From: Rhodocytophaga aerolata
GTDB lineage: Bacteria; Bacteroidota; Bacteroidia; Cytophagales; 172606-1
Direction: 5' to 3'
Assembly (NCBI RefSeq): GCF_030503435.1
Contig: NZ_JAUKPO010000002.1
Span: 62,001-126,000, forward strand
Length of the DNA: 64,000 nucleotides
Shown here one piece after another: positions 1 through 64,000 of the stretch. Each line of letters starts with the position of its first letter. Positions within the stretch are counted from its first letter, which is position 1. Under the pieces are notes generated by a model, which saw only the letters and a program-made list of their open reading frames with translations, was not told the origin of the DNA and did no database searches. The translations under genes were made by a program, and so were the position numbers.

Positions 1-642
1 GTATTCCACAAACAGTTTCCAATTGTCTGGCAAGGCAGCATATACCTCTTGTAAACAGCCTAAGGTTCTTTCAAAAGCTTTGCGGAAGTTTAACTGACCA
101 GGAAACGAAGAGCCATCGGATAGCCATACCGTTAAAGATTCTGACCCTAACTCTATTCCATATTTGATTACTTCTATATTATGGTCTATGGCTTGTTTGC
201 GTACGGCTTTATCGGTATGCTGCATAGAGCCGAACTTATAACTATGCGCTTGCCCTGCCTGGTCTTGAAAGGTATTTGAGTTCATGGCATCGAAACGTAA
301 GCCATGCTGTGCAGCTAATGCTTTAATAGATGCGGCATTTTGAGGAATGTCCCAGGGAATGTGTAGAGAAATAGCTCCGCTTGAACCATTCAAGGCATGC
401 AGCAGCCCAACATCTTCAATTTTTTCTTCCAGGCTGCGGGGTTCGCCACCACCAGAAAAACGGCCAAACCGGGTACCTCCGGTTCCTAACGCCCAGCTGG
501 GGATAGCAATTTGAAAATCGATTAACTGCTGTAACAGTCCGTCTACGTTTTTTATTTCTGCCGCTACGGATTCAAATTTTTGCTGGTGACGCTGCAATTG
601 ATCTTCATTCAGGGATTGCAGTTTATATGGTTCTAGTTTCAT
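1..642 (-). CDS. rhaI: L-rhamnose isomerase, RhaI type (partial, 3' end outside window)
   Basis: The minus strand reads from an ATG at 640-642 to the window edge without a stop, giving 214 codons that begin MKLEPYKLQSLNEDQL. Segments such as IPSWALGTGGTRFGRF and ISLHIPWD are typical of the TIM-barrel isomerases that convert L-rhamnose to L-rhamnulose (Pseudomonas/Streptomyces-type RhaI). The catalytic metal-binding half lies off the window. It is 50 bp downstream of rhaT on the same strand, so uptake and first catabolic step are probably one transcript. The family is recognised from sequence; L-rhamnose specificity is supported by the neighbour. Confidence 0.85.
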   Translation of the reverse strand, partial: MKLEPYKLQSLNEDQLQRHQQKFESVAAEIKNVDGLLQQLIDFQIAIPSWALGTGGTRFGRFSGGGEPRSLEEKIEDVGLLHALNGSSGAISLHIPWDIPQNAASIKALAAQHGLRFDAMNSNTFQDQAGQAHSYKFGSMQHTDKAVRKQAIDHNIEVIKYGIELGSESLTVWLSDGSSFPGQLNFRKAFERTLGCLQEVYAALPDNWKLFVEY

Positions 643-692
643 AACGTAAAAAATACAAGAAATGAGTAAAAGAAAAATGATAAAAACAGGAG

Positions 693-1751
693 TTAGCTTT
701 CTAAAGAATTGCCATAACCGACGATAATCACCGAGGCTAAAATAACCAGCAAACCAATGATAAATAGGCTCAATACTTTTCTGGGTACACCTTTCCATTC
801 TTTCAAAAACAGCCCCCACATATTGGATATCAAAATAATAAAAGCCATATGTAAAATCCAGGAGGAGGCTCCGTTACCTAATTTGCTTTCACCCATCCCA
901 TAGAAGAAAAACTGCAGATACCAGGTAGTTCCGGCAAGGGCTGAAAACAGATAATTCGCTGTAAGAGGAGTTTTGTTGTCGGTATAATCGGTAAAGCTCC
1001 GGTTGCGAATATTCAAAATCAGGCACCAGATAAAGTTCGTCGTCAGTCCGCCCCAGAGCAATACAATATAAATTACATTATTCTGAAACAGAGGATTGTA
1101 GCCTTCTGCTACGGCCACGTCTGCCATGGGTTCGCCAGCCTCTATGCCATAGTTAAAACAGGCACTGAGTACACCCGAGATAATGGCAAAAGTTAAGCCT
1201 TTGGTGAGGTCAAACTCTTTAATGCTTTGCTGCTTTTGTTCCTCAGACAGACTTTTCTCTTTTTGGTTGCCGGCATACCCACAAATAGCAATACCTGCTA
1301 AGCAAACAACCACACCTAATAAGACTAACTGCCCTCCGGAACTATTAATCATATCAGAGAAGGTAACTTTCCCTGCTTGTGGCGCATAGTTGTAGTAGAT
1401 AGAAGGCAGCAGCGAACCAAGAGCGGCTGTAAGCCCAAGCAAAATAGAATTACCCAGCGACATGCCCAGATAGCGGATACCCAGGCCATAGGTTAACCCG
1501 CCAATACCCCACAGTACTCCCCAGAAGTAGGTCCAGGCTAAAGTAGATGCATCCGTTTGACTGATGATAGAAGCAAAGCCAGGAACTGTTAGATATGCGG
1601 CCAGGGGAGGCACAATAAGCCAGGAAAACAGCCCGCCTACAATCCAGTAACTTTCCCAAGACCACTCTTTTACCCGCTTATAGGGTACATAAAAACTACC
1701 GGAAGCAAAGCCGCCAATGAGATGAAAGATAATACCTGATATGACTTGCAC
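693..1751 (-). CDS. rhaT: L-rhamnose/proton symporter RhaT
   Basis: A 352-residue inner-membrane transporter with about ten hydrophobic segments, matching the RhaT family in length and layout (E. coli RhaT is 344 residues). It starts MQVISGIIFHLIGGFASGSFY and ends in a membrane segment, LSLFIIGLLVILASVIIVGY. The family imports L-rhamnose with a proton. It sits just upstream of rhaI and downstream of the rhamnosidase genes on the same strand, so it should take up rhamnose released outside the inner membrane. Confident family call. Confidence 0.93.
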   Translation of the reverse strand: MQVISGIIFHLIGGFASGSFYVPYKRVKEWSWESYWIVGGLFSWLIVPPLAAYLTVPGFASIISQTDASTLAWTYFWGVLWGIGGLTYGLGIRYLGMSLGNSILLGLTAALGSLLPSIYYNYAPQAGKVTFSDMINSSGGQLVLLGVVVCLAGIAICGYAGNQKEKSLSEEQKQQSIKEFDLTKGLTFAIISGVLSACFNYGIEAGEPMADVAVAEGYNPLFQNNVIYIVLLWGGLTTNFIWCLILNIRNRSFTDYTDNKTPLTANYLFSALAGTTWYLQFFFYGMGESKLGNGASSWILHMAFIILISNMWGLFLKEWKGVPRKVLSLFIIGLLVILASVIIVGYGNSLES

Positions 1752-1846
1752 TTGATACTTGAAAGTTTAAGATGGATAAATCATTTTATGTTATATACTA
1801 TTAGTTACTCACCTGGTGGATGATCTTTTTCTCCCTACCGGTATTC

Positions 1847-2389
1847 CTATTGAGCCGCCACACTCTCAGCAATTGATTTCTGTATAGCTGTCAGCAGCAC
1901 TACCAGACCCATAAGACCGGACTCTAACAGAGGAGAGGCTTTGTTGTAATGTTGCCAGGTAGTAAAGGTTACTCTGCCCCCTGTAGGCTTGGGTTTACCC
2001 TGCTTATACCAGTCTGGCAGCTGTTCAATAGCCCCATTCGATAAGCTGGCAAATCCACTGGCACCTCCTCCAGGGGTATATTTATTTTCTGGTGGCAGTT
2101 GCTCATCGCCAATCAGGCGGTTGGGCCATAAATTGGTCACTTGAATTTCCACCTCATTTGTTCCTGCTTTTATGGCTTCCAGATCCAGTGTAATGCCTTC
2201 TTTGCTGACATTGCCGTTCATCCAGTGGTACCAGCACTGGGCAAAAGCCGATACTGGTGGATTTAAAAATTCCTCTTCTATTGCCTTATCAGATACTTCT
2301 TGAGCAAACCGTTGAACTACTCCATAGGGTGTAATGAGGGCTAGCAGACCAGCGGCGGAAGTGTTTTTTACAAACGTGTGTCTTTTCAT
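1847..2389 (-). pseudogene. Internally deleted GH106 alpha-L-rhamnosidase remnant
   Basis: This 180-codon frame joins the two ends of a GH106 enzyme. Residues 1-73 match the N-terminus (signal-like start, then YHWMNGNVSKEGITLDLEA, compare WWHWMNGNITKEGIQKDLEW in the gene at 3669-7031). Residues 74-180 match the extreme C-terminus (EVEIQVTNLWPNRLIGDEQ, compare AIEIKVTNLWVNRLIGDAQ). About 900 residues, including the catalytic barrel, are missing and the fusion stayed in frame at about position 2170. It cannot be a working rhamnosidase; it may be a dead gene or a small secreted sandwich domain. It lies between rhaT and an esterase gene. Confidence 0.85.
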
Positions 2390-2709
2390 AGTTCTAATTC
2401 ACAAACCTTACTTAGTAACAGGCTACTGGTGCATGTCCAATATCATCGGTAGAAGTAACCCTGGTAGGTTTTGAAAACCTACCAGGGTTGAGCATAAGGT
2501 ATAGTATAAAATGTATGTTAGTAAAGTACCAGTGTAATTCCATCTATAAATATTGGTAATAAAAAATGGCTTACCTTCCTGTACTCTCCTTGTCTGCTTT
2601 AGAATTTTGCCTCATTGTCTACTAATCACCATAAAGAAAACTTGACGGACAGATCAGGTATTTACAAGGCGTTTAAAATAACTGGCAGCTTTGCCCAAAA
2701 TGCCCTTAT
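2390..2709. other. Intergenic stretch without a gene
   Basis: No plausible gene was seen. The stretch holds one perfect palindrome, listed separately. The short plus-strand frames here overlap the 3' end of the esterase gene and look like shadows. Confidence 0.6.
2457..2489. repeat. Perfect 16-bp inverted repeat with 1-nt centre
   Basis: The arms AACCCTGGTAGGTTTT (2457-2472) and AAAACCTACCAGGGTT (2474-2489) are exact reverse complements around a single G. It lies between two minus-strand genes without a following T-run of its own. Short palindromes of this style look like the interspersed REP-like repeats common in Bacteroidota genomes. A terminator role for the upstream esterase gene is also possible. 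Confidence 0.8.
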
Positions 2710-3585
2710 TTATTTCTTTACATACCCTTGCATCTCCAGCCAATTTCCAAACCGTTCTACCCAGGTGTCTACCGGCAGGTTTTGCTTCCGCATGCCAAAG
2801 CCATGTTTTCCTTTCTCGTACATATGCAGCTCGGCAGGCTGTTGAGCCTCAAGCCACTTGGAATAAATATGGATACTGTGCGGAGCTAAGCCAAGATCAT
2901 CGTCGCTGGCTGCGGCAATAAATATAGGCGTCTTTACGGATGGAACGGCAGAGCCAACAATGGCATTTTCGTAGGCATAAATGGGAGCAACAAAATTCGG
3001 GCGGCTCTCATCGGTAGCACTGTACACGACAGACATGGTTACGGTACCGCCGGCAGAAAAACCCATAAAGCCAATTTTATTCGGGTCAATCTTGTATGTG
3101 GCTGCATTCTGGCGGACATATTTTACAGCGGTTAACCCATCCTGTAAAGCAAGCTGCACCACCGGCGCATTAATGGAATCAAGTTTTTTAAAGTTTCTGG
3201 AAGCCATTAACGACTGCAGGCTGTTTTCAGGACGGGCAGGATCACTACGGACCAGGCGGTATTTCAATACGAAGGCTGTAATGCCTTTTTCATTCAACCA
3301 TTTAGCCACCGCATTTCCTTCATGCTCGATAGCCAGAATATGAAAAGCACCACCTGGCGCAACAATAATAGCCGTCCCATTCGGATTGGAGGGTACATAC
3401 GCCGTAAGCGTAGGTTTGGATACTTCAACAACCATGGAACCACCATTGGGAGAGTTGATCACTTTTTCATCCCAGGTCCATTTTTCTGAACCAGGAGCCG
3501 CGCCTTTATAAAGGGGTATCACTTGTTGTGCCCAGGCATAGGAGCTGATCAGCCATACTACACCAAAAAGGATACTATTTTTCAT
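2710..3585 (-). CDS. Secreted alpha/beta hydrolase (acetyl-esterase-like)
   Basis: A 291-residue protein with a signal peptide (MKNSILFGVVWLISSYAWAQ). The nucleophile elbow GFSAGG is at 175-180 with Ser177, the oxyanion segment APGGAFH near 76-82, a likely catalytic Asp in AAASDDDLG and the His in EKGKHGFG near the C-terminus. This set fits BD-FAE/Aes-like carbohydrate esterases that remove acetyl or aroyl groups. It lies 83 bp downstream of the GH106 gene on the same strand, so it probably trims ester decorations from the rhamnoside substrate. The exact ester is unknown. Confidence 0.8.
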   Translation of the reverse strand: MKNSILFGVVWLISSYAWAQQVIPLYKGAAPGSEKWTWDEKVINSPNGGSMVVEVSKPTLTAYVPSNPNGTAIIVAPGGAFHILAIEHEGNAVAKWLNEKGITAFVLKYRLVRSDPARPENSLQSLMASRNFKKLDSINAPVVQLALQDGLTAVKYVRQNAATYKIDPNKIGFMGFSAGGTVTMSVVYSATDESRPNFVAPIYAYENAIVGSAVPSVKTPIFIAAASDDDLGLAPHSIHIYSKWLEAQQPAELHMYEKGKHGFGMRKQNLPVDTWVERFGNWLEMQGYVKK

Positions 3586-3668
3586 ATGCTTTCCTTTCGT
3601 TACCTGTTTCTTTTAAGGTATATGCAGCCCTGAAATTATTGCCTGCATATACTTACTGTGCTGTTCTT

Positions 3669-7031
<3,363 letters not shown>

Positions 7032-7146
7032 TTTACTTGTGGTTAAATGGTGTTATTTATCACTAGGCACTCATAAAGTCAATCTGTAGTCTTACCAATC
7101 ATAGGAGGAATAACGCACGTCAGACAGTAATAGGTAGCCACTATAC

Positions 7147-7371
7147 TTAGGGTTTTGATGCAACTTTTTCAGCTAACTTTCTTGCCTTTGGAATAATGAT
7201 AAATGCGGCTACATACGCTACTGGCATCATAACTGCCCATGCATTCACAAATTTATCAAACCACCCTTCCTCAAACCCATAGTTACGCAGGACACCAACA
7301 AAGGCCATAATTAACGTCATGGGTACGACAACAAATAAGGTATTGATATATTTAAAATACTTTCTTCTCAT
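7147..7371 (-). CDS. DUF2798 small membrane protein
   Basis: A 74-residue protein with two hydrophobic segments (TLFVVVPMTLIMAFVGVL and VMMPVAYVAAFIII) and a basic tail, the pattern of DUF2798 proteins. The function of the family is unknown. It lies between the GH106 gene and the second hydrolase on the same strand with gaps of 115 and 75 bp, so it may simply be carried in the same transcript. Confidence 0.7.
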   Translation of the reverse strand: MRRKYFKYINTLFVVVPMTLIMAFVGVLRNYGFEEGWFDKFVNAWAVMMPVAYVAAFIIIPKARKLAEKVASKP

Positions 7372-7446
7372 GTTTGTGCCTTGCCCAACAACTTATACAA
7401 GAACGGTATATCTTTCTGAGTAAACTTCCTTCCCTTTTGCTGGTAA

Positions 7447-8271
7447 TCACCTTTTTAAATGTTTATCCAGGAAAGCATACACTTTATGCAGATTCTCCGG
7501 ATCATCGAATAGAGAGCCGCCATGGCCTGCTCCTTCGAGCAACGCAACCTGTACCTTCTCTTTCCCTATAACCTTATATAATGCATCAGCCAATACAACC
7601 GATTGTAGATAAGGAATTAAGGGATCTTTTGTGCCATGCTGAATAAAAAATGGCGGGCAATCCGCTGAAATATACGTTTGCGGATCAATGAGCTTTACTT
7701 CCTCTGCCGCTTGGGTAATGGGTTTGCCAATAATTGCCGACTCAGGAGAATCCGGTGTGTTGTGCAACATTCCCTCTACTCCCAGCATGTGAAACTGATC
7801 GTCCATCGTTAAAAAGTTGATGGGGCCAAACCAGTCTACCACAGCCTGCACCCGGCTCGATTCCTCAGGGTTGCCTAACGACAGGTCTTCCAGCTCGGCT
7901 ACATCGCCTGATGTTCCTAGGAGCGCAGCTAGATGCCCCCCGGCAGAGGGCCCCCAAACTGCAATTTTATTTTTGTCAATGTTATACGTCTGTGCATGAG
8001 CACGAACCCACCGGATAGCAGCTTTTACATCATGCACCATCTTTGGCGATTTAGCTTCGCCACTCAGCCGGTAGTTGATAGAAACCACAGCATATCCCCT
8101 GTTTACTCCTTCAAATACTGAACTAAGCTGTACATCTCCTTTATCACCAGTACGAAAAGCGCCCCCATGGATGGCGACAATAACCGGAAAAGGACCCTTA
8201 CCTGTAGCAGGTAAGCGAATATCCAGTTTTTGTGCAGCTGATACACTGGCGTAGGCAAGGTCGTTCCACAT
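7447..8271 (-). CDS. Cytosolic alpha/beta hydrolase (BD-FAE/Aes-like esterase)
   Basis: A 274-residue hydrolase with the oxyanion motif HGGAF (35-39), nucleophile elbow GPSAGG (107-112, Ser109), a Asp in GTKDPLIPY and a terminal GAGHGG His. This is the hormone-sensitive-lipase-like layout of small carbohydrate or aryl esterases. Unlike the hydrolase at 2710-3585 it starts MWNDLAYASVSAAQ without a signal peptide, so it is probably intracellular. It lies 54 bp downstream of the quercetinase gene. Quercetinase products are depsides (phenolic esters), so an esterase beside it could split the product; that is inference. Confidence 0.78.
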   Translation of the reverse strand: MWNDLAYASVSAAQKLDIRLPATGKGPFPVIVAIHGGAFRTGDKGDVQLSSVFEGVNRGYAVVSINYRLSGEAKSPKMVHDVKAAIRWVRAHAQTYNIDKNKIAVWGPSAGGHLAALLGTSGDVAELEDLSLGNPEESSRVQAVVDWFGPINFLTMDDQFHMLGVEGMLHNTPDSPESAIIGKPITQAAEEVKLIDPQTYISADCPPFFIQHGTKDPLIPYLQSVVLADALYKVIGKEKVQVALLEGAGHGGSLFDDPENLHKVYAFLDKHLKR

Positions 8272-8325
8272 ACTTTTTGTTTCTGTATAAAGGGAGATAT
8301 AGGTATTTACTGTTTCACGGTAGCC

Positions 8326-9498
8326 TTAGTGCGGAACCCCAGGTGGAATTGGAGGCCTTTCTACAAGTACCAGGTCCAGTTGCATAACCCGTTTAAAATT
8401 AGGACCCGGGCCAGGTACTTGTGGATACACATGGTCTGCATAAGGCGTTGCCGAACGGAAAAAATCTTCAAAAATGCCTGGTGTCAGCAAACCCACAAAA
8501 CGGGTGTACGGACTTTTCAGCTGGTAAGCATGGATTACACCTGCCGGAATGGCTACAAAATCTCCGGGAGTAACTTCTAATAATGATTGATTTGCCCACA
8601 TCCGCATTTGCCCATCCACACAGAAGAACGACTCTGAATGTTGCTGGTGAAAATGTTTCAGGATCATCTCTCCTGCCGGGCCTTCCGTTCCTACAAATAA
8701 TAACTTGCCATCAGAAGTTGTATTGTCACTCAATATAGTAAACAACTGGTCGCCAATAATGTACCGGTCTCCTTCCCCAGCTGCCAGTACATAGGGTACA
8801 ACCGCTTTTGGCAATTCTGTGTTGGTTACCCGCTGGGCCTGGCCGGTAAGCGGTTCCTGACCAAAAACAATATCAGCCACTTGTTGAGCAGGAACGAAAT
8901 TTTGATCAGCTAACGGGGATATGGCATCCGAAGGCTGCACATACCCGGTATAGGGTTGGCCAAGGGTACGGTATAAATCACTCATACGATGGCCATTAGT
9001 GATAGATAGCACCTGGGTACGGTGCGTAGCCATCCGGAAAGCATGCGTTGTCTTGGGAGGAATGCTGACAAAATCACCTTTGATGCAGCGGTAAACAGTA
9101 TTGTTCATCCATACTTCTACTTCTCCTTCCAGAACAAACAGCACTTCATGCGTTACCTGATGAACATGGGATGGAAAGAAAGCGCCTTTGCCACCGGTTA
9201 TAACCACCCACTCATACAGATCACCTGTATCGCAACCCCGGGCAAGCATGTTTACTACTAGTCCACCAGCCAGGTACCGTTCTCCTTGTCCGCTACGAAT
9301 GAAATAAGGCAGCTTCTGCCCGGGTAATTTATCTGTTGGCTCAACTGCTTGCATAGCCCCAACGCCACCCGGCATCTCTGCTCCTTTTTCAAGAATAGCT
9401 GCATGATGTTCTGCCCAGGTAAAATGGCTAGCGGATGTGTTTTCTGAAACCGCATTGCCGCCGGTGATGCCTGGGTTAAGTGGTTTTGTAGTTTCCAT
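8326..9498 (-). CDS. Quercetin 2,3-dioxygenase-like bicupin
   Basis: A 390-residue protein made of two cupin domains. Domain 1 has HVHQVTHEVLFVLEGEVEVW and THAFRM; domain 2 has HFHQQHSESFFCVDGQMRMW and IHAYQL, giving the His/His/Glu/His metal ligands twice. Many segments recall Bacillus subtilis QdoI (RSGQGERYL, GEGDRYIIGDQL, GTEGPAGEMILKHFH, PGIFEDFFR). That enzyme opens the flavonol C ring with O2 and releases CO. An N-terminal extension of about 50 residues precedes the match. It is the first gene of the minus-strand rhamnoside cluster. The family call is strong; the flavonol substrate rests on family and context. Confidence 0.87.
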   Translation of the reverse strand: METTKPLNPGITGGNAVSENTSASHFTWAEHHAAILEKGAEMPGGVGAMQAVEPTDKLPGQKLPYFIRSGQGERYLAGGLVVNMLARGCDTGDLYEWVVITGGKGAFFPSHVHQVTHEVLFVLEGEVEVWMNNTVYRCIKGDFVSIPPKTTHAFRMATHRTQVLSITNGHRMSDLYRTLGQPYTGYVQPSDAISPLADQNFVPAQQVADIVFGQEPLTGQAQRVTNTELPKAVVPYVLAAGEGDRYIIGDQLFTILSDNTTSDGKLLFVGTEGPAGEMILKHFHQQHSESFFCVDGQMRMWANQSLLEVTPGDFVAIPAGVIHAYQLKSPYTRFVGLLTPGIFEDFFRSATPYADHVYPQVPGPGPNFKRVMQLDLVLVERPPIPPGVPH

Positions 9499-9973
9499 GG
9501 CCCTTCATTTTACATATTTCCAACCTCTGTTTCTGCTGATTTAACTAGCCTACTCATTTTAGTTAAAGATAGCAAACTAAATCATTGAGTTTATGTAGAG
9601 TAGATCAAATTTATTGTATTATTTTTTGTTAAACTTTATCTTTATTGAGATTTGTTTTGCACTTTTTGATATGGCTATTTCTACCTATGTTGCTAAACAA
9701 TGTATGAAAAGGTATGGATAAATTGAGTGTACTGGTTTTATATAACTAAGATGATTTTTAGTTTAAGCACTGTATCTCTAGGTAGAGGTAAATGGAATAG
9801 ATACATGCGTTGTAGAGTATCCTCCACATCACATAGGTAGATGAATCCAATTGCGCGGAAGGCAGATGTGCAATTCAATAGTACAGAAGTCATTAACCTG
9901 CCGGATAACAGGTAGATAAATAGGTTAGTCAGGCATAATGAAGGTAAAGTAGAATTATTTCCTAGAAGTTGAT
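9499..9973. other. Intergenic stretch without a gene
   Basis: AT-rich spacer of 475 bp between the bicupin and the antiporter. No gene or RNA was recognised. The part next to 9499 should hold the promoter of the minus-strand rhamnoside cluster. Confidence 0.5.
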
Positions 9974-11638
9974 TTACAACAGTAGTTTTTCCCGGAGTTT
10001 ATATTCCTCCAGGTCGAGTAAGGATAAGTACTTGCGGATCAATTCTTCATCAAAATCAGCATTATGGTTCATTTTATTCAATAACCTGCGTTGCTGCTCT
10101 AATAACTCCAGATACATACGCCCAAATTTTTTTTGCTCATTTTCACTTGTGTGGTCTAGCTCTTCCAATTCCCGTTGGAAAAGATGTAAATCAATCTGAA
10201 GTTTAGAAAATAAATTGTTTATATATTCATTTTGCAGCCGCTGCTCACCGTATTTTTCTTCTAATACTTGAATAGAGAACTGAGCTAATTTCTTTTGAAT
10301 AATTAATTCCTGCTGATGTTCTGGGATAGCGGTTCTGTTCTCAGGTTTTACTTTCCGGATCAGCCAGGGAAGGGTTAATCCTTGAAAAACTAAAGTAACC
10401 AGAATAACAATAAAAGTAATGAAGAGAATCAGGTTGCGGTAAGGAAAAGCCTCTCCTTCCCCGATTAATAAAGGTATGGAAAGAGCGGCTGCCAGAGATA
10501 CCACCCCACGCATACCTGCCCATCCCATCACGAGTGGCGCCCTCCATCCTGGATTAGCTTCGGCTACTGTAATAAACCGGCTCATAAACCGAGTAAAAAG
10601 GGAAGCTCCCAAGGTGCAAAACAGCCTGGTAAGAATCAATACCAGAGAAATAACTAATCCATAACCTATGGCCGTATATACGCTACTATCTCCCAGTTGC
10701 TGCACAATGGAAGGGAGTTGAAGCCCAATAAGCAAAAATACCAATCCGTTGAGTAGAAAGACCAGGCTGTTCCACACAGTTACGCCTTGAATCCGGCTCT
10801 GGTAGGTTAATATCTGCTGGCGCTTACCGGATAAGAAAAGTCCGCCACTTACAACCGCCAGCACACCTGAAAAATGGAAGTGCTCCGCGCAGTAATACAT
10901 GCAATAAGGCGTAATCAGCGTTAAAACAATGGCTATACCGGTTGTGGTGGGCAGCCAGCGATGAATGCCATAAAAAATAGCTCCAACAAGTAAACCGATT
11001 ACTATTCCCATAAAAACGACGACAAAAAAACTGGTAGCTGCCTCTTGAAAATGAAACTGGCCGCTAATTACAGCCAACAAAGCAAACCGGAATACAATCA
11101 GAGAAGAAGCATCATTAAGCAGGCTCTCCCCCTCCACAATGCTGACTAAAGATTTAGGCACGCTTACTCCCCGCATAATGGTGGTGGCAGAAATAGCATC
11201 TGGCGGTGAGATAATCCCCCCTAATAGAAATCCTAAGGCTAAGGTAAAACCAGGGATAAGGGCATTGGATACCAGGGCGATAATACAGGAAGTGATAATA
11301 ACAATGGGAAATGCAAAGCTGGTGATCACCCGCCTCCATCTCCAGAATTCTTTCCAGGAAGTTTGCCAGGCAGCTTCGTAGAGAAGCGGCGGAAGAAAAA
11401 TAAAGAAAACTAATTCCGGGTCAATGGTTACATGGGAAAAGATAGAAGTAAAGCTGAGTACTAATCCCCCCAGCACCAGTACAATGGGGTACGCCAGCCG
11501 AAGCTTATTGGCAATCATGACCAGTGCCAGAATAAGTATGATCAGAAAAACGTATTCGATAAAAAGGCCTTGCATGTATAAAGTGGTTCTTGTAACAAAA
11601 GAAGGAAAGCCCTGGTATGGGCTTTCAACTGATTCCAA
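9974..11638 (-). CDS. CPA1-family Na+/H+ antiporter (NhaP-like)
   Basis: A 554-residue inner-membrane protein with about twelve hydrophobic segments and a charged C-terminal tail of about 130 residues rich in Glu, Gln and Leu. Family motifs include LLGGIISPPDAISATTI, VEGESLLNDASSLIVFR and GWAGMRGVVSLAAALSIP. It should exchange sodium or potassium for protons. The start used lies in a stretch (MESVESPYQGFPSFV) ahead of the likely true start MQGLFIEYVFLIILI about 22 codons later (near 11572), which would put the first membrane segment at the N-terminus. Confidence 0.88.
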   Translation of the reverse strand: MESVESPYQGFPSFVTRTTLYMQGLFIEYVFLIILILALVMIANKLRLAYPIVLVLGGLVLSFTSIFSHVTIDPELVFFIFLPPLLYEAAWQTSWKEFWRWRRVITSFAFPIVIITSCIIALVSNALIPGFTLALGFLLGGIISPPDAISATTIMRGVSVPKSLVSIVEGESLLNDASSLIVFRFALLAVISGQFHFQEAATSFFVVVFMGIVIGLLVGAIFYGIHRWLPTTTGIAIVLTLITPYCMYYCAEHFHFSGVLAVVSGGLFLSGKRQQILTYQSRIQGVTVWNSLVFLLNGLVFLLIGLQLPSIVQQLGDSSVYTAIGYGLVISLVLILTRLFCTLGASLFTRFMSRFITVAEANPGWRAPLVMGWAGMRGVVSLAAALSIPLLIGEGEAFPYRNLILFITFIVILVTLVFQGLTLPWLIRKVKPENRTAIPEHQQELIIQKKLAQFSIQVLEEKYGEQRLQNEYINNLFSKLQIDLHLFQRELEELDHTSENEQKKFGRMYLELLEQQRRLLNKMNHNADFDEELIRKYLSLLDLEEYKLREKLLL

Positions 11639-11700
11639 AATATATAAAAATTTCCTGCGCTTTTTATATCCTTAAAATCTATCTTTTCTACAGGGAGTAG

Positions 11701-12615
11701 CTATGAGTTGGGTTGTTGAAATCCAAATTTACTGGCAAACGCTTTCTGGTAATCCAACGGACTTTTGCCGGTAATAGCTTTGAAATTTTTATGAAAACAA
11801 GTGAAGTTATTGAACCCGCTCTCGTAACAAAGTTGCTTTACACTCAGGTGTCCATCCAATACTAATTTACAGGCATACCCAATTCTAATCTCTGTTAAAA
11901 ACTGTGAAAACGGTTTGCCTGCCCGTGACTTAAAATACCGGCAGAAGGAACCAGGAACCAGCCCAGCTACTGAAGCAATCTGCTCTAAAGTAATTTTTTG
12001 CTGGAAATGTTTTAAGGTATATTCATAAATAGCATTAATCCGCTCATTTTCTGCCAGAGAGAACTTACTTTGAAAACCGATGGAAGAAAGCACTTGTACG
12101 TCCGGCGAATGAGCCATGGCAAGCAAGCACTCCATCAGGTAAATGATCCGGTACGGACCTTCGGCGTGAGGAATTTTTTCAAAGCTATCCACTACCTGAG
12201 GGTTTGCCTGGCTGGAGAGAAGAATTCCTCTTTTTGCTTTTTCCAACAATGTTTTCAGAGGTTTATTTTCGGGCAAATTAATAAAACGATCACCCCAGAA
12301 AGTTTCCGTGAAATGAATCACCGTTGAATAAGGTGTTTTTGGTGCATCATCCTGAAAATAGCTATCATCGTAATGCCAGTAATGAGGCAGGTTCGAGCCG
12401 ATGAGCACAATATCTCCTGCACCAAACCGCTTAATATGATCGCCCACAAACTGAGTGCCGCCGCCCTTATGAAACTGAATTAGTTCTACTTCCGGATGAT
12501 AGTGCCAGCGGTTATTAATATTAGGCAACCTATCCTGCCGGACACTAAAGGAATAGACAGGACCAGTATGAACTTTTAACAGCTGCGGTTTCATAGCATG
12601 CGATAGATATACCAT
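11701..12615 (-). CDS. AraC-family regulator with N-terminal cupin
   Basis: A 304-residue regulator. The N-terminal half is a cupin sensor (NNRWHYHPEVELIQFHKGGG, GDIVLIGSNLPHYWHY). The C-terminal 100 residues carry the two helix-turn-helices of AraC proteins (ITLEQIASVAGLVPGSFCRY and the signature FHKNFKAITGKSPLDYQKAF). The start may be Met8 (MKPQLLKV). It is divergent from the dehydrogenase gene at 12800, with a 184-bp shared upstream region, so it is the natural candidate regulator of the plus-strand GH95 cluster. The inducer is unknown. Confidence 0.88.
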   Translation of the reverse strand: MVYLSHAMKPQLLKVHTGPVYSFSVRQDRLPNINNRWHYHPEVELIQFHKGGGTQFVGDHIKRFGAGDIVLIGSNLPHYWHYDDSYFQDDAPKTPYSTVIHFTETFWGDRFINLPENKPLKTLLEKAKRGILLSSQANPQVVDSFEKIPHAEGPYRIIYLMECLLAMAHSPDVQVLSSIGFQSKFSLAENERINAIYEYTLKHFQQKITLEQIASVAGLVPGSFCRYFKSRAGKPFSQFLTEIRIGYACKLVLDGHLSVKQLCYESGFNNFTCFHKNFKAITGKSPLDYQKAFASKFGFQQPNS

Positions 12616-12799
12616 AAATATAGCTATTGACCAGACATTTATGTTAATATAACTGAATACCTGGATAAGTTTTCATCCAATCTTTCTATATAAATACTAT
12701 TTCTTTGTATTATTCAACTTGTTATAAAAGCGTTACCTATCAATACACGCATAGTATGACAGTAACCAGTTATATAGGAACAAATAGTAATTTTCAATC

Positions 12800-13816
12800 A
12801 TGCAAACCCTTGTCTGTACAAAGCCAGGTAGTTTCCAGTACCGCAGTTGCGAAAAACCAGAACTTAAAAATGGGCACTCAATTATTAAGATCACCCGTAT
12901 TGGTATCTGTGGCACAGATTTGCATGCCTTTGAAGGTACTCAGCCCTATTTTAACTATCCACGTATTCTGGGCCATGAACTGGCTGGTGAACTGGTAGCA
13001 ACAGAAGGGGCAACCGGTTTTGAAATAGGGGAAACCGTAACGTTTATGCCTTACCTCAACTGCGGCCATTGCATTGCTTGCCGTTCTGGCAAACCCAATT
13101 GTTGTGTAGAGCTGCAGGTAAGTGGCGTACATGTAGATGGCGGCATGGTGGAATATCTCTCTGTACCCTCCTTTGCATTGGTACATGGCGAAGGTTTACC
13201 GGTTGACGCCTTAGCGCTGGTAGAACCACTGGCAGTAGGCGCACATGGTGTACGCCGGGCAAATATAGCGCCGGGTGAGTTTGTGCTAGTAGTGGGCGCA
13301 GGCCCGATCGGCATGGGTACGATGGAATTTTCCCGGATAGCGGGAGGTAAAGTAATTGCGCTGGATATGAATGAACATCGCCTCCAGTTTTGCAAAGAAA
13401 ATCTCAAGGTGGATCATATTGTCAATGCTTCTGCTCCGGATGTTCTCCAGCAATTGAAAGAAATTACCGGAGGTGATATGCCTACGGTGGTCTTTGATGT
13501 AACCGGAAGTTTAAAAGCGATCAATCATGGGTTTCAATACATGGCACATGGAGCACGGTACGTGTTAATTGGCTTACAGAAAGGAGATATATCTTTTTCT
13601 CATCCGGAATTTCATAAACGGGAAGGCACCTTACTGAGCAGCCGCAATGCCAACAGGCAGGATTTCGAACACGTACTGACTGCTATGAAAAAAGGAGAGA
13701 TCAACCCTACAAAGTACATTACGCACCGGGTAACTTTTGATAAAGTAGCTGATGAGTTTGAATCCTGGCTGAATCCTGCCAGTGGTGTGATTAAAGCCAT
13801 GGTAGAGATGCCGTAA
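12800..13816 (+). CDS. Zinc alcohol dehydrogenase, L-galactonate 5-dehydrogenase (LgoD)-like
   Basis: A 338-residue medium-chain dehydrogenase with the catalytic-zinc segments GICGTDLHAF and GHELAG, the structural-zinc cysteines in CGHCIACRSGKPNCC and the nucleotide-binding VVGAGPIGMG. It resembles E. coli LgoD (YjjN) closely in order and wording, for example GVHVDGGMVEYLSVP, VGAHGVRRANIAPGE and SHPEFHKREGTLLSSRNA. LgoD oxidises L-galactonate. Followed 76 bp later by a GH95 enzyme, it points to catabolism of L-galactose or its 6-deoxy form, L-fucose. Substrate not proven. Confidence 0.82.
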   Translation: MQTLVCTKPGSFQYRSCEKPELKNGHSIIKITRIGICGTDLHAFEGTQPYFNYPRILGHELAGELVATEGATGFEIGETVTFMPYLNCGHCIACRSGKPNCCVELQVSGVHVDGGMVEYLSVPSFALVHGEGLPVDALALVEPLAVGAHGVRRANIAPGEFVLVVGAGPIGMGTMEFSRIAGGKVIALDMNEHRLQFCKENLKVDHIVNASAPDVLQQLKEITGGDMPTVVFDVTGSLKAINHGFQYMAHGARYVLIGLQKGDISFSHPEFHKREGTLLSSRNANRQDFEHVLTAMKKGEINPTKYITHRVTFDKVADEFESWLNPASGVIKAMVEMP

Positions 13817-13891
13817 CATGGGAGAATCTTTTAATACAATAAACTACTTTAAAAAGATATTCATGCCTAAACCTACTAATCCCTTCAACTA

Positions 13892-16351
13892 ATGAAGCAT
13901 TTGTTTTGCTTATTTTTACTTACCATTAGTACTCTAGCCTTTTCGCAGAATAACCAGGGCTTAAAACTCTGGTATGATACACCTTCTGGCGATACCTGGG
14001 AAAATGCTTTACCCATCGGGAATGGCAGGTTAGGTGCTATGGTTTATGGAAATGTGGCAAAGGAAACACTTCAGCTCAATGAACATACAGTCTGGTCGGG
14101 CAGCCCCAACCGGAATGATAATCCGGATGCCTTAGCTGCACTGCCGCAAGTCCGTCAGTTGATCTTTGATGGCAAGCAAAAAGAAGCCGAAGATCTGGCC
14201 AATAAAAGCATACTTACTAAAAAATCGCATGGACAGATGTTTCAGCCAGTCGGCAGCCTGCACCTGACTTTTGAAGGACACGAAAATTTTACGAATTACT
14301 ACCGGGAGCTGGATATTGAACGGGCCGTAGCCAAAACATCCTATATGGTTGGTGGCGTAACCTATACCAGGGAAATATTAACGTCTTTTCCTGATCAGGT
14401 AATTGCCATGCAGGTAACGGCAAGCAAACCGGGCAGCCTTTCGTTTACCGCTTCTTTTGCTACTCCTCAGACTAACCCGCAAATTAAAGCTTCGTCAAAA
14501 AATGAATTAACTATTTCCGGAACAACTTCTGACCATGAGGGGGTAAAAGGCCTGGTGAAATTCAAAGGCATTGCCCGCATGAAAACCGAAGGTGGTACCA
14601 TTTCTTCCAATGATACCTCACTGATTGTGAAAGGAGCTAATACTGCCACCATTTACATTTCCATTGCTTCTAATTTCAATAATTACAAAGATATTAGCGG
14701 CGATGAGCAGGCACGGGCTGCTGGGTATTTGAATAAAGCTTATTCTAAATCCTATAAAGCCATTCTCACTCCGCATATAGCCGCTTACCAGAAATACTTT
14801 AACCGCGTAAAATTAGACCTGGGTTCCACGGAGGCGGCCAAGCTTCCTACCGATCAGCGGCTGAAAAATTTCCGCACGGCCAACGATCCGCAGCTGGTCA
14901 CATTATATTATCAGTACGGGCGGTACCTGTTGATTTCTTCTTCGCAACCAGGTGGGCAGCCGGCTAACCTGCAAGGCATCTGGAACCACCGGATGAAACC
15001 ACCCTGGGACAGTAAATATACCATCAACATTAATGCTCAGATGAATTACTGGCCGGCAGAAAAAACTAACCTTTCTGAACTGCATGAGCCATTTCTACGG
15101 ATGGTAAAAGAAATGTCGGAAACAGGGCAGGAAACAGCCAGGGTAATGTACGGAGCCAGAGGCTGGATGGCCCATCACAACACCGACATCTGGCGCATCA
15201 CCGGACCTATTGACGGTGCCCTCTGGGGAATGTGGGTAGCAGGTGGAGGCTGGACCAGTCAGCATTTGTGGGAGCATTATCTGTACAACGGCGATAAAAC
15301 GTTTCTGGCTTCAGTTTACCCCATTTTAAAAGGAGCAGCCACATTTTATGTAGATTATCTGGTGGAGCATCCCAAATACAAATGGCTGGTGGTGAACCCT
15401 GGTACTTCTCCTGAAAACGCCCCCAAAGCCCATGGCGAGTCTTCGCTGGATGCCGGTACTACTATGGACAATCAGATTGCTTTTGATGTATTCAGTACAA
15501 CTATCAGGGCAGCAGAAATATTAGGAAAAGATGCAACATTTATTGATACCTTAAAGCAAAAGCGCAGCCAGTTACCACCCATGCATATTGGCCAGTATGC
15601 CCAGTTGCAGGAATGGCTGGAAGATATTGATGATCCCAAGGATAATCACCGGCACGTTTCGCATTTGTATGGTTTGTTTCCCTCTAATCAGATCTCTGCC
15701 TACCGGACTCCGGAACTGTTCAGTGCCGCTAAAACAACCCTGATTCACCGGGGCGATGTGTCTACCGGCTGGAGCATGGGCTGGAAAGTGAACTGGTGGG
15801 CTAGAATGCAGGATGGGAACCATGCCTATCAATTAATTCAAAATCAACTCACTCCCTTAGGAACGAATCCAGGAGGGGGAGGAACTTACAACAACCTATT
15901 CGATGCACATCCACCCTTTCAGATTGATGGCAACTTTGGTTGTACCTCCGGCATAACGGAAATGCTCATGCAAAGTGCCGATGGTGCCCTTCATCTACTT
16001 CCCGCTTTACCCGATGTCTGGCCGGCTGGCAGCATCAGTGGGCTGCGGGCCATAGGTGGTTTTGAAGTGGTGAGCATGCAGTGGAATGGGGCAAAACTGA
16101 CAAAGGTAGAAGTCAAATCCACCCTTGGCGGCAATCTTCGTCTGCGGGTTCCTAATGCCCTGCAACTAAGCAAAGGCGGAGAGCTGAAAAATGCCTCCGG
16201 GCAAAATCCCAACCCATTCTATTTCACAGAACCTACCCCTGCTCCGGTTATTTCCAATAAAGCCAATGTGCAGGTTCTGGCATTGAAAGAAACCTTGCTG
16301 TATGATATACCTACGCAACCTGGAAAAGTGTATACCCTTGTAGCCCGGTAA
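13892..16351 (+). CDS. GH95 alpha-L-fucosidase / alpha-L-galactosidase
   Basis: An 819-residue secreted enzyme with a signal peptide ([19 protein letters not shown]). The opening [20 protein letters not shown], then [10 protein letters not shown] and LNEHTVWSG, are standard for GH95. The inverting catalytic elements are visible: the Asn-rich [17 protein letters not shown], the acid region [10 protein letters not shown] and the [15 protein letters not shown] segment. The family removes terminal alpha-1,2-L-fucose or alpha-L-galactose from plant and host glycans. The LgoD-like gene upstream makes L-galactose a real alternative to fucose. Confidence 0.92.
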
Positions 16352-16427
16352 CTGAATGGAAGAAGGGAAGCGTACTGTAATGATTGTAAGAGGAATTTCT
16401 ATTTTTTAATTTAAATTAATAAAACCG

Positions 16428-16937
16428 ATGGTAAAAATCTCCCTGATTATTTGTGCCCTATTCATGAATTGTGTTGCCTATGCACAATCTAATTTTAACA
16501 GTAAAACAATTGGCATTGGCGTAGTTGTCGCTGATATAGAACGTTCATTAGACTTTTATGTCAATGGCATTGGCATGGTAAAAACCGGCAATTTCACCAT
16601 TAATGAAGAGTTTGGTAAACGTTCTGGGCTTACCAATGGCGTAGCGGTTGCCGTAACCATATTAAAACTGGAAAACAGTCCTGATGCCAGTGAGTGGAAA
16701 CTAATGAGCTTTGGAAAAAAAGCCACGCATCCTAATGAAAAATACATTCAGGATGATACCGGCATGCAGTACATTACTATTCAGGTAAAATCCCTGAAAC
16801 CCATCATCGAACGATTAAAAAAACAAAAGGTGACTTTCCTGGGAACTACTCCTACACCATTGAGTAAAGAGGCACACTTTGTATTAGTGCAAGATCCGGA
16901 CGGAAATTTTGTAGAATTAATCGGACCATTGGAATAG
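16428..16937 (+). CDS. Secreted VOC/glyoxalase-fold protein
   Basis: A 169-residue protein with a signal peptide (MVKISLIICALFMNCVAYAQ) and one vicinal-oxygen-chelate domain (TIGIGVVVADIERSLDFYVN at the start, HFVLVQDPDGNFVELIGPLE at the end). VOC domains bind a metal and serve lyases, dioxygenases and binding proteins. The substrate cannot be told. It sits between GH95 and the first esterase gene with gaps of 76 and 11 bp, so it is probably co-transcribed. Confidence 0.8.
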   Translation: MVKISLIICALFMNCVAYAQSNFNSKTIGIGVVVADIERSLDFYVNGIGMVKTGNFTINEEFGKRSGLTNGVAVAVTILKLENSPDASEWKLMSFGKKATHPNEKYIQDDTGMQYITIQVKSLKPIIERLKKQKVTFLGTTPTPLSKEAHFVLVQDPDGNFVELIGPLE

Positions 16938-16948
16938 AATCAAAAACT

Positions 16949-18115
16949 ATGCATATGCAACCACCCTTATTTATCCGCTTAGTAGCCTTCCTGTTACTTT
17001 TGCTGGCTACAGCTTCGTTCGCCCAGCCACCCAGAGGCCCTCTGGTAGTATCCCCACAGGTAAATGCCGACAAAACCGTAACCTTCCGCTACCTGGCTCC
17101 CCTGGCAAAAGAAGTTCTGCTCAATGGCGGGCAATTCGGGTCATCAGCGGTGCCCATGACCAAAGATGAGCAGGGCATCTGGAGTGTGACTGTTGGGCCT
17201 GTGAAGCCGGATATTTATCCCTACAGCTTTGGAGTGGATGGTGTTACGGTGATGGATCCGGCCAATGTAGCTTTCTTTCCCAACGAACGATTTAAAGCAA
17301 GTCTGGTGGATATTCCGGGCGATACACCACTGGTACATGCCCTGAAAGATGTCCCACATGGCACCGTCTCGTATGAATATTATCCGTCTGTTTCCGGCAC
17401 CACCGGTTCCGTGGTGATTTACACGCCGCCGGGATATACTAAAAACACCGCTCAAAAATATCCGGTATTTTACCTCATCAGCGGTACCACCGATACGGAA
17501 GAAACGTATTTCAAGGTAGGCAAAACTAACTTTATCCTGGATAATCTGATTGCGGAAGGTAAAGCCAGGCCAATGATTATTGTGATGCCCTATGGCAACA
17601 TTGCCGCCAGAGTAGCCGAGCAAACCGGAAAACCCAAACCAGCTGACCCGGTAGTAAGAGACGATGCCGAAGCCGTAAGCCGGGCTAAAGCCTTTGAAAC
17701 AGATTTATTAACGAATATAATCCCCTACGTAGAGAAAAACTACCGTACGATCAATAACCGCGACAACCGGGCCATCGGCGGCTTTTCCCGCGGAGGCGGA
17801 CAAACCTTACGGGCTGCTTTCGGAAATATGGATAAATTTGCCTGGGTGTGCAGTTACAGTTCGTATCTGTCGCCGCAGGAAATGGACCGCAACTTTCCGC
17901 AGATTGGTGCCAATCCGGAAAATACCAATAAACAATTTAAACTGCTATGGGTGAGTGTAGGCAGTGAAGATTTCCTCTACAAAGGTACGCTTGAATTCAT
18001 GGACTACCTGAAGGCAAAGAAGGTGAACTTTAAAAGCCTGATCACAGATGGCGGACATACCTGGATGAATGTGAAAACTTACCTGGCAGAAACTGCCCCT
18101 TTGCTTTTCAAATAA
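16949..18115 (+). CDS. Secreted CE1-type esterase with N-terminal E-set domain (1st of series)
   Basis: A 388-residue protein: signal peptide, a CBM48-like beta-sandwich at about 35-110 ([36 protein letters not shown]), then an esterase D/CE1 alpha/beta domain. The nucleophile elbow is GGFSRGGG with Ser280 and the terminal His lies in DGGHTWMN. The family removes feruloyl or acetyl esters from plant polysaccharides. Its oxyanion segment reads YLISGTTDTEET, where the paralogs at 19107 and 21546 have YLIHGG or YLLHGG, so the usual HGG is changed. ATG at 16949 or 16955 could both start it. Confidence 0.83.
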   Translation: MHMQPPLFIRLVAFLLLLLATASFAQPPRGPLVVSPQVNADKTVTFRYLAPLAKEVLLNGGQFGSSAVPMTKDEQGIWSVTVGPVKPDIYPYSFGVDGVTVMDPANVAFFPNERFKASLVDIPGDTPLVHALKDVPHGTVSYEYYPSVSGTTGSVVIYTPPGYTKNTAQKYPVFYLISGTTDTEETYFKVGKTNFILDNLIAEGKARPMIIVMPYGNIAARVAEQTGKPKPADPVVRDDAEAVSRAKAFETDLLTNIIPYVEKNYRTINNRDNRAIGGFSRGGGQTLRAAFGNMDKFAWVCSYSSYLSPQEMDRNFPQIGANPENTNKQFKLLWVSVGSEDFLYKGTLEFMDYLKAKKVNFKSLITDGGHTWMNVKTYLAETAPLLFK

Positions 18116-18131
18116 AAATTTGATCAGGCCT

Positions 18132-19070
18132 ATGAAAATTAATTCAATTCTTGGCGCTTGTTTATGTATCGTTTTTTCGGCATTTTATTCACATATTACT
18201 GTTGCCCAGCAAGCGAAACGTATCTCAGTCTTAATTGTTGATGGGTTTAGTAATCATGACTGGCAGCAAACCACGGCTGTAACGAAGTGGATACTAGAAG
18301 AAAGCGGGCGCTTCAAAGTGGATGTTTCTACCATTCCTTCTGATAGTATGGCGCGGACAGCCTGGAAACCTGATTTTAACAAATACAATGTAATTGTTCA
18401 GAATACCAACAATATACAAAATCCGCGTTTGCGCTGGCCCAGACAGGCAGAACAGGAACTGGAAGCCTATGTAAAAAAAGGAGGTGGTTTATACATCCTT
18501 CATTCGGCCAATAATGCATTTCCGCATTGGAAAGAATACGATAAAATGATTGGGATGGGCTGGCGGCCCAGTAGTGGAGGTTATGCCCTGGAAATTAATT
18601 CAGACAAAAAAATCATCCGTATTCCGCCCGGAGAGGGTGAGGGAACGGGGCATGCGGACAGATTTAATGCAGTTATTCAGATCCTCAACCGGCATCCGAT
18701 CAATAAAAACTATCCTGACCAATGGCAAACGGCCAATACAGAGGTTTATTATTTCCCACGAGGACCAGCCGAAAATATGACAGTATTATCCTTTGCCTAT
18801 GATAGTACTGGTACCCAAAAAATGTGGCCTGTCGAATGGACAATTAACTATGGGAAGGGACGTGTATACAATTCAAGTTTGGGCCACCTCTGGAAGGGTG
18901 AAATTTATCCGCCGGCTTACCGATGTACCGGGTATCAAACTACTGTAATCAGGGTTACAGAGTGGTTGGCAACAGGTAAAGTAACGTATCCTGTACCCGT
19001 TGATTTTCCAACAAAAGATTCACAGAGCCTAAGAAATGAGCAGGAGTTTATAAACTCAGGCAAGCATTGA
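18132..19070 (+). CDS. Secreted ThuA-domain protein
   Basis: A 312-residue protein. The ATG at 18132 is preferred over an upstream TTG because it gives a clean signal peptide (MKINSILGACLCIVFSAFYS). The body is a ThuA glutamine-amidotransferase-like fold: VLIVDGFSNHDWQQT, the tight strand-turn YVKKGGGLYILHSANNAF, the HIP-like VYNSSLGHLWKGE. ThuA domains occur in trehalose and other sugar-use loci; their biochemical role is poorly known. It is placed between two CE1-type esterase genes. Confidence 0.85.
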   Translation: MKINSILGACLCIVFSAFYSHITVAQQAKRISVLIVDGFSNHDWQQTTAVTKWILEESGRFKVDVSTIPSDSMARTAWKPDFNKYNVIVQNTNNIQNPRLRWPRQAEQELEAYVKKGGGLYILHSANNAFPHWKEYDKMIGMGWRPSSGGYALEINSDKKIIRIPPGEGEGTGHADRFNAVIQILNRHPINKNYPDQWQTANTEVYYFPRGPAENMTVLSFAYDSTGTQKMWPVEWTINYGKGRVYNSSLGHLWKGEIYPPAYRCTGYQTTVIRVTEWLATGKVTYPVPVDFPTKDSQSLRNEQEFINSGKH

Positions 19071-21373
<2,303 letters not shown>

Positions 21374-21401
21374 GAGTAGTATGTTATATGGTTGAATAAT
21401 C

Positions 21402-21462
21402 AATATCGAACAAGGAATGTCGAATAAATACCTTCATTATTCAATATTCCTTGTTCGATATT
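21402..21462. repeat. Long imperfect palindrome (REP-like)
   Basis: Arms AATATCGAACAAGGAAT (21402-21418) and ATTCCTTGTTCGATATT (21446-21462) are exact reverse complements over 17 bp and extend inward by GAATAA/TTATTC with mismatches, around a short loop. It sits in the 172-bp gap between two esterase genes. The internal partial repetition (ATCGAAC, TCGAAT) recalls the interspersed repeats of Bacteroidota genomes. A transcript hairpin protecting or ending the upstream message is also possible. Confidence 0.85.
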
Positions 21463-21518
21463 CTTCTGTTATTTTAACAACCCCAATATAAGCATTCAAG
21501 AATCACTCCGGGAAATAA

Positions 21519-23474
<1,956 letters not shown>

Positions 23475-23876
23475 TACAGGTATACAAACGAGGTAAATTA
23501 GCTAAACCAGTAGAAATGCAAGCAGAAAAATTTATCACCTACTTGATAGAGAAGCCCTAGCGGTAATAGGTGTGTGCAAGCCAGGCAAGGTATAATAGAA
23601 GTAGATTATTTATTCCAATAATGAGATTCTTCGAGTCAGCTGCTTTAATCTTAAACCGCTTGATTGACGCTATGTATTATCTGAACAAGATACCCTTTTT
23701 GCGAGCTCAAAGGCAATTCATCAGTGGCTCTGTTTAGCTCTCATAAGTGTAGCATTTGATAAGTATAGAAAATGTAAAGGTGAAATACAGATTAAATTTC
23801 TGAAAAGGAACACAAAAGCAAACAGAATATGAAACACTCTTAATATGCGAGCGTGTTATGGTTAAACTTATGTTTT
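23475..23876. other. Intergenic stretch without a gene
   Basis: About 400 bp, AT-rich, between the end of the plus-strand esterase cluster and the terminator of the minus-strand tRNA-Arg/hflX side. No gene, RNA or repeat was recognised. Confidence 0.5.
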
Positions 23877-23934
23877 GCTACCAAAATCAAAAGCCCTCTA
23901 GCTTCAAATCTAGAGGGCTTTTGATTTTGGTAGC
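23877..23934. terminator. 25-bp perfect hairpin, bidirectional terminator
   Basis: The arms at 23877-23901 and 23910-23934 are exact reverse complements over 25 bp around an 8-nt loop (CTTCAAAT). The core is AAAAGCCCTCTAG...CTAGAGGGCTTTT, a GC-rich stem flanked by A and T runs, so it can end transcription in both directions. The last four bases of the right arm (TAGC, 23931-23934) are the 3' end of the tRNA-Arg gene, so tRNA and terminator overlap. Confidence 0.88.
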
Positions 23935-24002
23935 CTCAACGGGAATCGAACCCATATCAAAAGTTTAGGAAACTTCTATTCTATCCATTGAACTATGAGG
24001 CC
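23931..24002 (-). tRNA. tRNA-Arg (anticodon CCU)
   Basis: On the minus strand GGCCTCA and TGAGGCT form the acceptor stem (first pair G-U), followed by D arm AGTTCAATGGATAGAAT, anticodon loop TTCCTAA (anticodon CCT, reading AGG) on a five-pair stem, and T arm ATGGGTTCGATTCCCGT. The discriminator is A and CCA is not encoded. It lies 36 bp downstream of hflX on the same strand and runs into a strong terminator. Confidence 0.95.
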
Positions 24003-24038
24003 ATAGGTCTGCAAAGGTACATAGCAAACGTACAAAAA

Positions 24039-25271
24039 TCAACTTTCCTCCGCTTTATTCGTAAATACCTGGTCTTGCAGATAATTAGGGTAGATGGTGA
24101 AATAAATTCTGGAAACATGGGTTGATAACACTTCCCGCAGTTCTTCTATATTGATTTGCTGCGCAGCAGATATAAATACCACGTTTTCTGCGCCTTTGTT
24201 CATATAGGTTGCTTTTAACTCTTCTAAGCTAACCGGCACTTGTGTATCTACTGATTCCTCGTTTTCTGGCTGTTGGGGATGTTTGTTGAGCAAGTCTATT
24301 TTATTGAATACCAGAAGCATATCTTTATCTGCTGCACCAATATCTGCTAAGGTAGTATTAACAATTGCAATTTGCTCTTCAAAGGATGGATGGGACGCAT
24401 CTACCACATGCAACAGCAGGTCGGCCTCCCGGATTTCATCCAGCGTAGATTTAAAACTTTCGATCAACGTGGTAGGTAATTTACGGATAAATCCTACAGT
24501 GTCTGTTAATAAAAAAGGAATACGGTTGTATACTACTTTACGCACGGTAGAGTCTACGGTGGCAAATAGTTTATTTTCTGCAAATGCCTCAGACTTCGAT
24601 AATAACTGCATGAGGGTAGATTTTCCTACATTGGTATATCCAACTAAGGCTACACGCACCATCTTATCTCTGGATTTGCGCTGCGTTATACCCTGTTTAT
24701 CTATTTTTTCCAGTTTGTCTTTTAACAAAGCTATTCTGTCTTTAACAATCCGGCGGTCGGTCTCCAATTCTTTTTCACCAGGGCCTCTGGTTCCAATCCC
24801 TCCTTGTTGCTTGGATAAGTGAGACCACATTCTGGTTAACCTTGGATACATGTATTCATATTGAGCCAGTTCTACCTGCGTTTTTGCCTGTGCCGTTTGG
24901 GCCCGTTTAGAGAAAATATTCAGGATAAGCAGGCTACGGTCCAGAATTTTGCATTGCAGTTCAGTTTCCAGGTTACGTACCTGGGAAGGAGAAAGGTCAT
25001 CATCAAAAATCACCATATCTACTTTTTTATCTTTTACAAAGGCAGCCACTTCTTCCAGTTTACCTTTCCCTATAAAAGTTCTTGAATCTGGCTTTTCGAG
25101 TTTCTGAATAAACATATGCAGGGTTTCTACACCAGAAGTTTCCGCAAGGAAAGCTAATTCATCCAGATATTCCTGGGTCCGCTGCATGGGTTGTTTTGAA
25201 CTGGCCAGAGCTATGAGAATGGCTGTCTCTTGCTTCTTGGCTGTATCATATAATTTCTTAGGAGTATTCAT
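24039..25271 (-). CDS. hflX: GTPase HflX
   Basis: A 410-residue ribosome-associated GTPase. The N-terminal HflX domain (RTFIGKGKLEEVA, ILDRSLLILNIFSKRAQTAQ) and linker (GIGTRGPGEKELETDRR) lead to a G domain with Walker A VGYTNVGKSTL, G3 DTVGFIRKLP and G4 NKIDL. HflX binds the 50S subunit and splits or rescues stalled ribosomes under stress. All motifs are present. It is upstream of tRNA-Arg on the same strand. Confidence 0.96.
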   Translation of the reverse strand: MNTPKKLYDTAKKQETAILIALASSKQPMQRTQEYLDELAFLAETSGVETLHMFIQKLEKPDSRTFIGKGKLEEVAAFVKDKKVDMVIFDDDLSPSQVRNLETELQCKILDRSLLILNIFSKRAQTAQAKTQVELAQYEYMYPRLTRMWSHLSKQQGGIGTRGPGEKELETDRRIVKDRIALLKDKLEKIDKQGITQRKSRDKMVRVALVGYTNVGKSTLMQLLSKSEAFAENKLFATVDSTVRKVVYNRIPFLLTDTVGFIRKLPTTLIESFKSTLDEIREADLLLHVVDASHPSFEEQIAIVNTTLADIGAADKDMLLVFNKIDLLNKHPQQPENEESVDTQVPVSLEELKATYMNKGAENVVFISAAQQINIEELREVLSTHVSRIYFTIYPNYLQDQVFTNKAEES

Positions 25272-25526
25272 CGGTATACTAGCAAAGTTGATTAAAATCT
25301 ATGTATAATTGCTTGCTCAATTAATAATGTTGACTCATATATACTCATTTTTTCTTACACTACCTCCCCCACTTACCAAAACTACATGTTCACCTACCAA
25401 CTCATACAAATTCCTATCTTGCACTCATTGGTTCCTGATATCTGATAGCATACTGTTACCATTTATCTTTGTTGCCGGAATAATCACTTTTATTATTTGT
25501 TCTTAGGGTTTATTTTGACCATTCGT

Positions 25527-26624
25527 ATGAAGATTGCCATTGTTATTAATGCTTCCTGGAATATATATAATTTTAGAATGGGGCTGATAGAAGCGTTTAT
25601 GGAAGCAAGACATGAGGTATACACCATTGCACCGCCTGATGAATATTCGGATCGCCTGGTAGCAGCAGGTTGCCATTATGTACCTGTTGCCCTTGACAAT
25701 AAAGGATCGCATCCCTTAAAGGATCTTCAATTTACGTATAAACTTCACCATTTATATAGACAAATACAGCCTGACGTGGTGTTGCATTATACCATAAAGC
25801 CTAATATCTATGGTACCATGGCTGCCGCCTTATTGGGTATTCCGGTCATCAACAATGTATCGGGGCTGGGTACCGTGTTTCTACGCGACAATTTAACCAG
25901 CAAAATTGCACATGTACTGTATAAGCTTACTTTCTGGTCGCCTAAGAAGATCTTCTTTCAAAATCCGGATGACCGGGATTTATTTATCCAAAAAAAACTG
26001 GTAAAACAACCTATTACTGATCTGCTACCAGGGTCCGGCATCAACCTGAGTTTATTTAAACCAGAACCTTTTAAACGAAACGCAACTTTTTCTTTTCTGC
26101 TAATAGGCCGTTTGTTGTACGACAAGGGCATTGTGGAGTATATAGAGGCCATTAAACTATTGAAACAAAAGGGTATACGGGCTACCTTTTATCTGTTAGG
26201 ATTTAAAGACTATAGTGCAGCAGGTATCCCGGAGACGTTGCTCAAGGAGTGGTTAGATAATGGATGGGTAACCTACCTGGGTACAACCGATGATGTAAGG
26301 ATTTTTATTAAAGAAGCTGATTGTGTGGTATTGCCATCTTACCGCGAAGGCACCCCCAGAACCCTTCTGGAAGCCGCTGCCATGGCAAAACCGTTGATTG
26401 CTACGCGGGTACCTGGCTGCGTGGAAATAGTAGACCATGAAGTAAACGGCTACCTGTGCGAGGTGAAGAATGCCGCAAGTCTGGCAGAGCAAATGCTGCG
26501 GATGTACCTGTTAGAAAATGCCAAGTTGCAGAAAATGGGCCTGGCTAGCCGACAAAAGGTAGAGGAGAAATTTGATGAAAAATTAGTTATCCGTAAATAC
26601 ATGGATGCTTTGCAAGACTGTTAA
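25527..26624 (+). CDS. Family 4 glycosyltransferase
   Basis: A 366-residue GT-B enzyme starting at ATG 25527 (MKIAIVINASWNIYNFRMGL); the upstream codons of the open frame lack a start context. The acceptor half has PVINNVSGLGTVFLRDN, and the donor half has FLLIGRLLYDKGIVEYIEA and the E-x7-E stretch PSYREGTPRTLLEAAAMAKP. It resembles transferases that add the second sugar to an undecaprenyl-diphosphate sugar in capsule or O-unit assembly. It opens the polysaccharide block with rfbC, wza and wzc. Donor sugar unknown. Confidence 0.88.
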   Translation: MKIAIVINASWNIYNFRMGLIEAFMEARHEVYTIAPPDEYSDRLVAAGCHYVPVALDNKGSHPLKDLQFTYKLHHLYRQIQPDVVLHYTIKPNIYGTMAAALLGIPVINNVSGLGTVFLRDNLTSKIAHVLYKLTFWSPKKIFFQNPDDRDLFIQKKLVKQPITDLLPGSGINLSLFKPEPFKRNATFSFLLIGRLLYDKGIVEYIEAIKLLKQKGIRATFYLLGFKDYSAAGIPETLLKEWLDNGWVTYLGTTDDVRIFIKEADCVVLPSYREGTPRTLLEAAAMAKPLIATRVPGCVEIVDHEVNGYLCEVKNAASLAEQMLRMYLLENAKLQKMGLASRQKVEEKFDEKLVIRKYMDALQDC

Positions 26625-26797
26625 ATGCTTATCTTTTGGTCTATTCTATGCAGACTTACCGGTGTTTACTTCTGCTTGTTGCTCAACAAATGAAACTTAT
26701 AGGCTATTGCTGGTTTCATACAGGTATTACTGGCTCTGTTTCTGCGGCATTTGGTAGAAATTGTTAATTTTACAGTTTACAGCAATAGTACTAACTC

Positions 26798-27340
26798 ATG
26801 CATTTCCAGCAAACACCTATAAAAGGTTTAATTGAAATTACTCCCAGGGTCTTTTTTGATGAAAGAGGTTTCTTTTTAGAAACGTATCAACAGCAGGTAT
26901 TCGCCGACCACGGAATTCCTTACAGATTTGTTCAGGATAACCGTTCTTTTTCCAAAAAAGGGGTAGTACGTGGGTTACACTTTCAGAAAGAGCCTTTTGC
27001 CCAGGGAAAACTCGTGCAGGTAATTACAGGCAAAGTATTGGATGTGGTGGTGGACATCCGTCCGGGCTCCTCTACATTTGGCCAGCATGCCAGTTTTATT
27101 CTGGATGGAGAGAAAGGGAATATGCTCTATGTGCCGGAAGGCTTTGCTCATGGATTTGCTGCCCTGGAAGATACGGTGTTTGTCTATAAATGTACGAATT
27201 TTTACAATAAAGCAGCTGAAAGCGGAATTGTCTGGAACGATCCGCAGTTAGCTATTAACTGGCAGCTGGCTAATCCGGTGGTATCGGAAAAAGACCAACT
27301 GTTGCCCACTTTCCAAACAGCTATACACGTATTAACTTAA
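26798..27340 (+). CDS. rfbC: dTDP-4-dehydrorhamnose 3,5-epimerase
   Basis: A 180-residue cupin-fold epimerase of normal family length. It has the catalytic His in VVRGLHFQKEPFAQGKLVQV, the DVVVDIRPGSSTFGQH strand and VPEGFAHGFAALEDTVFVYK. It makes dTDP-4-keto-L-rhamnose, the third step of dTDP-L-rhamnose synthesis. rfbA, rfbB and rfbD are not in the window, so rhamnose supply genes must be elsewhere. Confidence 0.94.
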   Translation: MHFQQTPIKGLIEITPRVFFDERGFFLETYQQQVFADHGIPYRFVQDNRSFSKKGVVRGLHFQKEPFAQGKLVQVITGKVLDVVVDIRPGSSTFGQHASFILDGEKGNMLYVPEGFAHGFAALEDTVFVYKCTNFYNKAAESGIVWNDPQLAINWQLANPVVSEKDQLLPTFQTAIHVLT

Positions 27341-27399
27341 CCCGGCCTTGTGAATTATTTTCCTGTTTATCTGCTTCTTTCTCATAATCTGTAAACTAT

Positions 27400-28179
27400 A
27401 TGTCTTTACGTATCTTTTTGTGTATACTTTGCCTGTCTATGATTTCGTGCAGAACCGTGCGGGAAAGTATACTTTTCAAAACAGATCATGAGCAGCTGCC
27501 AGCAGGATTGTCTCAGAATGTGCAACAGGCAGAAAGAAATTATATAATTCAGAAGAACGATTATCTGGAAATATTTTTATATGCCAATAAGGGAGAGCGG
27601 CTGATAGACTTTAATATTCAGAATAATCCAACAGGCAGCAATACCTCTGGAACTACGCAGGCTGTTGCACAAGCCCCCCGTTTTCTGATACAGGAAAATG
27701 GCTATGTACGGCTTCCACAAGTAGGAATGATGTACCTGGAAGGACTTACTTTACAACAAGCAGACAGTGTACTGGAAAAAGCCTATACTACTTTCTATAT
27801 TGATCCGTTTGTAACTACAAAGTTTGCTAACAAACGGGTAGTAGTTTTAAGCGCCAATCAAGGGCAAGTGGTACCCCTGGTGAACGAGAACATGAACCTG
27901 ATTGAGGTGATAGCGCTGAGTGGCGGCGTACAAAACAATGAAAAAGCCAGCAATATCCGCCTGATCAGAGGCGATCTGAATAATCCGGAAGTACATATTA
28001 TTGATTTGTCTACTATTGAAGGCATGGCAAAAGCTAACTTGCGTGTACAACCGAACGATATTATTTATGTAGAACCGGTCCGGAGGGTATTTGCGGAATC
28101 TTTGCAGGAAATCAGCCCTGTACTAGGTATTATTTCTTCTTTAGTTACTTTAGTAGTATTGGTCACCACCAGGTTTTGA
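27400..28179 (+). CDS. wza: Polysaccharide export lipoprotein (Wza/SLBB)
   Basis: A 259-residue outer-membrane lipoprotein with signal MSLRIFLCILCLSMISC and a lipidation Cys at 17. It has the poly-export domain (YIIQKNDYLEIFLYANKGE, ENGYVRLPQVGMMYLEGLTL), then one SLBB domain (VPLVNENMNLIEVIALSGGV), and a C-terminal hydrophobic helix (ISSLVTLVVLVTTRF) as in Wza pore proteins. It forms the outer exit for the polymer and pairs with Wzc, whose gene starts 21 bp later. Confidence 0.92.
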   Translation: MSLRIFLCILCLSMISCRTVRESILFKTDHEQLPAGLSQNVQQAERNYIIQKNDYLEIFLYANKGERLIDFNIQNNPTGSNTSGTTQAVAQAPRFLIQENGYVRLPQVGMMYLEGLTLQQADSVLEKAYTTFYIDPFVTTKFANKRVVVLSANQGQVVPLVNENMNLIEVIALSGGVQNNEKASNIRLIRGDLNNPEVHIIDLSTIEGMAKANLRVQPNDIIYVEPVRRVFAESLQEISPVLGIISSLVTLVVLVTTRF

Positions 28180-28200
28180 TAGCAGGGAAAATTAACAATT

Positions 28201-30648
28201 ATGTCAGGAACGAACGGCAATATACCAGCAGATAATGAAGAAGTTGGCGGCATGGTGTCTTTTAACCGGCAAGCCGAACAAGACGAAGAAGATACCCTCC
28301 TGGGAGGTCTTGATCTTATCCGCCTGTATCAGATTCTAAAAAAGAACATCATCTGGCTGATCATGCTTCCGATCATAAGCCTGTTGTGCAGCTATATTTA
28401 CCTCAGATACACCAAACCACTGTATGAATCTTCTTCCAGCATTAAACTGGAAGTGAAGCGGGAAGCCAATGTCCTGGGTTTAACCGGCGTAAATACCGTA
28501 GAAGATGTAGCCGCCAACCTGCCCGGAGAAATAGAACTGATCCGTTCTAATCTGATTTATGAGGAAGTAATCAAACGGATAGACATGGGTATAAGCTACT
28601 TTGCATATGGCAATATCCTGGAAGAAGAACGATACAAAAATTCGCCGTTTTCTGTAAAATACGAGTTGTATACTGGTTTTGCGTATGACCGGGTATTTAA
28701 CGTAACCCTGCTTAATAACCAGCAGTACGAGTTGAATTACCAGGTAGGCGAGCAGGAAATTTCGCAAACCTATACCTTTGGCCAGTCTGTAAAAACGGCC
28801 GATTTTCTGTTTGTGGTAGATACTACTCAAGTTTATTCGCCTGAATTGCAGAATACCAAATACTATTTTAAAATAAATAGTGCTGGTGCGCTTACTAATT
28901 ACATTGCCTCTAATGTGCGGGTAGATATTCTTAACCCGGCAGCTAGCATACTGGGTATATCCTTCACCGATCACAATATTGCTAAAGCGCGGGATATCGT
29001 CAATACTATCGACAGTGTGTATCTGACAAAAACACTGGAGATTAAAAACAAAGCCAATAAGCAGAAATTAGAGTTCCTCGACGAACAGTTACGTAATACA
29101 GAAGCCAATCTGGAAGAATATGAATCGCAGCTGGAAAGCTTTATTGTCAAGAATAAAACAACGGACATAGAATCGGACGTAGGTAAATTTGTTACCAAAA
29201 TTGAAGAACTCCTTAACCAGAAAACACTCCTTAACAGCCAGCTGGATCTGTTGCGGAAATTACAGCTTTTAATAGATACCGAAGGAGACCTGGAATCGTT
29301 TATCCCTTCCATCCCGCTGCTGACTGACCCGCAACTCGCCGCACTCACTACCGAGATTAACCAGCTACAGCAAGACCGTTCCATTGCGTTGTCTTCCCGC
29401 ACCGAAGCTACGTTTGCCGTACAGGCTAAAAATCAGGCCATCGGAATTGCCCGGAAAAACATATCTACCCTCATTGTAAAAAACAAAGAACTAGTGATTG
29501 ATAATGTCCGGCAGATCAATAATAAAATCAGTGAACTGGAAAACACATTTGCCCTGCTTCCTTCCAAAGGTACCGAATACACTAAAATTAAAAGATTTAA
29601 GGACCTGTACGACAAGTATTACCTGATGATGATGGATAGAAAGGCAGAGTTAGGTATTGCCGAGGCTGGTACGGTTCCTGAGTTTGTTATACTTTCTCCA
29701 GCAAGTACACCTAGCAAACCAATTGCCCCCAACAAAATGATGATTTACGGCAGTGCTGGTGCCTTTGGCTTGTTGTTAAGCATGTTGTTGCTGAGTCTGC
29801 GGTATATTTTGCACGATAGCATTTCTAACCAGCGCGAACTGGAAAGAACCACACAAGCTCCTATTCTGGGTGCCATTCCTACCTACCTCAAGGAGAAAAT
29901 GGATGTATCGCGGTTAATTATCAACAAAAATCCCAAAGCCTCTATCAGCGAATCTTTCCGTACTATCCGCACAAACATGGAGTTTCTTTTACCTAGTAAA
30001 AAGAAAAAACGGATAATAACCGTGACTTCCACGGTAAGTGGCGAAGGCAAAACTTTTGTGTCGCTGAACCTGGCGGGCGTAATTGCCTTGTCAGACACCA
30101 AGGTTATTATTTTGGATCTGGATATGCGGAAGCCTAAAATACATCTGGCTTTTGATGACGAAAACTTTGCAGGCATTAGCACTATTCTCATTGGCAAGCA
30201 CAAAATTCAGGATTGTATCCGCAACACAAGTATCCGGTCACTGGATTATATTGCTGCCGGACCTACGCCGCCCAATCCTTCCGAGCTTATCCTGAGGCCT
30301 GAGTTTGATACGTTGTTAAAAGAATTGCACCAGTTCTATGATGTAATTGTGATAGATACACCACCGGTAGGCCTGGTTACAGATGGTATTCTAGTGATGA
30401 AGAAAGCTGACTTACCTGTATATGTTGTGCGGGCAGATTATTCCAAACGATACTTTATCAAAAACATTAATAAGCTTATAAAGAATAACAACTTTGGCAG
30501 ACTTTCTATTATCTTGAATGCCTTTAAGCATTTGAGCCAGTATGGGTACGGCTATGACTATAGTTACTACCAGGGCTACGATGAAGATGACAACAGTCCG
30601 GCATCTAACGGGCTTTTCAAGAAAAAGAAAATGATCGGGCAAAACTAA
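28201..30648 (+). CDS. wzc: Wzc-like polysaccharide co-polymerase / BY-kinase
   Basis: An 815-residue inner-membrane protein. A first membrane segment near 48-70 opens the Wzz domain, a long periplasmic region with coiled coil follows (about 270-480), a second membrane segment lies near 525-545, and the cytosolic end is a BY-kinase: Walker A STVSGEGKTFVSLNLA, Walker A' IILDLDMRKPK, Walker B VIVIDTPPVGLVTDG. The tail is a tyrosine cluster (YGYGYDYSYYQGYDED), the autophosphorylation site. It controls chain length and export with Wza and the phosphatase encoded immediately after it. Confidence 0.94.
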   Translation: MSGTNGNIPADNEEVGGMVSFNRQAEQDEEDTLLGGLDLIRLYQILKKNIIWLIMLPIISLLCSYIYLRYTKPLYESSSSIKLEVKREANVLGLTGVNTVEDVAANLPGEIELIRSNLIYEEVIKRIDMGISYFAYGNILEEERYKNSPFSVKYELYTGFAYDRVFNVTLLNNQQYELNYQVGEQEISQTYTFGQSVKTADFLFVVDTTQVYSPELQNTKYYFKINSAGALTNYIASNVRVDILNPAASILGISFTDHNIAKARDIVNTIDSVYLTKTLEIKNKANKQKLEFLDEQLRNTEANLEEYESQLESFIVKNKTTDIESDVGKFVTKIEELLNQKTLLNSQLDLLRKLQLLIDTEGDLESFIPSIPLLTDPQLAALTTEINQLQQDRSIALSSRTEATFAVQAKNQAIGIARKNISTLIVKNKELVIDNVRQINNKISELENTFALLPSKGTEYTKIKRFKDLYDKYYLMMMDRKAELGIAEAGTVPEFVILSPASTPSKPIAPNKMMIYGSAGAFGLLLSMLLLSLRYILHDSISNQRELERTTQAPILGAIPTYLKEKMDVSRLIINKNPKASISESFRTIRTNMEFLLPSKKKKRIITVTSTVSGEGKTFVSLNLAGVIALSDTKVIILDLDMRKPKIHLAFDDENFAGISTILIGKHKIQDCIRNTSIRSLDYIAAGPTPPNPSELILRPEFDTLLKELHQFYDVIVIDTPPVGLVTDGILVMKKADLPVYVVRADYSKRYFIKNINKLIKNNNFGRLSIILNAFKHLSQYGYGYDYSYYQGYDEDDNSPASNGLFKKKKMIGQN

Positions 30649-31392
30649 ATGATGTCTTTCTTTAACAAACTTACTGGTAGATCTGACAAAGGGCCTCCCA
30701 AACGAGTGCTGACATCAGATATGCATGCTCACTTTTTACCTGGCATAGACGATGGGGCTTCTTCTATGGAAGAATCTTTGTTCCTGATAAAAAAACTGAT
30801 GGACTGTGGCTATACAAAACTTGTGGCTACTCCCCACGTGATGAATGATTTTTTTAAGAACACACCTGAGATTATTTATAGCAAGCTTTTTGAGGTAAAA
30901 GAAGCAGTAGTAGCTGAAGGCTGGGACATAGAAATAGAAGCAGCGGCAGAATACTACCTCGATGAATGGTTTATGGGTATGCTGCAGAATAATAACCCGC
31001 TGCTTACCTTTGGCGACCGATACCTGCTGTTTGAAACTTCTTTTATTAATCAGCCGGCTCAGCTACATGAAGCTATCTTTTTGATGCAGTCCTTAAGCTA
31101 TAAACCTGTACTGGCACATCCCGAAAGATATGTATACTTCCAGGATAACTTTGAAAAATGTGCCGAACTTTATAGAAACGGGGTCTTACTTCAGATAAAC
31201 ATCAACTCTTTATCCGGCTATTATTCTACGCCGGCACAACTCCTGGCAGAGAAGTTAATAGACAAGAAAATGGTGCATTTTGCAGGCACTGATTGCCATG
31301 CTCTTAAACATGTAAAAGCTTTAGAACTAAGCCGCACAAAAAAATACTACACCAAATTACTGGATTCTGAACTGCTCAACTACGCACTCTGA
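30649..31392 (+). CDS. PHP-type tyrosine phosphatase (CpsB/YwqE)
   Basis: A 247-residue PHP-domain enzyme with metal-binding motifs DMHAHFLPGIDDGAS, ATPHV, AHPERY and GTDCHALKH. CpsB/YwqE proteins remove phosphate from BY-kinases such as Wzc. It starts right at the wzc stop codon (ATG at 30649, or the second ATG at 30652), so the two are translationally coupled. Confident family and partner call. Confidence 0.93.
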   Translation: MMSFFNKLTGRSDKGPPKRVLTSDMHAHFLPGIDDGASSMEESLFLIKKLMDCGYTKLVATPHVMNDFFKNTPEIIYSKLFEVKEAVVAEGWDIEIEAAAEYYLDEWFMGMLQNNNPLLTFGDRYLLFETSFINQPAQLHEAIFLMQSLSYKPVLAHPERYVYFQDNFEKCAELYRNGVLLQININSLSGYYSTPAQLLAEKLIDKKMVHFAGTDCHALKHVKALELSRTKKYYTKLLDSELLNYAL

Positions 31393-31404
31393 TTTTATAC
31401 ATCT

Positions 31405-32871
31405 TTAAACTAATATTTCTTTCACTACTTTACCGGCTACATCTGTCAGGCGGTAGCGGCGGCCCTGGTGTTTAAATATTAGTTTTTCATGATCAATGCC
31501 CAGCATATGCATGATAGTAGCCTGAAAATCGTGCACATGTACCGGGTCCTTTACCACATTGTAACCAAGCTCATCTGTTTCTCCATAAGTAAAGCCGGGT
31601 TTTATGCCTGCGCCAGCCATCCATATAGTAAAGCTCCGGGGATGATGGTCGCGGCCGAAATCTTCGGGAGTTAATTTACCCTGCGAATAATTGGTCCGGC
31701 CAAATTCCCCGCCCCATATTACCAATGTATCTTCCAATAAGCCGCGTTGCTTTAAATCTTTAACCAGTGCTGCCGATGCCTGGTCTACACTTTTGGCCAT
31801 AATCTTAATGTCGTTGGGCAGGTTTCCATGCTGATCCCAGCCTTGATGGTAGAGTTGCACAAACTTTACATCGCGCTCGGCTAAGCGGCGGGCTAGTAAA
31901 CAATTGGCAGCGAACGTTCCTGGCTTGCGGGAGTCGGGTCCGTACATGTCGTAGATATAGTCTGGCTCTTTGGATATATCCATGGTCTCCGGTACAGACG
32001 TTTGCATGCGGTAAGCCATTTCATACTGCGATACTCTGGAATTTATTTCCGGGTCAAGCACATGTTCGTATTGCTGCTGATGAAGTTTGGCCAGATAATC
32101 CAGCATTCTGCGCCGGCTGGTTTTATCAATGCCATGTGGGTCATTGAGATACAATACCGGATCTTTCCCTGACCGGAACATAACCCCTTGATGCTCAGAT
32201 GGCAGAAACCCATTACTCCACAGTTTTGCATACAAGGGCTGGTCGCCTTCCCGCCCTTTGGAGAGGAGCACACAGAAAGTAGGTAGATTTTCGTTATCAG
32301 ACCCTAGCCCATAACTTACCCACGAACCAAAACTTGGACGCCCGGCCTGCTGAGAACCAGTTTGTACAAAGGTAACAGCCGGGTCGTGGTTAATAGCCTC
32401 TGTATGCATAGATTTTATGAAACAAACTTCGTCTACTATCTGCCGGTGATAAGGTAGCAAATCGCTTATCCAGGCCCGGCTCTTACCATACTGCTGAAAC
32501 TCAAATTTTCCAAATGCCAGGGGAAAAGACCGTTGCCCGGATGACATACCTGTCAGGCGTTGGTTACCCCGCACAGAAGGTGGCAACTCCTGGCCAAACA
32601 TTTCCCGCAGCTTAGGCTTGTAATCAAATAACTCCAGTTGAGAGGGAGCACCGCTTTGAAAAAGATAGATTACCCGTTTGGCTTTGGGCACAAAATGCGG
32701 CAACTCAGATTGTAAGGCTTCTAAACCAGTAGCATTCCCCCTTCCAAAAACGGAGTTAGCATTAAGCAGTGAACCTAAAGCAGCTGCACCTAACCCTAAC
32801 ACACTTCCCTTTAAAAATTCCCGCCGGTTTAAGCCCTGGCTCACTTGTTCTGCAAAATCTTTATCTTTCAT
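31405..32871 (-). CDS. DUF1501 protein with Tat signal
   Basis: A 488-residue alkaline-phosphatase-fold protein. The twin-arginine signal is [20 protein letters not shown]. The body shows [18 protein letters not shown]-type opening, [17 protein letters not shown] and the closing [12 protein letters not shown] and [12 protein letters not shown] segments typical of DUF1501. These proteins are exported folded and are almost always paired with DUF1549/DUF1553 cytochromes, as here (103-bp gap, same strand). The substrate is unknown; roles in sulfated or other polysaccharide breakdown have been proposed. Confidence 0.9.
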
Positions 32872-32974
32872 AACAAAGCAATTTATAAGTTGGAGATTTG
32901 TGAATGTAAAAACTTAGAAAGGCGCCACTTATCTTCCCAAATTTTCATATTTCCTCATTTTCACATTCAGGTAT

Positions 32975-35900
32975 CTATCTTTTTACAACAAACTCATCAA
33001 AATTCATAATGCTGGAAGCTATAATAGTACAGGCAGCTACTTCATTAGCATCCAGGCTTATATCCCGTTTGTATTCCCCGACACTCAGTAGTTGCCCGGC
33101 ACGTTTAGGTTCTTTCGTAAAGTCTCTTAATTCATCTTCATACAACTGTTGAAGCAAGGTAAGTTCCTCTGCTCTGGGAGCCCGGCTGGTAAGTGCCTTA
33201 AACGCAAAAGCAATTCTTGATTCTGGCGTTTGGCCACCCTCTTTTATCATCCGTTCGGCCAGCAGCCGGGAAGCTTCTATATATTGTGGGTCGTTCATTA
33301 GCACTAACGATTGCAGGGGAGTAGCGGTTTTCTGGCGTTTTACAATGCAGATATAACGGTCTGGTGCATCAAAGTTCATCATAGAGGGCGGCGGCGAACT
33401 ACGCTTCCACACGGTATATAAGCTTCTCCGGTACAAATCATCCCCTTTGCCCTGTTCATAATGCGTTTTGTTACGGGTAGCCAGCGCTTCCCAGATGCCT
33501 TCCGGCTGGTACGGATATACGCTTGGCCCGCCTACTTCAGGAACCAATAACCCACTAGCCGCCAGGGCATTGTCGCGGATCATTTCGGCGCTTAAGCGGT
33601 AGCTCGGTCCCCGGCTATACAAGTCATTGTTTGGATCGGCTTCGATCACTTTGGGAGAAACAACTGATGCCTGTCGGTAGGTAGCCGACATAACTACCAT
33701 TTTCATAAATGCTTTTACATCCCAGCCACTATGCATAAAAGTGGTTGCCAGGTAATCTAACAAATCCGGATGTGTAGGTAAAGCCCCCTGGTTACCAAAA
33801 TCATCCGGCGTGCTGACTAAGCCTTGGCCAAAAGCCATCGCCCAGAAGCGGTTTACAATTACTCTGGAAGTTAGCGGATGTCTGGTATCCAGCAGCCATT
33901 TAGATAAGCCCAGGCGGTTCTTAGGTTGTTTTTTATCGAAAGAAATTAGTTTGCCTGGTGTATTGGGTTCTACCGGAGTTTTAGGCGCATCGTACGCACC
34001 TCGATCCAAGATGTAGGATGGCAGGGGTTCCTTTCTTTCCTGCATAACCATTACCTCAGGCTGGTCAGTCAATAACTGGTTTTCTTCATCCCGCAGTTTA
34101 GTAAGTTTGGCCAAATGCCCGGCATAGGTTTCATCTTCATTCAATAAATAGTACTCGAATAATTGCGCTTGTTCAGCTTTACTAAGCTCAGCAGCTGGCT
34201 TCTTTAGCAAGGTGGCTATAGCCTCCTTCTGCCCGTTGATTTCTTGTACTTCTAAAGCCGAGAGCTGGCGTTGGTATACAGCCATTTCATCTACCATTAC
34301 ATTCTGGATACTGCCCCGCATATCACGGCCAATCATGAAAGGCATTTCGCTCCAATGGGTTTTCTTTTCGCCATATAAAATACTCTTATGCAAATTATCT
34401 GTGACTACTTTGCGCCCGGTTTCTTTGCCATCCAGGAACAACTTTACACCAGATGCTTTGCTGCTGCCATCGTACGTTAATACCAGATGGTGCCAGGTAT
34501 TGGGCTTAAGTTTTTCTTTGATGCGCAGATCAATACTATTGGCAGGCCACACGTAACTAAAGCTGACATCTAGGGAATTATCTTTCTTGAGCAGAACACG
34601 GTAACCCCGGTAGCCTTCAAATTCCCCGTTACATTTGGCAAATAAGGTTCCTTCTTCTCCCCCTCCCAGTATATTGGTCCAGATGCTGATGGAAAAGGGT
34701 TGATGTCTGTCGAAGTCAACTTCTTTGGTGAAATTAATGCCAGCATCGCCAATCAGTTTCCGGCCATTGCCTTCTATTCCTGGAACAACCACCGGTTTTT
34801 TATCCATATCTCCGGCAACCTTACCAGTTAGTTTGGTTTTAACCGCATTTTTAAACTCTTTCTCCTGGGCAGGTTCTTCAAAATGAAATAACCCAATTAG
34901 CTGCTTTGTATTCAAGCTATACTTATCTGGCGACGTGCGGGAAGCCGCCAGCCATTTTTCGAAATTTTGCTGGTAGTTGGTTGGTTCTATGGCTTTCTGT
35001 AGTGGAGCCATTTGCTCCCGGATAAAGGATAATTTTTTATCTGTTTCTTCATTGGTTAGAATAACTGTAGGAGACGCTTCGCCATTATAAGGAATAATGC
35101 CCGATTCGTTGTTACTATTGAAGAAAGCAAATAAAGAGTAATAATCTTTCTGGGTAACCGGATCATATTTATGGTCATGGCAACGGGCACATTCCATGGT
35201 AAGACCTAAAAAGGCTTTTCCAAAGGTATTGGTCCGGTCAGCTACATACTCTACCCGGTATTCTTCGTCTACTACGCCGCCTTCCTGTGTTTGCGGATGA
35301 TTCCGGTTAAACGAAGTAGCAATTAGCTGCTCTTTGGTAGGATTAGGTAGCATATCGCCGGCTAGTTGCCAGGTAATAAACTTATCATACGGCAGATTCT
35401 GATTGTAAGCATTGATTACCCAGTCGCGCCAGGGCCAGCTGTTGCGCATACCATCGTCCTGGTAGCCATGCGAATCTGCATAACGGGCAATATCCAGCCA
35501 TTCCACGGCCATCCGTTCGCCATAGTGCGGAGAGGCCAATAGCCGATCTACGGCTCTTTCGTAGGCGTTGGGTGAGGTATCTTTCATGAAAGCATCTACC
35601 TCTGCTACTGTTGGAGGTAAACCAGTAAGATCAAATGATACGCGGCGGAGCAATGTTTCTTTACTTGCTTCCTCAGCAGGCTTCAATCCTTTTTGCTCCA
35701 GACGGTTCAATACAAAATTATCGATCGGATTTTTTACCCATTCTTTTTGAGTAACTTTTGGCACTTCCGGTTTTGTGGGCGGAATAAAGGACCAATGTTC
35801 TTTCCATTGAGCACCTTGTTCTATCCATTTAGTTAGTATACCTATTTCGTAGTCATTCAAGGTAAGATTAGAATTGGCAGGCGGCATCATCTCATCCGGA

Positions 35901-36250
35901 TCTTTAGATACAATCCGCTGGAAAAGCATACTTTTGTCCAGATTGCCTTTGACAATAGCATGACGCTTGCCCAGGCTATCAATAGCCGCAAATGCGCCTT
36001 CCTCTGTATCTAGCCGTAAGTTTCCTTCACGGGTATTAGGGTCTGGCCCATGACAAGCAAAACAACGGTCCGAAAGAATGGGTTTTACATGAAAATTAAA
36101 ATCTACTTGATCAGGTAGCACCGCTTGCAGGCTATCTGAAATTACACTGGAAGATTCTGTACGGTTACAACCTCCCAGGCTGTAGAACATAGCTCCCAGA
36201 AAAAGGATAATAGCAGATAGGGATATAAAATTTGTTAATGGCCGCTTCAT
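32975..36250 (-). CDS. PSCyt1-DUF1549-LamG-DUF1553 lipoprotein
   Basis: A 1091-residue protein using ATG 36250, which gives a lipoprotein signal (MKRPLTNFISLSAII...GGCNRT); an in-frame ATG 30 bases upstream is less likely. In order it has a c-type heme site (RCFACHGPD), DUF1549 (ERAVDRLLASPHYGERMAVE), a second heme-like site (CARCHDHKYDPV), a LamG/concanavalin domain (HQPFSISIWTNILGGG), and DUF1553 (HPLTSRVIVNRFWAMAFGQG). This arrangement is common in Planctomycetota and found in Bacteroidota. It is the upstream partner of the DUF1501 gene. Confidence 0.92.
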   Translation of the reverse strand: MKRPLTNFISLSAIILFLGAMFYSLGGCNRTESSSVISDSLQAVLPDQVDFNFHVKPILSDRCFACHGPDPNTREGNLRLDTEEGAFAAIDSLGKRHAIVKGNLDKSMLFQRIVSKDPDEMMPPANSNLTLNDYEIGILTKWIEQGAQWKEHWSFIPPTKPEVPKVTQKEWVKNPIDNFVLNRLEQKGLKPAEEASKETLLRRVSFDLTGLPPTVAEVDAFMKDTSPNAYERAVDRLLASPHYGERMAVEWLDIARYADSHGYQDDGMRNSWPWRDWVINAYNQNLPYDKFITWQLAGDMLPNPTKEQLIATSFNRNHPQTQEGGVVDEEYRVEYVADRTNTFGKAFLGLTMECARCHDHKYDPVTQKDYYSLFAFFNSNNESGIIPYNGEASPTVILTNEETDKKLSFIREQMAPLQKAIEPTNYQQNFEKWLAASRTSPDKYSLNTKQLIGLFHFEEPAQEKEFKNAVKTKLTGKVAGDMDKKPVVVPGIEGNGRKLIGDAGINFTKEVDFDRHQPFSISIWTNILGGGEEGTLFAKCNGEFEGYRGYRVLLKKDNSLDVSFSYVWPANSIDLRIKEKLKPNTWHHLVLTYDGSSKASGVKLFLDGKETGRKVVTDNLHKSILYGEKKTHWSEMPFMIGRDMRGSIQNVMVDEMAVYQRQLSALEVQEINGQKEAIATLLKKPAAELSKAEQAQLFEYYLLNEDETYAGHLAKLTKLRDEENQLLTDQPEVMVMQERKEPLPSYILDRGAYDAPKTPVEPNTPGKLISFDKKQPKNRLGLSKWLLDTRHPLTSRVIVNRFWAMAFGQGLVSTPDDFGNQGALPTHPDLLDYLATTFMHSGWDVKAFMKMVVMSATYRQASVVSPKVIEADPNNDLYSRGPSYRLSAEMIRDNALAASGLLVPEVGGPSVYPYQPEGIWEALATRNKTHYEQGKGDDLYRRSLYTVWKRSSPPPSMMNFDAPDRYICIVKRQKTATPLQSLVLMNDPQYIEASRLLAERMIKEGGQTPESRIAFAFKALTSRAPRAEELTLLQQLYEDELRDFTKEPKRAGQLLSVGEYKRDISLDANEVAACTIIASSIMNFDEFVVKR

Positions 36251-36421
36251 AAAAGAATATTTACCTGTCAACAGACACATTCTAAAAATATAAACCCTTA
36301 AATTTAAGCTTTATATAAAATTTAATCAATATTTCCCTGGAAAGATTCCATTTCGGCTGGTAAAAATTCCTGATCCCTCTTTTTGCAGCTATTCTTTTTT
36401 CACAAAAAGCTAAAAATAATG

Positions 36422-36454
36422 AAGCCACTGAAGTTTATACCTTCAGTGGCTTTA
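36422..36454. terminator. Hairpin terminator, likely bidirectional
   Basis: AAGCCACTGAAG and CTTCAGTGGCTTT pair over 12 bp around a 7-nt loop, with A-rich and T-rich flanks. It closes the lipoprotein gene whose stop is about 20 bp away on the minus strand. Confidence 0.85.
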
Positions 36455-36475
36455 TAAAAAATAAGTTGATAATTT

Positions 36476-37354
36476 TTACTGATGCATTGGTATTTGCTCA
36501 CTTTTTCCATCTATGGTGAGTGTAGCCAGGTTGTCGCATTGGCCATTGCCGAAATCGTAAACTGCTTCACTGTACCCTTCAGCCGTTAATAAGTATGTAC
36601 CTTTGGTTATGCCGTATGCACAATAAACATCTAGAGATAATGGAGAGGTAATCTGTGCGGAGAATGCTTTCCCCTGACGGTTAAGACCCGTTATGCCACC
36701 GGTCATTTCCCAGGTTATGATAGGCGTATCATTTTCGGTTTCACCCATATCATAACCAAAGTTGATTACGTAATTGCTATTCCATGAGATCTTTGAGCCG
36801 TCCGCATAAGTAAGCACGGCATTTTTAAAGTCGTAGGTATAGATCATAGAATTGACCGCATCATTGATAGTGATGCCCACCGTATAATGGCCATCTAGCT
36901 TTTTGCTGTTAGCTTCATAGCCTACAAACTCTGCGTTCATCTGTACGCCATTACCTTCCGCGGATACAGTTACGGTAAAAATAATTTTACCTTTACGCAA
37001 TACGTCATCTGCACATCTTTGTCCGCTACCATAGTCAACAGTAATGGTACCTGCACCAGTTTCTTCATTTACCTGGTGATTTACTGTACCACAAGGTAGT
37101 TCCTTTATAGCGGCAATTCTTCCTGTAGCTTGCGGCGAAGCAGAACCATCCATAGATACTGTCATGGCCAGATCATTTAGATTCTGTAATTCTTCAATTA
37201 CTTCGAGCGTTGCTTTAGCTGTAGTAAAATTTTGCTCGCTTGTGGGTTTTGTTGTGTTGGCAGGACTTACTTCTTTGTCTTTGTTACAACTCGATAAGGT
37301 GCCTATACCCAATAACAGAGCAATAGCTGGAATGTAATACTTACTTTTTTTCAT
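36476..37354 (-). CDS. Hypothetical lipoprotein
   Basis: A 292-residue lipoprotein (MKKSKYYIPAIALLLGIGTLSSC, Cys23). The mature part is rich in beta-strand and Gly/Asn/Thr, with no motif that I recognise. It ends with two Cys-containing stretches (VYCAYGITKGTY, NGQCDNLATLTIDG). Probably anchored in a membrane facing the periplasm. No functional link to neighbours is visible; it lies between the DUF1501 pair and the rsb operon. Confidence 0.75.
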   Translation of the reverse strand: MKKSKYYIPAIALLLGIGTLSSCNKDKEVSPANTTKPTSEQNFTTAKATLEVIEELQNLNDLAMTVSMDGSASPQATGRIAAIKELPCGTVNHQVNEETGAGTITVDYGSGQRCADDVLRKGKIIFTVTVSAEGNGVQMNAEFVGYEANSKKLDGHYTVGITINDAVNSMIYTYDFKNAVLTYADGSKISWNSNYVINFGYDMGETENDTPIITWEMTGGITGLNRQGKAFSAQITSPLSLDVYCAYGITKGTYLLTAEGYSEAVYDFGNGQCDNLATLTIDGKSEQIPMHQ

Positions 37355-38007
37355 GTGTTTATTGTATGATTGAATAAAAGGCTGTTGGCTTAAAAAAGTA
37401 ACTTATGCCATACAAGGCTCTTTTCCGTGGATACAATCAGCAGAAAAAAAAGTAAGTGAAACAGAAAAGAGTTAGTAAAAAAAGCAGGTAATAAAACTTG
37501 TACAATAGCCTGGAAAATGGAAGGGTATTTTTAAAATACGCTGCAAAAGACTAGTAATAAAAATGTATACTATCTTGCTGGGCGCATGTTGTATTACTTA
37601 TACACTTGCTTCCTTCAGAATGAGTAATCTGTGAATCCATTTGCCAGAAGCCTGAAAACAAGCATTTTCTACAGTAGCACGAACACTAGAGAAACGCCTT
37701 CTGCTGCATTATACTCTTTCTCTAGCTATGTAAAATACATCTCAGTTTATAGATGTTCAGCCAGGCGGCTAAGTATGTATTGATGTAAATAGGTACGCAA
37801 TACTTTTCCATTTTTTACCTCTACTCCGCACACAACAAAACAGATAATTTCTAGAGAATATCACCATCTATTTTATTGTACTTGTCATTACCTGAAATGG
37901 AGATGTTTAATGTGAGAGCAAAACAACAGTTGTTAACGCTGCCATTAGCTATATACAAAGCAAGAGTAAGAAGAAATAAAATTTTGTCTATTCATTAGGG
38001 GCTTGGT
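37355..38007. other. Intergenic stretch without a gene
   Basis: About 650 bp of AT-rich sequence between two minus-strand genes. No gene, tRNA or clear hairpin was seen. It should hold the promoter of the lipoprotein gene and the 3' region of the rsb operon. Confidence 0.5.
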
Positions 38008-39330
38008 TTATGCGGTTTCCGCAGGCCATGTAAAAATAAAGGTTGCTCCTCTTCCCTGCGATTCTACCCAGACTTTGCCTCCTTTTTCAGAAGTAATTTT
38101 CTTGATAATAGATAAGCCTAGCCCGGTACTATCATTGGAGGAAGTATGTAAGGAATAATACATCTGGAAAATTTTCTCGTGGTATTCTTCAGGGATACCC
38201 GGGCCATCGTCTTTTACGGCAAACTCAATAAACTTTTCTTTCTCAATGGCACTTATGGCTATAATTCCTTGCTGGGTATCGTGGTACTTAATGGCATTTT
38301 CTATCAGGTTTGTAAATATCTGACGCAAATAAATTTCTTCGGTATGCAGCACTGGCATCTCACTTAGTATCTGTACTTCCAGGCCAGCTGGCAAAGCCAC
38401 AGATGCAATAATTTCCAGAAGCAAATTTTTTACATCGACGGTGGTTTGCTCTATATATTGACGGCCGGATTTAGAGTACGACAGAATACCGGTGATCAGG
38501 CTATCCATCCGTTTTACCTGTTCGTTGAGCATTTCAAAATGCATGTTCGCTTGTTCATTGCCCGAGGCCTTAACAGCTTTGTTTATCAATTTGGCAATGC
38601 CTTGAATATTGCGTAGCGGAGCTTTCAGATCATGCGAAACAGTGTAGGCAAATTCCTCAAGCTCTTTGTTCATTTTCTGCAACATCCCATTCGCTTCTTC
38701 TCTTTCTTTGAGCAGGGCTGATACATTGTTGTGCAGAGATTTAATTTCGTCCATCTGGTGCTCGGTTTGCATCTGCTTAATTCGCAAAGCTTCCATTACT
38801 TCCAGCAGTTGTATATTTTGCTGTTTTATTTCTTCATAGGGAGAGATACGGGATTCATTATTGAAGTATTCATTCCAGCCTTCTATAATTGGTTTATTAA
38901 TTGGAGGATGGTTGGCAGGTATTTTTTTCAGCAGCTTAACTTTTGTGCCATTGTTGAGCTTGCTTTCTATAAAAAACTGATCTACCAGCTTCTTTGCATT
39001 GGCAATACCCCACCCCTTACCGCCCAGGGGCTGTATATTTATTTTCAGAATTTCTTCAATATTGGGAATGCCCCGGCCATAATCAATAATTAATGCTTCC
39101 ACATACAAGTGCTTATCTTGCTCTATAATGCTGAATACAATGCTGCCTTCGCCTACATGTTCCAGCACATTGCGGCATATTTCCGATACAGCGGTCGCAA
39201 ACTTGGTTTGGGTAGGAACAGGCATGCCCGTTAATTGAGTTAGCTGCCTCGCCCGCTTATAGGCAAGCACAATATCTAATTCATTGGCTATACCTACTTT
39301 AACAATGTTCTGGTACGCATATTTATGCAT
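38008..39330 (-). CDS. Hybrid RsbT-like ATPase / histidine kinase
   Basis: A 440-residue cytosolic protein with two GHKL ATPase domains. Residues 1-135 resemble RsbT anti-sigma-type kinases (AVSEICRNVLEHV, DYGRGIPN, GKGWGIANAKKLVD). A coiled coil follows (about 175-225), then HisKA with the phospho-His in YTVSHDLKAPLRN, and the kinase ATPase (IFTNLIENAIKYH, DDGPGIPEEY, STGLGLSIIKK). No membrane segment. It ends the rsb operon, 5 bp after the phosphatase gene. It may pass stressosome status to a response regulator, none of which is encoded nearby. Confidence 0.88.
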   Translation of the reverse strand: MHKYAYQNIVKVGIANELDIVLAYKRARQLTQLTGMPVPTQTKFATAVSEICRNVLEHVGEGSIVFSIIEQDKHLYVEALIIDYGRGIPNIEEILKINIQPLGGKGWGIANAKKLVDQFFIESKLNNGTKVKLLKKIPANHPPINKPIIEGWNEYFNNESRISPYEEIKQQNIQLLEVMEALRIKQMQTEHQMDEIKSLHNNVSALLKEREEANGMLQKMNKELEEFAYTVSHDLKAPLRNIQGIAKLINKAVKASGNEQANMHFEMLNEQVKRMDSLITGILSYSKSGRQYIEQTTVDVKNLLLEIIASVALPAGLEVQILSEMPVLHTEEIYLRQIFTNLIENAIKYHDTQQGIIAISAIEKEKFIEFAVKDDGPGIPEEYHEKIFQMYYSLHTSSNDSTGLGLSIIKKITSEKGGKVWVESQGRGATFIFTWPAETA

Positions 39331-39335
39331 GGGCT

Positions 39336-40361
39336 TTATTTCTTTTGCTTTCCGGCTATTACTAATATATCATCTATTTTCCGGGTGTGATCTTTGTACA
39401 AAACAGCTGCCATTACACTGGGGTCGTGCAGGCGCAGGAGCGGATACTTGCTGAATTCCCACCGCGATTTTAGCCCATCTGAATGCAACAATACAATGGA
39501 GGTATCACTCCAGGAGAACTGGTGATTATGAATGGTGTTCGGAATATTGTGTCCCAGAATCCCGTTATAGGATATCAGGCTTTTATTTACTTCCAGAGAA
39601 AGCACCTTGCCGCCAATATTACCTATCCCACAAAAAGAAACTTTCCCAGCGGCAGACTGAATGAAGGCAACGGCTCCTACAGCTCCTCTGGTCCGTTTTA
39701 TTTCCTGATGAATAATTCTTAAGGCACCGGCCGGGTCAACAGCCAGACTTTCGGAAAGTACAGCCACCGCCTGCGTAGAAGCCATGTGTGCTTCTTCGCC
39801 ATGCCCCAGCCCGTCAGCAGCCATTATTACACACCCATCTTTCACAGGTAAGGCTCTCCAGGCATCCCCACAATAGGTTTCGCCAGTTTTGGCTACCATC
39901 ACTGCCCGTACGTCTAGTTGATTGAATCCAGTATTTTTTTTCCGGTCTTTTTCGGTGAGATAGATCCGGGATAAGACAACCGTGCCTTGTTCCGGCTGAG
40001 AGTATATATCAAATTCGTGCGACAGCCTTTTTATGGCTCCCAGGCCTTCTCCCTGTGAGCCTACTGTAGAAACGCCATCCTGCATCATCCGCAGCACATC
40101 TACCATGCCGGGGCCATTATCTACACTGATAATTTCAATACCGGCAGCCCGGCCCATACCCAGGGCTTTTACCAGTATTTCTCCGCCTGAAGTAGTATGT
40201 TTGATTAAATTGGAAGCTAGCTCAGAGGCAACAATATCTATTTTGCCTAGTTTGGCTTCTGTAAAGCCATAACTTTCGGCCAGTTTCTGTATCTCCCTTT
40301 TCGTCAGGCTAAGATAGCTTCTATCCGATACCGGAAAGCAGTGGTGTGCGTTAAATTCCAT
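39336..40361 (-). CDS. RsbT-like ATPase fused to SpoIIE/RsbX-type PP2C phosphatase
   Basis: A 341-residue protein. Residues 1-130 are an RsbT-like ATPase (KIDIVASELASNLIKH, DNGPGMVDVLRMMQDG, GEGLGAIKRLSHE). The C-terminal half is a PP2C-type phosphatase with MAADGLGHGEEAHMAS, SFCGIGNIGGK and VLLHSDGLKSRWE. In stressosome systems RsbX-type phosphatases reset phosphorylated RsbR and RsbS. The gene overlaps the rsbT end by 11 bp, showing tight coupling. Fusion of an ATPase to the phosphatase is less usual than a free RsbX. Confidence 0.88.
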   Translation of the reverse strand: MEFNAHHCFPVSDRSYLSLTKREIQKLAESYGFTEAKLGKIDIVASELASNLIKHTTSGGEILVKALGMGRAAGIEIISVDNGPGMVDVLRMMQDGVSTVGSQGEGLGAIKRLSHEFDIYSQPEQGTVVLSRIYLTEKDRKKNTGFNQLDVRAVMVAKTGETYCGDAWRALPVKDGCVIMAADGLGHGEEAHMASTQAVAVLSESLAVDPAGALRIIHQEIKRTRGAVGAVAFIQSAAGKVSFCGIGNIGGKVLSLEVNKSLISYNGILGHNIPNTIHNHQFSWSDTSIVLLHSDGLKSRWEFSKYPLLRLHDPSVMAAVLYKDHTRKIDDILVIAGKQKK

Positions 40362-40755
40362 TTTTCCAGCGGATGATCGTAACAGTTGTTCCTTTGCCTA
40401 CTTCACTTTTTATATCAAATTCATTTACTAACCGTTTGGCTCCCGGCAAGCCCAACCCCAGACTTTTACCTGTAGAGTATCCATCTTTCATCGCCAGGCG
40501 GATATCGGCTATGCCAGGGCCTTTGTCTGTAAAAGTTAACCTAATGCCGGTTACCCTGTCTTTGCCTATAATTTCCAGAATTACTACGCCGCCATTGGCA
40601 TATTTCAGCATGTTGCGCACCAGTTCACTTGCAGCCGTTATTAACTTAGTCTGATTGAGCAAACTCATGCCTATTTTGGTGGCAAACTCCTTTACACGGT
40701 TTCTGAATAAAATTACATCTTGTTCTTTTAGAATCTGTAGCGATTCCTTAGTCAT
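40351..40755 (-). CDS. rsbT: RsbT serine kinase (stressosome switch)
   Basis: A 134-residue GHKL kinase when started at ATG 40755 (MTKESLQILKEQDVILFRNR), which overlaps the rsbS stop by a few bases; the longer reading frame to 40797 is not needed. Motifs are TAASELVRNMLKYA (N box), DKGPGIADIRLAMKDG (G1) and GLGLGLPGAKRLVNEFDI (G2). RsbT phosphorylates RsbS and RsbR and then leaves the complex to act on a partner. Confident. Confidence 0.93.
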   Translation of the reverse strand: MTKESLQILKEQDVILFRNRVKEFATKIGMSLLNQTKLITAASELVRNMLKYANGGVVILEIIGKDRVTGIRLTFTDKGPGIADIRLAMKDGYSTGKSLGLGLPGAKRLVNEFDIKSEVGKGTTVTIIRWKNGI

Positions 40756-41146
40756 TACTATCATAATCCTCTTCCTCTCCAGTCTGGTCTTTGCCAATTC
40801 TCTTCTGAAGAAGCTCCATCCCCTTTTCTACATTCAATGCCGTGTGTACGCCTGAAAGTGTTAACCCTAACTCTACCAGAGTAATAGCCACGGCAGGCTG
40901 CATCCCCACCACTACTGTTTCCGCATCCATAATCTTAGTCATAGAAGCAATATTGCCCAGGATACGGCCCATAAATGAATCTACAATACTTACGGCAGAA
41001 ATATCGATAAGCACTCCTTTGGCATCTACCTGGCTTACCATGTTAATCAGGTCGTTTTCCAGACTAAGCGCTAAGCGGTCATACAAATCTACCTGAATGG
41101 TAACCAGCAGAAAATGCCCCATTTTTAGTATTGGTATTCTATCCAT
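40748..41146 (-). CDS. rsbS: RsbS STAS-domain stressosome scaffold
   Basis: A 132-residue single STAS domain: MDRIPILKMGHFLLVTIQVD, then the phospho-acceptor region DISAVSIVDSFMGRILGNIA and GMQPAVAITLVELGLTLSGV. RsbS builds the stressosome core with RsbR and is the substrate of RsbT. It overlaps the rsbR stop by 8 bases and the rsbT start, so R, S and T are coupled. Confident. Confidence 0.94.
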   Translation of the reverse strand: MDRIPILKMGHFLLVTIQVDLYDRLALSLENDLINMVSQVDAKGVLIDISAVSIVDSFMGRILGNIASMTKIMDAETVVVGMQPAVAITLVELGLTLSGVHTALNVEKGMELLQKRIGKDQTGEEEDYDSND

Positions 41147-42008
41147 TGTTCTGCCGGTTTTTTTCTACTCGTTTTACTTCCACATTAAGCATAGAGAAGG
41201 CTAATTTTAATGCACTAGCCAGGGAGGCCTTGGTTTTTATATGAGAAAGATCTATGCCCAGGTGAACAATCGTTTGGGCAATTTCAGGGCGTATGCCACT
41301 AATAATACATTCGGCACCCATTAACCTGGTAGCACTTACCGTTTTCAGCAAATGTTGAGCCACTAGGGAATCTACCGCAGGCACGCCGGATATATCCAGT
41401 ATAGCTATAGTGCTGCCGGTATTTACAATCTCCTGCAACAGATTTTCCATCACTATCTGGGTACGCATACTATCTAAGGTACCAATAATAGGCAGGGCCA
41501 CTACGCCTTCCCATACCCGGATAACCGGTGTAGAAATTTCATTCATCTCATCTGTCTGCCGGATAATTACTTCTTCGCGTCCCTTAATGAATGTTTCAAA
41601 CGTTATGATATTCAGGCTATCTATTAACTTATTGATAGCAATGTAGGAATCAAGTAATACTTTGGGGTCATCGGTATACTCTTTTTCAAGGGTTTGGGTG
41701 AGGGCTTGTTTCAGGCTCAACACAAACTGCGCTGTTTCGCGGGGCGAAAATCCATGCCTTGCTCTGGAAACCGAAATGTCGCTTAAAATTCCGCTTACCT
41801 GTTCAAAATCCTTAGACTGCGTATTATCTATGTTATCTGAGTTGAGTGTTTTCAGTAGTGCCGTCAGCAACTCATCTGACTGGTTTCTTAGTTCATCATT
41901 GGACATCAAATCTTCCCGTAACGCCTGATCCTCCATTTGATTACTCATCCAGGTTTCTAATAAATGCTTTTTACTCTTCTGCAGAAATTTTAAGCTTTGG
42001 TTCTTCAT
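41139..42008 (-). CDS. rsbR: RsbR stressosome sensor
   Basis: A 289-residue protein from ATG 42008 (MKNQSLKFLQKSKKHLLETW); the open frame continues 90 codons upstream but that part looks non-coding. The N-terminal about 150 residues are an RsbR_N sensor-type helical domain (VSRARHGFSPRETAQFVLSL), the C-terminal 120 a STAS domain (VWEGVVALPIIGTLDSMRTQ, LDISGVPAVDSLVAQHL, SGIRPEIAQTIVHLGIDLS). It is the first gene of the rsb operon. The stimulus is unknown. Confidence 0.92.
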   Translation of the reverse strand: MKNQSLKFLQKSKKHLLETWMSNQMEDQALREDLMSNDELRNQSDELLTALLKTLNSDNIDNTQSKDFEQVSGILSDISVSRARHGFSPRETAQFVLSLKQALTQTLEKEYTDDPKVLLDSYIAINKLIDSLNIITFETFIKGREEVIIRQTDEMNEISTPVIRVWEGVVALPIIGTLDSMRTQIVMENLLQEIVNTGSTIAILDISGVPAVDSLVAQHLLKTVSATRLMGAECIISGIRPEIAQTIVHLGIDLSHIKTKASLASALKLAFSMLNVEVKRVEKNRQNNG

Positions 42009-42476
42009 AAATGTTAGCGTACGGAATACGATGGTTAGATTATCGTAAGATTGGAAAAATTTGTGTAAAACTACTAATAAAAAAGAACCTATATAGTAGA
42101 AATTATTACGAAGACTGATGAAAACTGTATAAACCAGCAACCCCTTTAGTAAAAAAAGTCTACAGCAAAAATATAGAATACTATGCGTATGAACTATCTT
42201 TATTCCCGGCTTCTCTGCTAAAAAGTAAAACCACGCCTGGTTAGCAGCCTTGCTTGATTCAGCACTACATTCTGGCAAATTCTTCTGGTATTAGCCCAAC
42301 AGGCGTGTTGAATCTATTGAGTCTGTTTTCCGCATCTTCAACAACATACCTTCTTCCTTTTCATCTCTGTTTTTCCTTCGCATACACGCGTAAAATAAAC
42401 GTTGTTATGTCTGGCTATTCTATTGCCACAAATGAATGATAGGCATAAACTTTTGGTTCCTGTCTATAAAGCATGG
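42009..42476. other. Intergenic stretch without a gene
   Basis: About 470 bp between the rsbR start and the rph stop. No gene was recognised; it should hold the rsb operon promoter. Confidence 0.5.
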
Positions 42477-45543
<3,067 letters not shown>

Positions 45544-45545
45544 AA

Positions 45546-45580
45546 TATCTTAGTTACTAAATATCTTATTTACTAAGATA
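45546..45580 (-). promoter_or_regulatory. Palindromic operator of the marR-rph operon
   Basis: TATCTTAGT (45546-45554) and ACTAAGATA (45572-45580) are a perfect 9-bp inverted repeat 17 bp apart, and the left half also contains TTAGTTACTAA, itself a dyad. The site ends 2 bp before the marR start codon, a typical place for autorepression by a MarR protein. Confidence 0.7.
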
Positions 45581-45583
45581 GTA

Positions 45584-45950
45584 TAAATATGCATTGTTTC
45601 AAATTATTTTTGATAAAAATCACAGGAACTAGTAGAAATACTGATGGAAGGGAATTATTATACAAAGCTTGGTAAAAGAATGGAAGCTATATGGACTGCA
45701 AATTTACCCAACATAAATCACTTGTAACGCTTGAGCTAAGGGCAGGATATGCTTTTGGCGGACAAAGGAGAAGCACTTGAACTTATTGGAGCACCAGAGA
45801 AAAGTCCGGGGTGAGAAATAATGTACTACCGTGAAAAATTGATTGAGTATTAGCTGTAACACTTTGGTTTAACGTAGTTAACGTTTACCAAAATTGCTTG
45901 GCAGAAGTTTCGCGTGGGAAGTAACTACGTGCGGATTTTATACAGGGGGT
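45584..45950. other. Intergenic stretch, possible decayed RNA remnants
   Basis: No protein gene. Downstream of the RNA-array terminator (minus strand) it contains a 9-bp inverted repeat listed separately and scattered words such as CGTAGTTACTTC that recall the array motifs, but no unit could be assembled. Confidence 0.4.
45872..45930 (-). repeat. Stem-loop with Y-RNA-array-like motif words
   Basis: On the minus strand ACGTAGTTA (45930-45922) and TAACTACGT (45880-45872) are exact complements around a 41-nt loop. The left arm reads into ACGTAGTTACTTC, joining words that are separate in the array units (CGUAG and UUACUUC). It may be a decayed unit or chance; no T arm is present. Confidence 0.4.
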
Positions 45951-45985
45951 CGAAAAAACAAGATTTGCCACCGAAAAGGCAAAAC
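45951..45985 (-). terminator. Intrinsic terminator closing the RNA array
   Basis: On the minus strand TTTGCC and GGCAAA pair around an 8-nt loop and are followed by TCTTGTTTTTT. It lies about 45 bp downstream of the last array unit (46030), consistent with a transcript that ends after the array. Confidence 0.72.
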
Positions 45986-46029
45986 AACTACTGATATGTA
46001 TAGGGAACTATGGCTTTTATTATAGTACA

Positions 46030-46171
46030 AAAGGGCAACAAACGAAAAGTCTCTATATAGCGTGTCTACCAATTCCACCATTCCGGAGCTCTCCGAAAGC
46101 AGGACTCGAACCTGCACGTTCTTGCGAACACTAGCACCCAAAGCGAAGAAATACTTTTCTACGGCACCTTT
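46030..46171 (-). ncRNA. Permuted tRNA(Leu)-like Y-RNA candidate (unit 7)
   Basis: Read on the minus strand: outer stem AAAGG, conserved TGCCGTAG, inner stem AAAAGT, TTTCTTCGC, then the 3' half of a class II tRNA (variable arm GTGTTCGCAAGAACGT, T arm GCAGGTTCGAGTCCTGC), acceptor strand TTTCGGA, loop GAGC, acceptor strand TCCGGAA, D region GGTGGAATTGGTAGACACGC, inner stem ACTTTT, conserved CGTTTGTTG and CCCTTT. The long variable arm and the D sequence are those of tRNA-Leu. The halves are in swapped order and the anticodon arm is gone, so it cannot be read as a normal tRNA. Coordinates are from base-pairing, not from mapped ends. Confidence 0.85.
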
Positions 46172-46178
46172 ATAAAAT

Positions 46179-46316
46179 AGGGGTAACAAACAATAAGTCG
46201 CTTATGTTGCTCTACCACTGAGCTATTCCGGCATATGAGGTAATAGAGCCGGAAGCGGGATTCGAACCCGCGACCCACCGATTAGATTCGAAGTAAGACT
46301 TATTTACGACACCCTG
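46179..46316 (-). ncRNA. Permuted tRNA(Thr)-like Y-RNA candidate (unit 6)
   Basis: On the minus strand: CAGGGT, conserved GTCGTA, inner stem AATAAGTC, TTACTTCG, T arm GCGGGTTCGAATCCCGC, acceptor strand TTCCGGC, 15-nt loop, acceptor strand GCCGGAA (7 perfect pairs), D arm GCTCAGTGGTAGAGC, inner stem GACTTATT (8 perfect pairs), conserved GTTTGTT, ACCCCT. The acceptor, D and T arms are those of a bacterial tRNA-Thr, in permuted order. No anticodon stem can be formed. It starts only 4 bases after the tRNA-Lys discriminator base. Confidence 0.87.
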
Positions 46317-46319
46317 TAG

Positions 46320-46394
46320 TGTGCCCGGAGGGATTCGAACCCTCGACCCCCTGCTTAAAAGGCAGGTGCTACTAACCAGCTGAGCTACGAGCAC
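46320..46394 (-). tRNA. tRNA-Lys (anticodon UUU), D arm with one extra base
   Basis: Conventional order on the minus strand: acceptor GTGCTCG with CGGGCAC, anticodon stem CCTGC/GCAGG around loop CTTTTAA (anticodon TTT), T arm GAGGGTTCGAATCCCTC, discriminator A, no CCA. The D arm reads GCTCAGCTGGTTAGTAGC, one base longer than the usual GCTC...GAGC, which weakens the fourth D-stem pair. It lies inside the array of permuted units, so it is either a working tRNA or a relative of their ancestors. Confidence 0.85.
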
Positions 46395-46532
46395 AAAATG
46401 TTTATTGGTTTGCCCACAGCCATCAGCATTAGTTGCCGGACTAGTTACTTACGGGCAATATATTGGTTTCTTATGGTCCTTTTTCATAGACATCTTATTA
46501 AGTTTTTGAACTTTGCATACTTCATAAGCAAC
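46395..46532 (-). other. Spacer between array unit 5 and tRNA-Lys
   Basis: 138 bp without a T arm or array motif. On the minus strand TTGCCC and GGGCAA could pair across about 38 nt just ahead of tRNA-Lys. It may hold the tRNA-Lys promoter. Confidence 0.4.
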
Positions 46533-46666
46533 GAAGGAGTAACAGGCAACCTGAGTAGCGGGGCAACGCATGCCGGGAGTTGAACCCGGATACCTTTGCT
46601 GCACAGTGGCAACTATGATATTCCTCCCCTGAGTGCGCGAAGTAACCCATGTTTACGACATCCTTC
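46533..46666 (-). ncRNA. Variant Y-RNA candidate with T arm, no clear D arm (unit 5)
   Basis: On the minus strand: GAAGGA, conserved TGTCGTA, inner stem AACATGGG, TTACTTCGC, a hairpin CATAG-TTGCCA-CTGTG, a canonical T arm CCGGGTTCAACTCCCGG, then CTCAGGTT (pairs with the inner stem with one A-G mismatch and one G-U), GCCTGTTAC and TCCTTC. The frame and T arm match the other units, but no clear acceptor pair and D arm follow the T arm. The small hairpin could be an anticodon-like or variable-arm remnant. Confidence 0.7.
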
Positions 46667-46678
46667 TTTACTTACCAT

Positions 46679-46812
46679 GAAAGGGCAACGGCCGAAGGGC
46701 GTACAAGTTGGCATTCTACCATTGAACTATCTTTTATTTGCATAAAAGGTGGGAATCGAACCCACAACCTCCAGCGTGACAGGCGAAGTAACGCCCTTCT
46801 ACGGCACCTTTC
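46679..46812 (-). ncRNA. Permuted tRNA(Asp)-like Y-RNA candidate (unit 4)
   Basis: On the minus strand: GAAAGG, conserved TGCCGTA, inner stem GAAGGGCGT, TACTTCG, then CTGTCACGCTGGAGG, which is the anticodon loop (GTC) and 3' anticodon strand of tRNA-Asp, T arm GTGGGTTCGATTCCCAC, acceptor strand CTTTTAT, GNRA-type loop GCAA, acceptor strand ATAAAAG (7 perfect pairs), D arm AGTTCAATGGTAGAAT, CCAAC (4 of 5 pairs with GCTGG), inner stem ACGCCCTTC (9 perfect pairs), GGCCGTTG, CCCTTTC. It is the clearest evidence that the flanking frame was inserted at the anticodon loop. Confidence 0.88.
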
Positions 46813-46818
46813 TATGTC

Positions 46819-46948
46819 TGGGGTAACAAGCGGGCAGCCTTCTTTTCATTGCTCTAACCACTGAGCTACTTCTAACTTTTGCCAGAAGGCAGGGCTCGAA
46901 CCTGCGTCCGATGAGGTCAAACGAAGTATTGCTACCCTACGACACCCA
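46819..46948 (-). ncRNA. Permuted tRNA-like Y-RNA candidate (unit 3)
   Basis: On the minus strand: TGGGT, conserved GTCGTA, inner stem GGGTAGC, AATACTTCG, T arm GCAGGTTCGAGCCCTGC, acceptor strand CTTCTGGC, loop AAAA, acceptor strand GTTAGAAG (8 pairs including two G-U), D arm GCTCAGTGGTTAGAGC, ATGA (pairs with TCAT as an anticodon-stem remnant), inner stem GCTGCCC, conserved GCTTGTT, ACCCCA. The parent tRNA is not identified. Only 6 bp separate it from unit 4. Confidence 0.86.
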
Positions 46949-46963
46949 TTTTATTTTAGCAAA

Positions 46964-47034
46964 CAGAGCAACAAACAAACAGTGTGTTTTCAAATTACAC
47001 GTCTGCGATGAAACGCTACTCTACGTATGTGCTT
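46964..47034 (-). ncRNA. Degenerate array unit (unit 2)
   Basis: On the minus strand CGTAGAGTAGCGTTTCATCG resembles the 5' frame of unit 1 (CGTAGAAAAGTATTCCTTCG) and GTTTGTTTGTTGCTC resembles the 3' frame (GTTTGTTGCCC). Between them GTGTAATTTGAAAACAC could be a decayed T arm. There is no acceptor or D arm and no good inner stem. Probably a decaying copy. Confidence 0.5.
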
Positions 47035-47051
47035 ATAACTTTTGTTTTTTA

Positions 47052-47166
47052 AAAACAGAGAAGGGCTACTAACGAAAAGTCCGTACAGGAATTGAACCTG
47101 ACTGTCTTTGCAGACAGTTGCAACCAAAAGCGAAGGAATACTTTTCTACGGCACCTTCTCTGTTTT
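47052..47166 (-). ncRNA. Y-RNA candidate with T arm next to the Ro gene stop (unit 1)
   Basis: It begins at the base after the Ro stop codon. AAAACAGAGAAGG and CCTTCTCTGTTTT form a 13-bp outer stem; inside lie TGCCGTAG, inner stem AAAAGT, ATTCCTTCGC, a long hairpin ACTGTC-TGCAAA-GACAGT like a class II variable arm, T arm CAGGTTCAATTCCTG, inner stem ACTTTT, CGTTAGTAG. Acceptor and D arm are absent. Followed by TTTTT, the hairpin could also act as terminator or processing signal for the Ro message. Confidence 0.75.
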
Positions 47167-54875: not shown

Positions 54876-57317
54876 TTAATTTCCCATTTTTATCCGGTTC
54901 TCTTCAGACTCTAGCCCGGTAGCGCGTTTGCGGGCAGGTTTAATATCATTTTTGCCAAAGCGGTAGGTAAAGGTAACTCTGGCCTGGCGGCTCTCCCATT
55001 TATTGGAAATTCTCAAGTCCATATTGCTGTAGTTAATAGCGCCTCTGAACCGCATCATATTAAACACATCATTCACATTCAGTTTCAGGGTTGCTTTTTT
55101 GCTCATAAACGACTTTTGCAAGCCAAAACCTACGGCATACATCGATTGTCCGCGAAGGATACCTTCCACAAAGGGAGAGTTATAAAAACCCGATACCTCT
55201 GCGGTGAAATCTTTTGGTAAAATAAATGTATGATTCGTATTGACATTTACAGCCAGCTGGGAATTATCTAGTTGCTCATCCAGGAAAGTTGACTGAAACT
55301 GGTTATAAAACACATTGACATTATTGTTTGTAGACCACCATTTGGTAATAGGAATGGGCATACTCAGGCCTAAGCTATAGTTCTGGCGGGTATCCAGGTT
55401 GGTCATGGTAGCTCTGGTAATCTGGGTTTGGTCATCCTGAATAGTTACCTGCGTAAATATATCTTTGGTATGGCTGTAACCCAGGGTAGTGGTAAAACCG
55501 CCTTTATAGGTATGCGACACCTGAAAAGAATTGGTAAACTGTGGTTTCAGGAATGGATTGCCCTGGAAGTACGTATACAGATCCAGAAAATACACAAACG
55601 GATTCAAATCCTGGTAACTTGGGCGGTCAATCCGGCGGCTGTAAGAATAGGCCATCTGGTGGTCTTTGCCAATTTTCTGGGATAAAAATACACTGGGGAA
55701 AAACTCCAGATAATTCCGGTCTACTACTTTATTTAAGGTGATAGAGTTGCCTTTAGAAATGGTTTGTTCTGCCCGTAGACCCAGTTGTAAACTCCAGATT
55801 TTACTCAGTTCTTTGCTGAAGTTTACATAGGCTGCGTTGATATTTTCCGTGTATTTAAAGTGATTGGTTTTGGTCGTATCTACTTCCCAGCTGTTTTCCC
55901 GGAACAGGTCAAACTTTACATCATTATCAGTAACTACATAGCTGCTTTTTACCCCTGCTTCCAGCTTGGCCGTTTTACCTAGTGGATGAATATAGTCGGC
56001 TTTGAATGATTTAATATCCACTTCAGAAGGAATATCACTCTTCAACAGCAGCGGCACTTGGGTTTCTTCCCCAACTGAATTATAATAGTAATTGCGGATG
56101 TTGTCGTTGCCTTGTCCCATAAATTTAGAATAATCTACATCTGCCGTAAATTCCCGGCCAGTGCTGTCGAAAGTCCGTTTATAATTCAGGTTGTAGGCCA
56201 TGCTTTTCCAGGAGTTTTCAATGTTATTCAACAAAGCTACATTCGATTTCAGATTTCCGCTGCCATCCATTATATCCGTATTGTTTACCACATTCATCTT
56301 CCCACTATTCAAAAATCCATTGGCCATAAATCCAAAGGTATTTTTCTTATCCAGATAATAATCCACGCCTACTTTGTAAGAATTATTGTTGAACCTGGAG
56401 GTGCGGCGGTTGTACTGGTCAAATAAGCTAACTTCATTTTCGTAATTCACTACGCGGTTCAGTTCAGTTGTGTTAAACCGTTCGTTGTAGCCATAGTTAT
56501 AATTACCAAATACATTAAATTTACCATTGCGGTAGTTCAAATTAATTCCGCCATTATACTTAGGCAATTTTCCATATCCGGCACCAGCCGTAAGATTGCC
56601 GTTCATGCCCATATTTTTATTCTTCTTTAGCTTAATATTAATAATGCCAGAGTTGCCAGCCGCATCGTATTTGGCCGATGGATTGGTAATAATTTCTATC
56701 TGCTCAATGGCATTACTCTGCATATTCCGCAGCATATTACTCACCTCTTCAGCCGACAAATAGGTTTGTTTGCCATCAATCATAATAATAACCCCCTGTT
56801 TGCCTTTCAAACTGATTTTATCATCTTTATCTACCATAATTCCGGGGGCTTTTTCCAGTACTTCCATGGCTGTACTTCCACTGGAAACAATGCTGTTTTC
56901 TACGTTCACCACCGTTTTATCCAACTTCTGTTCAATAAAAGGCTTCTGCCCGATTACCACTACTTCTTTCAAGTTTTTGGCATCTATTTCCAGCTGCATT
57001 ACTGGCAAAGCTACCTGCAGATTGGCTTGGCTGATAGAGAAAGGCTTGGTATAGAGTTTTTTGTACCCTACCATAGATGCCGCTATTATATATTTTCCTT
57101 CCGGTATCTGGTCAAACTCATAGTTGCCATCTACATCGGTAACGGCTCCTTTTACTAAGGAAGAATCCGTGGCGTGTACCAGCATCATGGTCACAAATTC
57201 GGCGGGCTTTTTATTTTCATCCAGCATGGCGCCGGTTATTTTGCCCTTCTGCGAACTTTGAGCAAAGCTGCTTAAGCTTATCAGGCAAATACATAAGGAG
57301 TAAATATATGTTTTCAT
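54876..57317 (-). CDS. TonB-dependent receptor, CarboxypepD_reg type
   Basis: An 813-residue outer-membrane protein. Signal peptide MKTYIYSLCICLISLSSFAQ; then a carboxypeptidase-regulatory-like sandwich (KGKITGAMLDENKKPAEFVT), a plug domain (VVNVENSIVSSGSTAMEVLE, NPSAKYDAAGNSGIINIKLK) and a large beta-barrel ending in ARVTFTYRFGK followed by a short charged tail. No susD partner is adjacent, so it is the lone OMP_b-brl type rather than a SusC. The ligand is unknown. Confidence 0.9.
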   Translation of the reverse strand: MKTYIYSLCICLISLSSFAQSSQKGKITGAMLDENKKPAEFVTMMLVHATDSSLVKGAVTDVDGNYEFDQIPEGKYIIAASMVGYKKLYTKPFSISQANLQVALPVMQLEIDAKNLKEVVVIGQKPFIEQKLDKTVVNVENSIVSSGSTAMEVLEKAPGIMVDKDDKISLKGKQGVIIMIDGKQTYLSAEEVSNMLRNMQSNAIEQIEIITNPSAKYDAAGNSGIINIKLKKNKNMGMNGNLTAGAGYGKLPKYNGGINLNYRNGKFNVFGNYNYGYNERFNTTELNRVVNYENEVSLFDQYNRRTSRFNNNSYKVGVDYYLDKKNTFGFMANGFLNSGKMNVVNNTDIMDGSGNLKSNVALLNNIENSWKSMAYNLNYKRTFDSTGREFTADVDYSKFMGQGNDNIRNYYYNSVGEETQVPLLLKSDIPSEVDIKSFKADYIHPLGKTAKLEAGVKSSYVVTDNDVKFDLFRENSWEVDTTKTNHFKYTENINAAYVNFSKELSKIWSLQLGLRAEQTISKGNSITLNKVVDRNYLEFFPSVFLSQKIGKDHQMAYSYSRRIDRPSYQDLNPFVYFLDLYTYFQGNPFLKPQFTNSFQVSHTYKGGFTTTLGYSHTKDIFTQVTIQDDQTQITRATMTNLDTRQNYSLGLSMPIPITKWWSTNNNVNVFYNQFQSTFLDEQLDNSQLAVNVNTNHTFILPKDFTAEVSGFYNSPFVEGILRGQSMYAVGFGLQKSFMSKKATLKLNVNDVFNMMRFRGAINYSNMDLRISNKWESRQARVTFTYRFGKNDIKPARKRATGLESEENRIKMGN

Positions 57318-57727
57318 CGTATCTCAGGTTGATTAAAGTATGTGAGTTATATCTGATTACTATGCAAAGATAGGTAGTGTGTAATGCATAGAACATAGTA
57401 TTACACAAGTGGTAATTTTTATGGCTGATGTGTTCTACGAGTGGATAGATGAACAGCAGAAAGACAGAGCCAGAGAATATAAGAGGTATACATTTTTACA
57501 TGTACAAGCCGATCTTTCTATCTGAGTAGTAAAATAAATCCATCGGTGGATGATATGATATTATTTCCTTTTACTTAAAAGGCCAAGGCAAACGTTGAAA
57601 GGAAACAGAAGCAGCTATATTTGAGTTAAACCTATATAAACTAAATGACTGGCAGAATAAACCATACCTATTCTTGTCAATACATGGTAGAACATATAAT
57701 TTATTTAAACGAGCAGTAGTCCATTGT
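57318..57727. other. Intergenic stretch without a gene
   Basis: About 410 bp between divergent genes, AT-rich. It should hold the promoters of both the receptor and the reductase. No RNA or repeat was recognised. Confidence 0.5.
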
Positions 57728-58780
57728 ATGAAAGAGTATCTGGAGTTACGTATCCGTAAAATTATCCGCGAAACGAAAGAAGCCATTACATTACTTTTAG
57801 AACCTACCGATGGAGCAACCGTGGACTATAAGGCAGGCCAATTTTTAACTATCCTGCTACGGAATGGAGAAAAGGAATTGCGGAGGTCATACTCATTAAG
57901 CTCTACACCAGGTATAGATTCAATATTGGCTGTCACCATTAAAAGAGTAGTGAATGGCGAAGTGTCCCGATACCTGATAGATCATCTAAAGGAAGGAGAT
58001 ATTTTAACTTGCTTGCCCCCTGCCGGAAGATTTACCCTGGAACCTCAGACGGACGTGCAGCGGGATATTTTTTTGATCGGAGCTGGCAGCGGGATTACAC
58101 CGCTGTTATCTATATTGAAAGACCTACTGGCCCATGAGCCGCAAAGCCATTGCATCCTGATTAAAAGTGACACGAGTGAAGATACCGCCTTATTTCCCAG
58201 GCAACTCAGCGAACTGGCTACCCAATACCCCAGCAGATTTAGCTACCATCCACTGTGCAGTAATCCTACACAAGCTGGCACCCACCCTGCCCGGCTCAAC
58301 ATTGGTTTACTTCAAACCCTGATTAAGCAATACTTGCGGCACGATGCATCCCTGGCTCAATTTTATATGTGCGGCCCTTCTACCTATATGCGCATGGTAC
58401 GGATGACGTTAACCTTTATGGAATTCCGCCAGGAGCAAATGCATCAGGAGATATTTATTACCGAAGAAATACCCGAAACGGCTATACCTGTATTTCAAGA
58501 TACGTCTCCTAAAAAAATTGAATTGCATTACCGGCAAAACAAATATGCACTAGAGGCCCCTTACAACCAGTCTATCCTGAAAACGGCCCAGGCCAATGGC
58601 ATCCAACTTCCGTACAGTTGCTTAGGGGGTGTATGTTCTACGTGTGCTGCCCGCTGCACTCAAGGCAACGTGCACATGACGCTTAATAAAGTATTAACAG
58701 ATAAAGAAGTAGCCGCAGGATGGGTACTTACCTGTGTAGGGTATCCGCTCAGCAGGGAAATAACGATAACATTTGATTAA
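57728..58780 (+). CDS. FAD/NAD(P)H reductase with C-terminal 2Fe-2S ferredoxin (PaaE/Hcr-like)
   Basis: A 350-residue protein from ATG 57728 (MKEYLELRIRKIIRETKEAI). It has an FAD domain (RRSYSLSSTPG), an NAD domain (IFLIGAGSGITPLLSIL, FYMCGPSTYM) and a plant-type ferredoxin end with Cys ligands in PYSCLGGVCSTCAARC and a fourth in LTCVGYP. Such reductases feed electrons to multicomponent oxygenases or hydroxylamine/nitric-oxide related enzymes. No oxygenase is adjacent, so the partner is unknown. Confidence 0.9.
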   Translation: MKEYLELRIRKIIRETKEAITLLLEPTDGATVDYKAGQFLTILLRNGEKELRRSYSLSSTPGIDSILAVTIKRVVNGEVSRYLIDHLKEGDILTCLPPAGRFTLEPQTDVQRDIFLIGAGSGITPLLSILKDLLAHEPQSHCILIKSDTSEDTALFPRQLSELATQYPSRFSYHPLCSNPTQAGTHPARLNIGLLQTLIKQYLRHDASLAQFYMCGPSTYMRMVRMTLTFMEFRQEQMHQEIFITEEIPETAIPVFQDTSPKKIELHYRQNKYALEAPYNQSILKTAQANGIQLPYSCLGGVCSTCAARCTQGNVHMTLNKVLTDKEVAAGWVLTCVGYPLSREITITFD

Positions 58781-58836
58781 TTTCTATTTTTTACTAATTT
58801 TCTCATCTTTATCATTTCTATTCAGAAGCAGAATTT

Positions 58837-59451
58837 ATGTCTTTGCCAAGCATACAATGCCCTTCCTGTGGAGCCCAGCTGGACCTGCAATACCGGTACT
58901 CCAAAATGGTAGTCTGTAGCTATTGCGGGCAAACCAGTTATATTAATGCAGGTGCCGCCAGTGCAGCCGGGCAACCAATTTTACTGGCAGACTATGGCTC
59001 TGTAGTGTCTGTAGGAAAACGGGGGAAATTAAAAGGCAAATTATTTAGTGTACTGGGCAGATTACGGTTCAATTATGAAGATGGTTTCTGGGATGAATGG
59101 CTACTATGGTTTGATGGTGACGAATACACCCAGTACGGGTTGCAGGAAGATGAAGGAGAATTTATCCTATTCAGCAAAAAACCCTTAACCTCGCAGGCAC
59201 CGGTATTTGATGCCGTGAACGTAGGAACAAACATTTCGGTTAATGGTGCCACGCTGTTTGTAACAGAAAAGAACAGGGCAACCATTAATGGTGGAGAAGG
59301 TGAACTACCCTTCCAGGTTATTCCGGGTGAAAAAGCGGATTATATAGATGGAATATCCAATGGCAAACCTGTCAGCATCGAGTATATGCCTGGAGAAACA
59401 GAATTCAATACAGGGGAAGCCCTAGCCTTAACAGACTTTCAATGGTTATAA
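58837..59451 (+). CDS. DUF4178 protein with zinc ribbon
   Basis: A 204-residue soluble protein. A zinc ribbon opens it (QCPSCGAQLD ... VVCSYCGQTS), then DUF4178 (VGKRGKLKGKLFSVLGRLRF, WDEWLLWFDGDEYTQYGLQE). It is the first of two DUF4178 genes beside DUF350 and an aminopropyltransferase. This gene neighbourhood recurs in bacteria and is thought to act in membrane or envelope stress; the biochemical role is unknown. Confidence 0.87.
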   Translation: MSLPSIQCPSCGAQLDLQYRYSKMVVCSYCGQTSYINAGAASAAGQPILLADYGSVVSVGKRGKLKGKLFSVLGRLRFNYEDGFWDEWLLWFDGDEYTQYGLQEDEGEFILFSKKPLTSQAPVFDAVNVGTNISVNGATLFVTEKNRATINGGEGELPFQVIPGEKADYIDGISNGKPVSIEYMPGETEFNTGEALALTDFQWL

Positions 59452-59501
59452 CAGGTACACCTAACATCTTTTACCTACTCAATCTTTAGCACAGCTTTCT
59501 C

Positions 59502-60875
59502 ATGAGCAGCATTCAACCACAGGGTTACTTCCAATCGGTCAGGCAGTTCCGTTGTACGAATTGTGCCGGAGAAATTACGTTAATTAACAAACGGACCAAC
59601 TATGTAGGCTGCCAGTACTGCGGAGCCGTGTTAGATGCAACGTCTGAAGCACATCAGGTAATTACCAAACTTCATGCACCTTCCAAATTTCCTCCAAAAT
59701 CCTTTATCCGCCTAGGCATGAAAGCTGTTTTTCATGGAAAAAAACATCAGGTACTGGGCCGGACCCGGTGGCAGTCAGACTACAAAGAGTACTGGTCTGA
59801 AGAGGGTGAAACTGGCTATTCCGACGAACGCTGGGAATACGATGAATGGGTACTGATGAGTGAAGACCGCACCTATTTTTATCTGATTGAAGATGCAGAC
59901 GGCTATGCTATTTCTACTTCCTTTTTACCCCAGCATCCGAATTTGCCTACAGGCACCAACATCCTTAATTTTCGTACGGCCCGGAAAGAACGGGTGATAG
60001 AATATGGCGACTCCAAGGTACTTTATTTTGAAGGTGAATCCACGTACCAGATAAAAGCCGGCGACCAGGTAAAGTTTGCCGAGTATACCTCAAGTGGGAA
60101 GAGTTATATTGCGGAGTGGCGGTTGCTAGCTAACAGCAAAGAAATTAAAGAAATAGAGTTTTTCGAAGAGACTTCTATTCCGGAATGGGAAGTACTAGCT
60201 GCTTTTGAGGATAATGCGGTAATCCAGGAGGCAAAACAAAAGATTGGCCAGATTAATAAACGCAAGCGGTTCTGGCGGATCACCTACTGGCTAACGGCTC
60301 TGGCTTTTGCTATTCTATTAATTCACTCCTTTACCCAAGGCAGGGAAATTTATTCGCAGCAGTTTACCGTTCCGCAAACTAACAAGCCAGCAACAGAAGA
60401 CGATGACCCTAAAGTACTGGCTACTACTCAACCTATTCCAATGCAGGCCATTAAAAAAATATACCAGCTGGAATTATCAGCCACCATACCCGACAACACC
60501 GATCTGTGGACTGGCCTGGAAATTCTGAATGAGCAAGGCCAGGTAATAAATGTGATGGAAGGAGACTTTTTCCGGGCCTCCGGCGATGAAGCCTGGCAAG
60601 AAGATGGCGAAAGCGGCGTAGAGCATTGGGAAGAAGCTGAACTATCTAAGTCTTTGCTCTACCGCTTGGATCAACCTGGCACGTATACTGCCCGTATCTT
60701 AGCTCTTCCTACCACGGCTCCGGATGCTACCGTAAAACTAACATTAGTGGAAGGGAGTGTTTTAAGCCGTTATTACACCATTGGCCTCATCATTTTTACA
60801 TTAATAGCTTTGGTAAACAGTGTATCTGCTTCTATGGCTAAGCAGGTAAATCAGCATATCAGGAGTTTGTCCTAG
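59502..60875 (+). CDS. DUF4178 membrane protein with zinc ribbon
   Basis: A 457-residue protein. N-terminal zinc ribbon (FRCTNCAGEIT ... VGCQYCGAV), DUF4178 core (KAVFHGKKHQVLGRTRWQSD, YDEWVLMSEDRTYFYLIEDA), a membrane segment near 255-270 (WLTALAFAILLIHSF), an extracytoplasmic domain and a last membrane segment (IGLIIFTLIALVNSVSASM). It is a paralog of the gene before it, extended by the membrane part. Gap to the first gene is 50 bp. Confidence 0.87.
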   Translation: MSSIQPQGYFQSVRQFRCTNCAGEITLINKRTNYVGCQYCGAVLDATSEAHQVITKLHAPSKFPPKSFIRLGMKAVFHGKKHQVLGRTRWQSDYKEYWSEEGETGYSDERWEYDEWVLMSEDRTYFYLIEDADGYAISTSFLPQHPNLPTGTNILNFRTARKERVIEYGDSKVLYFEGESTYQIKAGDQVKFAEYTSSGKSYIAEWRLLANSKEIKEIEFFEETSIPEWEVLAAFEDNAVIQEAKQKIGQINKRKRFWRITYWLTALAFAILLIHSFTQGREIYSQQFTVPQTNKPATEDDDPKVLATTQPIPMQAIKKIYQLELSATIPDNTDLWTGLEILNEQGQVINVMEGDFFRASGDEAWQEDGESGVEHWEEAELSKSLLYRLDQPGTYTARILALPTTAPDATVKLTLVEGSVLSRYYTIGLIIFTLIALVNSVSASMAKQVNQHIRSLS

Positions 60876-60986
60876 CCTACATTACTTGAAAGGTATGTGT
60901 ATTGTAGTAAAAGAATTCTTTTCAAAATGGACTTTAGGGCGGTACTGGAATGTTAATTTTTTTATCTTTATCCGGATTTTCTGTGT

Positions 60987-61193
60987 ATGCAAACCTTTAC
61001 CCGTGTATTGATCATTTGTGGTTTACTCTTCATACTAGGAGTGGCGTATGTTGCTTCCACCCAAGGAGTAGGTGTGTCATCGTTAATAGATCAACAGGTA
61101 GTGGAACAAACAAAAACACAGTCTGGTAGCACAGGCAGGAGCTATTTTCTGGGCAGAACAGTCAGGGGAGGCGGGCCAAGATATGGGAAATAA
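60987..61193 (+). CDS. Small single-pass membrane protein
   Basis: A 68-residue protein with one N-terminal membrane segment (VLIICGLLFILGVAYVAST) and a polar tail rich in Gly and Arg near the end (SYFLGRTVRGGGPRYGK). It falls within the DUF4178-DUF350 series on the same strand. No family recognised; the position suggests a part of that membrane system. Confidence 0.65.
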   Translation: MQTFTRVLIICGLLFILGVAYVASTQGVGVSSLIDQQVVEQTKTQSGSTGRSYFLGRTVRGGGPRYGK

Positions 61194-61332
61194 ACCTATT
61201 CTCTTCAGTATAAGCGGCCATCTGTAAAAAAGAATTTGTTTGATTTTACTCCTGCTTTCGTAGTAAGACATTATTAATAAGTAAAATAGATATTTCTGAA
61301 CTTCTACACCGTTTAACTCAGCACGTTGACCT

Positions 61333-61581
61333 ATGTCTATTCTTCTGTTTCTGTTACAAGTGCCTATCGTTCCTGCTATTGAGAGAGGAATAATTGGTAC
61401 GCTGGTTTATTCAGCCATTGGCATTATTATGTGTGTAGTAGGCTTCAAAATTGTGGACTGGCTCATCCCTGGCCATATGGCTAAACAAATTGCCGAAGAT
61501 AAAAATATGGCTGTAGCCATGGTAGCCGCTGCCATGATTTTAGGTATCTGTATTATTATTGCTGCCGCTATTGCCAGCTGA
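61333..61581 (+). CDS. DUF350 membrane protein
   Basis: An 82-residue protein with two or three membrane segments (LVYSAIGIIMCVVGFKIVDW; AVAMVAAAMILGICIIIAAA), matching one DUF350 repeat. DUF350 proteins are linked by gene neighbourhood to DUF4178 and spermidine synthase-like genes. Function unknown. Confidence 0.85.
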   Translation: MSILLFLLQVPIVPAIERGIIGTLVYSAIGIIMCVVGFKIVDWLIPGHMAKQIAEDKNMAVAMVAAAMILGICIIIAAAIAS

Positions 61582-61656
61582 TGGCATAATTTCACCAGTC
61601 TATTAGCCCAGGATACGTAATCTTGAGCAATCTTATTAAATAAGCATTCCATCCAT

Positions 61657-63234
61657 TTGTCAGACGAACAACCGCACAAACTTCCCACAGCTGGTTTACC
61701 AGTATTACTTACCTCTGTCTTCATTATTGCTACCTGCGGTATCCTGTATGAGTTACTGATCAGTAGTATTTCCACCTATTTTCAGGGCAGCAGTATCTTA
61801 CAGTTTTCCCTTACCATTGGGCTATTTATGTCTTTTATGGGCGTAGGTTCGTATGCCTCTAAATATTTTCAGGATCACTTACTGGATCACTTTATTACTA
61901 TAGAAATCCTACTTGGGTTAATTGGCGGCTTATCCGCTTTTATCTTGTATTTTGGTTATTCACTCACCGAAAACTATTATCTCCTGGCTTTTTTACTCAT
62001 CAGCACCCTGGGAACGGGTATTGGCCTGGAAATTCCACTGGTAACCCGCATTGTGCGGAGTTATAGTAGCTTAAAAGATACCGTAGCCCAGGTACTTTCT
62101 TTTGACTACATCGGAGCTTTGCTAGCCTCTATCATTTTTCCTCTGGTGTTGCTCCCCTATCTGGGCACCATGCGTACCTCTTTTCTGATAGGCGTTTTGA
62201 ACCTGAGTGTAGCTGCCTTTAACAGCCATGTTTTCAAAGATGCTTTGCAGAATGGACGGAAGCAGTTTCAGGTATCTGTATTTCTGGCAATTGTACTGCT
62301 GGGTGGCTTTTTCTATTCATTCCGCATTACCAGCTTTTTTGAGCAGTATGTATATCAGGATGAAATTATTTTAACAGAGCAGTCGCCTTACCAACGGATT
62401 GTATTGACTAAATGGAACCAGGACTACCGCTTATATATTAATGGGAACTTACAATTTTCTACAGTAGATGAGTACCGCTACCATGAGCCGTTGGTGCATA
62501 TTCCCATGGCTTTGGTCAATAAACCAGAACGTATTCTGATCTTAGGCGGCGGCGATGGCCTGGCGTTACGGGAAGTACTGAAATATCCATCTGTACAACA
62601 CATAGATTTAGTAGACCTGGACCCGGCCATGACGCAGTTAGCGGCCTCCCATCCCATTTTCCGGCAGCTCAATACCCAGGCACTAAGTAATGCCAAAGTA
62701 CATGTATTTAACGAAGATGCCTTTACATTCGTGAAAAATGCCTCACAGCTTTATTCGCTTATCCTGATTGATCTGCCCGACCCGAATGATACCGGGTTAG
62801 GTAAGCTGTATGCCAAGGAATTTTACCATATGCTGCAAAAACGGTTAACGGCCGATGGTCTGGTAATTACCCAAGCTACTTCGCCCTATTTTGCGCCGGA
62901 TGCTTTCTGGTGCATTGCCCATACGATGGAAGAAGTATTTTCACACGTAATTCCCTTCAATAGTTATGTACCTTCGTTCGGCCAGTGGGGGTTTGTAATG
63001 GCAGGCAATGCGCTGAAATATGATACTGTTTCAAAAGACGCATTTTTTGGCCGCATTAATAGCCATTTGTTTACTAAAGAACACAAGAATGGCTACCGGT
63101 TTTTAACGCCCCAGTTGATTCCGGGCTTATTTGTATTTGACAAAGATACCGAAGAGCGGCCCACAGAAATAAATACCCTGGAAACCCAGATACTGGTAAC
63201 CTATTACGAAGAAAGCCTGCAAAACTGGGAGTAA
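61657..63234 (+). CDS. Membrane-bound spermidine synthase-like aminopropyltransferase
   Basis: A 525-residue protein, with TTG at 61657 as the only start that keeps the first helix (MSDEQPHKLPTAGLPVLLTS). About seven N-terminal membrane segments (to near 215) lead into a spermine/spermidine synthase domain: YQRIVLTKWNQDYRLYINGN, ILILGGGDGLALREVLKYPS, DLVDLDPAMTQLA, LILIDLPDPNDTGLGKLYAK. It should transfer an aminopropyl or similar group at the membrane. No AdoMet decarboxylase gene is in the window. Confidence 0.9.
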   Translation: MSDEQPHKLPTAGLPVLLTSVFIIATCGILYELLISSISTYFQGSSILQFSLTIGLFMSFMGVGSYASKYFQDHLLDHFITIEILLGLIGGLSAFILYFGYSLTENYYLLAFLLISTLGTGIGLEIPLVTRIVRSYSSLKDTVAQVLSFDYIGALLASIIFPLVLLPYLGTMRTSFLIGVLNLSVAAFNSHVFKDALQNGRKQFQVSVFLAIVLLGGFFYSFRITSFFEQYVYQDEIILTEQSPYQRIVLTKWNQDYRLYINGNLQFSTVDEYRYHEPLVHIPMALVNKPERILILGGGDGLALREVLKYPSVQHIDLVDLDPAMTQLAASHPIFRQLNTQALSNAKVHVFNEDAFTFVKNASQLYSLILIDLPDPNDTGLGKLYAKEFYHMLQKRLTADGLVITQATSPYFAPDAFWCIAHTMEEVFSHVIPFNSYVPSFGQWGFVMAGNALKYDTVSKDAFFGRINSHLFTKEHKNGYRFLTPQLIPGLFVFDKDTEERPTEINTLETQILVTYYEESLQNWE

Positions 63235-63458
63235 GATTGATTACAGCATATAATCGTTATGAAAAACACTATTTAGTAGAAACGCGAACTGCTTATCTGG
63301 CAAAATATTCAAAGTGATGTGCTACTAGAGAAATCACACGGCTATTGCCATATACATGTTGGTTGGAGAAATGATAAAATATACGTAGTAAGCCTAGGCG
63401 ATTAATGTAAATGCTCAGAAGTTTAGTATCTTGTTCCATATTTCATACTACAACATAT

Positions 63459-63947
63459 ATGGTGGTTATACTTTTTGGCGTAACAGGCTCAGGCAAAACA
63501 ACCGTAGGCAGCCTCCTCTCCGCCACCCTCGACTGGAAATTTTATGATGCCGACGATTTTCATCCGAAAGCCAATGTAGAAAAGATGCGGCAAGGCATTC
63601 CTTTAACCGACGAAGACCGTACGCCCTGGTTGGCTAGCCTGCGCGAGCGTATACAAAAAAGCCTGGACGAAGGAGAACATGCGGTGCTTGCTTGTTCAGC
63701 CTTAAAGGAAACTTACCGGCAGTACCTCCATATATCGGAAGATGTAAAATTTGTGCATCTGAAAGGCTCTTTTGATCTTATACGTGATAGGCTGAGCAAA
63801 CGCATTGGTCATTATATGAATCCTGGCTTGTTGCAAAGCCAGTTTAATACCTTGGAGGAGCCTAAAACACCAGTTTTTGTAGCCAATATTGGTAAGTCTC
63901 CTGCAGAAATTGTGGAAGACATTATTCAATATATCAAACCAATCTGA
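63459..63947 (+). CDS. gntK: Gluconate kinase
   Basis: A 162-residue kinase from ATG 63459 (MVVILFGVTGSGKTTVGSLL); the longer frame upstream is not needed. It has the P-loop GVTGSGKTT, DADDFHPKANVEKMRQGIPL, DEDRTPWL and the ACSALKETYRQYL segment typical of GntK. It makes 6-phosphogluconate from gluconate and ATP. No gluconate transporter adjoins within the window. Confidence 0.92.
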   Translation: MVVILFGVTGSGKTTVGSLLSATLDWKFYDADDFHPKANVEKMRQGIPLTDEDRTPWLASLRERIQKSLDEGEHAVLACSALKETYRQYLHISEDVKFVHLKGSFDLIRDRLSKRIGHYMNPGLLQSQFNTLEEPKTPVFVANIGKSPAEIVEDIIQYIKPI

Positions 63948-64000
63948 GTAGATCAATTCCAGCCACACTGGCTTATTTTCTAGTTTACGCTTTAGCAGTA

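What the first reader, a model, noticed from the sequence alone, without database searches (positions are those of the whole stretch)
46030..47162. Conserved internal-loop motif of unknown role in the array frame
The 5' strand reads GG-TGCCGTA or GGGT-GTCGTA and the 3' strand GTTTGTT, GCTTGTT or GCCGTTG before CCC, while the stems on both sides covary freely (for example AATAAGTC/GACTTATT, GGGTAGC/GCTGCCC, GAAGGGCGT/ACGCCCTTC). Stems varying while loops stay fixed is the mark of a protein-binding or catalytic element, most simply the Ro site.
Basis: partly seen in the sequence, partly recalled or inferred. Interest (0 to 1): 0.7.

Follow-up and report, generated by a model that had tools for sequence, protein, structure and literature searches.

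The report
Ro-docking site of Y-RNA array
A run of small tRNA-like RNAs next to a bacterial Ro60 gene all carry the same small bulged joint in their handle, which is almost certainly where the Ro protein grips them; the joint is conserved across Bacteroidota and, in variant form, in Deinococcus and several phages.

Summary
Observation confirmed and sharpened. On the minus strand, just after a TROVE/Ro60 (Rsr) gene (47167-48687), six units (47160-46028) share a frame: outer stem, one bulged U, a 2-bp G-C/Y-R mini-helix, an asymmetric loop (CGUA opposite a 7-nt GYYNGUU-like strand), a 7-bp helix, then a TTACTTCG box. Stems covary strongly; the loop does not vary. 77 of 80 other Bacteroidota Ro loci hold such units. 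In 296 genomes the unit model exceeds 79 bits in 15 of 16 Ro+ genomes (the 16th has weaker units beside its Ro gene) and stays at or below 51.4 bits in all 280 Ro- genomes. The same model finds Ro-adjacent units in Deinococcus, Rhizobium, Rhodococcus and phages. The resemblance to the vertebrate Ro site is in architecture (bulged pyrimidine plus 3 extra nt opposite), not sequence. New to my knowledge: the covarying pair inside the 'loop', and that in most tRNA-headed units the frame sits inside the anticodon stem, keeping the anticodon loop. Binding itself is not shown.

The parts
47167..48687 (-). Ro60/Rsr protein gene (TROVE + vWA)
   Evidence: Pfam TROVE E 1.7e-31, vWA_Ro60 E 2.6e-8; profile hits to Xenopus Ro 1yvp, human RO60 9nen and D. 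radiodurans Rsr 2nvo; H175 aligns with Xenopus H187 and is invariant in 18 Ro proteins
47058..47160 (-). Y-RNA unit u1 (short head; no permuted tRNA recognised)
   Evidence: R1 48.3 bits; strict descriptor
47147..47153 (-). site 5' strand u1: U(bulge)-GC-CGUA
47065..47073 (-). site 3' strand u1: GUUAGUA-GC
46816..46951 (-). Y-RNA unit u3, tRNA-like head (T-arm, capped acceptor stem, D-arm)
   Evidence: R1 106.8 bits; Rfam YrlA 31.6 bits
46938..46944 (-). site 5' strand u3: U-GU-CGUA
46823..46831 (-). site 3' strand u3: GCUUGUU-AC
46678..46813 (-). Y-RNA unit u4, tRNA-like head with Asp-type anticodon loop CUGUCAC
   Evidence: R1 103.9 bits; Rfam YrlA 25.3 bits; anticodon-arm analysis
46800..46806 (-). 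site 5' strand u4: U-GC-CGUA
46685..46693 (-). site 3' strand u4: GGCCGUU-GC
46532..46667 (-). Y-RNA unit u5, second head type (GGGGAGGAAU..T-arm..GCCCC)
   Evidence: R1 37.3 bits; aligned with 17 relatives
46654..46660 (-). site 5' strand u5: U-GU-CGUA
46539..46547 (-). site 3' strand u5: GCCUGUU-AC
46176..46318 (-). Y-RNA unit u6, tRNA-like head
   Evidence: R1 116.2 bits; Rfam YrlA 36.7 bits
46305..46311 (-). site 5' strand u6: U-GU-CGUA
46183..46191 (-). site 3' strand u6: GUUUGUU-AC
46028..46173 (-). Y-RNA unit u7, tRNA-like head with long variable arm (Leu-like)
   Evidence: R1 69.2 bits; sequence
46160..46166 (-). site 5' strand u7: U-GC-CGUA
46035..46043 (-). site 3' strand u7: GUUUGUU-GC
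46289..46297 (-). conserved ..UUACUUCG box after helix 2 (shown for u6; present in all units)
   Evidence: near-invariant in the 218 units; in tRNA-headed units its UCG(N) can pair with the 3' strand of the anticodon stem

Best explanation
The motif is the Ro60/Rsr docking site in the lower stem of a family of bacterial Y RNAs, encoded as an array directly downstream of the Ro gene. Each RNA folds with its two ends paired. The outer stem is interrupted by a single bulged U, a 2-bp mini-helix and an asymmetric internal loop (CGUA against 7 nt), which should bend and open the major groove so that the outer face of the Ro ring (around His175, equivalent to Xenopus His187) can grip it. Above the site a second 7-bp helix carries a variable head, most often a circularly permuted tRNA mimic. 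Ro thus picks up several different heads through one shared handle; the heads then gate or tether Ro to other RNA enzymes, PNPase in the known Deinococcus case. Shown here: structure, covariation, conservation, adjacency, co-occurrence with Ro, and homologous units beside Ro in other phyla. Inferred: that Ro contacts this loop, the groove-opening mechanism, and the role of the heads.
For: Gene next door is TROVE/Ro60. Loop columns are near-invariant in 150 units: U 149, C 147, G 149, U 148, A 140, while 31 of 32 pairs show two-sided changes, 95.3% of cells paired, 0/500 shuffles. Partners found without using the loop: 218 of 284 units against 22 of 284 in cross-locus decoys. 77 of 80 Ro loci hold units, all listed hits on Ro's strand. 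Co-occurrence: R1 above 79 bits in 15/16 Ro+ genomes and at most 51.4 bits in 280 Ro- genomes (Fisher p 2.6e-24); the 16th Ro+ genome, G262, has units of 53.5 and 35.4 bits beside its Ro gene. The 5' motif with correct spacing is in 16/16 Ro+ vs 29/280 Ro-; with wrong spacing 2/16 vs 16/280. Same model finds Ro-adjacent units in Deinococcus, Rhizobium, Rhodococcus and phages. Published: vertebrate Ro site = 7-bp helix, single bulged C, 3-nt bulge opposite (PMC4726728); Rsr binds the lower stem of bacterial Y RNAs (PMC4726728); a Bacteroides Ro60 RNP contains Y RNAs (PMC11277228, citing Greiling 2018).
Against: No binding data. The bulged base is U, not the vertebrate C, and the vertebrate 3-bp CGA/UUG segment is not reproduced base for base. 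The Rfam YrlA scores (25-37 bits) are below its cut-off of 69. Related sequences are not independent, so shuffle controls overstate significance.
Confidence: 0.88

Rival explanations
1. The loop is bound by a different protein of the Ro RNP (for example PNPase or another nuclease), and Ro binds elsewhere on the Y RNA.
For: The TTACTTCG box and the loop are both near-invariant, so more than one protein could read the frame; co-occurrence with Ro would look the same for any obligate partner.
Against: Position and architecture match the published Ro site in the lower stem (PMC4726728, PMC4030889). PNPase is a broadly distributed bacterial enzyme (general knowledge), whereas the motif tracks Ro.
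Confidence: 0.06
2. The motif is a processing signal that cuts the long array transcript into single RNAs, for instance for an RNase III-like enzyme.
For: Units lie head to tail, u1 begins 7 nt after the Ro stop codon, so co-transcription and processing are likely.
Against: The loop is inside each unit, not between units; it is retained where a single unit stands alone beside Ro (Deinococcus); and it is lost together with Ro.
Confidence: 0.03
3. The conserved loop only holds the RNA in the right shape (a junction or bend) and no protein reads it.
For: A fixed bend could orient the tRNA-like head.
Against: It is equally conserved in units with permuted-tRNA heads, the second head type and short headless units, and its presence depends on Ro.
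Confidence: 0.02
4. The units are folded single-strand DNA recombination sites, like integron attC sites, whose stems covary for the same reason.
For: Arrayed imperfect hairpins with covarying stems and a fixed unpaired base.
Against: The GTT of the 3' strand has no AAC partner as attC requires (recalled, not looked up); most units contain a folded tRNA mimic with D- and T-loop consensus; presence tracks Ro. Integrase was not searched for.
Confidence: 0.01

Closest known systems
YrlA / bacterial Y RNAs (Rfam RF02553; Salmonella rsr-yrlBA; Chen et al. 2014, not readable here)
   Same: Ends pair into a stem with an internal loop below a 7-bp helix; head has T-arm, capped acceptor stem and D-arm in permuted order; encoded beside Rsr. 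3' strand CUUGUCGCC of the Rfam consensus resembles CUUGUURCC here.
   Different: Rfam score below cut-off (25-37 vs 69 bits). Here a bulged U and CGUA loop replace the YrlA 5' strand GGCGAAUGC; most tRNA-headed units examined keep an anticodon loop absent from the Rfam consensus; arrays of several heads.
Vertebrate Y RNA lower-stem Ro60 site
   Same: Helix of about 7 bp, single bulged pyrimidine on the 5' strand, three extra nucleotides on the opposite strand before the next helix (PMC4726728).
   Different: Bulged U instead of C; mini-helix G-C/Y-R; CGUA/GYYNGUU loop; head is a tRNA mimic.
Deinococcus Y RNA (unit beside rsr in D. gobiensis plasmid, L113)
   Same: Same frame found by model R1 at 89.8 bits directly upstream of rsr: GGG-U-GG-UGAAG / CGCCUGUU-CC-CCC.
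   Different: Mini-helix pair is G-C where Bacteroidota have C-G or U-A; loop UGAA for CGUA; single copy, upstream of rsr.

Membership tests
Bacterial Y RNA | Encoded beside a Ro60/Rsr (TROVE) gene | tested here: met
   Window; 77/80 Ro loci; all 16 Ro+ genomes of 296, though 27 kb away in one
Bacterial Y RNA | 5' and 3' ends pair into a stem with a conserved interruption | tested here: met
   two-sided changes in 31 of 32 pairs, 0/500 shuffles
Bacterial Y RNA | At least one RNA with a tRNA-like (permuted T-acceptor-D) domain | tested here: met
   Helices 3-5; T-stem 100%, D-stem 99%, acceptor 93% paired
Bacterial Y RNA | Bound by Rsr in the cell | not testable with these tools
   Needs pull-down or CLIP; a Bacteroides Ro60 RNP with Y RNAs is reported (PMC11277228 citing Greiling 2018)
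Rfam YrlA RF02553 | Score at or above gathering cut-off of 69 bits | tested here: not met
   36.7, 31.6, 25.3 bits; so a relative, not a member, of that Rfam model
Vertebrate-type Ro60 site | Single bulged C on the 5' strand | tested here: not met
   Single bulged base present but it is U in 149/150
[quoted passage not shown]
   Loop is 4 nt against 7 nt (difference 3) in most units, but the in-between bases are not standard pairs
Ro60 protein | Conserved Y-RNA-contact histidine (Xenopus H187) | tested here: met
   H175 aligned, invariant in 18 proteins; essential role per PMC4030889

The most novel reading that the evidence does not exclude
The array is a set of Ro-tethered tRNA mimics of several isotypes. 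The Ro-binding frame is inserted into the 5' strand of the anticodon stem between tRNA positions 28 and 29, so that the anticodon loop is kept while the acceptor end is sealed. Such RNAs could act as decoys or bait for enzymes that read or cut anticodon loops, or hand damaged tRNAs to Ro.
Probability: 0.2. Interest if true: 0.75.

Novelty: new variant of a known kind. Interest (0 to 1): 0.48.

Why it matters
Ro60 is a human autoantigen, and commensal Bacteroidota with Ro RNPs have been proposed to trigger lupus autoimmunity (PMC11277228). A phylum-wide consensus for the Ro site, with a covarying pair inside it, gives point mutations that should break and restore binding, and a model that finds Y RNAs in unannotated genomes and phages. 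The variable heads on one fixed handle make the question 'what do Y RNAs bring to Ro?' testable one head at a time.

Tried and rejected
Isotype capture from the window's own tRNA genes: with acceptor stems included, units are no closer to any one own tRNA than different isotypes are to each other, apart from u6 at a borderline 0.86 to Gly, so recent capture is not supported. Anticodon against body isotype, acceptor left out: weak agreement only (mean rank 6.3 of 19 against 7.8 shuffled, lowest of 500 shuffles 6.4). First anticodon-hairpin test used a poor control and was not informative; replaced by the fixed-register test. First motif scan used a wrong regular expression. First genome pattern had the wrong spacing; kept as a decoy control. 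Additional C-G/G-U pairing inside the CGUA loop like the vertebrate CGA/UUG: the facing 3' base is A, G or T about equally, so not supported. attC-like DNA site: considered, rejected. Chen 2014, Sim and Wolin 2018, Wang 2018 and Greiling 2018 were not available to read, so prior description of this exact consensus could not be checked.

Full report
What is there. Each unit has the same frame: an outer stem, one bulged U, two pairs (G-C and Y-R), the four bases CGUA facing seven bases of the form GYYNGUU, a second helix of 7 bp, and a box UUACUUCG. A strict descriptor of this frame finds five of them, none on the other strand, 0.25 expected in shuffled windows; the sixth has a weak outer stem but scores 106.8 bits with a covariance model. 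A real tRNA-Lys(UUU) gene lies between two units and is not framed.

The loop is conserved and the stems covary. In the flanks of 80 other Bacteroidota Ro genes I took each 5' motif and searched for its partner by the two stems only, ignoring the loop. 218 of 284 found a good partner against 22 of 284 when flanks were swapped between loci; the gap between the two 3' strands was 9 nt in 163 of 218 and read GYYNGUU-RC. A covariance model R1 built from 30 full units gave 333 matches in the 80 loci plus the window, all listed ones on the strand of Ro; 77 of 80 loci are hit, and two of the three without a hit have contigs that end within 44-204 nt of the gene. In the best 150, the bulged base is U in 149, then C 147, G 149, U 148, A 140, and on the other strand one U is kept in 149. 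31 of 32 pairs show changes on both sides, with 95.3% of cells paired, 0/500 shuffles reaching this and slid controls at 43-49%. Those 150 were aligned by the model, which leans towards its structure, but the test does not use it.

A correction to the observation. TGCCGTA and TGTCGTA are not alternative loops. The Y pairs with R in the 3' strand: UA 68, CG 63, UG 16, AU 1, no break in 148; 27 arrays hold both UA and CG. In Deinococcus and phage units the pair is G-C by inspection of the aligned ends (the pair counts printed there are off by one column). So a 2-bp mini-helix sits inside what looked like the loop, with a single bulged U below it.

It goes with Ro. Of 296 whole genomes from the class, 16 have TROVE. 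R1 reaches 79.5-127.6 bits in 15 of these and no more than 51.4 bits in the 280 others, where the best match covers only the tRNA-like part of the model; Fisher p 2.6e-24. The score threshold was chosen after seeing the data, but the gap is wide. The remaining Ro+ genome (G262) has units of 53.5 and 35.4 bits beside its Ro gene when the locus is searched alone. In 14 of the 15 the units are within about 3 kb of Ro; in G074 they are 27 kb away on the same strand. The 5' motif with the right spacing is in 16/16 Ro+ and 29/280 Ro- genomes, the latter as scattered single or double hits; a decoy spacing gives 2/16 and 16/280. The Ro+ genomes fall in about a dozen families, so this is not one clade.

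It is older than Bacteroidota. R1 finds full-length units beside Ro genes in a Deinococcus gobiensis plasmid, Rhizobium and Rhodococcus plasmids, a Xanthomonas phage (3), the Caulobacter phage CcrColossus (7 below E 1e-6) and a crAss-like phage. The Deinococcus unit, directly upstream of rsr, reads GGG-U-GG-UGAAG / CGCCUGUU-CC-CCC.

How it most likely works. Reviews state that the vertebrate Ro60 site is a 7-bp helix, a single bulged C and a 3-nt bulge on the opposite strand, that bulge mutations abolish binding, that the bulges open the major groove, and that Rsr binds the lower stem of bacterial Y RNAs (PMC4726728, PMC4030889). The frame here has about 7 bp, a single bulged pyrimidine, and 4 nt against 7 nt. 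The Y-RNA-contact histidine of Xenopus Ro (H187) aligns with H175 of the window's Ro and is invariant in 18 homologues. I therefore read the motif as the Ro-docking site; docking itself is inferred. It is a variant: the bulge is U, not C, and extra pairing like the vertebrate CGA/UUG is not supported.

The heads. Most units carry a permuted tRNA mimic: T-arm, sealed acceptor stem, D-arm. Among 97 units with a resolvable register, 71 have tRNA pairs 27-43 and 28-42 formed by the D-side strand. In these 71 the UUCG box supplies positions 29-31: pairs 31-39, 30-40 and 29-41 are at 69, 75 and 63% against shuffled maxima of 56, 68 and 55%. The 7-nt loop has U33 in 51 and a purine at 37 in 66. So the frame seems inserted between tRNA positions 28 and 29, and anticodon loops of several isotypes are kept (Asn, Lys, Arg, Ile, Met; Asp in window unit u4). 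Agreement between anticodon and body isotype is weak but above shuffles; similarity to the window's own tRNAs is not above background. A second head type and short headless units use the same frame.

Novelty. Bacterial Y RNAs that mimic tRNA beside Ro60 are known. The key paper and reviews could not be opened here, so I cannot say that the consensus is unpublished. The Rfam YrlA model scores below its cut-off. I file the motif as a new variant of a known kind.

Noticed in passing
46532-46667 (-), L037:7972-8106, L055:8876-9010 and about two dozen other loci: Second head type, not a permuted tRNA: GGGGAGGAAUAGC..GCUAUCC-T-arm..GCCCC without a D-arm. The UUCG box may pair downstream as a pseudoknot (CGUC/GACG, CGCU/AGCG, CGCA/UGCG; 3 of 1000 shuffles reach the observed mean).
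   Followed up: partly
L017, L020, L024, L030 and others: 41 short units (roughly 70-90 nt) with the full Ro frame but little or no head.
   Followed up: no
L115:1628-1695 (Caulobacter phage CcrColossus): The annotated tRNA-Gln D866_gt024 overlaps a Y-RNA unit (R1 99 bits, 1623-1789) in a row of such units upstream of the phage Ro gene, so it is probably not a tRNA gene.
   Followed up: partly
46319-46394 (-): A complete tRNA-Lys(UUU) gene sits inside the array without a Y-RNA frame.
   Followed up: no
about 46966-46977 (-): A lone 3' strand GUUUGUUGCUC with no clear 5' partner: a possible decayed unit between u1 and u3.
   Followed up: no
G074:C4 (L135, about 213-215 kb): An array of about ten units lies 27 kb from that genome's only TROVE gene (about 187 kb), on the same strand.
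   Followed up: partly
L045 (Muribaculaceae Ro locus): A Ro gene with full flanks but no unit found by R1: either a lost or a very divergent Y RNA.
   Followed up: no
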